Shown one piece after another: positions 1 to 64,000 of a stretch of DNA of 64,000 bases. Numbering within the stretch: position 1 is the stretch's first letter; every line of letters starts with the position of its first letter. The stretch comes from Onchidella celtica (Eukaryota; Mollusca; Gastropoda; Systellommatophora; Onchidiidae): assembly GCA_963931925.1 (NCBI GenBank), contig OZ007582.1:38440617-38504616 (forward strand), in the 5' to 3' direction. The notes under the pieces were generated by a model that searched no databases, was not told the DNA's origin, and saw only the letters and a list, made by a program, of their open reading frames with translations. Both the position numbers and the translations under genes were made by a program.

Positions 1-281
1 CATATTCATTTAAAATGCTCTATGCGCTTTACAGAAACAACATGTCAACCACAGAGCAGAATGGAGCTGCCTGCAAAGCGCTCAACACACTGCACTGCTT
101 CTTTCTCTCTCCCTGTCTCGCTCACTCTATCTCTCTATCTCAGAGCAAATTGTAACGCAGCCTGTTAGGCGCAGTTCACAACTCACAACAGTTCTCAACT
201 CACATTAGTTCACACAACTCAAATAATATTTGAATATTTATTAATAACAATATATATTTAATAATGAATAATAAATTCTGG
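1..281. other. AT-rich non-coding flank
   Basis: There is no convincing open frame or repeat here. The stretch is AT-rich and ends in a G-run at about 283-293, where the first SINE copy begins. Confidence 0.5.
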
Positions 282-600
282 CGGGGGGGGGGGTGATATC
301 GATGAATTTTAATCTATTAATTTCAATTTTCAATTTTGCCCGGGCAGCGGCCTTTCGGCCTGCTCTTTACGATTTCCAACTGCCAAGGTATCTTTAACGT
401 GCGCAACGTGCACACGGGCCCTCCGAATTTTTTCGTCCTTATCCGAGAAGACTAGGTACTCGATCCTACCCCCCAATAGGACCAGGGACTTGAAAATATG
501 AGAAAAATCCAATTTCCAACATGCCTGCACTGCCCGGGTTTAGAACCCGGGACCCTTGGCATGAGAGGCGAGCACCTTGCCTCTAGACCACCTTGTCCCT
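282..600 (-). mobile_element. tRNA-derived SINE, copy 1 (3' tail missing)
   Basis: The tRNA-like head lies at 524-599 on the minus strand. It carries an A-box-like TGGTCTAGAGGC and a degenerate B box (GGGTTCTAAACCC). The body at about 340-480 matches the copies at 43693-44193 and 44911-45266 closely. Shared words are ATCTTTAACGTGC, TCGTCCTTATCCGAGAAGAC and AATATGAGAAAAATCC. The tail present in copy 2 beyond the G-run is missing, so this copy is truncated at its 3' end. Homology to the other two copies is seen directly; the SINE assignment follows from the tRNA-like head. Confidence 0.75.
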
Positions 601-609
601 TGATAGGCC

Positions 610-1290
610 CATCGCATTGGTGCAAAACACTATTCGGCATGTCAGTGCTTTCCATAAGCCTACATACACATACAAAGGGGTTTTCTAACTTTACACTTTG
701 CCCAAATGACTAAATCTGCTAGGTAGTGATTAACGAGCATACGAAAGTGGCATCTGCTATTAAGCCTGATCGCTATCACCATCAATCCTGAAAGAACAAA
801 TTCTATTGCCGCCTTGCAGATCTATGAAGAAAATATGCCCTTTCAAAAAAATTTGTACAATTGGCTCAACGTATTTAGTCCGAAATTTGATAGAGATCTA
901 CCAAAAATTTAAAAAAAGATAAGAGAAGCCGATTACATGGTGGATAGAAACAACGCATTGGTGCAAAACACTATTCGGCCTGCCAGAGCTTTCCATAAGC
1001 CGAGCTACATACATACACATACAAAGGGGTTCGTAACTTTACACTTTGTCCAAATGTCTAAATCGGCTAGGTAGTGCTTAACGAGCATACGAAAGTGGCA
1101 TCTGCTATTAAGCCCGATCGCTATCACCATCAATCCTGAAAGAACAAATCTTATATTGCCGCCTTACAGATCTACAAAGAAAATATAAATATGCCTTTTC
1201 AACAGAATTTGTGCAATTGACTCAAAGTATTTAGTCTGGAATTTGATAGAATCTACCTAAAATTAAGAAAAGATAAGAGTAAGCTTAAGC
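610..1290. repeat. Two tandem units of about 341 bp (A1)
   Basis: The word TGCAAAACACTATTCGG occurs at 621 and again at 962, an offset of 341 bp. The following sequence (CTTTCCATAAGCC, ATACACATACAAAGGGG, GGCTAGGTAGTG, TCACCATCAATCCTGAAAG) repeats in the same order. The same pair of units is found in block A2 at 23566-24240, so the tandem arrangement predates the larger duplication. Confidence 0.8.
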
Positions 1291-3339
1291 ATTTAATTTT
1301 TCCCGCTCCTTGTCAACTCTCCCATCCTTATTTGATTCAGGGTTATAATTCTAATTAGCAAAATTGCAACATTCTGTTACTAATGAAAATGAAACTTCAA
1401 AATCCATCGCTGATGTTGTCTCCAGCGTGGGCTTAATGTTTTGAAGAAGTACGGAAGAGAGGAAAAAAGAAATTTTCCTCATCAAACAAAAAAGTTTCCA
1501 CTTCACAAAATGATAATATTGTGGGATAAAATATTAGTTACTTTCTTTGTTTTCTCCATTTCAAACCATGAGATGATAAACAGCAAGAACACGCTACAAC
1601 GAATGCCAAAGTGTCTGCATTATTCGCCTCACACTCAGCAGCCTCTACTTTGTTTACATCATTACTGCGTATGTGTGACTGAGTTTCTCACAGTGTCAAG
1701 TCGCTGGGATTGGCTGACACAAGTTCTGTGCATGTGTAATGACAATTTTTGTTACAGCGGTAAGTGGCAATTGATGCATATTAAGGGGTAGGTATAATTA
1801 CTATAAATTTTGTTCATGCATATCAATTAAATTTGAGTTTTACACCTAGGTGACCATAAGCACTACTAAGCAGATGCCATGATGCAAAACTGGCGGATTT
1901 ACACCAAGTTCATGCATACAGTAACTGATATGTGCTGACTCAATGAATGAGGATATCCTTTGTCTAGCCAGTGCCTTAAAAAAATTCCAACTTTTTTCAG
2001 GCGTACTATGAAAAAGCGACATGCACTGCCACAGCCGGTGTTTCCATCTAGAATCCAGGCCTCACTTGGCTGTATGGGTTGCCTTGAAACAGAATTTTAT
2101 TCCTTCAATCAACCAGAAATTAAAAGTGGGCATTACATAAAATACAAGCTATCTATGTATGTGTGAATTTTTATGTGTAAGCTTCTTAAAACTTACATGT
2201 GAAGATTCATTCCGTTTTCTTACAATGCAGTCACAAGCGACCGCCAGATGGGACTTTGCTTTGTTCCAGTTTGGCCAAATAATGTTAATTATTTTAGTAA
2301 ACACCAACCAAACTACGACCGATACACTTTTTTCTGGTACAGCTGGATAAAGAATATGTTGTAAAACATTCTAAGAACTACACTTGAAAATCTATTGTTC
2401 AGTTGGCATCAAAATTATTCTAATAGTAAACTTTGAAAAAAATAAAGAGTTAATGTTACTTGACCCCTGTAGAAACTAGAACACAAAATGATTCAAAATA
2501 CTTTGATCACTTACAAGAAGGAAAGGTGATCCACTGCATTTATCACATTTTATCATTTGTGAACATTAGTGAAACCTGGCGTCATATGGCTGGGTGGGCT
2601 CCATGTGTTCATCTTTTCAAAGCCTTGTAACAGAATGTTATTTTCTTAATCAATCAGAAATTAAAACTGTGCATTAAATAAGATGCATGCTATCTACATG
2701 TGAGAATTCATGTATGCAAGTTTCATAGAACTTGTGCACGAAGATTCAAAGAGGTGATACTTAGGCTATTCCCTTTTCTTAAGGTACACCCACAAGTGAT
2801 AGGCAGACAGGATTACACTTTGTTCTGGTTGCAAATGGTGCTAACTAATTTAGTAAACACCGCACAAAGGATATGTTGTAAAATATTCTAAAAACTACAC
2901 TTGAAAATGTTTGGCAAAGATGACATCAAATTATACTATTTAATGGATCTTTTAAAAAAATAAAGAGTTAAGGTTACTTGACCACATTACAAACTAGAAC
3001 ATCAAAATGATTCAAAATACTTTGATCACTTACATTTACATCATGATAATCTGTGCTTTTAATGTACTGTGCATTCTTTTGAAACAACTACACTGCCATC
3101 ACAGCACCACAAGAATTAGGATGGGAAGAGTTCTGGACGTTCAGACCACCCAGTCAATCCCTAAAGCTAACCCTAAATCAAATTCTAATCTGTCTTTATC
3201 CCTGTTACCAATCACTGACCCTACAGTTTACTCTTTTAATCACAAACAAAAAGAAATAAGAATTGTAAGAGTTCAAAGACATCAGGAACTCATCAGGAAA
3301 TCTAGACCTAGATCCTACTGAAAATCAAGCTAAGCTTAG

Positions 3340-3540
3340 ACAGCATCCCTATGTTAATCATAGAGATATATAGGATTTCTGTAAGGTTGGTGGGGTTACC
3401 ATAGGAATGGATTCCCTACATCAGACTGATGTCACCGCAATGTCACAACCAGGGGATCTACATAGGAATGATGTCATTCCAATGTGCCAACTTGACATTA
3501 TTCCTAAGTGTCGGATTTCCATAGGGTTACCAGCTGCAAG
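3340..3540. mobile_element. Degenerate CAGCCAGC-type MITE, A1 copy
   Basis: Related to the better preserved copies at 15127-15337 and 55606-55816. Shared words include AGGATTTCTG, GGATTCCCTACATCA, AATGTCACAACCAG, AGGAATGATGTCATT and ATTTCCATAGGG. The terminal inverted repeats have decayed, and only the right-hand GGGTTACCAGCTG resembles the intact end. Confidence 0.5.
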
Positions 3541-4609
3541 GAGACAACGTCAACAGTGTTAGATTTGTTAGTTTTCTGAAGGAGCTCCATCTGTGCTTGT
3601 TGTGCCCCTATTTTTTATTCATCTTTTTTGTGGTACACACATTTTAGTAGGCTTCAGAAAGTAACACAATTAGAAGAGAACGGGTACATTTTTTTTTTTT
3701 GGTTAATAAAAGGGAGTTAACGGCTCTTCCCTTCAAATATTGCTATTTTCTCGGATTCCTTCCCTTCATCAGTTATACACGTTACATAATATATCAATTA
3801 TATAATAAGCCATAAATATAGTGAACTTTACCAGAGATTAAATCGAGCCAACATCATCCTTTGCCAATTGGCCATCACAAAAGGAAGTGTAAAACGCTGG
3901 AGATCTGTTCTCTATTCGTCAGCCTAATCTAAAACATAAAGAAGAGCCAAGTAGTGACGGAAAAATCAGACGGTGCCAGAAAATATTTAGGCCTAACCAT
4001 TTAACCATTTTCGTCAGTAACGCTCACCTTCCTTGTCTCAAAATCTAATACATTTAGATCTTTTCTCTACTTCAGGTTACTGTCAAATTGGTCACACTGA
4101 TGAAAAGCAGACAATGGCACATGTATTAGATATAGATGACCTCAATAATTTTACAGTATGCATGGTTTTTGATTTCGTTTTACCATCTTATTTGATCTGT
4201 ATTTTTATCAAAATAGTGAAATACAAATTGACACTCTTCCTATTGACATGTTTTTAATAGAGTTTAAAATTAGCGAGACAATTCTTTTTTCTTTTATACC
4301 TTTCAGTGTATGATGATTTATTCTGTTACGTAAATTAAATTTGACCTTCGCAGATGAGTGGTATGTGGTATGTCAACGGTGCTGAAAATCCAGTAGGGTT
4401 TTCCTAAAGCTAACATTTTTTTTTGGTTTGGTCTTGCAGATGATCTGCACAAGTTACAACATACATAATTATTAAAGCCTTTCAAAATGCAACGTAAAAT
4501 AAACGTTCTCAAAGGAGCTCTTTATTTGGTCAGTTCCAGTATAAGTACGACAGAAAAAGGATTCATGTTCATTAAGCTTAACCCTAAATCATCCCATCCC
4601 CCTTTCCAC

Positions 4610-4643
4610 AAAGAGAGAGAGAGGGGGGGGGGGAAGAGAGAGA

Positions 4644-4681
<38 letters not shown>

Positions 4682-4682
4682 A
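4610..4682. repeat. (GA)n microsatellite
   Basis: A GA-rich tract interrupted by a G-run. It is shared with block A2 at 27441-27518, where the repeat is longer and purer. The intervening flanks are homologous. Confidence 0.9.
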
Positions 4683-4912
4683 GGCCAAGTTTTCATTAAC
4701 AAAAAAAAAATGCACTAAATCTTATGATCAAATAAACAGCCCTACCTGCCATCAACCCCTATAAGCTCACCATGTCATGCTGTGCAGACAAAAACAACAG
4801 TCTTGACTGCAACTAAAGCTGTAAAGTCTTCACTCCTTTATAGGTCCTCCTTAATCCTGGCAAGAGTTTTGTAAGGCGAGTGTAGTAGAACTCCTTGAAA
4901 AACACACCATAC

Positions 4913-4996
4913 CTTCGATGGTAATTCATCTGTCACTGAAATAAGTTTAGCTTTTACAGAGTCACTGCACTCACAAAACTGACTCTTTCCGTGGGT
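4913..4996 (-). CDS. Candidate internal exon, 28 codons (A1)
   Basis: On the minus strand a strong acceptor (T-run, then AATGCTTCAG) precedes an 84-nt frame. It reads THGKSQFCECSDSV, then KAKLISVTDELPSK, and is followed by a donor-like GTATGG. The A2 counterpart at 27773-27865 keeps the same frame despite a 9-bp indel (SDSVK against SDVFDSIK), as expected of coding sequence. The A2 donor is lost (GCACGT). The product is not recognised; the frame has two close cysteines (CEC). It could be chance, as the segment is short. Confidence 0.35.
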
Positions 4997-7099
4997 CTGA
5001 AGCATTAAAAAAAAAAAGTATGATCGGATAGCATGAGGCGATAACGTTTTCAACACCATTTCACTGGAGAAACCTTGACCCACACCGTTGAGTACAAATT
5101 TTAATAATACAGCCAATGCAATGTGAGTGTGTTCGTGTTTGTGAGTGCTGGTGAATAAAGTATCACCGAGTAACCAGAATAATGCACGAGTGGTTGAGAA
5201 AAATGCAGGGGATTGAATTGAATTACTGTGTTGGTGATTAGGAAACCGCTCAATCTTTCCCAATGCCATGCCTGAGTGTGTTGCTGTCTTTCTTTATTAA
5301 AAAGAATATATTACTGACCTACTCCCACAGAGCTCTGCAGTACATTTCCCCGACCTGGGAGAAAACTACCAAGATGCGTTCTTCTTATTATTATTATCGT
5401 TATTCAAATAAAAACAATGTATTGACTCGCCAGGAACGATGGCCTATTCCGCGCCACCCCCCCCCCTCCGCCCCAACCTCAATTTTGCCTCTTGTGGCCT
5501 TGCCTTGTGGTTCTCAGTTTTTCTCAGGCGATTGCCTCCTTTATAAGCTCCAAATTTTTTGTCCTCGCCCCCCCCCCCCCCCAAAAAAAACCTTACCCAA
5601 AGCCAACAGATATATTTCACAAGAAGACAGACTACACACAAATTACGATGTGAAGTTTATCAAAGAATTGTTAATGACAATAGGCTATATATACTTGCTT
5701 ATTCATTATAAAACAGAAAGCATTTTTCATCAAATGCACTAACAGAAATAGCTGGCCTTTTCTGTTCATAAAACCCAAACCCGCGTGCTGTTGAATAAGT
5801 TAATGACTGCGCTGTAACATCCCCCCACCCCCCAATAATCCTCTATCCATGTCTTCACTCCCCTCCTCCTTTAAAAAAAAAAAAAGAAAATCGCCACCCC
5901 CACCACCATTTTCGCCCCCTTGACGCCCTTTCCTTCATTTTCGCCCACCCCCCCCCCCCACCCTTGGAATTCAAAGTCGCTCCCCGGGGGATGATATCGC
6001 CCACGTTGAGAACCACTGCTGTAGACAAACTGCATGTTCTTCGGTCCTACTGCGACCTGCCACCTGTTTCTGTCCATTCAACTTTGAGAGTTTTATTGTT
6101 TCCAAGTATTTTACATGATAAGCTACAGATGGGCAGTGAACACAACTCAATATTTTCTCTATTCGGCTTTGCAATTACTCTACGGTCCCCTAACAATAGC
6201 GTTTCAAAATCATTCATCTAGTTTATTTATTTAGTATGATAAAGAAGAAAAAAAGTTGCTTTTACATGCAACCTATCTCTTCTTAGCATCTTAACACTTT
6301 ATGCTTTTTCACAGCTTTGTGTTAACCAAGACAAAGAAAGCTATTAAACCAAACATTAGAACTAAATTAATATACATGAATTATTGTTTCATTGTATTTC
6401 ATTTTATTCATAATAAGTACATTAATTTTACCACTGTAATGATTTGCAATATCTTTTGGTGTCCATTTTAAATAATCAAATTTGAAAGTTTAATTTTACT
6501 TACACCACGAATTATCAATTTAACACAGTCTGGATGAGAACAAAGTTTTCCCGACTTCCTAATTCTGGGACACATACAAGTACAGTGTTTGGATTGCTCA
6601 GCTAAATTTAAGCACACTCTTCCATTCTCTTTTACTTTCATCTTCTCGCCTCCACCAGCTTATTGTACTCTCTGAATACAACTTGGACAAGCGTTCTATT
6701 GACAACTGTTGACTCCACTTGTGAGAAATTTGTCTTCAAAGTTTTAGCTCTTCTGAACAAGATATAGTGAAAATGTAGTTCAAATGTTGAGTATTTTTAC
6801 CGACTCAAGGACAACGTATTGATTTGACTTTAATGGGTGACACATGTTTAGGCCTAGTTTGTTTGTTTCTTGTTTTTTTTTAGTATATTCTGTTTTGCCT
6901 TGGTAAGTTCTACATTTTGATATGATGAAAATTCTGTTATCGAATCAATTAATTATTGATGAGGATTTAAAGGTCGTAACAGACATTTGATACTTCATGT
7001 CAAACTTTCAAATCGCTCTCCTGTAAAATTGACAAAACTGGCGATACGGACTTTGCGCAGGCACTCCTCGATATGCAAATTACATATATATACTCTCTC

Positions 7100-7560
7100 C
7101 CCCTCCTAAAGGGATGTTGCACAAGTACAAACTTTCATCAACCTCAGAAAGAAGGAAGAGAATAAGGTGAAACTGAAAGTCACAAAGGGGGAAAACTGTT
7201 GAAAGAGAAGAGAAATAAAAAGAAAATGCAATATTGTATATAAAGAGGTGACAGGCAAAGACCGAGAAATGGGAGAGAAGACCAGGGAGAGGATGGAGAC
7301 AGCAGAAAAAGATGGAGTGTGACATGGACAATCAGAGTTGGGGAAATGATGATTTAAAAACACAGAGAGGGATGAATGAAAGAATGTAATGAAAACATGG
7401 TGAAGGAAGGAAGAAATTTGTGATGTGATTACCGAGGGTGAGAGAGAAAAGACAAAGCTCATGATTAGTGAAGGAATATGGAGATGAAGAAAAGTTAGCA
7501 GTGAGCCAGGAAGTGGATGGGAGAACAGAACATAACAATGCCTTACACACATACCAAAGC
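7100..7560. repeat. Purine-rich tract (A1)
   Basis: About 450 bases of mostly A and G on the plus strand (GAAGGAAGAGAATAAGG-like) are shared with 30530-30950. The long minus-strand frame here (7106-7624) is Ser/Phe/Leu-rich low-complexity translation of this tract and is not supported as a gene. Confidence 0.7.
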
Positions 7561-9394
7561 AAAAATTAATCCAAAAAATTTCAGCCATAATATACAGTTT
7601 ATTCAAATATAGGAAACTGGACACAAGCCCTTCACAAGTCCTACAACAATATAATGTAATGATTAATACACATAATAATTTACACCAACAAATTCAAATG
7701 TGATTGACATAAAATAACAAATGTAATATTATGTCCTCTCTCAGGAACAAGAGCCAACAGTCAAATAAATGACAAACAATACAATGACGTAGGTCACAAA
7801 ACGTACAGTTGAAAATTGTCAAAAATGCTATTTTCAGGGTATGCTGTACGTACATTATTTCCCAAACATAACTAAGAAAATTAATCAGTATAAAGATCTA
7901 AAAAAAAAAAATTGAATACACAAAACTGCCTAGTCTACTGTTCCTTCATTTGGTCAAAGCAAAATGGGCAAGACCACTTTTTAGTGCATTGTTTCCATGT
8001 GAGCTGAGAAGATCGCAGAAAATAAGCGTAGTTGTAATTTCTAAAGGTGATTATGTACATTGTTACTGTGATTCTTTCAAGCAAGGATTAAAATGAACGA
8101 AATTACATTTAAATTTTGTTTTAAAGTACTGTATTTCATGTGTCAAAAGTTGGCATTTATTAAAAGACGGCCATTTTCAGCCATTGTTAACACTGGGTTC
8201 ATTGGAACCAAGTTAGCAAGTCGATCCACATAACCACTTTTTTGATAAGGGAGAGACATTTTGTTCCAATAGGACTGCAGGTTAAAACGACAACAGTGAG
8301 CATGGTAGACTGAGCAGTGTTTACATTACTTATGCCAAAAGACAACTGTCTGTTCATTGCATTTCTGAGCATGAGGGCTATCAGATAGTATCATAGAAAA
8401 AGAAATGTGCCGATAGAAAAATTTGATAATCCAACAGAACCATAATGGCATGAATCACCTAATGACCGCAAAAGAAACAGTTTTTTCTTAAATATCTCAA
8501 AAACGTCCAAAATGGCATGTGTTATTAGTGTAGAGCAGTCACAAATTTGTGAAGAAACAGGAAAATGCCAGTCCAAAATGAAGTGATCTGATTTTCCATC
8601 GAGTTATTCCATTTCCAAATCCGTGGTTTAGTAATACCATGTGAGTTTAGGTAATACAAGATGAGAAAAGAACTTGACTGACCAGTAATAGGCAAGTGAC
8701 TGCATATTACAGTCATTAAAATATAATATTTTATCATGCACAATAAAATGATTTCACCTTAAAGAATAGATAAGTATTGAGTAGCGTTTTTCTTGCTGAC
8801 GCTGTAACTGTTCAATGCACAATGGATACCAATTCTCCTGAGTCTTTCACTTAGTAACCTTTGAGCTATCAGTGGGAATGAAAGAAAAAAAAATGGAAAT
8901 CACTGTGTGTTTTATACAATTGGACCGGTTGTTGCTTCAATGCTGTGTTGATACATGTACCTGTAATATCATACAATAATGTCTCACTGTTGACATATAA
9001 TGAATAGAATAATAAAACAATCTCAAAGCACAGAATTTTGAATGTAAAGAAAGCCATACAATGCTCAACATTGCACATTTTAGTGAGGTAACTGTTGTCT
9101 GACTTGAAGCAGAGAAAATATTCCTGGAAAGCGGAAAACCTTCTGAAGAGCAAAATAATCTCTCAACCTCAGATCTATTGTAATATGGTAATTGTAATTA
9201 AATACGGCTACTGAAATGTTCACTACATATAAAGTAAGAGGATATCATGTAACACAAATAAAGTTGGTGAAAAGTATCTGTACCCCCATCCTTTCTCTCT
9301 CTCTCCCTGTCCTTCTTTCACTCGTTTGCAGATTTTTGTTGAATGCATTTTACAAGATGAAATAAGACCAGAAAAGGTAAGAATATGTAATAAA

Positions 9395-9543
9395 CTTATT
9401 TACATTTTTTAAAAGATCACTAAGTCTTTTTTGTTTCTTTTTAGCTCTCCTCACTTCTTGCTGCTTCACTTTGAGTTTTCTCTTTGTAGTTCAAGGTCCT
9501 TAATGGAATTTGTTCATTTCACTGGTGTGGTGCTGGTTTCATT
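9395..9543 (-). pseudogene. Decayed coiled-coil end of THAP-type gene (A1)
   Basis: This matches the A2 segment at 34932-35090, which encodes a Lys/Glu/Leu-rich heptad region ending in KKKQKRLSDLLKKCK. In A1 a small deletion and frame changes split the coil: KDLELQ lies in one frame and KQQEVRRAKKKQKRLSDLL in another. It lies just downstream of the repeat array of the A1 THAP pseudogene. Confidence 0.6.
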
Positions 9544-10309
9544 TTAAACGAATATATGGTCACTTTCAAATGAATCATTCACTTTGATTGTCCTGCGACA
9601 GATATTTGAACCCTGATTCACTTCATTTGTCAGGTGACAGGTACCTTTTACTTCATTTGTCAGGTGACAAGTATCTTTTACTTCATTTGTCAGGTGACAA
9701 CTATCTTTTATTTCATTTGTCAAGTAACAAGTATCTGTACTTCCACTTACTTCATTTGTCAGGTGACAAGTATCTGTACTTCCACTTACTTCATTTGTCA
9801 AGTGAAAAGTATCTGTACCTTCAATCATTTCATTTGACAGGTGACAGATAACATTCCTTGGTACACTTTTTCTGTTACGAGGTTTGCCTGGAATAGTCCG
9901 TGTATCTGTAACCTTATCCAGAGGAGTCTGAGTGTCTGTAGCTTCATTCACTTCATCTGTCAGGTGACAGGTATCCTTAGCTCTCCTTGACAAATTTTGG
10001 CATGGAGTTTTCTGACATTTTTTCATGTCTTCAGGAAATGAGAAAACAGATGGTACAACATTGTGATTTATTATACAATTGAAATCCACAGTCATCATAA
10101 TCAGATGGCAGGAAATGATCACAGCAAATAAATGAAAAATTTGTAGGAATAAAATCCTTTCGTCTGACAGCTCTGATGCATTTCTCATGAAGGACTGGCT
10201 CTTTTGGAAACTGATGAAATGTGAGATCATCTGCTTTGGTCTCTGCTGACTTACTCCTAGGCTTGTGCCTATTTGTACATGCAATTAATGCTGCTCAGCT
10301 GTTCACCAT
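9544..10309 (-). pseudogene. THAP-type zinc-finger protein with repeat tail, A1 copy, broken
   Basis: Read on the minus strand from an ATG at 10307-10309. The first 70 codons are THAP-like: second zinc cysteine in ACTNRHKPRSK, then DDLTFHQFPKEP, the core RAVRRKDF, and the Cys-x2-His pair in FICCDHF. After GFQ a frameshift moves the rest into the next frame, which resumes with NVVPSVFSFPEDM, equivalent to the conserved end of a THAP domain. It then runs into repeats of DTCHLTNEV. The codon for the first zinc cysteine is TGA (10295-10297). The upstream splice acceptor, intact in A2 (CTCTCTTTCCTCAG), has lost its AG here. THAP domains are C2CH DNA-binding modules of nuclear factors and P-element-like transposases. 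The usual Trp of the core helix is Cys here. Confidence 0.75.
9600..9860 (-). repeat. 30/48-bp tandem repeat encoding DTCHLTNEV units
   Basis: Units built on CATTTGTCAGGTGACAAGTATCT recur at 30-bp spacing (9620-9740) and 48-bp spacing (9740-9850). Both are multiples of three, so the minus-strand frame stays open and reads as 10- or 16-residue repeats (DTCHLTNEVK, DTCHLTNEVSGSTDT). The core TGTCAGGTGACA is a near palindrome (TGTCA/TGACA). A more degenerate run extends to about 9975. Confidence 0.85.
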
Positions 10310-10329
10310 GATGAATCAGGAAAGAGAGA

Positions 10330-11160
10330 ATTGTTGATACAATGAAAACATTGACTAATAATGTTGACATGAAGGAGGACATTTTGGAAAATAGTTTTGA
10401 AAACCACATTACAAAATAATTCAGACCTCATTTAATCTAATGATCTTAATTGAACTTAAAAAAATTGAGGGTAATTGACCAATGTAGAAACAACTAGAAT
10501 ATGAAACAGTTCAAAATACTCTGAACACTTCCTAACTTCATGAAAGAAAGACTGTCCGCTGCTTCATCACGGTAACATCATTATAGTATTTAATAGTGCA
10601 TCTCTACACAAGACATAAATGTTGCAAATATTAGTGTGTTTTAATTTGCATAATTATACATTTGCAAATAAAATTTTAATTTTAAATTTGATGCCCCAAC
10701 AAATCCATTATTTCTTAACACTCATCGATATTACTGGTGGTCTCAGCACAACCATAAAATTTCACAATTTTCATTTTTTTAGTGGGAACAATTATAAACC
10801 ATCTCTTTCCAGATAATGTGTTAGAATATCTTATGACAGAAAACGCTGAAATTACAACAAAAAAAATGCAATGTCATTAAATCCCTTGCTCCACGGAGGA
10901 ACACCCAAGACCCACTATACCAAGACGGTGCAATCGATCGTTAAATACAAAGGCGAAGAGTTCCGCCGCGTGCGTTGCCTGCTAGACTGACCCAGCGCGT
11001 ATGGCGTGCCCAGTCATGGCTCGGTTAGCAAAGATTTAATGGTGGCATGAAGTAAACAGTTATATTTTCTTTATGACCCATTGGATGAGATGAGATTAAT
11101 AGACTACCAAGACTACCAAGAACTGTAAATAGAGCATCTATTTAAATAATTAATTTAATA
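10330..11160. other. Non-coding junction between A1 and B1
   Basis: No supported gene is seen. At 10330-10560, sequence such as AACAACTAGAATATGAAAC and CAAAATACTCTGAACACTT distantly resembles words at 2460-2520. A GC-richer island at 10885-11035 (CGATCGTTAAATAC, TTCCGCCGCGTGCG) stands out from its AT-rich surroundings but has no convincing frame. Confidence 0.4.
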
Positions 11161-12002
11161 ATTAAAGCAAATAAATGAGTATAAACTGCAAACTTTGAAT
11201 GAAGTTTCTAAATTCTACATACATAGGACCAAAGGGGAACTGTACCAGTACATCTTCTAATCTTATGAAAACGTGTAAGGATAACCAGGGTAGAAGAACA
11301 AGAGGAATGAAGTAGGAAAAAGAGACCAGATGGGCCATTATTCAAATGATTAAAGCAAATAAATGGGTATAAAACACAAACTTTGAAAATATAGAACAAC
11401 TGGAAAGGGTCCAGAGGAGAGCTGCTCGCTTTGTGACAAATGAGTATGCTAGAAGTAGTAGTGTCAATAAAATGATGAGAGACCTCGAGTGGACACCACT
11501 AGAAGAAAGAGGAGCAAAAAACAAAGTAAAACTATTTTACAAGGGCAGGGAAGGAAATACCAATATCCCATTGAACCACCTCACCATTAACACCAGAGGC
11601 AACAGAAAGAATAACATAAAATATAACATCCCAAGCTCACGGATTAACAGCCATCTTTACTCTTTTTACCCTAGTGTCATCAGGATGTGGAACAACCTCC
11701 CGGCAGAAGTCCAAAAACTATCGTCTGCAACGGCTTTTGGCAATGAATTGAAGAACATAATTATCCGTTGCAGCTACCATTGTATTTAAAGTGCGGGTCT
11801 ATTTTTGTGCACAATCTTGGTGCCAAGAGATATTTTTAACCAGAGATATGTATATAACAAAAGAATTTACACAACGATATATTTTAAATGGTCTTAATAT
11901 ATATGCTGTTTTAGCCTGTTTTAGCCTCAGAGCAGTGGCGTCGAGTCGCACATGGTGCAGTTGAGGAATCGTCTGAGTAAATAGACGAATCAACTCCATG
12001 AG

Positions 12003-12033
<31 letters not shown>

Positions 12034-12155
12034 TCTCACATACATCAGACCAGAGAGGAAATTCACATCTTCTACTTTTATGAAAAAGTGTAGAGATAAC
12101 CAGGGTAGCAGAAAAAGGGTAATGAAGTAGGAAAAATGACCAGATGGGCGATTTA
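11161..12155. repeat. Two about 187-bp tandem units, second split by a LINE
   Basis: Unit 1 spans 11161-11347. Unit 2 starts at 11348, is interrupted after ACAAACTTTGAA at about 11389, and resumes at 12032. Shared words are TTAAAGCAAATAAATG, GATAACCAGGGTAG and GACCAGATGGGC. Joining the flanks across the LINE restores the unit, so the LINE inserted after the tandem duplication. Confidence 0.75.
11389..12031 (+). mobile_element. 5'-truncated CR1/L2-like LINE with (GAA)n tail
   Basis: The frame enters with EQLERVQRRAARFVTNEY and continues through an ATG at 11433 to a stop near 11789. It contains DLEWTPLEERG, KLFYKG, TRG, and then VIRMWNNLPAEVQ. This last stretch is the typical end of CR1/Jockey/L2-group reverse transcriptase proteins (R-x-WN-x-LP). 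A 3' UTR of about 200 bp follows and ends in (GAA)n at 12001-12031. Only the last 130 or so codons are present, as expected of incomplete reverse transcription. The clade assignment is from motif memory. Confidence 0.8.
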
Positions 12156-12660
12156 AAAAATCAACAAAAACTCAACAAAATCCAGCCGCAGTATTCTGAT
12201 AATAATGAACGTTGAAAACGTGTTACTCATGTTGCAGCTTCTTCAGTTTTCCAACTTTCTTCCCTGAAATTTTCTGTTTTTGGGCACTATTTCTGATTGA
12301 ATTTCTATTGCCTGAAGATTAATAAGGAAAAAGGAAAGAAACAGACTATGGTCTCCTAACATTAATCACTCCAATATTACTTGATAAATTAGCTATTGCC
12401 ACTTAAAGGATTAAATGCCGTTTTCTCAAAATCTTGTTTTAGGGGGGTCACTGACTCCAATTTATCAGAAATGTCTTGTCTTTCATTATATATACACAAC
12501 TCAAAATGTCATGTTGCCGACTTATTGTGGGTTTACTCATGCACACTCACATATTGTCCCAAAATGTCATTGTTTTGAGCCCTCGTTATATTTGCTATAA
12601 CAGCTATTATCTTGTATATGAATGTTATAAAGGAAGCAATCAGTGCATTTGATGTGAAAA
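12156..12660. other. AT-rich non-coding stretch
   Basis: Nothing is supported here. The short plus-strand frames at 12396-12600 overlap one another in different frames and have no family resemblance. Confidence 0.4.
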
Positions 12661-13495
12661 CAACACAACTGAACATTGTTTGCACTTCTGATATTCTGTA
12701 ATTTCAAAACTTCACTGAAAAAAAGTTTGCAAGCTAGACGCATCTGTTTTTATTTTGAACTGAAGAGCAGACATCTCATTTCTAACGTGACTACAGCTCT
12801 AAATCAGGGTGCCAATGAGATGAGGTTGCTAAGAGACTTTATAAATAGCATACTGATAGGAGACCTATTCCGATGCATTAGGCTGATACGAGCATGGTCA
12901 CACATCTAGTCACATTAGACAGATGAGAGCCTGTCACATTGGGGCGCATTTTCGATTTGTCTAAAATCAGCACGTCTATTCCAATTCATAATGCAGATTG
13001 AAGTAATTTAGTTATATACAGAACATTTAATTAATAAAAAATTATTAATGTCTGCAGCATTCAATACAATGTAACAATATGACACACATGTTGTTACATT
13101 TTCAAGTACGTACGAAAAACATGAAAGAGGCAAACAAGACATTTAAATTTCAATGTTTGACTCAACATATAAAAGTTACTTTTTGTAATGAAAAAATGGT
13201 CACAAAATGAACATAATTACACTTGAAACTTACAACAATAACAGACACATAAAAATATTATGAATGAGGAAATTCCTATGAGATGAACTATTGATTATGA
13301 TTTATGAAAACGCAGACATTTTTTGTGTCTTAATACCCTGTAACTCAGAAGCCCAGTGCTGGAAAAGATTAACACAAATATAAACAGAAACAGAAACAAA
13401 CTGTCCAAGACTTTTGCCACCACTTGCCACTCATGACCTCATTTCCTGCGTGAGATTTCCATCGGATGAAGAGGTGCTGATGTCATCACCTGAGG

Positions 13496-13798
13496 TTAAT
13501 GGATGTTCTGCTTAATGTAATCGCTGTCACTGTCTTTGAGGGAGGCTTGGTCAGGGTCAGTCCATGTATCTGCCTCTGGTGCTGAATGTGGAGTGGATTT
13601 GTGTATCAGAAGTTGCTGTAATATCTCCTGCACAGACCCAACGATATACATCCCACAAGAGCCAAAACACAGCTGAAAAGTACAATGGAAATATTTGCTT
13701 GAAACCTGATGAAGAGAAGCTCTCTACTTCTGACTGTCTCTTGTGAAGCCAACCAAAAACAGCCCTTTCAGGAGCTGAACAAAAAGCCCTACTTACAG
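13496..13798 (-). CDS. Candidate terminal exon with possible membrane segment (B1), frameshifted
   Basis: The counterpart of 53971-54272. An acceptor (CTTATTCTTTTGCAG-like) precedes a frame beginning CT-GTA-AGT, which reads VSRAFCSAPERAVFG, then SGFKQIF, then FSAVFWLLWDVYRWVCAG. After TQIH a 1-nt difference from B2 takes the B1 frame to a stop within GRYMD (13557). The end used in B2 (KDSDxDxIKQNIH) is still present in another frame down to a TAA at 13496-13498. The incoming phase fits the exon at 15593-15683. The function is unknown. Confidence 0.35.
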
Positions 13799-13940
13799 CT
13801 GCAAAAGAATAAGGCAAAGTCAAAATGTGGCAAGAAGGAAAAGTTATCCAAAGCAAAACTTCACATAAGAACTAATACTGAAATGGTACAGTAAAACACA
13901 AGGGAAAAGGAAAAAACAAAGCAAACTTTCATCTACTGAC

Positions 13941-14042
13941 CTTCTTCAGGAAAATAGATGTAACAGGAGAGAAATTTAAACAAATGAGTAAATCGTAGAA
14001 TGTTTCACAAATATGGATAATTATCCTCTGCAAGTTCCAGAC
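13941..14042 (-). CDS. Possible 34-codon exon (B1), doubtful
   Basis: A frame of exactly 102 nt lies between an acceptor (AAACTCCAG) and a weak donor (GTCAGT) on the minus strand. It is hydrophobic, with NLQRIII at the start and NFSPVTSIFLKK at the end. B2 has the same segment at 54418-54519 with three or so replacements and no stop. Its phase (0/0) does not fit the neighbouring candidate exons, so it is either alternative or spurious. Confidence 0.2.
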
Positions 14043-15126
14043 CTGGAGTTTTATAATACAGCCCAAGTCAATGTCAAGAATAAAGCAGCATGAAAAACAA
14101 GGAGCAAATCAAGATAAAGAAACAAAAGAACGAAAACCAAAACAAAGAAAGCTGTTGTTAGGGGTGTGCGGTATTTTCCATTATAAGCCATTGCTGAACA
14201 GTCAAAACAACTCAGTATTTTCTCTATTTGGTTTTGTATTTGGATTATGCCCCCCTAACAACATTCAACAAAGAAATCAAGGTGCAGATGCCCAGGACAA
14301 TGGCCCTCCTAAAAGAAAGATCTCCATATGCCACACAATCTTAGTTCTTGTTTCTTTCTACATTTTTTGAAAAACTGGAGATCTGTTAGTATGTAGAAGA
14401 GATAATAAAAAACAAATTCACACTTTGACACTTGTTTAAAATGCGTTGTGGCACTTATCAGGCAGTTTCACAGTTCCAATTTATTCTAACACCTTATCAT
14501 AATATTAAAGCCGTAAACGTTTAACATCAAATTTCTCAGATGTGCAAAAAAGGAGAGCTGGAGCCAATAAGAACTAAAGTCGCGATGTGAGGGAGTCTCT
14601 CGCGCAGAATGTATAAAATAGACTGTGAATGATGATCTTTGGTCAAACTGGAGTTTACAGCTTCAACACTACATTTTTAAATGATTTAACTGAAGTTTGG
14701 AAACATTTGTTGATTGTTGTCATGTCATGCATTTGTAATGTTGCTTATCATCCCCTCTTTATGGCGTGAGCTTGATTTATTCAAATACTCATCAATCCAT
14801 ATCAGAATATTGGTCTGAATATTAGGTGGCAAATGAAATAATATATCCTAATATTTCATGGGTATGTTACTGAATATAAAGTGCAGCTAACATATGAGTA
14901 GATCCAGGGTATTCCAATTCAACCATTAAAGAAGTCAAAGTCATCATGTTTACAGCTGGCGTTGGTAATTCAGTCAGATTTCCTGCAAATTTTCATGCAT
15001 CAGTCATCTTTGTCATAACAGTGATTACATTACACTAATGTGCTGTTTTTTAGAAATATTTTTTACAGTTAGGGATAAGATTAGATTTTTGGTAACACTG
15101 CATAGGAAATAGCCTAGCACTGACAA

Positions 15127-15337
15127 CCAGCCAGCATGCCCATTTCAATCTGACATAGATCTGAATAGGATTTCTGCACAGTTGGTAGGATTACCATAAG
15201 GGCTGGTTCCCTACATCAAACCAACATTGGCACAATGTCACAACCAGCACATCTACAAAGGAATGATGTCATTTCTATGTACAAACTTGACGTCAATCCC
15301 ACAAATTCGATTTCATTTCCATAGGGCTGCTGGCTGG
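15127..15337. mobile_element. CAGCCAGC-type MITE, 211 bp (B1)
   Basis: The ends are inverted: CCAGCCAGCATGCCCAT at the left and ATAGGGCTGCTGGCTGG at the right. The interior is non-coding. The same 211-bp element is at 55606-55816, and more decayed relatives are at 3340, 26165 and 28632. No clear target duplication is seen. It is a non-autonomous DNA element of unassigned superfamily. Confidence 0.65.
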
Positions 15338-15592
15338 GGATTAATTTCAATCAAAAGCATATGCTATCCAGCCAGTATATATTGTCACCTTTCCCTAAAA
15401 CTATAGGAATTGGTTTAGAAGCAAGATCATTTGATCTGACTTTGAATGTAGCTTTGAATGTAGTTGTACATTTATACATAAATAAAAATCACACTTTTGA
15501 GTTACTTCAGTCTTTGGGAACGGTGACGATATGTATGGGATTAGTACAGTCAAGCAGGCCAGATAAACCATTTCCTCAATAAGTTTACTTAC

Positions 15593-15683
15593 TGTTTAGG
15601 AGGCCATTTGTCTGAGAGGACACACATTTGCCATGGAGCATACAATGATGGACATCAGGATTGGAGCAGCTCAGAGAACACCA
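15593..15683 (-). CDS. Candidate cysteine-rich exon (B1)
   Basis: A good acceptor (TTTCTCTCTAG) and donor (GTAAGT) bracket 91 nt on the minus strand. The open frame is WCSLSCSNPDVHHCMLHGKC followed by VSSQTNGLL, with four cysteines spaced like a small disulphide-rich extracellular module. The B2 copy (56072-56168) is 6 bp longer, an in-frame difference (NGLLN against NGLLVQN). It ends in phase 1 and joins the exon at 13496-13798 in frame. The protein family is not recognised. Confidence 0.45.
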
Positions 15684-16799
15684 CTAGAGAGAAACAGATA
15701 AATGTACAGCTATAAAATATGTATGTATGGAAATTCACTGCAGTGATACAAAAATTGCTAAGGGGATCAAGTGATGAATTTTAGTAGTGGCAAATTTGTC
15801 CTCCATTGTCAAAATAAATTAATAGTCTCTGACATGCTGCAGTGTAGAATTAATTCCTATCTTACAGACAGAAGTTTCTCCATCACTTTGACATTTTGAG
15901 AGGAAATATGTCTATAATATTAGTGGAGCTCTATTTGCTCAAAATTTCATGTTTATAGGATATTTTTTTCAAAAATCTTTCTGTCAATCAATCTTATTAG
16001 TCGATTGTATTTAAGTGTTGAGCTTTCCAAAGTCTCATGGTAATGATATTAAGAAGCAAAGTCTTACAAAATTTCTTTCAATCAGAATACAAAAAATGAG
16101 GCTTGACAAAAACATACACAAAAAGAAAGAGATCTAAGAAGGCAAACAAAATTCATAGTCATTTGGATTATGCCACAAAACTTTTTTTTTGATATTCCAA
16201 GGGAAATAATCATAAAAATCATGTAAAGCCTCTGAATGAGCAGTCAGTATGGTGTTTTGATAGTTGTCATTTTTGAGACCCCATAGAAATCTATAATTCT
16301 CTGCCTCTTGATCCAGACTTCAGATTACCTTATGAAAAGGTGTAAAGTAAACCTGTATTTGATTTGGCACTTATATGGTCGGATAATAATATTGGAGATG
16401 GTAATTAAAGTAAGAAAAAAACTAATAAAATTTATAGGAACAATTTAAAAAAATGAAACAGCACAAATCAGAGCATAACATGCCACCAATTAGCATATCA
16501 GTATGCTCTTGTTTTAAATTGATAATTGCGGAGATTTCATGTTCTGCTTGAAAGCGAGTAAGATCAGGTTAATGGTTTAGCATGAATATATTTCATATTT
16601 TAGCTATTCCTTAAGGATTTCTCTGTCACACCCTCAACTAATGTCCATGCCACACCACTGGCAATTTATGACATCTGATTGTACAACAAAAATTTCTCAC
16701 CAACATTGGGTTGACTTTGGTAATTCCAAGGCAGAAGGTCTAGTGTTGTTCTTAGTGACATGCATAAAGCAATCAGGAGAATTGCACCTGGCGAATAGA

Positions 16800-17000
16800 G
16801 GGATACATGGATGGATGGATGAACAGATAGATGGAATGACAAATGGCAGAAGGCCAGACGGTTGGACAGATGGAAGGAAGGATGGGTGGGCGGATGGATG
16901 GATGGAGGGATGGATGAATGGATAGGTGGGTGGGTGGGTGGATATGTGGATGGATGGACGTATGGATGGATGGATGAATTAATGAAAGAATGGGTGGATG
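16800..17000. repeat. (GGAT)n microsatellite (B1)
   Basis: An imperfect GGAT/GGTG array is shared with 57290-57470. The frames across it (Met/Asp/Gly/Trp-rich on plus, Pro/Ser/His-rich on minus) are repeat translations, not genes. Confidence 0.9.
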
Positions 17001-17089
17001 ACATCTGTTAATAAATTCGCTTTCAGAGACACAATTACATGTATTAGTTTTTGTATCTTTTTTACTTAAAACTGAATCACTATCCCAGC

Positions 17090-17270
17090 GAGATTTTTGA
17101 AGTTGAATCTTCCCATTGTGAATTATCTTTGATCATCTGAAATGTAAACTGTGCATCGTCACTGATCTCATAGGATGACAGTTTGGGAATGGACTCATCC
17201 TGAATCATAAAGACAACTCTCCTACAGTTTCACTTGGATTTAAGTGAAAAGTTTTCAACAGGGGTACATT
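17090..17270 (-). pseudogene. Broken copy of the WATFSQD-type exon (B1)
   Basis: This is homologous to 57548-57805 and 46799-47062. It retains the words for SSYEISDDAQFTFQM but has lost the segment encoding WATFSQD and diverges after about 17260. The sequence from there to 18470 is not shared with B2. Confidence 0.4.
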
Positions 17271-18470
17271 TCGTCGCCCGCATGATAAAACCTCACAAAG
17301 TCGATTTTTGGCGAAAATCGTTTTTTCAAATCTATTGTTCAGACCCTTTTCCATCCCCACACAAAATATTAGAACCAAATTTCATTCCTAAGTGTGAAAA
17401 TTTTAATAAAACAGTTTCGGCCGCAAACCTCCTTATCCGTCACGGCCAAAGAATGCGCACGATCAAACCTCACTAACTCTTTAGCAGGTTTTATCATACG
17501 GGTCAAGCGTTTGGCCCGCCTACTTGTCCGCATGATAAAAACTCCTAAATCCCTAGCGCCGCCCCCGAGGACAGTCTGACAAAAGACTGTTGGTGCTCGT
17601 CAGTCAATCAGTAGCTATGTGTGCACAATAGCCTACTAATCCTTTGGTCAATGTCACCGGCATATGTTTGCAGCTGTTTAACAGCCCCCCCCGACCTCCC
17701 CTCTTCCCTCCCTCTTCTTCTATTCGACTGTTACCGCTCCCTCGCAAACAAATTTCTTTTTGCATGGTTTAATTAAATACTCACATATTAAATTATTTGA
17801 AAAGGATAAAAGACAATTAATGACATGTGCTGGGTTTATTTTGCTGTATATCACAGATATTCTTCTTATTTTCATTATTTTTATTATTTTAAATCTTGAG
17901 AGTAATTTCATTTACCGACAAATCGTATGCAGTTGGTGGGATGGCAACTACACATTCTATTGTTAGACAACAAGTGTGCGCTTCTTCCCTTATGTCTGTC
18001 TCGGGGTCCAGATGGACTTCAAAGAAGTAGACAATTATCAAATTTTAATCCCCTTACACAATGTCGCGTCAAGCCACTTTGAAGTTCGCCGACGGTGGCA
18101 AATGCAGATGGGTCAGCATTTAACCTTCTTCCATTTCACATGACAACTCCTGTGGATGTGACATTTCAAAGGAGGTCATTCATACTCATAAGGGCTTTAC
18201 TCCTGCCCCTCCCCCACCCCTCCTCAAACCAATGTACATTCTTAATTCCATTGGCTTCAACCCCCTCTCCCTCCTTGTAAGTGCGTACGGCCACTTAAAT
18301 ACTAACTGTCCATGATCGACCCTTGATATTTTGAAGTTTCCAATAGCATTTTGTTTGGACAATTTGGCTGTTTCACTTCAATCATCACCGGACTTTGATT
18401 TTTCCATAATCGTACAACCTATTTTGTTGAAAGAAATGTAAGCAAAACCAAAATAAAATAATATGTCATC
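17270..18470. other. B1-specific stretch, no supported gene
   Basis: Contains CGCATGATAAAAC at about 17278, its inverse GTTTTATCATACG at about 17489, and another CGCATGATAAAAAC at about 17530. This may be the remains of a small inverted-repeat element. C-rich runs lie at 17680-17720 and 18200-18270. No coding sequence is recognised. Confidence 0.35.
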
Positions 18471-18471
18471 G

Positions 18472-19219
18472 TCAAACAAAAACTCTTGAGAATGCTGTCA
18501 CTGGAACATGCCACTGCTGAAGCACCAACGGAACTATGCCGGTTAAAAAACGGAAACGCTCCATCTCTACCAAAATTAAACTCTCCCTCCACATGAATTC
18601 ATCCAAATGGCCAGAAAGCATGGCGTTGTGCACACCAGCTACATAATGTTTCTTACAGTTTTTGCAATAACATTCCACGTGCTTGGTACAAACATCCGTC
18701 ACGGGATCCACAAAATTCTGGATGTGAAATACCACCAAGTGCTCAAAAGGCGGTTGCACTTGAACAGTTGCAATATTATTGTATGATGGCAATCCATCAG
18801 AATGAATTATGTTGCCAGGAGCAAATTCTCTGGGTAACTAATGGCAGCAGAGTAGCGGCAGATCTAATCTTTTTATGCTTCCTCTTTGCCACCAAGCTCT
18901 TGTCAATCTCAACGACCTGGCCCGGAGCCCCCAATATAGTAAGGATTACTGATTAAATGATGGGAACAAATATCGTCAAAGTAGCATTCCATTGGACTAT
19001 GGTGGACCGAGCCACACTAATATAATGGTTCACACTGGTGATAGGTTCCTTAAAAGACCAGAGATAACAGCTGTACAATGTTAATGAAAGATAGGAATTC
19101 TCCCAAAATGAGCCAGTCTTCAAAGAAAATTTCACACTCTGGTAAAAGTTCAGTTTAGCCCCCCAAACTTCTCCTGCGCAGGGCAAGTTTGCGCCTTCCA
19201 ATTTCATTTTAAAAATCAC
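18472..19219 (-). pseudogene. Merlin-type (ISXO2-like) transposase remnant (B1)
   Basis: Three minus-strand pieces follow each other in order. (1) 19219-18953: a helix-rich N-terminal part with TGSFWENSYLSL and SVARSTIVQWN, like the helix-turn-helix of Merlin transposases. (2) About 18930-18810: VVEIDKSLVAKRKHKK, carrying the first catalytic Asp, then AATLLPLVTQRI. (3) 18810-18472: IIHSDGLPSYNNI with the second Asp, then FVDPVTDVCTKHVECY with the Glu, then LSGHLDEFMWRE. Frameshifts separate the pieces, and about 30 residues are missing between KRKHKK and AATLLP. The DDE order fits the ISXO2-like domain. The element cannot be functional. Terminal repeats were not found. B2 has the same remnant at 60377-61030. 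Confidence 0.75.
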
Positions 19220-19373
19220 CTGATATTTTCACACGGTCCATAAAAAGGAAAGTCATGTCCCTTTAGCCAGAATTCTAGGCAGGGAATTGTCGACACGTGC
19301 GTTTACCGTAAAAAAAAAACAAAAAAAACATATGCCTGTAGAAGACTAACTCACCCCTCGGCGACCCCCCCGT

Positions 19374-19650
19374 GCATCATCATCATCATTGCCTTTCTCA
19401 CCCTGGATCAGGGTATAGGCCACCAACAAACACTTTCCATCCCTCTCTATCATGGGCCAGCCTCTTTACATTATTCCAAGTCTTTCCGCTTCGTTGCACA
19501 TCATTTTCTCTGGCTCTTCTCCACGTTCCGCGCGGCCTCCCTCTTGATCTCTTGCCCTGGGGATTCCAATCCAATACCTTCTTCGCGATGCTGTTTCCTG
19601 GCCTCCTGAGAGTGTGGCCGATCCATCTCCATTGCCTCCTTGTGGGAATT
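19374..19650 (-). mobile_element. 5'-truncated LINE 3' end with (GAT)n tail
   Basis: The minus-strand frame encodes RRQWRWIGHTLRRPGNS, then GKRSRGRPRGTWRR, then a Trp-rich end through VKRLAHDREGWKVFVGG. This is the familiar C-terminus of a non-LTR reverse transcriptase. A (GAT)n tail follows at 19374-19388. B2 lacks it: flanks equivalent to GTGCAT and CTCCTTGTGGGAATTTGTG are nearly adjacent at about 61216-61260. The LINE therefore inserted after the B duplication, or was lost from B2. The clade (RTE-like?) is not settled. Confidence 0.75.
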
Positions 19651-20588
19651 TGTGAGCCCCGGCGGTTTGCAATATAAACTGTTATGGAGGGATTTGGTTT
19701 TGCTCTGGGAAAACCAGAATATGGATGCATAGAAAAATGGGGGGTTGAATTCACTTTAGCCCACACCCTAATGATATGGACATCTCCCCTTTCTCTGCTC
19801 ACCTCGACCGCATTTCATCTGGGGCATTAAGCGGCCACATGTAGCCTACAGCAGGAAGGCGGAGTTGGCACTTGTAGATAATGTGGCCCGTCTCTTCGTC
19901 CGCCATCTTCCACAGGTCTGGGTGGATCCAATACGGTATTCCATGAGTCAGTGGATTCGATAAGCGGAGAGTCAGAAAGAAGTGCATGTTCTACAAATCT
20001 GTAAATGAGATAATCATATTGTTAGACTGGAACATCAACCCACTCAAAACGATGCTCAAAATCGTGAAGTTTGAAGAAAGAAGCGGCAAGAAAGCAAAAG
20101 GAAAGAAGAGACAAAAAGAGGATATGTTACTGAAATCTCTCTAAAGGCAAGGTCAAACTAAAATTTGAACAGATTGAAATACATTGCATGCCCAGTAATT
20201 CTACATTCCCAGGAAAAATCCACTGTCAGTCGCTATTCTGGCGTAGATATTTATTATTGTCTTAGCATTCAACTATTGGATTTTTGCGACTAGGGTTAGA
20301 ATTTTCCTTTAAAGTCCATCCCCGTCTCAAAAGGAAATCTTTCTCAGATTAGAGCAAATTAAGAAGGCGTTCCACTGGGTATCACTCATTAGGGATATTA
20401 CGGGGACAAGACTAATACGATTGCCTGTGAGAAAGGGGATGCAAGGTATGAGACTTCCAAAGTTTAGATGCTGTTCAGGACTGGGTCCAATCTATCTTAT
20501 GTCTCCTGGCATTTATAGTAGGACGAGGTCCTTTTGTTTCTCGGGGGCCTTAGACTAATGCTGTTGGCCCCCGCCGGCATTTATAGTA

Positions 20589-21392
20589 CAGTAGTCCCCG
20601 TCTAAGAACCCGGCCAACGGGAGACAGAAAAAGCGGGTTCTTAGGCAGACCAGGCACTTAGGCAGATGCCAAAGGATGCCACCCATGACCACCCGAGTCC
20701 ATGGCTCATCTTCCTTGATTGCTCGGACCTGGGTCTTGATCTCATAATGAAAACTATGCGTTGGACACTTTTTCTTTAATTTTTTTTTTTTTTTGCGAAT
20801 GGTCAAAGTTACGACTTATGGCTAGCAGAATTCTCTTTTCTTACACTTACAGTGATGTGTAACGAATGGAATGATTCAGACTGAACAATCAAGTTGTGAA
20901 TCAGGATGCCAATTTTAGACAACACGAGGCCCAGTGACACCCTGTGTAATAACCACAATCAGCCCTAAGTACATGTGCCATGCAAACCAAGTACATGGTC
21001 AATTACGTATAAAATTCTGCTCCTCGAGTCAGACAACAACAGATGTTAGGTGATGACTATGCTAATTTAGTCTAGGAGTGGCCTGCTTGCACACGAAAGA
21101 CGTTACTGGGCTCCATCCTTTGTACGGTTCGCCTCCCCCAACTTTCCCTCCACCCGTTCTCTTTCACTGTACTGTGTGGTTTGTTCTATCCTGTCTACTT
21201 GAAAGAAAATTTTGCGTTTAATATAATGGACATTTTACGTAAAAGTGTGCTCGTCTCTCGGTCAAATGCCGGGTTCTTAGGCGGATTTTTCATTTCAAGG
21301 CGGGTTCTTACGCATGTAAAATACAGTGAACAAATTAAGTTTCGCTGCAACAGCGGGTTCTAAGGCGGCGAATTCTTATACGGAGACTACTG
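20589..21392. mobile_element. Tigger/pogo-like MITE, 804 bp (B1)
   Basis: Starts CAGTAGTCCCCGTCTAAG and ends CGGAGACTACTG, flanked by TA on both sides (20587-20588, 21393-21394). Subterminal copies of GCGGGTTCTTAGGC-like words repeat in both orientations. There is no transposase frame. Terminal CAGT and a TA target are typical of Tc1/mariner-pogo (Tigger) elements. The same insertion is in B2 at 62192-62990; an independent, internally deleted copy is at 29689-30262. Confidence 0.8.
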
Positions 21393-21919
21393 TATTTAGA
21401 ATCAGTTGTTGAAGGGCGGTTCAAACATCATCTCTGATATAGCCTCATTAAATTGAAAAGACATAATCGACCTGCTGCCTATCAACAGACTTAACTCGAG
21501 AAAAAAAAAGAAAAGTGCATTATACCTTCTTTAAGATTCTTTGAGGGAGTGTTAAAATATCCATGTCTTGTCTTCCAAGAGACAGGTTTAACCACTGTCA
21601 TTAATAATGTAAGAGAGAAACAACGCCAAAAAAAGGTAAACAAAGCATGGCCAAGCTTCTGCTCCACCTGAGCTTTAAAAATAGAAATGCTCACTTTAAG
21701 AAAACACACTTATTTGTGAAGTGATTACTACTCGGGAAATTTTAAGAAAGAAAAAAAAGTGGCACGGGGACTCCAGCACACAGTACCCTACATAGCTACA
21801 CTACATGTGCCGTTTGAATATGTGGTTGCGAGAGCACTTTTCCCATGACATGGACGATCCTAAGTCTAATACTAAAGTACCAGTTGCCCCTTAAGATCTA
21901 AGGAAGTAGGTTCTAATCC

Positions 21920-22143
21920 GTATGTTTTGTCCGGCCTACCCCCGACCAAACTCCACCCCAACTCTCAGTCCCTCAGAAGCGCCTCAAGGGAGGAAACTCG
22001 CCAGACCCTAAGCTTTACAGGCTAGTTGGGCATGACTAGCCGTGCGAGTACCTTGGTCGACCGCCGACCTCGACGCTACATGGAAGCAGGAGCCAGTAAC
22101 CACCCGAGTTTCCCCAAAGTGGCTGTTCTGTACTATAAATAAA
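21920..22143 (+). other. Possible 3' gene end with AATAAA (B1)
   Basis: A GC-richer block is nearly identical in B1 and B2 (63520-63756). One plus-strand frame contains PTPDQTPPQLSVPQKRLK, then DPKLYRLVGHD, then a stop. AATAAA follows at 22138-22143. This could be a terminal exon with its 3' UTR, but no splice acceptor or family match was found. Confidence 0.2.
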
Positions 22144-22383
22144 TTTTGGGTTTTCTTATATGACACAGAATCCATACATTGTCTTTCATTATGGGTTTGA
22201 CCTCATTATGCATAAACTCATATATTAAATTTATTCCTTTATTAACCTTACTCAAAATGTTTTGTTTTCAGTCAAACACTTGGGTTTATCGTTATTCCTT
22301 AAAGATATGCACCTCTTGATAAACAGACTTCAAAATTTTGCCGTTTCAAAATATTAACAACTCAAGAACATGATTATCTACCT

Positions 22384-23560
22384 TTGCCCTTGACACTGTC
22401 TTGGTTTTTATTACAAACGGGAAGTGGGAATCGATACTACTTAATTAATCGACTTCCAATAACTTCGTTGAATATGATAACGAAATTCATATTTATTTTT
22501 TTTAAATCCCTCCACATCTCCATCTTCTTTCTCTACATTTACATTTTCCTCATCACACCTCTTTTTTTTTTCTTGTCTTTTGTTTCCTATTTGTAAATAT
22601 CAACATGACTTGGGAATGACATCATTATTCAGTATTAAGGGAACCAAATTGATACCAAAAAGAGTATCCATTCCGAAGGAGATGCTAAACATACTGAACA
22701 ATATTAACTAATCGAGATTTGAAAATGGAAATAAGATATAAAATAATAACTGGTGAGACAAGTAACAGCAAAAAATGAAATGCATCAACAAATTTTACAT
22801 GTTAGCTGAACTTTTTCCGAATTGTACATTTTCAAATATTTACCGAAAAAGAATAATGAAAAAAAAACAACAAATTTTGGAGAACAGAATTTTTTATTGT
22901 GATCACAAATTCAAATAATGCAACAGCCAAATCACAATAATCACTATGGAGAAATAAAAGAAATTTGTCAGTTGGACGGAGAACAATAAAAAATGACGGG
23001 TCTCCGAAATTGGCATTCATCAAAAAATGAATAAATTTATATATATAATGCACAAATTCTCCACCTTTGAACACAAAAGACTTTTTTATTAGGCCACCTA
23101 TAGTAAACCGATTTTGCATGTAGGTTTAAAGTACCTCGAGGGTGCATTAAAGTTTGGATTTTTTTTTTTATTGGTTTTGTCTTTCAATTTTTTAAATTTG
23201 GCTTTTGGTTTTTGACTGCTCTCCTCCGATCCCTTTTTTTTCACGAGCACGTGGGACATGCTGGCTGATGTAAACTACTCAGCATGCTCGCAGTGAATTA
23301 GAACACGGGAATACATGCTACAGATGGTAGAAAGTGATGAGGCAGGCATTGGTTCTGGGTCACACGAAGCATGGGTTTTATGTTTGTATAAATATAAATA
23401 TAAAATACTAAAATGGACCCTACATAATTATATTTTCTAAGTTTTTACATCTAAACTTATTCTATCTGCATAAAGTTTGCTTGCAAAATGAGTCTTGCTG
23501 TAATTTAATGACCTGTGGACGCATGCATGAACTGTACATATCTGATTATATGGTGGATAG
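22384..23560. other. AT-rich non-coding stretch between B1 and A2
   Basis: T-rich runs at 22495-22600 and 23160-23240 and short frames of low complexity. No gene, RNA or mobile element is recognised. Confidence 0.5.
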
Positions 23561-23565
23561 ACCCA

Positions 23566-24240
23566 ACACATCAGTGCAAAACACTGATCGGCATGCCAGA
23601 GCTTTCCATAAGCCCACATACACATACAAAGGGGTTTGTAACTTGACACTTTGTCCAAATGACTAAATCGGCTAGGTAGTGCTTAACGAGCATACAATAG
23701 TGACGTCTGCTATTAAGCCCGACCCCTATCACCATCAATCCTGAAAGAACAAATCCTATTGCCGCCTTACAGATTTACTAAGAAAATAATGCCTTTTCAA
23801 CCAGAATTTGTATAATTGACTCAACGTTTTTAGTCCAAAATTTGATAGAGATCTACCTAAAATTAAGAAAAGATAAGAGAAGCCGATTATATGGTGGATA
23901 GACCCAACCCGTCGGTGCAAAACACTAATCGGCATGTCAGAGCTTTCCATAAGCCTACATACACATACAAAGGGGTTTGTAACTTTACACTGTCCAAATG
24001 TCTAAATCGGCTAGTTAGTGCTTAACGAGCATACGAAAGTGGCATTTGCTATTAAGCCCGATCGCTATCACCATCAATCCTGAAAGAACAAATCTTATAC
24101 TGCCGCCTTACAGGTCTACAAAGAAAATATAAATATGCCTTTTCAACAGAATTTGTGCAATTGACTCAATGTATTTAGTCCGGAATTTGATAGAGATCTA
24201 CCTAAAATTAAGAAAAGTTAAGAGAAACATTTAATTTTTT
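23566..24240. repeat. Two tandem units of about 340 bp (A2)
   Basis: TGCAAAACACT recurs at 23575 and 23915. The units match the A1 pair at 610-1290. Each unit includes TATGGTGGATAGACCCAAC just before the anchor word. Confidence 0.8.
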
Positions 24241-26164
24241 CCGCTCCGTGTCAACTCTGCTATCCTTATTTGATTGAGGGTTATAATTCTAATTAGCAAA
24301 GTTGCAAACGTGGATTTAATGTTTTCAAGAAGTATGGAAGAGAGGAAAAAAGAAATTTTCCTCATCAATTTTAACTTAAACAAAAAAGTTTCCACTTCCC
24401 AAAATGATAGTATTGTGGGATAAAATATTAGTTACTTTCTTTGTTTGCTCCATTTCAAACCATGAGATGATAAACAGCAAGAACACGCTACAACAAATGC
24501 CAAAGTGTCTGCACTATTCGCCTCACAGTCAGCAGCCTCCACTTTGCTTACATCATTTCTGCATAGGTGTGATTGAATTTGTCACAGTGTCAAGTGGCTG
24601 GGATTGGCCAACACAAGTTCTGTGCATGTGTAATGACAATTTTTGTTGCAGCGGTAAGTGGCAATTGATGCATAGGAAGGGGTAGGTGTAAATTTTGTCC
24701 ATGCATACCGACCAAATTTGAGTTTTACACGTAGGTGGCCGTATGCTCTATTAAGCCTGTGCCATGATGCAGAACATGATGCAAAACAAGTTCATGCATA
24801 CAGTAACTGATATGTGATGACTCAATGAATGAGGATATCCTTGTCTGGCTAGGTGCCTTAAAAAAATTTCAACTTTTTTCAGCTGTACTATGAAAAAGCG
24901 AAATGCACTGCCAGATCCAATGTTTCCATCCAGAAACCAGGCCTCATTTGGCCGGGTGGGCTGCCTTGAAACAGAATGTTATTAGTTCAATCAACCAGAA
25001 ATTAAAAGTGGGCATTAAATAAAACACAAGCTATCTACATGTGAATTTATATGTGTAAGCTTCATAAGACTTCCATGCGAAGATCCATTCCGTTTTCTTA
25101 CAATACAGACACAAGCGACCACCAGATGGGACTATGCTTTGTTCCAGTTTGGCCAAATGATGCTAATTATTTTAGTAAACACCTACCAAACAACGACCGA
25201 TACTCTTTTTTCTGGTGCAGGTGGATAAAGAATATGTTGTAAAACATTCTAAGAACTACACTTGAAAATGTATTGTCCAGTTGGCATCAATATAAAGAGT
25301 TAATGTTACTTGACCCCTGTAGAAACTAGAACATGAAATGATTCAAAATACTTTCATCACTTACATGAAGGAAAGGTGATCTACTGCATTTATCACATAT
25401 CATTTGTGAACATTAGTGAAACCTGGCGTCATATGGTCGAGTGAGCCGCATGAGTTCATCTTTTCAAAGCCTTGTAAAAGAATGTTATTTTCTTAATCAA
25501 TCAGAAATTAAAACTGTGCATTAAATAAGATGCATGCTATCTACATGTGAGAATTCATGTATGCAAGCGTCATAGAAATTGTGCGCAAAGATTCAAAGAG
25601 ATGAAATATAGGCTATTCCCCTTTCTTAAGGAACACCCACAAGCGATATTCAGACTTTGTTCTAGTTTGCAAAAGATGCTAACTATTTTATTAAACACCA
25701 CACAAAGGATATGTTGTAAACTATTCTAAAAACTACACTTGAAAATGTTTGGTAAAGATGGCATCAAATTACACTATTTAATGGGTCTTTTAACAAAATA
25801 AAAAGTTAAGGTTACTTGACCACATTACAAACTAGAACATAAATGATTCAAAATACTTTGATCACTTACACTTACATCATGACAATCTGAAGCTTTTAAT
25901 TTACTATGCATTTTTTAAAAACAACTACACTGCCATCACAGCATCAAAATAATTAGAACGGGAAATGTTCTGGACCACCCAGTCAATCTTTAAAGCTAAC
26001 CCTAAACCAATTTCTAATCTGACTTTATCAATCGCTGCCCCTACTGCTTACTCTTTTAACCAGAAACAAAAAGAATTATTGAGGCAGTTTGCAAAAAATT
26101 GTAAGAGTTAAAGACATCAGGAACTCATCAGGAAATCTAGACCTCGATCCTACTGAAAATCAAG

Positions 26165-26320
26165 CTTACCATAAGAATGGATTCCCTACATCAGACTGAT
26201 GTCAGCGCAATGTCATAACCAGGGGATCTACACAGGAACATAGGAACAATGACACTCCAATGTGTGAACTTGACATTATTCCTAAGTGTCAGATTTCCAT
26301 AGGGTTACCAGCTGCGAGGA
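26165..26320. mobile_element. Degenerate CAGCCAGC-type MITE (A2)
   Basis: The counterpart of 3340-3540, shortened at the left and with a small insertion near 26235. It keeps GGATTCCCTACATCAGAC and TTTCCATAGGGTTACCAGCTG-like words (26165-26315). Confidence 0.45.
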
Positions 26321-27440
26321 GACAACGTCAACAATGTTAGATTTGTTAGTTTTCTGAAGGAGCTCCATCTGTGCTTGTTGTGCCCTACTTTTTATTTATC
26401 GTTGTGCGGTACAAACATTTTACTAGGCTTCAGAATGTAACAGAATTAGATAAAACAGAAGAGAACAAGTAAGTATATTTGGGGGGGGGGGGGGTTAATA
26501 AAAGGGAGTTAATGGCTTTTCTCTTCAAATATTGCTATTTTCTCGGATTCCTTCCCTTTATCAGTTATACACGTTACATAAATATATCAATTATATAAGC
26601 CATAAATATGGTGAACTTTACCAGAGATTAAATCGAGCCAACATCATCCTTTGCCAGTTGGCCATCACAAAAGGAAGTGAAAAAACGCTGGAGATCTGTT
26701 CTCCATTCGTCAGCCTTATCTAAAATTAAAATAAAGAAGAGCCAGGTACTTTCAAGTAGTGATACTGATGAGATAATCAGCCGGTGCCAGAAAATATTTA
26801 ACCATTGAACCATTTTCGTCAGTAACGCTCACCTTGTCTCAAAATCTAATACATATAGATCTTTTCTCTCTAGTTCAGGTTACTGTCAAATCCGTCACAT
26901 TGATGAAAAGCGGACAATGGCACATGTATTAGATATAGATGACCACAATCATTTTACAGTATGCATGGTTTTGATTTCGTTTTAGCGTCTTATTTGATCT
27001 GTATTTTTATCAAAATAGTGAAATACAAATTAACACTCAACCTATTGATAATGTTTTTAATACAGTTAAAATTAACGAGACAATTCTTTTTTCTTTTATA
27101 CTTTTCAGTGTATCGTGATTTATTCTGTTACGTAAATTAAATTTGACCTTAGCAGATGAGTGGTATGTCAACGGTGTTGAAAATCCAGTAGGGTTTTCTT
27201 AATGCTGACATAATTTTTTTTTTGTCTGGTCCTACAGATGAACTGTGCACAAGTTACAACATAATAGGCTAAAGCCTTTCAAAATGACAGTGTAAAATAA
27301 ACGTCTCAAAGGAGCTCCCAGAGCTCTTTAATGTTTGGTCAGTTCCAGTATAAGGTGGCAGGTTGTCGAAATTGATTTTGAAAAGACAGAAAAGATTCGC
27401 GTTCATTAAGCTTAACCCTAGACACCCCCTCCCCTTTCCG

Positions 27441-27441
27441 C

Positions 27442-27518
<77 letters not shown>
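27441..27518. repeat. (GA)n microsatellite (A2)
   Basis: A long, nearly pure GA repeat with one AAAG interruption, orthologous to 4610-4682. Frames across it (Ser-Leu or Glu-Arg repeats) are artefacts. Confidence 0.95.
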
Positions 27519-27523
<5 letters not shown>

Positions 27524-27772
27524 CCAAGTTTTCATTAACAAAACAAAAAAATGTACTAAACCTTATGATCAAATAAACAGCCCTACCTGCCATCAATCCC
27601 TAAAAGCTCACCATGTCATGCTGTGCAGACAAAAACACCACTATTGACTGCAACTAAAGCTTTAAAATCTCCACTGCTTCATAGGCTTTCCTTACTGCTG
27701 GAAAGGGTTGCGTAAGGCGCGTGTAGTGCACATCCATGTAGTAGAACTCCTTGAAAAACACACTGGACGTGC

Positions 27773-27865
27773 CTTTAACCATAATTCGTCTGTCACTGAA
27801 ACAAGTTTAGCTTTTATAGAGTCAAAAACATCACTGCACTCACAAAACTGACCCTTTCCGTGGTT
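27773..27865 (-). pseudogene. A2 counterpart of the 28-codon exon candidate
   Basis: Frame of 31 codons, NHGKGQFCECSDVF then DSIKAKLVSVTDEL, after an acceptor (T-run, AATTCTTCAG). It differs from A1 by an in-frame 9-bp indel and a few replacements. The A1 donor GTATGG is GCACGT here, so correct splicing would fail. Confidence 0.3.
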
Positions 27866-28631
27866 CTGAAGAATTAAAAAAAAAAAAAGTATGACGGGAT
27901 AGCATGAGGCGATAACGTTTTCAACACCATTTCACTGGAAAAACCGTGACTCACACCGTTGGTTACAAACTTAATTTTAATAATACAGCCAATGCAATGT
28001 GAGTGTGTTCTTGAGTACCGGTGAATAAAGTAGGCTATCAACGAATGTGCAGAATAATGCACGAGTGGTTGAGAAATGTGTGAGGGACTGAATTAAATTA
28101 GCTTTGATGTTGGTGATCAAGAAGACGCTCACTCTTTCCCAATGCTCTACCTGAGTGTGTTGCGATCTCGTTTTATTTTTAAATCATAATTATCTACTCA
28201 CCTACTCCCACAGAGCGCAGCAGTACATTTCCATGACGTCGGAAACAAATTGTGAAGCGAAAAGAAAAAGTCAAGTGAAGATAAAAATCTAGTTATGTTT
28301 TTTTTTTTTTTTAAATAAAATACACAGACTATTAACTCGCCACGATCGATTGCCTATTCCCCCCCCCTACCCCCCCCCCCCCACCTGACGTTTGACTCTT
28401 GTAACCTTGTACATTGTCCTGCCTGAGACTGCAGACTAAATGCAGTTTAAAGCATATTTTTTGGTCCCACCTGCCACCCTGTTTCTGTCCATTCAACTTG
28501 AACTTTACTGTGTTAGGAAAAATGTTCAGCATGGATGTTGTTAGGGAACAGCAGTATTTTACATCATAAGCTACAGGTGGGCAGTGAGCACAACTCAGTG
28601 TTTTCTCTGTTCGGCTTTATAATACCTAGCC

Positions 28632-28775
28632 AGCCACCTTACGCCAATCCGACGTAGATTTGGTAAGATTACCTTTATAGAGGTGGGCTTCCTACATCAA
28701 ACGTCGGCATTCCTGCCTGCAAAACTTGAGGTCAATCCTACAGGTCGGATTTCCCCAGGGTTACTCTCTGGGTAG
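28632..28775. mobile_element. Degenerate CAGCCAGC-type MITE
   Basis: Shows CCAGCCACCTTACGCC at the left and GTCGGATTTCCCCAGGG with CTCTGGG at the right. Interior words (GGTAAGATTACC, CTACATCAAAC, AACTTGAGGTCAATCC) match the 211-bp copies. Confidence 0.45.
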
Positions 28776-29688
28776 ACTACGGTTCATTTTATTCATTATA
28801 TATGTATGTTTCACTACTGTACTGATTTGCATTATGTTTTTGTGTCCATTTTAAATGATCAAATTTAAACTTTACATGCACCACGAATGAGTAAATTAAC
28901 ACTGTCTAGTTTTCTCGTCTTCCTAATTTCTTGGATACATACAGTGTTTAGATTGCTCAGCTAAATTTAAGCATAGCCTTATTCATTCAAATTTCCTCCC
29001 ATCCATTCTGTCTTTTATTTTCATCTCTTCGACTTATTCTAGTCACTGATTATCGTAATCCTAGTATACAACTTGTACATTCTCCACTTGTGAGAAATTT
29101 GACTTCAAAGTTTGAGCTCTTCTGAATATAGTTAATAATATAGAAATGCTGAGTATTTTCGCCTACTCATAGACAGTGTATAGACGAGAAATTAATAGGT
29201 GGTGTATTTAACAGGCCCTACCAGATGTCAACTGTAGTCCAATGATGGCAGAAACTCGATTTTTGCACAAAATGAACACAGGCCACTTGGAAACTGTATT
29301 GACGATACTATACTCAGATTTCTCTTGTCCCTTCCCACCTTCACCCCCTCCCCCTTTCCCCAACTACATATTACATGTCACAGTTGCTCTGCCAGATCAT
29401 TATTATCAGTCTTACTCAAAAAGTAAGGGTCTGCAGGGCAAAAATAGGACTTATCAGTCACATGAGAAGCCATAAGTCATGAAAGAACAGTCTTTCCATT
29501 CTGTCCTCTGTGTCCTTTAGTTCTCTTTATTGTCCATGTGTTGAAATTCTCAACAATTTCTGTTCTTTATTCCTCTGGTGTTGTTAAGGTCATCATCATA
29601 CCTGATGGACGAACTATTATTATTACTCAAGGCCTATTAGATAGACATGTAGGCCTTGGTCTTACTGCCAGTTTTCTTCATCGTTATA

Positions 29689-30262
29689 CAGTAGTCTCCG
29701 CCTAAGAACCCGGTCAACGGGAGACAGAAAAAGCGGGTTCTTAGGCGGACCGGGCTCTTAGGCGGATACAACACGAGGCCCAGTGATACCATGTGTAATA
29801 ACCACATACAGCCCTCAGTACAAGTACATGTGCCATGCAAACCAAGCGCGTGGTCAATTACGTATAAAATTCTGCCCCTCGAGTCAGACAGCAATAGATG
29901 TTAGGTAATGACTATACTAATTTAGTCTAGGAGTGGCCTGCTTGCACACGAAAGACGTAACTGGGCTGCACCCTTTGTACGATTCGCCTCCCCCTACCTT
30001 CCCTCCACCTGTTCTTTTTCACTGTACTCTGTGACTTTGTTCTATTCCGTCAACTTGAAAGAGAATTTTGCGTTTAATATGGACATTTTACGTAAAAGTG
30101 TGCTTGTCTCACGGTCAAATGCCGGGTTCTTAGGCGGATTTTTCGTTTCAGAGCGGGTTCTTACGCATGTAAATTATAGTGAAAAAATTCGGTTTCGCGG
30201 CAACAGCGGGTTCTAAGGCGGATCGGGTTCTAAGGCGGCGAGTTCTTAGACGGAGACTACTG
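29689..30262. mobile_element. Tigger/pogo-like MITE, 574 bp, internally deleted
   Basis: Starts CAGTAGTCTCCGCCTAAG and ends CGGAGACTACTG, flanked by TA (29687-29688, 30263-30264). It lacks about 230 bp of the interior of the copies at 20589 and 62192. Block A1 has no counterpart near 7.0 kb, so it inserted independently after the A duplication or was lost from A1. Confidence 0.8.
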
Positions 30263-30529
30263 TATTTATATCATTTTCATTTTTTTTTGATTAATTCATT
30301 CCTTTATTCATACTCTTTTTTCTTGTCTTGAAACTGGCACAGTATGCACCGTAATATATAATGTACCTGTATCTATGTGCTGGAAAAACTTCCCAGAATC
30401 CCAAAAGTTTGTGTTCTTTTTTTTTTTAATGATTACTAATTAACATTCAAGTTTCTCATGATTGGTTCACAATATAAAAATTATACCCCCCCCCCCCCAA
30501 ACCTCCCCAGGACATGACTAAAGGGACAT

Positions 30530-30950
30530 TGCACAAGTACAAACTCTCATTACCCTTAGACAGAAGAAGGAAGAGAAAAGGGTGAAACTGAAAGTCACGA
30601 AGAGGGAAGACTGTTGAAAGAGAAGAGATTTAGAAAGAAAATGCAATATTATATAGAGGTGACAGGCAAAGACTGAAAAATGGGACAGAGAAGACAAGGG
30701 AGAGGATGCAGGTGGTAGAAAAAGATGGAGTGTGACACTGACAATCAGACTTGGAAAAAGGATGATTTAAAAACACAGAGAGGGATGGAGGGAAGGAGGT
30801 GATGAAAACATGGTGAAGGAAGGAAGAAGAAATTTGTGATGAGATTACTGACAGATAAAAGACAAAGCTCTTGATTAGTGAAGGAAAATGAAGATGAAGA
30901 AAAGTTAGCAGTGAGCCAAAAAGGAAGTGGATGGGGGAATAGAACATATC
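30530..30950. repeat. Purine-rich tract (A2)
   Basis: Counterpart of 7100-7560, with the same order of GAAGG/GAGAGG words. The minus-strand frame at 30630-30971 is low-complexity translation. Confidence 0.65.
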
Positions 30951-31581
30951 AATGCCTGACACACATACCATAGCAAAAATTAATCCCCAAAAAATATTCC
31001 ACCATAATATACAGTTTATTCAAGTTACAGGAAACTGGAAACAAGCCCTTCACAAGTCCTACAACAATATAATGTAATAATTAATACACATATGCAATTT
31101 ACACAAATTCAAATGTGATTGACATAAAATAACAATGTAATTTACGTCCACTCTCAGGAACAAGTGCCAACCCTTAAATAAATGACAAACAATACAATGG
31201 TGTTGGAATTGCTATTTTCAGGGTAGGCTGTATGTACATTATATCCAAACATAACTATGAAAATTAACCAGTATAAAGATCTAAAAAAAATTAGAATAAA
31301 CAAAAAGGCCAGGTCTACTAGTCCCTCGTTTAGTCAAAGCAAAATGGGCAAGACCACTTTTGAGTGCATTGTTTCCATGTGAGACGATCGCAGAAAATAA
31401 GCATAGCTGTAATTTCCAAAGGTGATTATGTACATTGTTATTTTAGATTATTGTAATTCTTTCAAGTAAGGATTAAACTGAATGATATTACACTCAAATT
31501 TTGTTTTAAATAATTACATGTTTTTCATGTATCAAAAGTTGTCATTTTATTAAAAGATGGCCATTTTCAGCCATTGTTAAC

Positions 31582-31850
31582 TGTAACAGCTGAGGTTGTT
31601 CTAGCACGTTATAGTAGGGGGGAGTTAGTTGATATAACTACAACCCTTTAGAAAACGAAACTATTACAGCTGTAAAATAAATAAACACGAGATCCGACGA
31701 TAGATTAAATAATACTAAAGTTTAATAACTGTATAGTGAACAATAAATTACTAGGAAGACACCAGCGAAACTAAATATCTACGCCACACAAAAAGGAAAC
31801 TCACTTACTCACCCCTACTATAACGTGCTAGAACAACCTCAGCTGTTACA
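31582..31850. mobile_element. 269-bp TIR element (TGTAACA ends) with TTAAC target duplication
   Basis: The ends are inverted repeats of about 39 bp: TGTAACAGCTGAGG... at the left, ...CCTCAGCTGTTACA at the right. TTAAC occurs directly on both sides (31577-31581, 31851-31855). The homologous A1 site (about 8188, CATTGTTAACACTGG) has a single TTAAC and no insert, a clean empty site. The interior is non-coding. TGT...ACA ends with a 4-5-bp duplication recall Ginger-type transposons, but that assignment is only a suggestion. Confidence 0.85.
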
Positions 31851-31989
31851 TTAACACAGGGCTCAGTGGGACCAAGACAGTAAGACAATCCACATAACCA
31901 CTTTTTTGCTAAGGGAGAGACATTTTGTTCCAGTAGGACTGCATGTTAGAAAGACAACATTGGGTGTGGTAGACTGGGCAGTGTTTGGA

Positions 31990-33770
31990 AAAAGCTGTAG
32001 ATCCCTCCACTGAAACAACAAACATGTCTCAAGTTTACAGTTCTCTTAAGGTAAGAAGCAAGCGGCTCTGACAAATTGGAAGAATCAAGAGAGGAAGTAA
32101 TGGACTTCCACTTGTATTATATATTACTTGAATTAGTGCCAATTCAAATTTTATCGAAAGTGGACAAACCAAGTTTTGCAAAAATGCTCTTAATTGTATA
32201 ACTTTATCATCAAAAGGTGCCTACGCAAAGACCGTATTGCCAGTTTTGTAAACTTTACAGGAGAGCGATTTGAAAGTTTGATATGAAGTATCAAATGTCT
32301 ATTACGACCTTTAAATCCTCATCAATAATGAGATCAAGTAATTTGATAATGGAATTTGCATTGAGTCAAAATGTAGTACTTACCAAGGTGGAACAGAATA
32401 TAATATGCAAAAAAACAAAATTCGAAAATTTTCGATTTACAGTGTTTGCACAAGCACCCCTCAATATGAATTGACATTGTAAATAAAGCAAGGGAGTTTT
32501 TTGCTCTTTTTGTAAAGAACAACAGATTGTACAGCCTCCAAGGTCAAAATTGGGTTGAGAACATGGTTTGTAATACTCCCACTTGCAAGCTACTTTGTGC
32601 ACTTGAACTGGAGTCAAGTAACATGCAACTTACAAAGTGCACTCACATTGTGTAATTATGCCAATGGATGCATCTGCAAGCAACAATTCAGGGGGAACAA
32701 CAGCAAAAACGCTGACAAAAAATAAAAGAGATAACTGAGAGGATGGGAAATGTAGAAAAATAATTCTGATGTTAAGTATAAAGACAACTTTAATGAACAC
32801 TAAATCCATACACTAGAACATGCCTACAGTTTTTATAGTGGTTCCAAGTCACAGCATATGTTATACTTATTTTAATAAAAGAACAAAACTGAAGCTCTTG
32901 GTAAAATAGCGATACCTTCAAATAAGCCCTTTTTTCAAATTACATTGTCACCAAATTGATCAATGTTATCCTAAATCTTTAGAGATCAAAGCACTAGATT
33001 ATTCCATTTTTATTTTAATTAATAATTGGAATATTCGGATTTGTCCACACTCGGGTATCTGGCAGCCTAGCGAATTTTAATTGAAGACCTGTCAAGATTT
33101 TTGCGATTATAGCCAGCTTTGTAATATGGCAGAAATGGGACTACGTGTCCACCAATGGCAAGAAACATCTTGAGAAGATTGAGCTGCAGGGCATACAGGA
33201 TGAGCTCATTTCAGAGCTTAAAATTACTACAGAGCTCAAAACCTTGATGCTACATATTTTCACATACTGCTGGCAAGCAGATCAGTATAAAGCCATCAAA
33301 GCATTATCACCTAAAGACTGTGCTGTATGCACTTTTGATTTTGAATTATCAGTATGAAAGAGAATACAAATCTTTAATATACTGATGTCTGTGCTATGAA
33401 AACCTTTGTTTGATTGTGAACTACATGTATGTCCTTGTGGTTGATAGTAACAGTGTTTAAAATTCTGACTTACTTCATTCGTTTAGTCAGTTATTATTGC
33501 TTTTCCCTGTTCCATTCTTTTAATTCTTCACCTGTCAAACTATGATCAGAATATCACATAGTTAGATCACCTTTTAACAATGGCTTATATACTATCCAGG
33601 CCTGGTCAGCATGCAACCTTGATGAGGACAGAGTCAGTTTCCGATTCAGCAGTTCAGTTTTTCTGACTTTATTGAAAAGGAAAAGAAGAAAACAAAAGAA
33701 AATTCTCAACAACAGGACTAAACAGGTTTACAATCATGACAAATTCACAAAACTCACTCTCCATGCTTAT
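31990..33770. other. A2-specific insertion of about 1.8 kb
   Basis: A1 passes directly from GCAGTGTTTACATTA (about 8320) to TATGCCAAAAGACAACTG. In A2 about 1.8 kb separates the equivalents. The insert contains an inverted copy of A1 6880-7060 (at 32195-32400) and a transposase-like coding fragment at 33118-33357. The ends of the insert were not resolved. Confidence 0.6.
33118..33357 (+). pseudogene. Fragment resembling a transposase-like protein of marine invertebrates
   Basis: The open frame reads FVIWQKWDYVSTNGKK, continues through IQDELISELK and HIFTYCWQADQYKAIK, then FDFELSV and a stop. The pattern W-x-x-W-x-x-V, E-L-x-x-x-L, then H-[IL]-F...W-Q-x-x-Q-[FY], then a D-F motif recalls a large family of uncharacterised transposon-like proteins that continue with D-F-A-E-N-Y. 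Here the frame ends just at that motif. It has no intact 3' part and lies inside an A2-specific insertion. The family assignment is from memory and not verified. Confidence 0.4.
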
Positions 33771-34931
33771 GGCATTTGTCAGACTTATGCCACAAGGCAA
33801 CTGACTGTTCACTGTATTCCTGAGCATGAGGGCTATCAGATAATAGTATAGATAAAGAAATACACCAATAGAAAAATCTGATAATCAAATACAACCATAA
33901 TGGCATGAATTACCAAATGACAGGAAAAGAAACAGTTTTTTCTTAATATCTCAAAAATGTCAAAAAATAACTTATGCCATTAGTGTAGAGCAGTGATTAT
34001 GTGAAGAAACAGGAAAATGCCAGTCTAAAATGAAATGATCTGATTTTCCACCTGGTTATTCTATTTCCAAATCCGTGGTTTAATAATACCAGTGTGAGTT
34101 AAGGTAAATTACAAAATGAGAAAAGAACTTGACTGACCAGTAATAGGCAACTGACTGCATATTTTACAGAGTAAAACACTTATTAAAATATTTATGCACA
34201 ATAAAATCATTTCACCTTAACTAATAGATAAGTAGTGAGTAACATTTTTCTTGCTGACATTATAACTGTTCAACAGTGGATACCAATCCTCCTGAGTCGT
34301 TCACTTAGTAACCTTTGCACTATCAGTGGGAATGAGAGGAAAAAATGGAAATCAATGTGTGTTTTATACAAATGGACTGGTCGTTGCTTCAATGCTGTGT
34401 TGATACATGTACATGTAATTTCATATAATAATGTCTCACTGTTGACATATAATGGATAGAATAATAAAACAATTTCAAAGCATAGAATTTTGCATGTAAA
34501 GAAAGCCACACAATGCTCAACATTTTCCAAGATTCTGAACTGTTAATCATAACATTGCACATTTTAGTGAGGTGACTGTTGTCTGACTAGAAGCAGAGAA
34601 AATATTCCTGGAAAGCAGAAAACCTTTTGAACATCAAATCTCTCAACCTCAGATCTATTGCAATATGGTAATTGTAATATATATGGATACTGAAATGTTC
34701 ACTACGTATAAAGTAAAAGGATATCATGTAATTCAAATAAAATTGATGAAAAGTATCTGTACTCTTTCATTCACTTCATTTGTCAAAGAGGTATTAAGAC
34801 AACCCCCTTCCCCCCTCTGTCTTTCTCACTCTCTCCATCTCTTTCTTTAATTCGTTTTCAGATTTTTGTTAAAAATACATTTTACAAGATGAAATAAGGT
34901 CAGCAAAGGTAAGAATATGTAATTTATAAAC

Positions 34932-35261
34932 TTATTTACATTTTTTTAAAAGATCACTAAGTCTTTTTTGTTTCTTTTTAGCTTTCTTCACTTCTTGCTG
35001 CTTCACTTTGAGTTTTCTCTGAAGAGATTTTACTTGTAGTTCAAGGTCCTCAATGGTTTTTGTTTGCTTCACTGCCTTGGCACTGGTTTCATTTAAAACG
35101 TATGTCTGGTCATTTTCAAATGAATCATTTACTTTGTTTGTCCTGCCACAATCTGTACCCTCATGTGACAAGTATCTTTAACTTCAGTTGTCGCGTGACA
35201 GGTATATATGATCTGTACTTTCGCTCCCTTCATTGGTCAGGTGATAGATATCAATACCTTC
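34932..35261 (-). pseudogene. THAP-type gene, A2 copy: coiled-coil end and part of repeat array
   Basis: Downstream part of the A2 THAP-type gene, cut off from the rest by the LTR element at 35262. The frame from 35171 contains KVNDSFENDQTYVL, then a heptad-rich region (KTIEDLELQVKSLQRKLK, KKAKKKQKRLSDLL) ending in a stop at 34932. THAP proteins commonly carry a basic coiled coil downstream of the zinc finger. A donor-like GTAAATAAG overlaps the stop, so the original exon may have spliced on. Repeat units (TTGTCGCGTGACAGGTAT, TTGGTCAGGTGATAGAT) occupy 35165-35261. Confidence 0.6.
35257..35261. repeat. Target site duplication CCTTC (left)
   Basis: CCTTC immediately precedes the TGTCAC end of the LTR and is repeated at 43662-43666. 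Confidence 0.9.
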
Positions 35262-36453
35262 TGTCACAAATCCCAGACTGGGAGATGTAATAAGTATGAC
35301 AGGACAACAATCACGAACAAACAAGTTTAACACTTAACAGAACAACCCATCAGACTCACACATTTATTAAACATAATTATACATATAATAGCGCAATTAC
35401 ATACATTATATTATTGGAATGACTGCCGTACAACGGCCTTATTCTCACACACACTCTCCCTCGGATCCACAATCCGGTAGTTACTCCTAAAGGCACTTCG
35501 GCCTCAGCCTCTCCCCTCAGGGTCTTAATAGCCCATTAATAAATTACTGGCACCGCAGTCTCTCAATATCACCTTCCTATTGTCATACACCTTAGCACTC
35601 CCCTAGCACCTCAGCAGGGCAATAACACATTATTATTTCCATAGCCATCAACATGGCAGCAACATAGTATCAGTCACTAGCCTATCAACATGGCAACAAT
35701 ATAGTATCTCATTCACTCTCATATCTACGTCCCTGTCCGTGGCCTGACTGCCACGACTTTATGTGCCTCTACTGTCCTACACTGACAGCCTCACTTCTGG
35801 CCTATGTGTGGCCTCCGGCCCTATGCTGGCCTATCCCCTGTGCTCATCGAGGTGGCTCTTCGGCCCGTCCCCGACACCTACAAGAATAACATTACATTGG
35901 TATAATACCCTACCATTTCTATTCACTCCACCTCTCCTTACAATCCATGAAGCGTACACACACTAGTTCACCTTTCACTCACCACACATCTTACGGTAAC
36001 ACACTTCCATCGGAGTACACACTACTCACTCGCGCTACAAATCCATGAACTCACTTTCATCTATCGCTCGTGGCGCACATTGCTATATCCAATATCAAGG
36101 ACTTCCACATTCCTCACATACTTATTTACATCATGGTAATAGACGAATATAATATAATACATCAATCATAATAATCAATCAACGTTCTACATACCAGTCA
36201 TAACTGGAAAGACTCTCACCAGTCTTCTCGACTGCTTCCCCTTTATGTCCGCCCGATGGGCTTTTATTCACAGGTCCGATCCCTAGGACCTTCTAACTTG
36301 CAGTGATAGTATTACCGCTCTTTCGCCTCCTTCAGACCCCGCCCCCACTACTACTCACAACAGCACGCTTAACTTGCTGTCTACTGTGAGCCTTTCTTAC
36401 TCTACACCCGCTCTGTAGCAATCCCCTTAATTGCACTCACTCCACTCGTGACA
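35262..36453 (-). repeat. 3' LTR, 1192 bp
   Basis: Begins TGTCAC and ends GTGACA, a 6-bp inverted repeat. It differs from the other LTR at about three positions by eye: 36220 (C here, T there), the CGCTCTTTCG/CGCGCTTTCG change near 36325, and GCAATCCCC/GCAACCCCC near 36422. A minus-strand AATAAA (plus TTTATT at about 35363) lies roughly 100 bp from the 3' boundary, suiting a polyadenylation signal. The frame at 35763-35966 lies within the LTR and is identical in both copies for that reason only. Confidence 0.95.
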
Positions 36454-36467
36454 TCATCCCCCACCCC
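36454..36467 (-). promoter_or_regulatory. Polypurine tract
   Basis: On the minus strand GGGGTGGGGGATGA, preceded by a T-run, abuts the 3' LTR directly. This is the expected place for the plus-strand DNA primer of an LTR retroelement. Confidence 0.85.
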
Positions 36468-36809
36468 AAAAAAATTAATGCAATTAATTTCAAATCGCAT
36501 CAAGATGACTGTCAACGAGTGAGCGTGAGCAATACCTACACTAAAAAAACTGACCTAGCAGTTCCCCTAGTATATAAAATACCGAAATCAGGGGAAAATA
36601 TGGGGATCAATATGGCCTGAAATATGCATATATGTGTCACATCATGAATAGCTAACTAACCACAATACTTAATACAGAATCAAAAACCACTCAACCTATC
36701 AACCATCCTTCATATCATATTTATAATGTCAATATTTTAAAGTCGACTCATTCACACAGATCCTGTCAATGTTCCTGTCCTCTGATGTATAAGCTCCTGA
36801 AATCTTGCC
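36468..36809 (-). other. Element 3' non-coding region
   Basis: About 340 bp lie between the gag-pol stop and the polypurine tract. No env-like or accessory frame is present. Confidence 0.6.
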
Positions 36810-39800
36810 CTAGGCTCGACTAAGGTAGTCGGCGATATGATTGCTGGTTCCTGGAATTGGTTGAATAACGAAGGTATACGGCTGCAAAGCCAATGCCCAC
36901 CTAGACAAGCGTGGGCTGGACGAACGATTCTTCGACAAAAATGTCAGTGGCTTGTGGTCCGTCTGGATACAAAATTCTCGTCCCATGAGATAACGTCCTA
37001 GTTTCTGGACGGACCAGACAATGGCAAGACACTCACGCTCTATCACAGAATACTTTCTTTCTCTCTGCAATAACTTCCTACTGACATAACATACAGGGTG
37101 GAGACATTCGTTCTTCTCCTGTAGAAGACAAGCGCCGACACGAGAGTCCGACGCATCCGTTCTGAGGATAAAATTAGATCGAAAATCGGGTAATATCAGA
37201 ATGGGTGACGATGATAATGCTGTCACCAAATTATCAAATGCTGTCTGACATTCAGACGTCCACTGGACCTTATCGGGTTGTCCCTTCTTAGTAAGGTCAG
37301 TAAGAGAAGATGACAAGGAGGAAAAATTTGGAATGAACTTTCTATAATAATTTAAAATCCCGACTAAGCTTCTGACTTGTTTCTTTGTTTTAGGGATTTG
37401 CAACCCTACTAACTTGTCAATTTTTGTTTCTTCAGGTCTCTGAACACCTCTACCCACAATATGTCCTAAGAATACTATCTCTGGACATGCCAAATCCATC
37501 TTTGCGGGTTTAGCAGTTAGCCCAAACTGGCGTAATCGTTGAAAAATTACTGTTAGTGTCTGAATATGATCAGACCATGTCGACGTATGGCATGCTATAT
37601 CGTCAAAGAATGACACGACATTAGGTATGTCCTTCAACACTAATCTCATTAATCGTGCAAACGTCGCTGGTGCGTTTACCAACCCAAATGGCATGACCTT
37701 AAATTGGAATAATCCAATGGGCGTTTGGAACGCCGTGTATTGTTTAGACTCCTCAGTAAGCGGGATTTCCCAATAACCTTTCGTTAAATCTATCTTGGAA
37801 AACCACGTGGACCCGGCCAATGAAGCTATTAATTCCTCCTGAAACGGAATAGGCTCCCTATCGCCTACCGTAATAGTGTTCAATCTTCGAAAATCAATAC
37901 AGAACCGCACCGATCCATCAAGTTTCTTCACGAGGACGATGGGTGATGAATACGGCGATGTTGATGGTTCTATCACATCTAACTTCAACATTGACTCAAC
38001 TTCCTTTATGACCCTATCCCTCGACGAAAAAGGCAACGGATACGGTCTAAGAAATACTGGCTTATCCGAAGTCAACTTTATTTGGTGCTGGATCACCGTA
38101 GTGCGACCCGGCAAATCCGTAACAACATCCGGAAATGACGCTAACAGGGTCTCAAGTTCCCTACTCCTTGAACTCGTAAGGTCAGGGTTAATTTTTACGT
38201 CCCTGTAACCTTGTGTCGCAGTTAACTCCGGCAATTGAATTTGTAACTCCTCCTGCGCCTCGGTGTCGCTTACGTCACAGTCCAACTGGTCTACGACCCC
38301 CGTACAAGCGGTAGAGAAGACAGTCTCCTTTGGTCTTGTCTGTGCACACAGATACTGTGGTCTCTCATAAAATCTCTGTAGCATATTAACATGGAAAACC
38401 TTACTCGCTCCATCAATGTGGATAGCGTAATCTACCTTTGAAACAACTCGCTCAATAACATAAGGACCTTTCCATGTCATCAATAACTTATTATGGTCCG
38501 TAGGTAACAACAACAGAACCTTGTCTCCTGGCTTAAAAATTCTCAGTTTGGAACCTCTATCTTTATAGTCTTTTGCTCTTTTCGAAGCGATACTAGACGC
38601 TTCTTCTGCTATAGTGCGCGCTGAAGATAGTCTTTCTCTTAAATCAACAAGGTACTGAAACACCGAAATCTGCTCATCGTCTCCCGATGATGGCGACGTC
38701 ATCATGTCCCGAAGAACATCAGTTGGGCCCCTGGGACTACGACCGTACATCATTTCGAACGGCGAGAATCCCGTTGACTCCTGCCGTACCTCTCTGTACG
38801 CGAATAACACCGCAGGGATATATCTATCCCAATCTTTAGGGCGATCCGCAGCTACCTTACGCAGCATCGACTTTAACGTCGAGTTCAATCTCTCGCACAT
38901 GCCATTAGCCTGCGGATGATAAGGGGTGGTAGTGATGGGTTGTATACTGAATAAGCGGAACAATTCCTTCATCATCTGCGACGTAAATTGCGCGCCCCTA
39001 TCAGACAGAATTTGCTCTGGTATTCCTACCCTAGCGAAAATTGCAAACAACGCTTCCGCGACTGCCTCAGACGTTATGGTCCGCAGAGGAACCGCCTCTG
39101 GCCATCTCGTAGCATTACATATGACCGTCAAGAAAAATCGATTCCCCCTATCGGTCGCTGGGTGAATGGGGCCAACAAGGTCTATCGAGACCTTTTTAAA
39201 CGGTTCCGAGACCGTGGGGATCTTCTGAAGAGGGGCCTGGGGTGTACGACCCTTATGCGTCGTCTTTTGGCACGCACTGCACGTCTTACAATAGACCTGC
39301 ACATCTCTGTGGATCGATGGCCAGTAAAAATTTTTAAGAACCCTTTCTTTGGTTCTAGCTATCCCCATATGACCCGCTAATGGGACATCATGTGCCAAAT
39401 GCAATACTGTTGCGATCAGCAACGCTGGCACAACGACCTGCTTTAAAATGGAGGACACCGTTACATACTTACGGAACAGAATGCCCGCCTGAACAAAAAA
39501 AGAAGATGACCCGTTCTTATATCTCCTCGTTTTCTCGGTTCGCGCTTCCCCAAAACATGGGTTTAATGATGGGTCCTCCCTTTGTAATCTCGCCAAGCGC
39601 TCTGGCGTGATATCTAGGTTGACCGCTGGCGTAGCCAAAGGTCTAATCTTATCTTTATCGGCTACCCGTCGGCGTGTTTCGACCGCGGCGCAAAAGTCAA
39701 TACCTTTTGATTGCGACCATGCTTGCACGTTCTCATCGGAAGGGGAAACGACCCGTGATACATTCCCAATGATGAGCTGGGCGCCTGGAAAACAACCAAC

Positions 39801-41549
39801 GACTGCTTCGACTTCCCCGCTAAGGAAAGGTGTATCTATCATTATTCTTGCCATGGGTAATTTCTCAATGGCCCCCGAAAATTGGATGCACGGGACAGTC
39901 TCACCTGTAAGCTGTGAATCCCGAATGCAGTCTCTATGCACTCCCACAACGGTAGATCCCGTATCTCGTAAAACCGAGACCGGTTCGTCCCCAACAAACC
40001 CCGGATAAACCCTAAGACCACCTCCTGTATGACATGAATTTATGATGGGGATCTTTCTCCCACAAGGTAAAACACCGGAAGATAATAACTTCTCACAACT
40101 GGGACACTTAGAATACTGTCCGCCTCCGTTGTCCGATGTAACACACGCAGCCGCATGATGAAATTTATTTGGGGAACATGGACTGGAGCTACTGTCCACG
40201 TTCGCCGCTATCCTACCTGCAGGGCAGTTCACGCTGATGTGATCTGCTCTTCCGCAGTTCCAACACTTCGCGGCCCTACACTCGCGCGAAAAGTGACCCA
40301 CGCGTCCGCAAGTCCAACACTCCGCTCCCTGTGCTGCCCTAGGCCTGGGTCTCCGTGACCCCTCGCGACCGGAACTAGAGTCCCTATGCCGTCGGTCATC
40401 GGCAAAGGTCACAACTCGCCCCCGGCCATTACCGCGACCTAGCCCTCCTGCTCGGTCAAACTTACCGGATCCATATGCCGGTGATTGGTGATAGCCCCTA
40501 CGCTGCCCCTGGGCTTGCCCGCTATAGGCACCACGCTGACGCGACCTGTCCCTAAGTCCTGCCGGCGACCCCTCGACAACGGCGACGTACCCCGCATCTT
40601 GGACGTACGCCCTGGCGACTGGTTTGGACGGATGTGCCGTACGGTATGCCTCCGCCAACTTAGACGCCTCCTGCACCGTCGCGGGCTCGTTCTCTTTCAG
40701 GAAAGCCACCAGATCTTTGTGGCACGACGCGTACAGCTGGTCACGGATCATTAGGTCTTTTAGTTTAGCAAAATCCGTGCCCACATGCGCCAGGTCTACC
40801 CAGTTCGCGAAATACTCCGTTAGTCTCGCGACGAAGGCAGCAAAGTCCTCCCTGGTGTCTGCACGTGCTCGCCTAAACTGCTCCCGGAAATATTCCTCGG
40901 TACGCGCAAATCGGCGAAGCAGCAAAGCCTTCAGCTTATCGTAATCTTGCACGTCTTCGCGCTGTAGCTCTTTAAAGTATGTTAACGCTCGCCCCTGCAA
41001 TAGCGACGCCAGGTACGTGGCCCATAATTCCTTATTTTCCCCCCATTGCAATTGTGCGTTCAGCTCGAACCTGTAAAGGAAGGCGTCTATGTCGTCCTTC
41101 CGGTCGTCGAACGTAGGGAGCTTAATCCGAACACCACCTTTATTGTGTACCTGCCGCTCAACTGTTTCTGTTGGCGCATTCTTATTGATTTCCAACTCGG
41201 CGATTCTTATTCGCGCCTCTCTCTCCTGTTGCTTATCCCTAGCCTCTATCTCCCGCTCTTGGGCTTCTATCTCCCTTAACTTTAACTCCCTCTCCTGCTC
41301 CTGAGCCTTAGCCTCTCTTTCCTGTTGCTTAGCCTCTAACTCCTTTAACTTAAACTCTCTTTCCTCTTCCTTATCCTTAGCCTCTCTTTCCTCTTCTCTC
41401 TGTCGCTCTTGAGCCTCTTTTTCTCGCTCTCTATCCTTAGCACGCTCATCGCGCAAATCCGCCTGTTGTTCTTTAATCCAGCCGCGTAGCTCCTCTCCCT
41501 CCAGGCCAAGTTCCTTACCCAACTTCATTAGTTGTTGGAGTTCCGCCAT
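36810..41549 (-). CDS. gag-pol: Gag-Pol polyprotein, 1579 aa, order Gag-PR-IN-RT-RH
   Basis: One uninterrupted frame supplies the structural protein and all enzymes for replication. The ATG at 41547-41549 is the first of the frame. Residues about 28-118 form a charged E/K/R/Q coiled coil. A capsid-like gag domain covers about 140-330, then an Arg/Gly-rich stretch. Two CCHC knuckles (CWTCGRVGHFSREC, CWNCGRADHISVNC) lie near 410-445. Protease DTGS is at about 529. The integrase HHCC finger (HLAHD...CKTCSAC) is at about 716-757, with catalytic Asp about 789, Asp about 849 and Glu about 885 (D,D35E), and a GPY/F module (WKGPYVIERV) near 1026. Reverse transcriptase runs about 1150-1330: VRFCIDFRRLN near 1214, MPFGLVNAP near 1283, FFDD near 1315. 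RNase H has Asp about 1464 (TDASD) and TDHKPLTF near 1530, ending in ADYLSRA. There is no chromodomain and no gag/pol frameshift or stop. Residue positions are approximate, derived from coordinates. Confidence 0.97.
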   Translation of the reverse strand: MAELQQLMKLGKELGLEGEELRGWIKEQQADLRDERAKDREREKEAQERQREEEREAKDKEEEREFKLKELEAKQQEREAKAQEQERELKLREIEAQEREIEARDKQQEREARIRIAELEINKNAPTETVERQVHNKGGVRIKLPTFDDRKDDIDAFLYRFELNAQLQWGENKELWATYLASLLQGRALTYFKELQREDVQDYDKLKALLLRRFARTEEYFREQFRRARADTREDFAAFVARLTEYFANWVDLAHVGTDFAKLKDLMIRDQLYASCHKDLVAFLKENEPATVQEASKLAEAYRTAHPSKPVARAYVQDAGYVAVVEGSPAGLRDRSRQRGAYSGQAQGQRRGYHQSPAYGSGKFDRAGGLGRGNGRGRVVTFADDRRHRDSSSGREGSRRPRPRAAQGAECWTCGRVGHFSRECRAAKCWNCGRADHISVNCPAGRIAANVDSSSSPCSPNKFHHAAACVTSDNGGGQYSKCPSCEKLLSSGVLPCGRKIPIINSCHTGGGLRVYPGFVGDEPVSVLRDTGSTVVGVHRDCIRDSQLTGETVPCIQFSGAIEKLPMARIMIDTPFLSGEVEAVVGCFPGAQLIIGNVSRVVSPSDENVQAWSQSKGIDFCAAVETRRRVADKDKIRPLATPAVNLDITPERLARLQREDPSLNPCFGEARTEKTRRYKNGSSSFFVQAGILFRKYVTVSSILKQVVVPALLIATVLHLAHDVPLAGHMGIARTKERVLKNFYWPSIHRDVQVYCKTCSACQKTTHKGRTPQAPLQKIPTVSEPFKKVSIDLVGPIHPATDRGNRFFLTVICNATRWPEAVPLRTITSEAVAEALFAIFARVGIPEQILSDRGAQFTSQMMKELFRLFSIQPITTTPYHPQANGMCERLNSTLKSMLRKVAADRPKDWDRYIPAVLFAYREVRQESTGFSPFEMMYGRSPRGPTDVLRDMMTSPSSGDDEQISVFQYLVDLRERLSSARTIAEEASSIASKRAKDYKDRGSKLRIFKPGDKVLLLLPTDHNKLLMTWKGPYVIERVVSKVDYAIHIDGASKVFHVNMLQRFYERPQYLCAQTRPKETVFSTACTGVVDQLDCDVSDTEAQEELQIQLPELTATQGYRDVKINPDLTSSRSRELETLLASFPDVVTDLPGRTTVIQHQIKLTSDKPVFLRPYPLPFSSRDRVIKEVESMLKLDVIEPSTSPYSSPIVLVKKLDGSVRFCIDFRRLNTITVGDREPIPFQEELIASLAGSTWFSKIDLTKGYWEIPLTEESKQYTAFQTPIGLFQFKVMPFGLVNAPATFARLMRLVLKDIPNVVSFFDDIACHTSTWSDHIQTLTVIFQRLRQFGLTAKPAKMDLACPEIVFLGHIVGRGVQRPEETKIDKLVGLQIPKTKKQVRSLVGILNYYRKFIPNFSSLSSSLTDLTKKGQPDKVQWTSECQTAFDNLVTALSSSPILILPDFRSNFILRTDASDSRVGACLLQEKNECLHPVCYVSRKLLQRERKYSVIERECLAIVWSVQKLGRYLMGREFCIQTDHKPLTFLSKNRSSSPRLSRWALALQPYTFVIQPIPGTSNHIADYLSRA

Positions 41550-42455
41550 TTCACAGATTTATGGTTATGGTATCTATTATGCGAACGACCAACCTGTCGG
41601 TATGATCACTAACGATACGACCAGAGACCTGAGATCACACCAGATATAACAATACCCAGTTCAGAATACAATTCAGAAATTTACCTTTACAGCACAACTA
41701 CTTCTATATCTACAAAATGTATAGCACTATTAATTATAAAAAGAATAGAAAAGACAAGAATAAGGAAATTTAGTAGAAAGACCACAAGGACGTCAAGGAC
41801 AACGAACCAGACTAGGACAAAGCTTCTACAAAAAAAAACTATAATGGAAAAAAGAATGCAACCTAACTACGCCGATTACACTACACGGTACAACAAGAAC
41901 AGAGTCTGAAAAAAAAGAACGTATCTACAGATAGGGAAGAAAGAGGGACAAGAGAATACGTCTTCCTGCCGAACAGAGAAGATATCGACGCTACAACTAA
42001 ACAAAAATACAGGTCCCTACAGAACTGTTCACTGTGGTGAACGCGGTTCCAAGTTTAGCCCACCTCCCGAAGAGGATAAACTACGCTCACCACAGCAAAC
42101 CCGCGCCACCGCCCGTATAACCTATAACGACAACAACAGCAAAAACAGGGAAACAGACAGATGAAGAGACAGCCCTTAATCCAGGGCACAAAATTTTCAC
42201 TTAACTTTTGAAATTTTGAGTAAAACCTCTCCCTTCAATCGGAGCTCTGGCTGCTCGTCTCCTCAGGCTGCACGCACACACTCTGGAAAGTTTAAATACA
42301 CATTAATACCTATTCATAGCAATATATGCATCAATATACATTCATTAATATACATAAATCATATCATGAAATGTCCATTCATCCAACGAACAAGACAGCA
42401 CAAATACCTACTAACTAACTACAACTAAATATTACGAAAATGGACGAGTCACAAT
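41550..42455 (-). other. Element 5' leader
   Basis: About 900 bp lie between primer binding site and start codon, A-rich on the plus strand (T-rich in the sense direction). The only plus-strand frame (42216-42428) has no support. ATGGACGAG occurs twice in direct order at about 42439 and 42454 on the plus strand. The leader would hold any packaging signal, but none can be pointed to. Confidence 0.6.
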
Positions 42456-42468
42456 GGACGAGCCCCCA
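42456..42468 (-). promoter_or_regulatory. Primer binding site, tRNA-Pro type
   Basis: One base inside the 5' LTR, the minus strand reads TGGGGGCTCGTCC. This equals the first 13 bases of the 18-nt tRNA-Pro primer site known from murine leukaemia virus; the following bases (ATTGT) no longer match. It lies at the correct place and orientation for minus-strand DNA priming. Confidence 0.85.
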
Positions 42469-42469
42469 A

Positions 42470-43661
42470 TGTCACAAATCCCAGACTGGGAGATGTAATA
42501 AGTATGACAGGACAACAATCACGAACAAACAAGTTTAACACTTAACAGAACAACCCATCAGACTCACACATTTATTAAACATAATTATACATATAATAGC
42601 GCAATTACATACATTATATTATTGGAATGACTGCCGTACAACGGCCTTATTCTCACACACACTCTCCCTCGGATCCACAATCCGGTAGTTACTCCTAAAG
42701 GCACTTCGGCCTCAGCCTCTCCCCTCAGGGTCTTAATAGCCCATTAATAAATTACTGGCACCGCAGTCTCTCAATATCACCTTCCTATTGTCATACACCT
42801 TAGCACTCCCCTAGCACCTCAGCAGGGCAATAACACATTATTATTTCCATAGCCATCAACATGGCAGCAACATAGTATCAGTCACTAGCCTATCAACATG
42901 GCAACAATATAGTATCTCATTCACTCTCATATCTACGTCCCTGTCCGTGGCCTGACTGCCACGACTTTATGTGCCTCTACTGTCCTACACTGACAGCCTC
43001 ACTTCTGGCCTATGTGTGGCCTCCGGCCCTATGCTGGCCTATCCCCTGTGCTCATCGAGGTGGCTCTTCGGCCCGTCCCCGACACCTACAAGAATAACAT
43101 TACATTGGTATAATACCCTACCATTTCTATTCACTCCACCTCTCCTTACAATCCATGAAGCGTACACACACTAGTTCACCTTTCACTCACCACACATCTT
43201 ACGGTAACACACTTCCATCGGAGTACACACTACTCACTCGCGCTACAAATCCATGAACTCACTTTCATCTATCGCTCGTGGCGCACATTGCTATATCCAA
43301 TATCAAGGACTTCCACATTCCTCACATACTTATTTACATCATGGTAATAGACGAATATAATATAATACATCAATCATAATAATCAATCAACGTTCTACAT
43401 ACCAGTCATAACTGGAAAGACTCTCACTAGTCTTCTCGACTGCTTCCCCTTTATGTCCGCCCGATGGGCTTTTATTCACAGGTCCGATCCCTAGGACCTT
43501 CTAACTTGCAGTGATAGTATTACCGCGCTTTCGCCTCCTTCAGACCCCGCCCCCACTACTACTCACAACAGCACGCTTAACTTGCTGTCTACTGTGAGCC
43601 TTTCTTACTCTACACCCGCTCTGTAGCAACCCCCTTAATTGCACTCACTCCACTCGTGACA
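42470..43661 (-). repeat. 5' LTR, 1192 bp
   Basis: Same length and TGTCAC...GTGACA ends as the 3' LTR, with about three mismatches. By position it holds the element's promoter. No TATA box can be assigned with confidence, although TATAATATAATAC-like sequence lies at about 43356. Confidence 0.95.
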
Positions 43662-43666
43662 CCTTC
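43662..43666. repeat. Target site duplication CCTTC (right)
   Basis: CCTTC directly follows GTGACA, matching 35257-35261. Five base pairs is usual for Ty3/gypsy integrases. Confidence 0.9.
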
Positions 43667-43692
43667 ATTCATTTCATTTGTCAGGTGACAGA

Positions 43693-44193
43693 TATTTGTA
43701 TTTGTATTTGTATTTGTATAACTCTTTAATCCCATTTGGGAAATTTGCCTTTGTGCCATTGCAGCCCAGTTATAACTGGAGCAGGCACGTCGTCGCCACA
43801 GTGCAGTGCCGGTCGGCGTTTTTTTTGGTTTTTTTTTGTATGGGGGTGGGGGAGATGAGGGGGAGGGGGAGGGACTGGTAGGGATGAATTTTAATTTAAT
43901 TTTGCCTGGGCAGTGGTCTGTTTGGCCTGCTCTTTACAATTTCCAACTGCCAAGGTATCTTTAACGTGCTCAACGTGCACACGGGCCCTCCGAATTTTTT
44001 CGTCCTTATCCGAGAAGACTAGGTACTTGATCCTACCCCACCCCCCCCCCCCCCCCGCCCCCGCCCAATAGGATCAGGGACACAAAAATATGAGAAAAAT
44101 CCAAATTTCCAGCATGCCTGCACAGCCCGGGTTTCGAACCCAGGACCCTTGGCACGAGAGGCGAGCACCTTGCTTCTAGACCACCTTGTCCCC
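43693..44193 (-). mobile_element. tRNA-derived SINE, copy 2 (full length)
   Basis: The head at 44117-44193 on the minus strand has A-box TGGTCTAGAAGC and B-box GGGTTCGAAACCC. The body matches copies 1 and 3. The 3' end at 43693-43720 is (CAAATA)n. A1 lacks it: GGTGACAGATAACATTCC at 9838 is continuous. The inferred target is GATAT/ATCTGTA, not cleanly duplicated. Confidence 0.85.
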
Positions 44194-44910
44194 AGGACAA
44201 TATCTGTAAATTTCCTTGGTACCCTTTTTCTGCTACGAGGTATGCGTGGAATAGTCACAGTATCTGTAACCTTATCCACTTTGTTAGTCACCTGACGGGT
44301 ATCTATTACTTTCCTTGGTACATTTTTTCTGATACAAGATTGGCATGGAGCAGTCTGAATATCTGTAGCTTCATTCACTTCATTTGTTGGGTGACACTGA
44401 CAGGTATCCTTCGCTTTCCTTGGCACATTTTGGCGTGGAGCTGTCTAATGTTTTTCAGGTCCTCAGGAAATGAGAAAACAGATGGCACAACACTGTCGTT
44501 TAGGATACGACGAAATCCATATTCATCATAATCAGATGGCAGGAAATGATCACTGCAAATAAATGAAAAATTTGTAGGAGTAAAATCTTTTCTTCTAACA
44601 ACTCTGATGCATTTCTCATGAAGGACTGGCTCTTTTGGAAACCGATGAAATGTGAGATCATCTGCTTTGGTCTCTGCTGACTTACTCCTAGGCTTGTGCC
44701 TAGTTGAACATCCAAATGCTGCTCAGCTGTTCACCATGATGAATCTGAGGAAAGAGAGAATTGTTGAACAATGGAAACATTCTGTGTCTGGTAAATTAGG
44801 AATTCTTTTCATTTTTCAAGTTACTTCTTTTCAAAACTGAAACTGTAAATTAATTAAATATTCGCCGCCTCAAATTATATTGCTCTGTGTTACACTGAAA
44901 AATTTTGCAA

Positions 44911-45266
44911 TATGTATACTTGTTTAATCCGATTTGGGAAATTTGTCTTAGTGTCATTGCAGATTGCAGCCCATTTACAACCAGAGCAGACATGTCGGCC
45001 TCAAGGGGGGGGGGGGTAATCTTATTTAATTTTGCTTGATTTCCAATTGCCAAAGTGTCTTTAAGCATGCAAAATGCATACGAGCCCTCTGTGTTTTTCG
45101 TCCTTATCCGAGAAGACAAGGTGCTCGAGTCTACCTCCCATAGGATCAAGGACAGGAAAATATGAGAAAAATCCCAAAATTCCAACATGCCTGCGCCAAC
45201 TGGGATTCGAACCAGGTATCTTCAGCATGAGAGGCGAGCACCTTGCCTCTAGACCACTGTGTCCCC
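44911..45266 (-). mobile_element. tRNA-derived SINE, copy 3
   Basis: The head at 45190-45266 has TGGTCTAGAGGC and CTGGTTCGAATCCCAG, the best B-box of the three. The tail region TTTAATCCGATTTGGGAAATTTG matches copy 2 (43724-43747). The body is shorter around the G-run at 45005-45016. Confidence 0.85.
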
Positions 45267-46196
45267 ATGAAAAATCCTCAATTGTCTGAAAATGCTCCTG
45301 GAGTGTGCATTGTGCATCTTATTAGTTGATTATATTTAAGCGTCAACCTTTTCAAAGTCTCATGATAATGATATTAAGAAGCAAAGTTTTATAAAATTGC
45401 ATTCAATCTGAGTCCAAAATTTGAGACTTAAACAAACAAGAAAAAAAAAAAGGACAATCTAAGAAGGCAAACAAAATTCACAAGCATTTGCACAATGCCA
45501 TCAAACTTCAGTTCTTTTTTTTTTTTTTATACACCAAGGGAAATAATCATAAAATCATGCAAAGCCTGTGAATGAGCAGTCAATTTGGTATTTTGATAGT
45601 TGTCATTTTGGGGTCACATACAAATCCACAGTTCTGTATCTTGACCCAGAATTCAGATATGTTAAGTTATGAAAAGGTATAAAGTCAAATCAATATTATG
45701 AATCAAATCATGTCCCTGTTTCAGCATTTTGTATGGCCGGATAATAACGTTTAGAGATGGCCATAAAGAAAAAAAAAAAAGAATAAAATGTATGGGAACA
45801 ACAATTCAAAACTTCAAAAATAAAACACAACATAAATAATGTCATAACTAATTAGCATGAATGCACGAGAAATCAGTATGCCCTTTTTTCAAACTGATAA
45901 CTGTTGAAGACTTCACATTCTGCTTAAAAGCGAAAAAGATGAATTTAATGGTTTGACATGAATATTTCTCATAACGGCCATTTCTTCAGGATTTCTCAGT
46001 CACATCTTTGACTAATGTCTATGCCATACCACTGGCAGTTTATGACATTTGATCCTACACCAAAATTCCTCACTAGCTTTGGGTTAACTTTGGTAATTCC
46101 AAGGGAGAAGGTCTACCCGCTCCACCTGAGGAGTTGCTTACCACTTTCTTACCACTGTTGTTTTTAGTGACATGCATAAAGCAATCAGGAGAATTA

Positions 46197-46762
46197 TCAT
46201 CAGAAAAATCACAGCAACTGTGTTTTGGGACAGTCAAGGTGTAATTCTCATTGATTTTTTGCCACGAAGAGTGACTATAAACTATGAAGCATACGCTGAG
46301 ACACTAAAATGGCTGAAAGCAAAGAATTTGATGAGCGAGGCCCAATCTGGAAATGGACAAAGCTCTTTTTCACCACGACAATGCCCACCCTGAAACTAGT
46401 ACCATGACAAGGGAGGCAATCACCTAGTTTGGCTGGACAACACTGTCACATCCATCTTATTCTGATTTGGTGCTGTCACTTTCACCTTTTTTGGTCCCAT
46501 GAAAGAAGCTCCGAGAGGTCATCGTGATGAAAATGACAAAGAAGGTGAAAGTTGGCTCAAAGATCAGCCTGTTCAGTTTTACGAATTTGGTATACGTGGC
46601 CTTACTAAATAGGTAGACAGTGGCTATCCAGCGAGATGGAGACTGTTGAGAAGTAGGAATCTGATCCTCTAATGTATGGCTTCAATTTGATACTTGTTAA
46701 TGTGTTTATTTCCATTCTAGCAATGAAACAAACTGCATTACTTTTTGACTCCTCCTCATACA
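46197..46762 (+). pseudogene. mariner-family transposase remnant
   Basis: The frame 46172-46393 gives KITATVFWDSQGVILIDFLP, then RRVTINYEAYAETLKWL. This corresponds to the mariner region around the first catalytic Asp (VFWD...IDFLP). Downstream, in shifted frames, LFHHDNAHPE (second Asp), HPSYSDLVLS and a Trp/Lys-rich end follow. The right end ATTACTTTTTGACTCCTCCTC resembles mariner terminal repeats. B1 and B2 lack it. About the N-terminal half is missing, with several frame breaks. Confidence 0.8.
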
Positions 46763-46798
46763 TTAGTTTTTGTGTCCTATTGATTTAAAACTGAATCA

Positions 46799-47062
46799 CT
46801 AACCTAGTGTTACTTTTGAAATTGAATCTGCTGGCGAAAGACAGACAATAATTACTGCAGGTTCTGTCACAATCATTCTTGGGGTGCCTTGATCTTTGGT
46901 CATCTGAAATTTAAATTGTGCATCATCACTGATCTCATGAGATGACAGTTTTGGAGAGGATTTGTCCTGAGAAAAGGTGGCCCAAGATAAAGACATCTCT
47001 TCTAAAGACCAGGTTTTACTTCGAATTACATGAAAACATTTTTCTGTGTTATCCGAATTCAA
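46799..47062 (-). CDS. Candidate exon of unknown family, WATFSQD type (B')
   Basis: The minus-strand frame contains MSLSWATFSQDKSSPKLSS, then HEISDDAQFKFQMTKD, then TEPAVIIVCLSPADS, ending SKVTL before a donor-like GTTAGT. B2 (57548-57805) shares the first two parts but has lost the hydrophobic VTEPAVIIVCLS segment; B1 is broken. The reading frame is kept between two diverged copies, which suggests an old coding exon. No domain is recognised, and the exon's 5' end is not defined. Confidence 0.35.
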   Translation of the reverse strand: MNSDNTEKCFHVIRSKTWSLEEMSLSWATFSQDKSSPKLSSHEISDDAQFKFQMTKDQGTPRMIVTEPAVIIVCLSPADSISKVTLG

Positions 47063-47314
47063 GAAGTGGAAAACTATGCCTTTCTATTGCTGTATGTGAT
47101 GATGGCGGAAAGGTTATATGATGTCATGAGTCTGCGCCGTCATCAAGAATTGTGTGACGTCAGGGATGAACGGACATTTGCCAGCTGATGGCTCCAGTAG
47201 GTAACAAGACAGCCAACGACAATGACAACATGGTTAATAGCTGTGTGCCTGTAAGATAATGAAAATCATTAGCTACGCAAACAGTTTTGACCTATCAATC
47301 AATCTTAATGTTGG

Positions 47315-49914
47315 ATGAACTACGAGTGGCTAATGTGGTTACTGCGTGGGTTCAATAGTAACTCCCTTAAGGATACACAGGATTAACAAACACAGGGTTC
47401 TGCTGGCAATCTTATTTATTCAAAAAGCCTAACAAAGGTATCACTACCAAACAAAAAGGCATAGGAGAAAACCCTATCAAGAAAGGGAAGAGAAGCCCAA
47501 ACAAAAAGAAGAGAAACCCAGAAAAGAAGAAGCCCAAAAAAAGAAGCCCAACCAGCCATAAGCTGGAACAAGAGAAAAAGACAAAAATATGATTAGGATA
47601 TAATGACAACATTAATCAGGCAATCAATGGTGGACATACATAGTAATAGTATTAAGTATTAAATCAAACAACAACATAATATAGAATTTAAGCAATAACC
47701 AACTGGATATGTATGCATGGAATAAACTAGCGCTAAGGTTAATGAATAACAACTACAAGTGGCTATATCATACACACAAGGAGTTTCCTAGTGCACTGGC
47801 AACATAACTAATTAATGTACTAATCAAAGTATGAAGGACATAACAAATGAAGGGGCAGGAACACAATAGTTTCGCTCCACTGAGCCGGTGTACAGCACAT
47901 CCAGGGTGGCCATTCCATAAAATAACGCAGTGGCCAACATGGCCCACTGACCGTCCATAACACAGACGCTGCATCCCAATGCAGGCCATCCTCATAGGCC
48001 CACTCCCATTATTAGTACTAACCCGCCCCAGGGCTATTGTATTGGTTACTTCCCTTCCCAATCGATACTGAAGGGTCATGCCCTTTGACCTTAGCCGCGG
48101 AGCTATGCCGCCAGGCTAACATGTGCATGACACACCACTAGATACATAAAGTAATGTGTACATTCCTTAAAATGAAACTGTCCTTCACACACTTACGAAA
48201 CTCATAGAAGCATAATACATCTGGATAACTATAATACATGCACATGATATATATATATATATGTCGGCGAGACTCATTGCAACATGTGTAGACTCACTGA
48301 AACGTTGTTCATCCACCGCCGCACATAGGACAATCCTGGGGCTCACACATGTGAGGCCCAACTAATATTATACATCTCCAATACATGTAATTAATTACAC
48401 ATCTTAAACACTAGACACGCAATCACAATCACACTGCTCTCTATAGCATAGTGGTACTGGCAAGGTACACAAATACCCGTAATACAATCAAGTGTATAGT
48501 GCCGCTCGCTATAACATAACATTAACATGTCAGGAAATCCTCACTGCCTACCACAACAAGGCAATGCTACACATACACTATATATATGCACACAAGCAAA
48601 TCGTGATAGCTTGGTTAGCGAGCCATCATTATCATCTAGCACCGCAAACGTTAACTTTGACAATAAAGTCACAATATCAAGACACTGCACTACATCGCGC
48701 ATCTTACACGTCTAATGACAATGGCAATTACCGTTGAGCCGGACTCATAATAGTCTCTGTAGATCAGCATTCTCTACGCGGCATCCAAGAAAGGGGGGGG
48801 GGGGTGCGCAAATTAAAGTCACTTCTAATATAATAGTCTCCAACTTACCCAAAGTCTCTCCGGGTCCTGCGCTACCGCTACATGCCTTATGGGGCGGGGT
48901 GGCGATGGCAAGCGTCGGCAAGCCTCTGAGCTGCTACGGGCCCGGGTTGCTGGTCTGGGTTCACTGTGCTGTCGGCTCTTGTCTCTGCGTCTATGATGGA
49001 GTGTGCCGACCACTCGAACTCGCATCTTATTTATGAGCCAGCGCGGACGTCCGGGAGAGCTATTACGTAGCCCGTGTTGCACAAGTGAAAGGCTCGGACA
49101 TTGAGTCCAGCCGAACAACATAACCGGTTAGGGTCCTAACACAATCGAATTTACAGTACGGTTAAAAGGGTGCACACAAAAGTCAATTAGGTATCCCAGT
49201 AAACTGCAGAAATTACTCTAACGTCCCCTCCAGCAATAATTGAATAAATTTGACCCAGGTTGGATTTATCGGGGATAACATGCGTCTAACTCGTGGTTTC
49301 CTCTAGATCCGAGATCCTCTTATTAATCATTTCAATAGGACACGTGCATCAAAGTACAACGAAATTAGTACCATTATAAAGTAGAAACTTGCTGCTACAA
49401 TTCTAACTGACTACTTATACCAGAAACCCGGTAATAGTTTTAATATAAATTTTCAAAGTGTCAGGACTAACAACATTTGCCAGATTTGTGCGGGATACTT
49501 CAGTCCATTAATATGACGTATCTCCGTTGATAACAAACGTTATCATGAGTACCTATTTTGTACCGATAGGGTATTGTCTACTCTCAAAAATGAATTCAGG
49601 TTCCCGTCTTTCTGTCGGTGGATAACAACGAAGGAGCGAGTTGTAAGAACTTAAAGCCATGATATAAGGGTTGGAAGCCCGGTGGTCAACATTTCCAACT
49701 GACCAATCAAAATGCGCGCTTTTCCTCGTGATGTGAATGACGGGTCCCGCGCTAGTATTACAAGGGAAATAATCCAATTAATGGTACTCGGCCAAGTGTC
49801 CATAAACTACTATGAGTGGCCGTCCCTCACTCACGCACCAGAGTTACCATGAAAGCACATTAAAAATAGAAAGTCGTTCATCCTCTCACATTAATATAGG
49901 GATGTTTCTTTTCT
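47315..49914. other. 2.6-kb insertion in B', nature unknown
   Basis: B2 is continuous across the site (ATCAATCTTAATTTG, 58020-58035). In B' the flanks are 2.6 kb apart. ATGTT at about 47313 and 49898 could be a target duplication. The insert has an AAGAAGCCC-type minisatellite (47450-47580), an AT microsatellite (48248-48262) and a GC-rich part (48860-49120). TGTTGGATGAAC (47314) and GGTCCTAACA (about 49142) look faintly LTR-like, but no direct repeat was found. No convincing coding sequence is seen. Confidence 0.45.
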
Positions 49915-50450
49915 CGTACATCACAGATATAAACTGACAAGAACTCTAAGAAGGCAAACAAAATTCATAAGCACTTGGACCATTGCATCTTTTTCTTTTT
50001 GCCAATTTTTGACTTTGCTTTAAGCCTTGCTGCAACCCCCCACTTTGTCTGTGGTTTTCATAATATTTCACCAAATTTCAGGTCTGTTTTTTGATATACC
50101 AAGGGAAACAATCATGAAATCTGGTAATGCCTACGAGTAAGCAGTCACAGTCAGTATAGTGTTTAGATAGTTATCACTTTTGGACTACTACAGATCTACA
50201 GTTCTCTGTTTCTTGACCCAGAATTCAGATTACGTTATGAAAAGGTGTAAAGTTAAGTCAACCTGACATATCAAATAACATTGGAGATGGCCCACCATAC
50301 ATTAAAAAGAAATGAATAAAATTTATGCAAACAACAGTAAACATTTCAACAAATCAAAAATGGAACACAAAGCAAATCAGATCATAACATGCCATTAATC
50401 AGCATGAAAATACAGCCATTTCAGGCAGATCTATTTAATGAATTCAAAAT

Positions 50451-53120
50451 TCTAGCACGGTTGCCATCATTTACCAGCAGTGCCAACTGAGGGCCACTTT
50501 TCAGGGATGCCCAACTGAGGGCCGAAATGCGTTTGCACAGGGCTGCCCTTCCCAGTACGCAACAGAGTAATATCATCAATATGGTCAATACAAATTAAAC
50601 TGCATGAAAATTAGTGATAATTCTGTAAAAACAAAATTGCTTACTTAAAGCTTATTTACACCGTGTACATATGTGTAGCCACCCGACAAAATCAGGCACT
50701 TTGTGCATTTTGATGGTGTGGAGATATTTGTAACACCAAATAGGTTACTCAAAGTCCTTTCATTTGGTAAAAAACATTCTGCTGTAATTTAATTAGCAGA
50801 GAACATATGGCCTCTCAAAGACGAGAGGTGACAGAACCACAGTTTTGAGAAAAAAGTTTTTAAAGTTTCAGCTTTTCATCAAAATTATTGATGGTGGCTC
50901 AATTCAAAGTCAGTTTTGAGGCATTTTCCTGGCTCAAACAGGATTACCAATTGGAGAAGAAATGGGAAAGAGGTTAAACTTTTCAAAGATACTGAAACCG
51001 CAAAGTCGATAAAATGGACCCTGTGATGCCTTTTAACTCTCGTCCCACATTGAGTGAACTCATCCATGTAACGCCCGGTGAGGGGATAGCCAGCAGTCAG
51101 ACAGCCGATCGTTTGCATGTTGCCGATAACGTCAGCAGTCGGGTCAATCGGGTCCTTTTGAACATGTGTATCGTGTTTACTTTAGGACGCAGTAACAACA
51201 ATAGTGGTGGATAAATCGTAAAGGACCTCTATGATATTTGGATAAAGTACTTGGGATGATATGCAGTAAGTTCTATTGTTCAATGGAAGGCCCATAATCA
51301 AGAATTTTCTGCATTTACATGCCGTTTAACACACGTTTTGTCTTTTTCCCAAGACCTCTGTGTTTTTTTTTGTCCCTAAGTCAGGCCATTCAGGAGAGCA
51401 AATTATTTTTTAAGCCAGGCACTTAATTTACTAACCACATGTATCGTGGCATTGCCTTCTCCCTCCTCCACTATGTAAAGCTTCCACGTACTATGATGAT
51501 AGTTTTGGCAAGAGATTAGATTTCCATCTCGTATAGTACATGATACATACTTGTACTGAAAAGCGGTTTAATCAAAGCAACACAATATCTCTTCAATTAA
51601 CACATCAAATAAAAACAACGACTAACAACAATGTTGGTCATTTTCTCCCAGTTTTCGCTGATGAAAAACCTACCAACAGACGCCTTTATGCAGCACTCCT
51701 AGTATTACATCGGAATTCATCATTAGAGACATTGAACAGTTTCTCAAAAACACAGATGGCCCCTTCCTTCTCATTTCATATGTAGACGACAACCAGCATC
51801 AAAGTCAAAAATTTCCCCAAGATTTTCCCCTGTTCAAACTTCAGACCGTCAGTACTACATGATTGTATTACATGAGTATGATGAATAGTTGCATCATAAG
51901 AATCGTAATCGGTCGATACCATTTTGTTAGACATAGTAGGGGTGACAGGATAGATAAACACGCAAAAAAAGTGTAGAGAAAAAAAGTAAAAAGAAGTATA
52001 GTTGTGGCAACCGAATAAACAAAACTTGAGTAGTAGTGTTGCTATACAATATACTGGCCTCCAGCAGGACCCGGTTTGCAGTATGTAGGGCACAATATTG
52101 GCCTCGCGTGTCTTGATGTTGGTCGAGGAGGCCAATACAGTGGCCTCCCACAGGACAAGGGTTAACCTTTTTCTTGAATCAGGTAGTGCCAAGATGTGCC
52201 TCATTTTGTTGGGTGGCTACACATATTTACATGGAAAGAACATATTTTAGACTGAGGAGACTTCTCTGGCCTTCTTCGCAATTTGCAGTCTAAGATCTCA
52301 GGCAGTCTCAGCCTTTCTGTCGGCCACTTCCTCCAGACCACTGATGATGTTCATGAGCCCTTTTTTTTTTGCTGCCTTCGTTTCCTCTAGTTCAAGGATG
52401 TCTTGTCTTTTTTCACTCTGGACTGGCTCTCCTTCCCTGTCTCATTTTTTCCAAATACATTTAGTATCCAGGGGAGAAAAAAAGGTCAGTAAAATGAGTT
52501 AGCACTAATGATAGGGCTGGGAGATGGGGCGAGGAATGTAACAAAATAGTAAAATACACTGACCTGGAGAAAAAGGTCGCAATGCGGCCGCGTAATCCCG
52601 ACTTTTTTCTGCAAAAAAATTTTTTTTCTGGTTTGGGCTGCAGTCTAGGCCTAGAAGTTAATATTTTGCGATATTCCGAACCTACGAAAAACGTCTATAA
52701 CTGGAGTGATTTCCCTGAGGCGTAGTCATGTCATAGATTATCGAGTTTTCTGTGTTCTCAATCTCAAACTCAAAGAGCAATCCATGATTCTTATCGTCAA
52801 CACAGTCATTCATCATCGATCTTCGTTTACTGGTGTAGACTCATTACGATACCTCCATATATTGATCAACTTAACAATCTTTATCTGTGAAATTTTCTAT
52901 TTTTTATATTACAGTACTTATTTACATCTGCATTCCTGCGATAGTGTTCAGATACGAGATAGATCCACGCCTTCTACGTTCTAGTTCTACGGGTGTTGAA
53001 GTGGAAACATTCTAAAAGTATGCAAAGGTTTTTTAAGAAGAGCGAGCGGTGAAAGCTGTAGTTTCTAAGGTTGCAACGAAGACCTCTGCAGCAGATCAGT
53101 ACCCATCAACAACCCATGTC
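50451..53120. other. Sequence outside the duplicated blocks, no supported gene
   Basis: Mixed non-coding sequence. At 52070-52165 there are palindromic words (GGAGGCCACTG, TATTGGCCTCC on the minus strand) ending in GGGTTAA. At 52255-52450 a minus-strand Glu/Lys/Ala-rich frame (KRQDILELEETKAAKKK, then IISGLEEVADRKAE with one stop) resembles the helical tail of a Myb/SANT- or transposon-type protein, but too weakly to name. Confidence 0.35.
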
Positions 53121-53970
53121 GAACACTGTTTGCACTTCTGATATTCTGTGATTTCAAAACTTCACTGAAAAAAAATTCAAAAGCTAGACGCATCCGTTTT
53201 TATTTTTAACTGAAGAGCAGACATCTCATTTCTAACGTAACTACAGCTCTATATCAGGCTGCCAATGAGATCAGGTTTCTAAGAGACTTTATAATAGGAC
53301 ACTGATAGGAGACCTATTCGGGTGTGTTAGGCTGGTATGAGCATGGTCAAGTCTCGTTGCATTAGACAGATGAGAGCATGTTGCATTGGGGCGCATTAGG
53401 CAGGTATGAATTAATTTTGTTTAAAACCAGCAAGGCTATTCCAATTCATAATATAGATTGAAGTAACTTAAAGTTATATACAGAACATTTGATTAATAGA
53501 AAATTAATTATCAATGTCTGCAGCATTCAATACAGTGTAACGATGACAGACATGTTACAATTTCAAGTACGTACGAAAAACATGAAAGAGGCAAACAAGA
53601 CATTTAAATTTCAATGTTTGATTCTACATATAAAAGTTACTTTTTGTAATGAAGAAATGGTCACAGAATGAACATAACTATACTTGAAACTTAGAACAAT
53701 AACAGACACATAAAAATATTATGAAAGAGGAAATTACTATTTGGAAATTGCTATGAGCTGAACTATTGATTATGATTTATGAAAACACAGACATTTTTTG
53801 AGTCTTAAGAGACTGTGACTCAGTGGCCCAGTGCTGGAAAAGATTAACGCAAATATAAACAGAAACAGAAACTAACTGTCCAAGACTTTTGCCACAATTT
53901 GCAACCTGTGACCTCGTTTCCTGCGTGAGATTTCCATCGGATGAAGAGGTGCTCATGTCATCACCTGAGG

Positions 53971-54272
53971 TTAATGGATGTTCTGCTTAATGTGATCACC
54001 GTCGCTGTCTTTGAGGGGGACTTGATCAGGGTGAGTCCATGTATCTGCCTCTGGTGCTGAATGGGGGTGGATGAGTGTGTCAGAAGTTGCTGTAATATCT
54101 CCTGCACAGACCCAACGATATACATCCCACAGGAGCCAAAACACAGCTGAAAAGTACCATGAAAATATTTGCTTGAAACCTGATGTAGAGAAGCCCTCTA
54201 CTTCTGACTGCCCCTTGTGAAGCCTGCCAAAAACAGCCCTTTCAGGAGCTGAACAAAAAGCCCTACTTATAG
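53971..54272 (-). CDS. Candidate terminal exon with possible membrane segment (B2)
   Basis: An acceptor (CTTATTCTTCTGCAG) is followed by CT, then ISRAFCSAPERAVFG, RLHKGQSEVEGF, SGFKQIFSWYFSAV, FWLLWDVYRWVCAGDI, and a polar end KDSDGDHIKQNIH with TAA at 53971-53973. The Trp/Phe-rich stretch could be a membrane segment. The two leading bases complete the phase-1 end of the exon at 56072-56168, so the two join in frame. The short LWDVYRWVCA patch recalls the LDGxYxVCA region of CALHM channels, but it is far too short to assign. B1 carries a frameshifted twin. Confidence 0.4.
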
Positions 54273-54417
54273 CTGCAGAAGAATAAGCCAAAGTCAAAAT
54301 GTGGCAAGAAGAAAAAGGTATATATATAATAAGCAAAACCTCACATAAGAATTAATACTGAAACGATAGTAAAACACAAGGGAAAAGGAAAAGACAAATC
54401 AAGTTTCATCTACTGAC

Positions 54418-54519
54418 CTTCTTCAGGAAAATAAATGTAACAGGAGAGAAATTTAAGCAAATGAATAAATCGTAGAATGTTTCACAAATGCGGATAATTA
54501 TCCTCTGCAAGTTCCAGAC
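54418..54519 (-). CDS. Possible 34-codon exon (B2), doubtful
   Basis: The twin of 13941-14042: 102 nt between CAAAATTCCAG and GTCAGT, reading VWNLQRIIIRICETFYDL, then NFSPVTFIFLKK. Open in both copies, but the phase does not fit the flanking candidates. Confidence 0.2.
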
Positions 54520-55605
54520 CTGGAATTTTGGAACACAGCCCATAAGTCAATGTCAAGAATAAAGCAGCATGAAAAACAAGGAGCAAATCAAGATAAAGAA
54601 ACAAAAGAACGAAAACCAAAACAAAGAAAGCTGTTGTTAGGGATGTGTGGTATTTTCCATTAAAAGCCATTGCTGAACAGTGAAAACAACTCAGTATTTT
54701 CTCTATTTGGTTTTGTAATTGGATTATGCGCCCCTAACAACATTCAACAAGGAAATCAAGGTGCAGATGCCCAGGGTAATGAATCTCCTAAAAGAAAGAT
54801 CACTATATGTCACACAATCTTAGTTCTTGTTTCTTTCTACATATTGTGAAAACTGGAGATCTGTTAGTATGTAAAAGAGATAATAAAAACAAATGCACAC
54901 TATGACACTTGTTTAAAATGCATTGTGGCACTTATCAGGCAGTTTCACAGTTCCAATTTATTCTAACACCTTATCATAATACTAAAGCCGCAAACATTTA
55001 ACGTCAAATTTTTCAGATGTGCAAAAAGGAGAATTGGAGCGAACAAGAACTAAGGTCCCGATGTGAGGGAGTCTCTCACACAGAATATTTAAAGTATACC
55101 GTGAATGATGATCTTTGGTCAAACTGGAGTTTACAGCTTCAACACTACATTTTTAAATGATTTAACTGAAGTTTGGAAACATTTGTTGATTGTTGTCATG
55201 TCATGCATTTGTAATGTTGCTTATCATCCCCTCTTAATGGCGTGAGCTTGATTTATTCAAATACTCATCAATCCATATCAGAATATTGGTCTGAATATTA
55301 GGTGGCAAATGAAATAATATATCCTAATATTTCATAGGTATGTTACTGAACATAAAGTGCAGCTAACATATAATGAGTAGATCCAGGATATTCCAATTCA
55401 ACATTTAAATAAGTCAAAGTCATCATGTTTACAGCTGACATTGGTAATTCAGTCAGATTTCCTGCAAATTTTCATGCATCAGTCATCTTTGTCATAACAG
55501 TGATTACATTACACTAATGCGCTGCTTTTTAAAAATATTTTTTAACAGTTAGGGATTGAATTAGGTTTTGGTAACACTGCATAGGAAATAGCCTAGCACT
55601 GACAA

Positions 55606-55816
55606 CCAGCCAGCATGCCCATTTCAATCTGACATAGATTTGAATAGGATTTCTGCACGGTTGATAGGATTACCATAAGGGCTGTTTCCTTACATCAAAC
55701 TGATATTGGCACAATGTCAGAACCAGCACATCTACAAAGGAATGATGTCATTTCTATGTACAAACTTGACGTCAATCCCACAAATTCGATTTCATTTCCA
55801 TAGGGCTGCTGGCTGG
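55606..55816. mobile_element. CAGCCAGC-type MITE, 211 bp (B2)
   Basis: Same length and ends as 15127-15337, inherited with the block duplication. Confidence 0.65.
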
Positions 55817-56071
55817 GGATTAATTTCAATCAAAAGCATGCTATCCAGCCAGTATATATTGCCACCTTTCCCTAAAACTATAGGAATTGGTTTAAAAGCA
55901 AGATCATTCAATGTGGCTTTGAATGTAGCTTTGAATGTAGTTGAACATTTATATATATATATAAAAATCAAACTTTTGAGTTACTACAGTCTTAAGGAAT
56001 GGTGACGATATGTATGGGATTAGTACAGTCAAGCAGGCCAGATAAACCATTTCCTCAATAAGTTTACTTAC

Positions 56072-56168
56072 TGTTTTGAACCAGGAGGCCATTTGTCTGA
56101 GAGGACACACATTTGCCATGGAGCATACAATGATGGACATCAGGATTGGAGCAGCTCAGAGAACACCA
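56072..56168 (-). CDS. Candidate cysteine-rich exon (B2)
   Basis: Acceptor CTCTCTCTAG and donor GTAAGT enclose 97 nt reading WCSLSCSNPDVHHCMLHGKC and then VSSQTNGLLVQN plus one base. Cys spacing C-x3-C-x7-C-x5-C suggests a small extracellular disulphide module. Compared with B1 the exon is almost unchanged apart from a 6-bp in-frame difference at its end. It joins 53971-54272 in phase. Confidence 0.45.
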
Positions 56169-57289
56169 CTAGAGAGAGACAGATAAATGTACAGCTATAA
56201 AATATGTATGTATGGAAATTCACTGCAGTGATACAAAAATTGCTAAGGGGATCAAATGATGAATTTTGATAGTGGCAAATTTGTCCTCCATTGTCAAAAT
56301 AAATTAATAGTCTCTGACATGCTGCAGTGTAGAATTAATTCCTATCTTACAGATAGAAGTTTCTCCATCACTTTGACATTTTGAGAGGAAATATGCCTAT
56401 AATATTAGTGGAGCTCTATTTGCTCAAAATTTCATGTTTATAGGATATTTTTTTCAAAAATCTTTCTGTCAATCAATCTTATTAGTCGATTGTATTTAAG
56501 TGTTGAGCTTTTCAAAGTCTCATGGTAATGATATTAAGAAGCAAAGTCTTACAAAATTTCTTTCAATCAGAATACAAAAAATGAGGCTTGACAAAAACAT
56601 ACACAAAAAGAAAGAGATCTAAGAAGGCAAACAAAATTCATAGTCATTTGGATTATGCCACAAAACTTCTTTTTGATATTCCAAGGGAAATAATCATAAA
56701 AATCATGTAAAGCCTCTGAATGAGCAGTCAGTATGGTGTTTTGATAGTTGTCATTTTTGAGACCCCATAGAAATCTATAATTCTCTGCCTCTTGATCCAG
56801 ACTTCAGATTACCTTATGAAAAGGTGTAAAGTAAACCTGTATTTGATTTGGCACTTATATGGTCGGATAATAATATTGGAGATGGTAATTAAAGTAAGAA
56901 AAAAACTAATAAAATTTATAGGAACAATTTAAAAAAATGAAACAGCACAAATCAGAGCATAACATGCCACCAATTAGCATATCAGTATGCTTTTGTTTTA
57001 AATTGATAATTGCGGAGATTTCATGTTCTGCTTGAAAGCGAGTAAGATCAGGTTAATGGTTTAACATGAATATATTTCATATTTTAGCTATTCCTTAAGG
57101 ATTTCTCAGTCACACCTTCAACTAATGTCCATGCCACACCACTGGCAGTTTATGACATCTGATTGTACAACAAAAATTTCTCACCAACACTGGGTTGACT
57201 TTGGTAATTCCAAGGCAGAAAGTCTAGTGTTGTTCTTAGTGACATGCATAAAGCAATCAGGAGAATTGCACCTGGAGAACAGAGGGATA

Positions 57290-57470
57290 CATGGATGGAT
57301 GGATGAACAGATAGATGGAATGACAAATGGCAGAAGGACAGACGGTTGGACAGATGGATGGAAGGATGGGTGGGTGGATGGATGGATGGATAGGTGGGTG
57401 GGTGGGTGGATATGTGGATGGATGGACGTATGGGTGGATGGACGAATTAATGAAAGAATGGGTGGATGAC
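57290..57470. repeat. (GGAT)n microsatellite (B2)
   Basis: Counterpart of 16800-17000, slightly shorter. Confidence 0.9.
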
Positions 57471-57547
57471 ATCTGTTAATAATTTCGCTTTCAGAGACAC
57501 AATTACATGTATTAGTTTTTGTATCTTTTTTACTTAAAACTGAATCA

Positions 57548-57805
57548 CTAACCCAGCGACATTTTTGAAGTTGAATCTTCCCATTGTGAATTATCTTTGA
57601 TCATCTGAAATGTAAACTGTGCATCGTCACTGATCTCATAGGATGACAGTTTGGGAGGGGAATCATCCTGAGAAAAGGTGGCCCAACATAAAGACAACTC
57701 TTCTACAGTTTTACTTGGATTTAAGTGGAAAGTTTTCAACAGGAGTACATTTGTGGTATCCCAATTCAAGAAGTGGAAAATCACACCTCTCTTCTTTCTG
57801 TACAT
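57548..57805 (-). CDS. Candidate exon of unknown family, WATFSQD type (B2)
   Basis: The frame contains IFHFLNWDTTNVLLL, EELSLCWATFSQDDSPPKL, SSYEISDDAQFTFQMIKD, and a shortened end before GGTTAGTG. It is homologous to 46799-47062, from which it differs by substitutions and an internal deletion. It lies upstream (in minus orientation) of the cysteine-rich exon, so both may belong to one gene, though the donor phase does not fit directly. Confidence 0.3.
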   Translation of the reverse strand: MYRKKRGVIFHFLNWDTTNVLLLKTFHLNPSKTVEELSLCWATFSQDDSPPKLSSYEISDDAQFTFQMIKDNSQWEDSTSKMSLG

Positions 57806-59419
57806 GCTGATGGCTGAAAGTTTAATATGACTTCACAGGTTTGCTCCATCATCTGGAAGTGCGTGATATCAGGGATGCATGATGTACAGACTGAAATGAA
57901 CATTTGCCAGCTAATATTTCCAAGAAGTAGCAAGACAGCTGACAACCCTGTCTGTAAATGGTTGATGGTTGTGTACCTACACTATAGTGAAAATCATTAG
58001 CTGTGGACACTGTTTTGACATATCAATCTTAATTTGTTCATCTCATTTACATCACAGATATAAATTGACAAGCATTCCAACAAGGCAAACAAAATTCATC
58101 ATATGCACTTGGGCCATGCCACCAAATTTAGATCCTTTTTTCATATACCAAGGGAAACAATCATAGAATCTAGTAATGCCTATGTGAATAAGCAGTCAGA
58201 GGCATGATGGTATTTTGATAGTTATCATTTTTGGGATCACATATAAATCCACACTTCACTGTTTCTTGATCCAGAATTCAGATTGTTATGAAAAAGTGTA
58301 AAGTTTAGTCAACATGATGTACTAAATCCTATCTCTGTTTCAGCAGTTTATATGGTCAAATAACAACATTAGAGGTGGATCTGAATAAAGTAAAAGGAAT
58401 CAATAAAATTTATGGAAACAACAGTAAATATTAAAAAACTTCAAACATGAAACAGAAAGCACAGAAAATCATAACCTGCCATTGGTTAGTATGAATTGAG
58501 AGCCATTTTAGGTAGATCTTTTTAATGATTTCAAAATTATAGCAGTTAAATAAAATAAAAAAATTCAGAGGAACACCACTGAAATATCAAGGTCAGATGA
58601 AACCAAAACTGTCATGATGACTACACACCACTGCTAACATTATCTACTAATTTTACTACCACTGCTATTATAGTACCAGACTTGCATTACCACACTACTA
58701 CTTACATCAACCAATGCTTGCCGTGACAGGGGTTCAATCCTTGATTTCCAAATGGCATCATTAGGAACAACAAAAATTGTGACCCTGCCATATTCACACG
58801 TGTTCCATCTCAGTCTCGCATCATGCTAGGACTAGAGTGAAAACGACTTAAAATCAATTACAGGTAAAAGCAGCATAATTGTTATCTTCAAAAAGTCTTT
58901 CTGAGAAAATCCTGGTTTTGGGTGGTCCAATTTGGAAAAAACTGTAGTCAGGTAGTATGTTAGTCTATGTGTCCACTGGTTGATCAGTAGGACAGACAAG
59001 TGGTTTAATATTATACACACATGTAGATACATGGACGACTGTTCATTTTATCAGTTCATCAGTATGTGTGCTTCAAATTTCATATTTAAAAGACTGTTCT
59101 GGTGTTCTATGAAAATATGCTAAAACCATGATGATACTCAAGGAAAGGGAGCTTTAATTTGTGTCAGTGTCATGGAAAAAGATATGATGAAATATTAACA
59201 AGAAATTATTACTAACCATTTTGATGCCCTTGGAAATAATGATGTCATCAGTCTCCACTTGAGGTCAAGACAGATGCACTCTTAGTATTGTTAACACTGT
59301 CGGGATCTTGTTAACACTGTTGGATCCACTGTCAACACTGGTAGATGCATTGTTGATGCTGCCAGGTGCATGTTCATACAAATTGGTGTTTGTTCATATA
59401 ATTGTATTCCAATTGATAT

Positions 59420-59625
59420 AATGAATGGATGGATGGATGGATGAAGTGAAGGACATATGGATGGATGGACGAGAAAAGGACACATGGGTAGCTGAACAAA
59501 GTGAAGGACATATGTGTGGATGGTCAGAAGGATGGACGGACATGTGGACAGATGGGTGGACAGATGGATGGACGGATGGACCGATGGGCCGAGGCATGGA
59601 TGGATAATTGTATGGATGAACCGAT
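59420..59625. repeat. (GGAT)n-type microsatellite, second B2 array
   Basis: An imperfect GGAT/GGAC array with AAGGACATATG interspersions. It is not present at the equivalent place in B1. Confidence 0.85.
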
Positions 59626-60376
59626 GGACAAGTTGATAAAACTATTAAAATACATGAAAATTTTAAAATATTTTTTTTTAAAAACCAACTCTTTTTAGCA
59701 TACACAGATTAGAGAGAAAAAAACTATGCTTGCCTGGGGGTGAAGTGGAAGCTACATGTAATTACATGTAGCTATGTAAACATATGCACCAACTCACTGT
59801 GATTGGCTGCTGGCCTCAGGTGTTTGACATAGTGGTGGTCATCCAGAATGTGGAGGAACAGGTAAACTCTCATGGTCAAACTCAACTTGCATGTTGAAGA
59901 TACCTCTGGGACTGAAAATCGAGAAGAGAAGGCCAAACAAGGCTGCTGCACAGGCAAAATTCTAAAAAAAAAAAAGAACTAATCCCTATCAAAAGAATAC
60001 ACAGAAACAAAAACAAGAAAAATAAAAGCAAGAAAAGTGGGGTGTGAATGCCAGGAGCAGCGAACCCCCTAAAATGAAGACCTAAAATACTCAATTTTCA
60101 ATCTATTTCTGCTATCCATCCCCAACCCACTACCCCATTCAGTGTCCCAGGCATATCGCCATTGCTACTTCAGAACCCTGTATCTCATACCGCCCCAATA
60201 AAGAATGTATCTCCAGTATTTGTCCCGTTTTATGAACGGTAAAAGACAAAATGCACCACTTCAGTTACATTAATTAAATGGATAAAAAAAAATATATAAA
60301 ATTATGGTACATTACGGTAGAACTATGGCAAGGGATATCACTGGGACAGGTGGAGAAGAATATTATTCAAACAATC

Positions 60377-61030
60377 CTATGGGTTCTTTCCGAATCTCTC
60401 CCTCCACATGAATTCATCCAAATGGCCAGAAAGCATGGTGTTGTGCACACCAGCTACATAATGTTTCTTACAGTTTTTGCAATAACATTCCACGTGCTTG
60501 GTGCAAACACCCGCCACGGGATCCACAAAATTCTGGATGTGAAATACCACCAAGCGTTCAAAAGGAGGTTGCACTGGAACAGTTGCAATATTATTGTATG
60601 ATGGCAATCCATCAGAATGAATTATGTTGCCAGGAGCAAATTCTCTGGGTAACTAATGGCAGCAGAGTAGCGGCAGATCTAATCTTTTTATGCTTCCTCT
60701 TTGCCACCAAGCTCTTGTCAATCTCAACGACATGATCAGGGGCCCCAAATATGGTAAGGATTACTGATTAAATGGTGGGAACATATATCATCAAAGTAGC
60801 ATTCCACTGGACTATGGTGGACCGAGCCACACTAATACAATGGTTCACACTGGTGATAGGTTCCTTAAAAGACCAGAGATAACAGCTGTACAATGTTAAT
60901 GAAAGATAAGAATTCTCCCAAAATGCCAGTCTTCAAAGACAATTTCACACTCTGGTAAAAGTTCAGTTTAGCCCCCCAAACTTCTCCTGCGCAGGGCAAG
61001 TTTGCGCCTTCCAATTTCATTTTAAAAATC
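60377..61030 (-). pseudogene. Merlin-type (ISXO2-like) transposase remnant (B2)
   Basis: The twin of 18472-19219. It keeps IIHSDGLPSYNNIA, FVDPVAGVCTKHVECY and LSGHLDEFMWRE at 60377-60640, VVEID upstream at about 60740, and decayed N-terminal helices up to about 61025. It has the same internal deletion as B1, so the element was already dead when block B was duplicated. The C-terminal end diverges after FMWRE. Confidence 0.75.
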
Positions 61031-62191
61031 ACCTGTTATTTTCACACGGTCCATAAAAAGAAAAGCCATGTCATTTTAGCCAGAATTCTAGGCAGGGAAT
61101 TGTAAATAATTGTAAAAAATACCGTAAAAAAAACCCAAAAAAACACATGTTTATAGAAGACTAACTCATCCCTCGGCGACCCTCCCTCCCCCTCCTCCCC
61201 CCCCCCCCCCCCCCGTGCATGGCCACTCCTAAAGTCGAGTCCTTGTGGGAATTTGTGAGCTCCCGCGGTTTGCAATATAAACTGTTACGGAGGGATTTGG
61301 TTTTGCTCTGGGAATAGCAGAATATGGATGCATAGAAAAATGGGGGGCTGAATTCACTTTAGCCCACACCCTAATGATATGGACATCTCCCCTTTCTCTG
61401 CTCACCTCAACCGCATTTCATCTGGGGCATTAAGCGGCCACATGTAGCCTACAGCAGGAAGGCGGAGTCGGCACTTGTAGATAATGTGGCCCCGTCTCTT
61501 CGTCCGCCATCTTCCACAGGTCTGGGTGGATCCAATACGGTATTCCTCATGTCAGTGATTTCGATAAGCGGAGAGTCAGAAAGAAGTGCATGTTCTACAA
61601 ATCTGTAAATGAGATAATCATATTGTTAGACTGGAACATCAACCCACTCAAAACGATGCTCAAAATCGTGAAGTTTGAAGAAAGAAGCGGCAAGAAAGCA
61701 AAAAGAAAGAAAAGAGAAAAAGAGGATATGTTACTGAAATCTCTCTGAAGGCAAGGTCAAACTAAAATTTGAACAGATTGAAATACATTGCATGCCCAGC
61801 TATTCTACATTCCCAGGAAAAATCCACTGTCAGTCGCAATGTTGGCGTAGATGTGTATTATTGTCGTAGCATTCGAGTATTGGATTTTTGTGACTAGGGT
61901 TAGAATTTTCTTTTAAAGTCCATCCCCGTCTCAAACGGAAATCTTTCTCAGATTGGAGCAAATTAAGGAGGCATTCCAATGGGTATCACTCATTAGGGAT
62001 ATTACGGGGACAAGACTAATATGATTGCCTGTGAGAAAGGGGATGCAAGGTATGAGATTTCCAAAGTTTAGATTCTGTTCAGGAGTGGGTCCAATCTATC
62101 TTACGTCTCCCGGCATTTATAGTAGGATGAGGTCCTTTGGTTTTTCAGGGGCCTTAGGCTAATGCTGTTGGCCCCGCCGGCATTTATAGTA

Positions 62192-62990
62192 CAGTAGTCT
62201 CCGTCTAAGAACCCGGTCAACGGGAGACAGAAAAAGCGGGTTCTTAGGCAGACCGGGCACTTAGGCGGATGCCAAATGATGCCACCCATGACCACCCGTG
62301 TCCATGGCTTATCTTCCTTGATTGTTCGGACCTGGGTCGTGACCTCATAATGAAAACTATGCGTTGGACATTTTTTTTCTTTAATTTTTTTTTTTTGCGA
62401 ATGGTCAAAGTTACGACTTATGGCTAGCAGATTGCTCTTTTCTGACAGTGATGTGTAGCGAATGGAATGATTCAAACTGAACAATCAAGTTGTGAATCAC
62501 AGATGCCGATTTTAGACAACATGAGGGATAGTGACACCCTGTGTAATAATCACAATCAGCCCCAAGTACATGTGCCATGCAAACCAAGCACATGGTCAAT
62601 TACGTATAAAATTCTGCCCCTCGAGTCAGACAACAATAGATGTTAGGTGGTGAGTGTGCTAATTTAGTCTAGGAGTGGCCTGCTTGCACACGAAAGACGT
62701 AACTAGGCTCCATCCTTTATATGGTTCGCCTCCCTCTACGTTCCCTCCACCCGTTCTCTTTCACTGTCCTGTGTGACTTTGTTTTATCCTGTCTACTTGA
62801 AAGAGAATTTTGTGTTTAATATAATGGACATTTTACGTAAAAGTGTGCTCATCTCTCGGTCAAATGCCGGGTTCTTAGGCGGATTTTTCGTTTCAGGGTG
62901 GGTTCTTACGCATGTAAATTACAGTGAAAAAATTCGGTTTCGCGGCAACAGCGGGTTCTAAGGCGGCGAGTTCTTAGACGGAGACTGATG
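62192..62990. mobile_element. Tigger/pogo-like MITE, 799 bp (B2)
   Basis: Starts CAGTAGTCTCCGTCTAAG after TA. Its right end is CGGAGACTGATG before TA, slightly mutated from ACTACTG. Same insertion as 20589-21392. Confidence 0.8.
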
Positions 62991-63519
62991 TATGTAGAAT
63001 CAGTCTAATTATAATGGTTGTTGAAGGGCGGTTCAAACATCATCTCTGATATAGCCTCATTAAATTGAAAAGGCAAAATCAACCTGCTCCCCATCAACAG
63101 TCTTAACTCGACAAAAAAAAGAAAAGTGCATTATACCTTCTTTAAGACTCTTTGAGGGAGTGTTAAAATATCCATGTCTTGTCTTCCAAGAGTTTAAACC
63201 ACTGTCATTAATAAAGTAAGAGAGAAATCCCTCCCAAAAAACAAAGCCAAAAAGAGGTAAACAAAGCACAGCCAAAAGCACATGTATTAAAAATAGAACT
63301 GCTCACTTTAAGGAAACACACTTATTTGTGAAGTGATTACTACTCGGGAAATTTTAAGAAAGAAAAAAAAAGTGGCACGGGGACTCCAGCACACATTACC
63401 CTACATAGCTACACTACATGTGCCGTTTGAATATGTGGTTGCGAGAGCACTTTTCCCATGACATGGACGATCCTAAGTCTAATACTAAAGTACCAGTTGC
63501 CCCTTAAGATCTAAGGAAG

Positions 63520-63756
63520 TAGGTTCTAATCCGTATGTTTTGTCCGGCCTACCCCCGACCAAACTCCACCCCAACTCTCAGTCCCTCAGAAGCGCCTCAA
63601 GGGAGGAAACTCGCCAGACCCTAAGCTTTACAGGCTAGTTGGGCATGACTAGCCGTGCGAGTACCTTGGTCGACCGCCGACCTCGACGCTACATGGAAGC
63701 AGGAGCCAGTAACCACCCGAGTTTCCCCAAAGTGGCTGTTCTGTACTATAAATAAA
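63520..63756 (+). other. Possible 3' gene end with AATAAA (B2)
   Basis: Nearly identical to 21920-22143, including the KLYRLVGHD-stop frame and AATAAA at 63751-63756. It is probably non-coding or a terminal exon; no decision is possible. Confidence 0.2.
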
Positions 63757-64000
63757 TTTTGGGTTTTCTTATATGACACAGAATCCATACATTGTCTTTC
63801 ATTATGGGTTTGACCTCATTATGCATAAACTCATATATTAAATTTATTCCTTTATCAACCTTACTCAAAACTTTTTGTTTTCATTCAAACACTTGGGTTT
63901 ATCGTTATTCATTAAAGATATGCACCTCTTGATAAACAGATTTCAAAATTTTGCAGTTTCAAAATATTAACAACTCAAGAACATGATTATCTACCTTTGC

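Follow-up and report, generated by a model that had tools for sequence, protein, structure and literature searches.

The window analyzed here, a 64,000-nucleotide stretch of the Onchidella celtica genome, carries on its minus strand a single uninterrupted open reading frame (ORF; 36810..41549) that encodes a 1579-aa protein with Gag, protease (PR), integrase (IN), reverse transcriptase (RT), and RNase H (RH) parts in this order. Gag includes a charged N-terminal region (residues 1–140; 41130..41549), which is probably a coiled coil as read from the sequence, a SCAN-like capsid part (residues 219–306; 40632..40895; PF02023, 31.1 bits against a cut-off of 27), and two CCHC zinc knuckles (residues 411–442; 40224..40319; two stretches matching Pfam zf-CCHC, with the motif). 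The putative aspartic protease (approximately residues 505–620; 39690..40037) was assigned from its DTGS motif at residue 529 and its conservation in relatives and not from Pfam, where Asp_protease_2 stayed below the cut-off (E 0.17). Integrase consists of an H2C2 zinc-binding domain (residues 707–764; 39258..39431; PF17921 Integrase_H2C2, 67.8 bits; motif inside residues 720–760), a catalytic core (residues 782–899; 38853..39206; PF00665 rve profile over residues 782–879, 46.6 bits) with the triad D790, D850, and E886, in which 35 residues separate the second D and E, and a GPY/F, SH3-like C-terminal domain (residues 1016–1060; 38370..38504; WKGPY at 1026), which was placed by alignment to Ty3 integrase and a sub-cut-off match of the SH3 profile PF24626; the SH3 profile PF22938 and rve_3 also matched below the cut-off. 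Reverse transcriptase (residues 1207–1365, FFDD at 1314; 37455..37931) was identified by PF00078 RVT_1 (104.8 bits) and by alignment to Ty3, and RNase H (residues 1455–1558; 36876..37187; motifs at 1464–1530) by PF17917 and PF17919, whose profiles span residues 1430–1558 with 116 and 122 bits. The motif positions of an earlier sequence-only reading (DTGS, H2C2, triad, GPY/F, FFDD, and RNase H) thus hold within one to a few residues. Rfam and tRNA scans of the 64-kb window found nothing.

The ORF lies in an element at 35262–43661 that is bounded by two 1192-bp LTRs, the 5′ LTR at 42470..43661 and the 3′ LTR at 35262..36453, both on the minus strand with the ends TGTCAC...GTGACA and differing at 3 of 1192 positions (0.25%). 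The target site duplication (TSD) CCTTC is found on the 5′ side at 43662..43666 and on the 3′ side at 35257..35261, and its length of 5 bp is also that of Ty3; TG..CA LTR ends and a short TSD are general features of LTR elements. Directly after the 5′ LTR comes TTGGGGGCTCGTCC, with the primer-binding site TGGGGGCTCGTCC (42456..42468, minus strand) complementary to what we take to be the 3′ end of tRNA-Pro, and the polypurine tract GGGGTGGGGGATGA (36454..36467, minus strand) directly precedes the 3′ LTR; both sites recur in other copies of the element. The near-identical LTRs, the TSD, the primer-binding site, and the polypurine tract indicate that the insertion is intact and recent, and together with the intact ORF they bear out the initial description of this copy as complete. 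The sequence-only reading had named neither these flanking features nor the SCAN-type Gag.

The order of enzymes is not the ordinary Ty3/gypsy order with integrase last. Ty3 (PDB 7q5b) was the best solved-structure relative and matched both halves of the protein, its RT-RH (583–1009) aligning to residues 1152–1579 and its IN (1088–1449) to residues 704–1065, so that the two blocks are swapped in a clean permutation. The two elements share homologous IN, RT, and RNase H and a CCHC Gag, whereas integrase follows RNase H in Ty3, unlike in the window element. The order of Pfam domains, the motifs, and the swapped Ty3 alignment therefore confirmed a Ty3/gypsy-type element with integrase before reverse transcriptase.

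Copies with RT before IN, which the sequence-only reading had named as a sign of local rearrangement, were looked for in the same genome (1.14 Gb in 43 contigs). All of the 30 best-scored copies among 97815 candidates, the window's own included, were integrase-first and co-linear with the window protein over residues 1–1579 at 98–100% identity in a protein search, and 29 were without a stop, although this selection of the best copies says nothing on decayed ones. A further copy, on C11, has LTRs of 1195 bp and the duplication GTTCT. The same pattern held for more distant elements of this genome, with IN before RT at 8/8 further integrase loci that were hand-chosen among the top H2C2 matches (of 12725 candidates, 150 were scored), including two loci (L039 and L042) where the RT frame is broken. 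Three integrase-first elements (L038, L043, and L044) have separate Gag (432–469 aa) and Pol (1066–1069 aa) frames, compared to the single frame of the window element. A PF00078 search of the genome retrieved mostly non-gypsy RTs, and gypsy-type RT was found in three of the 20 loci fetched; in L011 and L020 it is preceded by an IN piece, and in L026 none was seen. L011 also carries two isolated integrase fragments (~1486–3145), both in minus orientation and located downstream of the integrase-first element.

Among database proteins, IN preceded RT in all 120 listed relatives (the best 120 of 4724 significant matches, with 8000 candidates scored and the window protein used as the seed of the domain searches), which were 47–64% identical to it over IN-RT, and no RT-first close relative was among the matches listed. 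The query and these relatives (n = 121) showed the architectures CA-PR-IN-RT-RH (97), CA-IN-RT-RH (1), PR-IN-RT-RH (16), and IN-RT-RH (7), and 98 of them contained a homologue of the SCAN-like capsid part of the window element. All organisms named among the listed relatives were molluscs or echinoderms (including Haliotis, Pecten, Ylistrum, Crassostrea, Littorina, Patiria, and Strongylocentrotus), and a sea-urchin protein (P0066) was among those with the integrase-first order. As controls, we examined 120 Ty3-like proteins, where RT came first in 118 (117 with RT-RH-IN, and P0164 with the RT-RH-IN unit twice) and the other two, both short, were without IN, and another family of the same genome, in which 49/49 RT–IN pairs were RT-first. 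These pairs (same strand, within 3.5 kb) were 381–384 bp apart, mostly in 1318/1319-aa frames, and were drawn with Ty3 queries from the best 98 RT matches of 14530 candidates and the best 113 IN matches of 12946, with 49/98 RT and 64/113 IN matches unpaired among those listed. The ordinary order was recovered in both controls, and the domain caller can therefore find RT-first elements.

Separate RT-RH and IN trees, proposed earlier as a test that could refute the reading, agreed with each other. Both recovered a clade of the window element and two relatives (P0001+P0002+P0003) with support of 0.993 (RT) and 0.96 (IN), and a P0001–P0007 clade with 0.953 (RT) and 0.999 (IN). Inside the three-member clade, RT paired P0001 with P0002 (0.792) and IN paired P0001 with P0003 (0.089, unsupported); no supported breakpoint between IN and RT was seen in the separate RT-RH and IN trees. 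RT and IN distances were correlated over all pairs (Spearman 0.87), and the correlation was lower when the window element was compared with all others (0.60), which speaks against the reading. When 51 RT-first sequences were added (50 of them drawn at random from 113 usable proteins of the 120 Ty3-like ones), 0/51 fell inside the 129 integrase-first sequences in either tree, with named Gmr1 elements and RT-first clades of animals (Mag and CsRN1, for example) lying outside the set covered. This split between RT-first and integrase-first sequences is weak evidence, because local support at the node of the whole integrase-first set was low (0.50 and 0.55) and because the RT-first proteins had been selected for their resemblance to Ty3, which builds the split in to some degree.

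The source cited for the integrase-first order of the Gmr1 clade is Goodwin and Poulter 2002. According to passages of four papers (PMC8220671, PMC6238403, PMC3587641, PMC2774666), the gypsy elements of the Gmr1 type have IN placed upstream of RT or an order like that of copia, and Gmr1-clade elements are mentioned there from crustaceans (PMC3587641) and an annelid (PMC8220671). In the relevant section of a study of Tetraodontiformes, fish Gmr elements have a single gag-pol ORF of 1506–1634 aa and LTRs of 337–518 bp (PMC11117352); the window element likewise has one gag-pol ORF, while its LTRs are longer (1192 bp), which counts against membership. An excerpt of a frog genome study reports Gmr elements and a SCAN domain in >50% of them and in Gmr elements only, and part of a review derives the SCAN domain from a Gmr1-like Gag. 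A mollusc survey lists 21 gypsy clades, including Cigr-1 and 16 MolGy clades, with Gmr1 unnamed in the section covered. Of the features of the Gmr1 clade, the window element shows gypsy-type IN and RT, the PR-IN-RT-RH order with IN upstream of RT, and a SCAN-type capsid in Gag. The profile of the SCAN domain of vertebrate zinc-finger proteins (PF02023) matches Gag residues 219–306, and this stretch would be a capsid segment and not a transcription-factor domain in the window element.

If the element belonged to Ty1/copia, its order would be normal, and the PR-IN-RT-RH arrangement itself is in favor of this reading, as IN before RT is common to both. The same order is stated for Ty1/copia in a passage of PMC6238403. 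The enzymes of the window element are of gypsy type instead, with an RVT_1 RT, a gypsy-type RNase H, and an H2C2 integrase; the Pfam search reported no copia-type RT (RVT_2) in the 1579-aa protein, Ty3 is the best solved relative for both halves, and none of 46 genomic matches to copia-type RT lies inside the element. We rejected membership in Ty1/copia on account of the gypsy-type enzymes and the absence of reported RVT_2, and its probability is vanishingly small. A local rearrangement or chimera, in which the integrase of an ordinary gypsy element was moved before RT in the window copy or in this species, is favored by the presence of ordinary RT-first Ty3-like elements in the same genome, and it was rejected as highly improbable because the integrase-first copies, the integrase-first relatives, and the agreement of the RT and IN phylogenies all contradict it. 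Judging from these comparisons, the order is inherited by the lineage and is not a rearrangement of the window copy, because own-genome copies, listed relatives, and both trees agree.

The order might also have arisen independently in an integrase-first gypsy lineage apart from Gmr1, a reading favored by the makeup of the comparison, in which the listed relatives were unnamed or mollusc and echinoderm proteins. It is set against the SCAN-like capsid homologue that accompanies the order in most of these proteins, the restriction of SCAN to Gmr elements in the frog excerpt, and the sea-urchin relative of the same order, and we consider it very unlikely. We are highly confident that the element at 35262–43661 belongs to the Gmr1 clade of Ty3/gypsy and that it is an LTR retrotransposon which is complete and was inserted recently. 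Its placement in the clade would follow from the order, the SCAN-type Gag, and kinship with mollusc, echinoderm, and unnamed proteins, the named Gmr1 (cod) sequence and that of Cigr-1, which presumably groups with Gmr1, standing outside the comparison. The integrase-first order is genuine and is shared by related elements of other animals, molluscs and echinoderms among them, so the element adds a new member to the Gmr1 clade. The initial suggestion of a possible new member of the Gmr1 group is therefore supported by the order, the SCAN-type Gag, and the integrase-first relatives, and the accompanying view of this group as small is not, as all of the best 120 relatives share the order; the Gmr1 clade is not small. 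Integrase-first gypsy elements thus represent a large lineage with young copies that coexist with RT-first elements in one genome, and because both orders coexist there, it becomes possible to compare within a single host how domain order affects replication.

If the element works as Ty3 and retroviruses do, it would make a single Gag-PR-IN-RT-RH polyprotein that is cut by its own protease, and Gag with its SCAN-type capsid would pack the RNA. The element RNA would then be primed by tRNA-Pro and copied into double-stranded DNA, which the gypsy-type integrase would insert with a 5-bp stagger, giving the 5-bp target duplication. The change of order should matter little if the polyprotein is cut into separate enzymes, and we infer that the element may be active at present.

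The use of tRNA-Pro as primer is strongly suggested by putative tRNA-Pro tails in truncated copies. A pattern covering the 3′ end of tRNA-Pro and the initial C of CCA was found at 33 places in the genome (reversed control, 0), and an exact 33-mer of the tRNA-Pro 3′ end ending in CCA at 25 places (control, 0). We read eight of the 33 places (L046–L053), six of which were among the 25, and all eight showed other sequence followed by the tRNA-Pro 3′ part ending in CCA, with exact tRNA matches of 25, 39, 37, 37, 39, 40, 40, and 29 nt, where the 29-nt match stops at a mismatch. The initial expectation that the tails were tRNA genes was rejected, as neither ARAGORN nor Rfam identified one at any of the eight places read. 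After CCA, L046 and L048 have a single base before a clear LTR end (matches over 31 bases, at 97% and 90%), the stretches of L049–L053 are cut off 2–4 bases later with those bases agreeing with the LTR end, and L047 has TGTAACA and then unlike sequence. In 7/8 places, the sequence joined to the tail was internal element sequence with seven different break points between 36889 and 42196 of the window, the match in L053 being short (E 1.6e-4), and the flank of L047 showed no mapping to the element. Most tails end near tRNA position 37, and the tail of L046 ends earlier.

The tRNA numbering and base modifications used here are those assumed for animal tRNA-Pro. On the simplest reading, plus-strand DNA would run past modified base 58 of the primer and mostly halt near modified base 37, the over-long plus strand could not make a normal second strand transfer, and it would land elsewhere inside the element, leading to internally deleted copies. 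We see about an even chance that the integrase-first elements here record such a failed step of their own replication, namely a failed second-strand transfer; this estimate is slightly reduced by the LTR end being clear at just two of the eight places. For HIV-1, a review counts the stop at modified base 37 among the minor products, one unable to act as an active template, and it gives m1G37 for E. coli tRNA-Pro (PMC13191261). A rival reading of the tails is that a 3′ tRNA half acted as primer or template. If confirmed, the tRNA-tailed truncated copies would make it possible to follow primer use and failed strand transfer in genome sequence.

Copies of the window element's family were also found in tandem. 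One array (G000:C5:40873000-40903400, L029–L033) consists of four head-to-tail copies 6910 bp apart, with three identical inter-copy segments of 2179 bp that each contain a single 846-bp LTR; one TSD, TTCAG, surrounds the whole array, and the outer 5′ LTR differs at 1 position from the inner LTRs. Three further copies lie 7238 and 7239 bp apart at C10:15921328-15940520, as seen from coordinates only. Such arrays seem common in this genome, and assembly error is the alternative that might account for them; similar arrays are reported from plants in the abstract of PMC11899658. Evenly spaced integrase matches of other elements were also observed at C13:23550441 (7, spacing 8108), C7:59369283 (4, 7890), C1:118319426 (4, 7877), and C1:100051869 (3, 7731), and likewise in the RT-first family at C11:52020882 (four integrase matches, spacing 8016).

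The window element is inserted beside copies of a 16-bp motif, chosen by eye from the flanks, which has 13 matches in the window at ≤2 mismatches (~1 expected), eight of them at 9622–9967. A diverged short repeat TCACCTGACAAATGAA (HLTNEV in a minus frame) was observed at 9622–9967, 35183–35244, and 43673–43688 of the window, beside the insertion.
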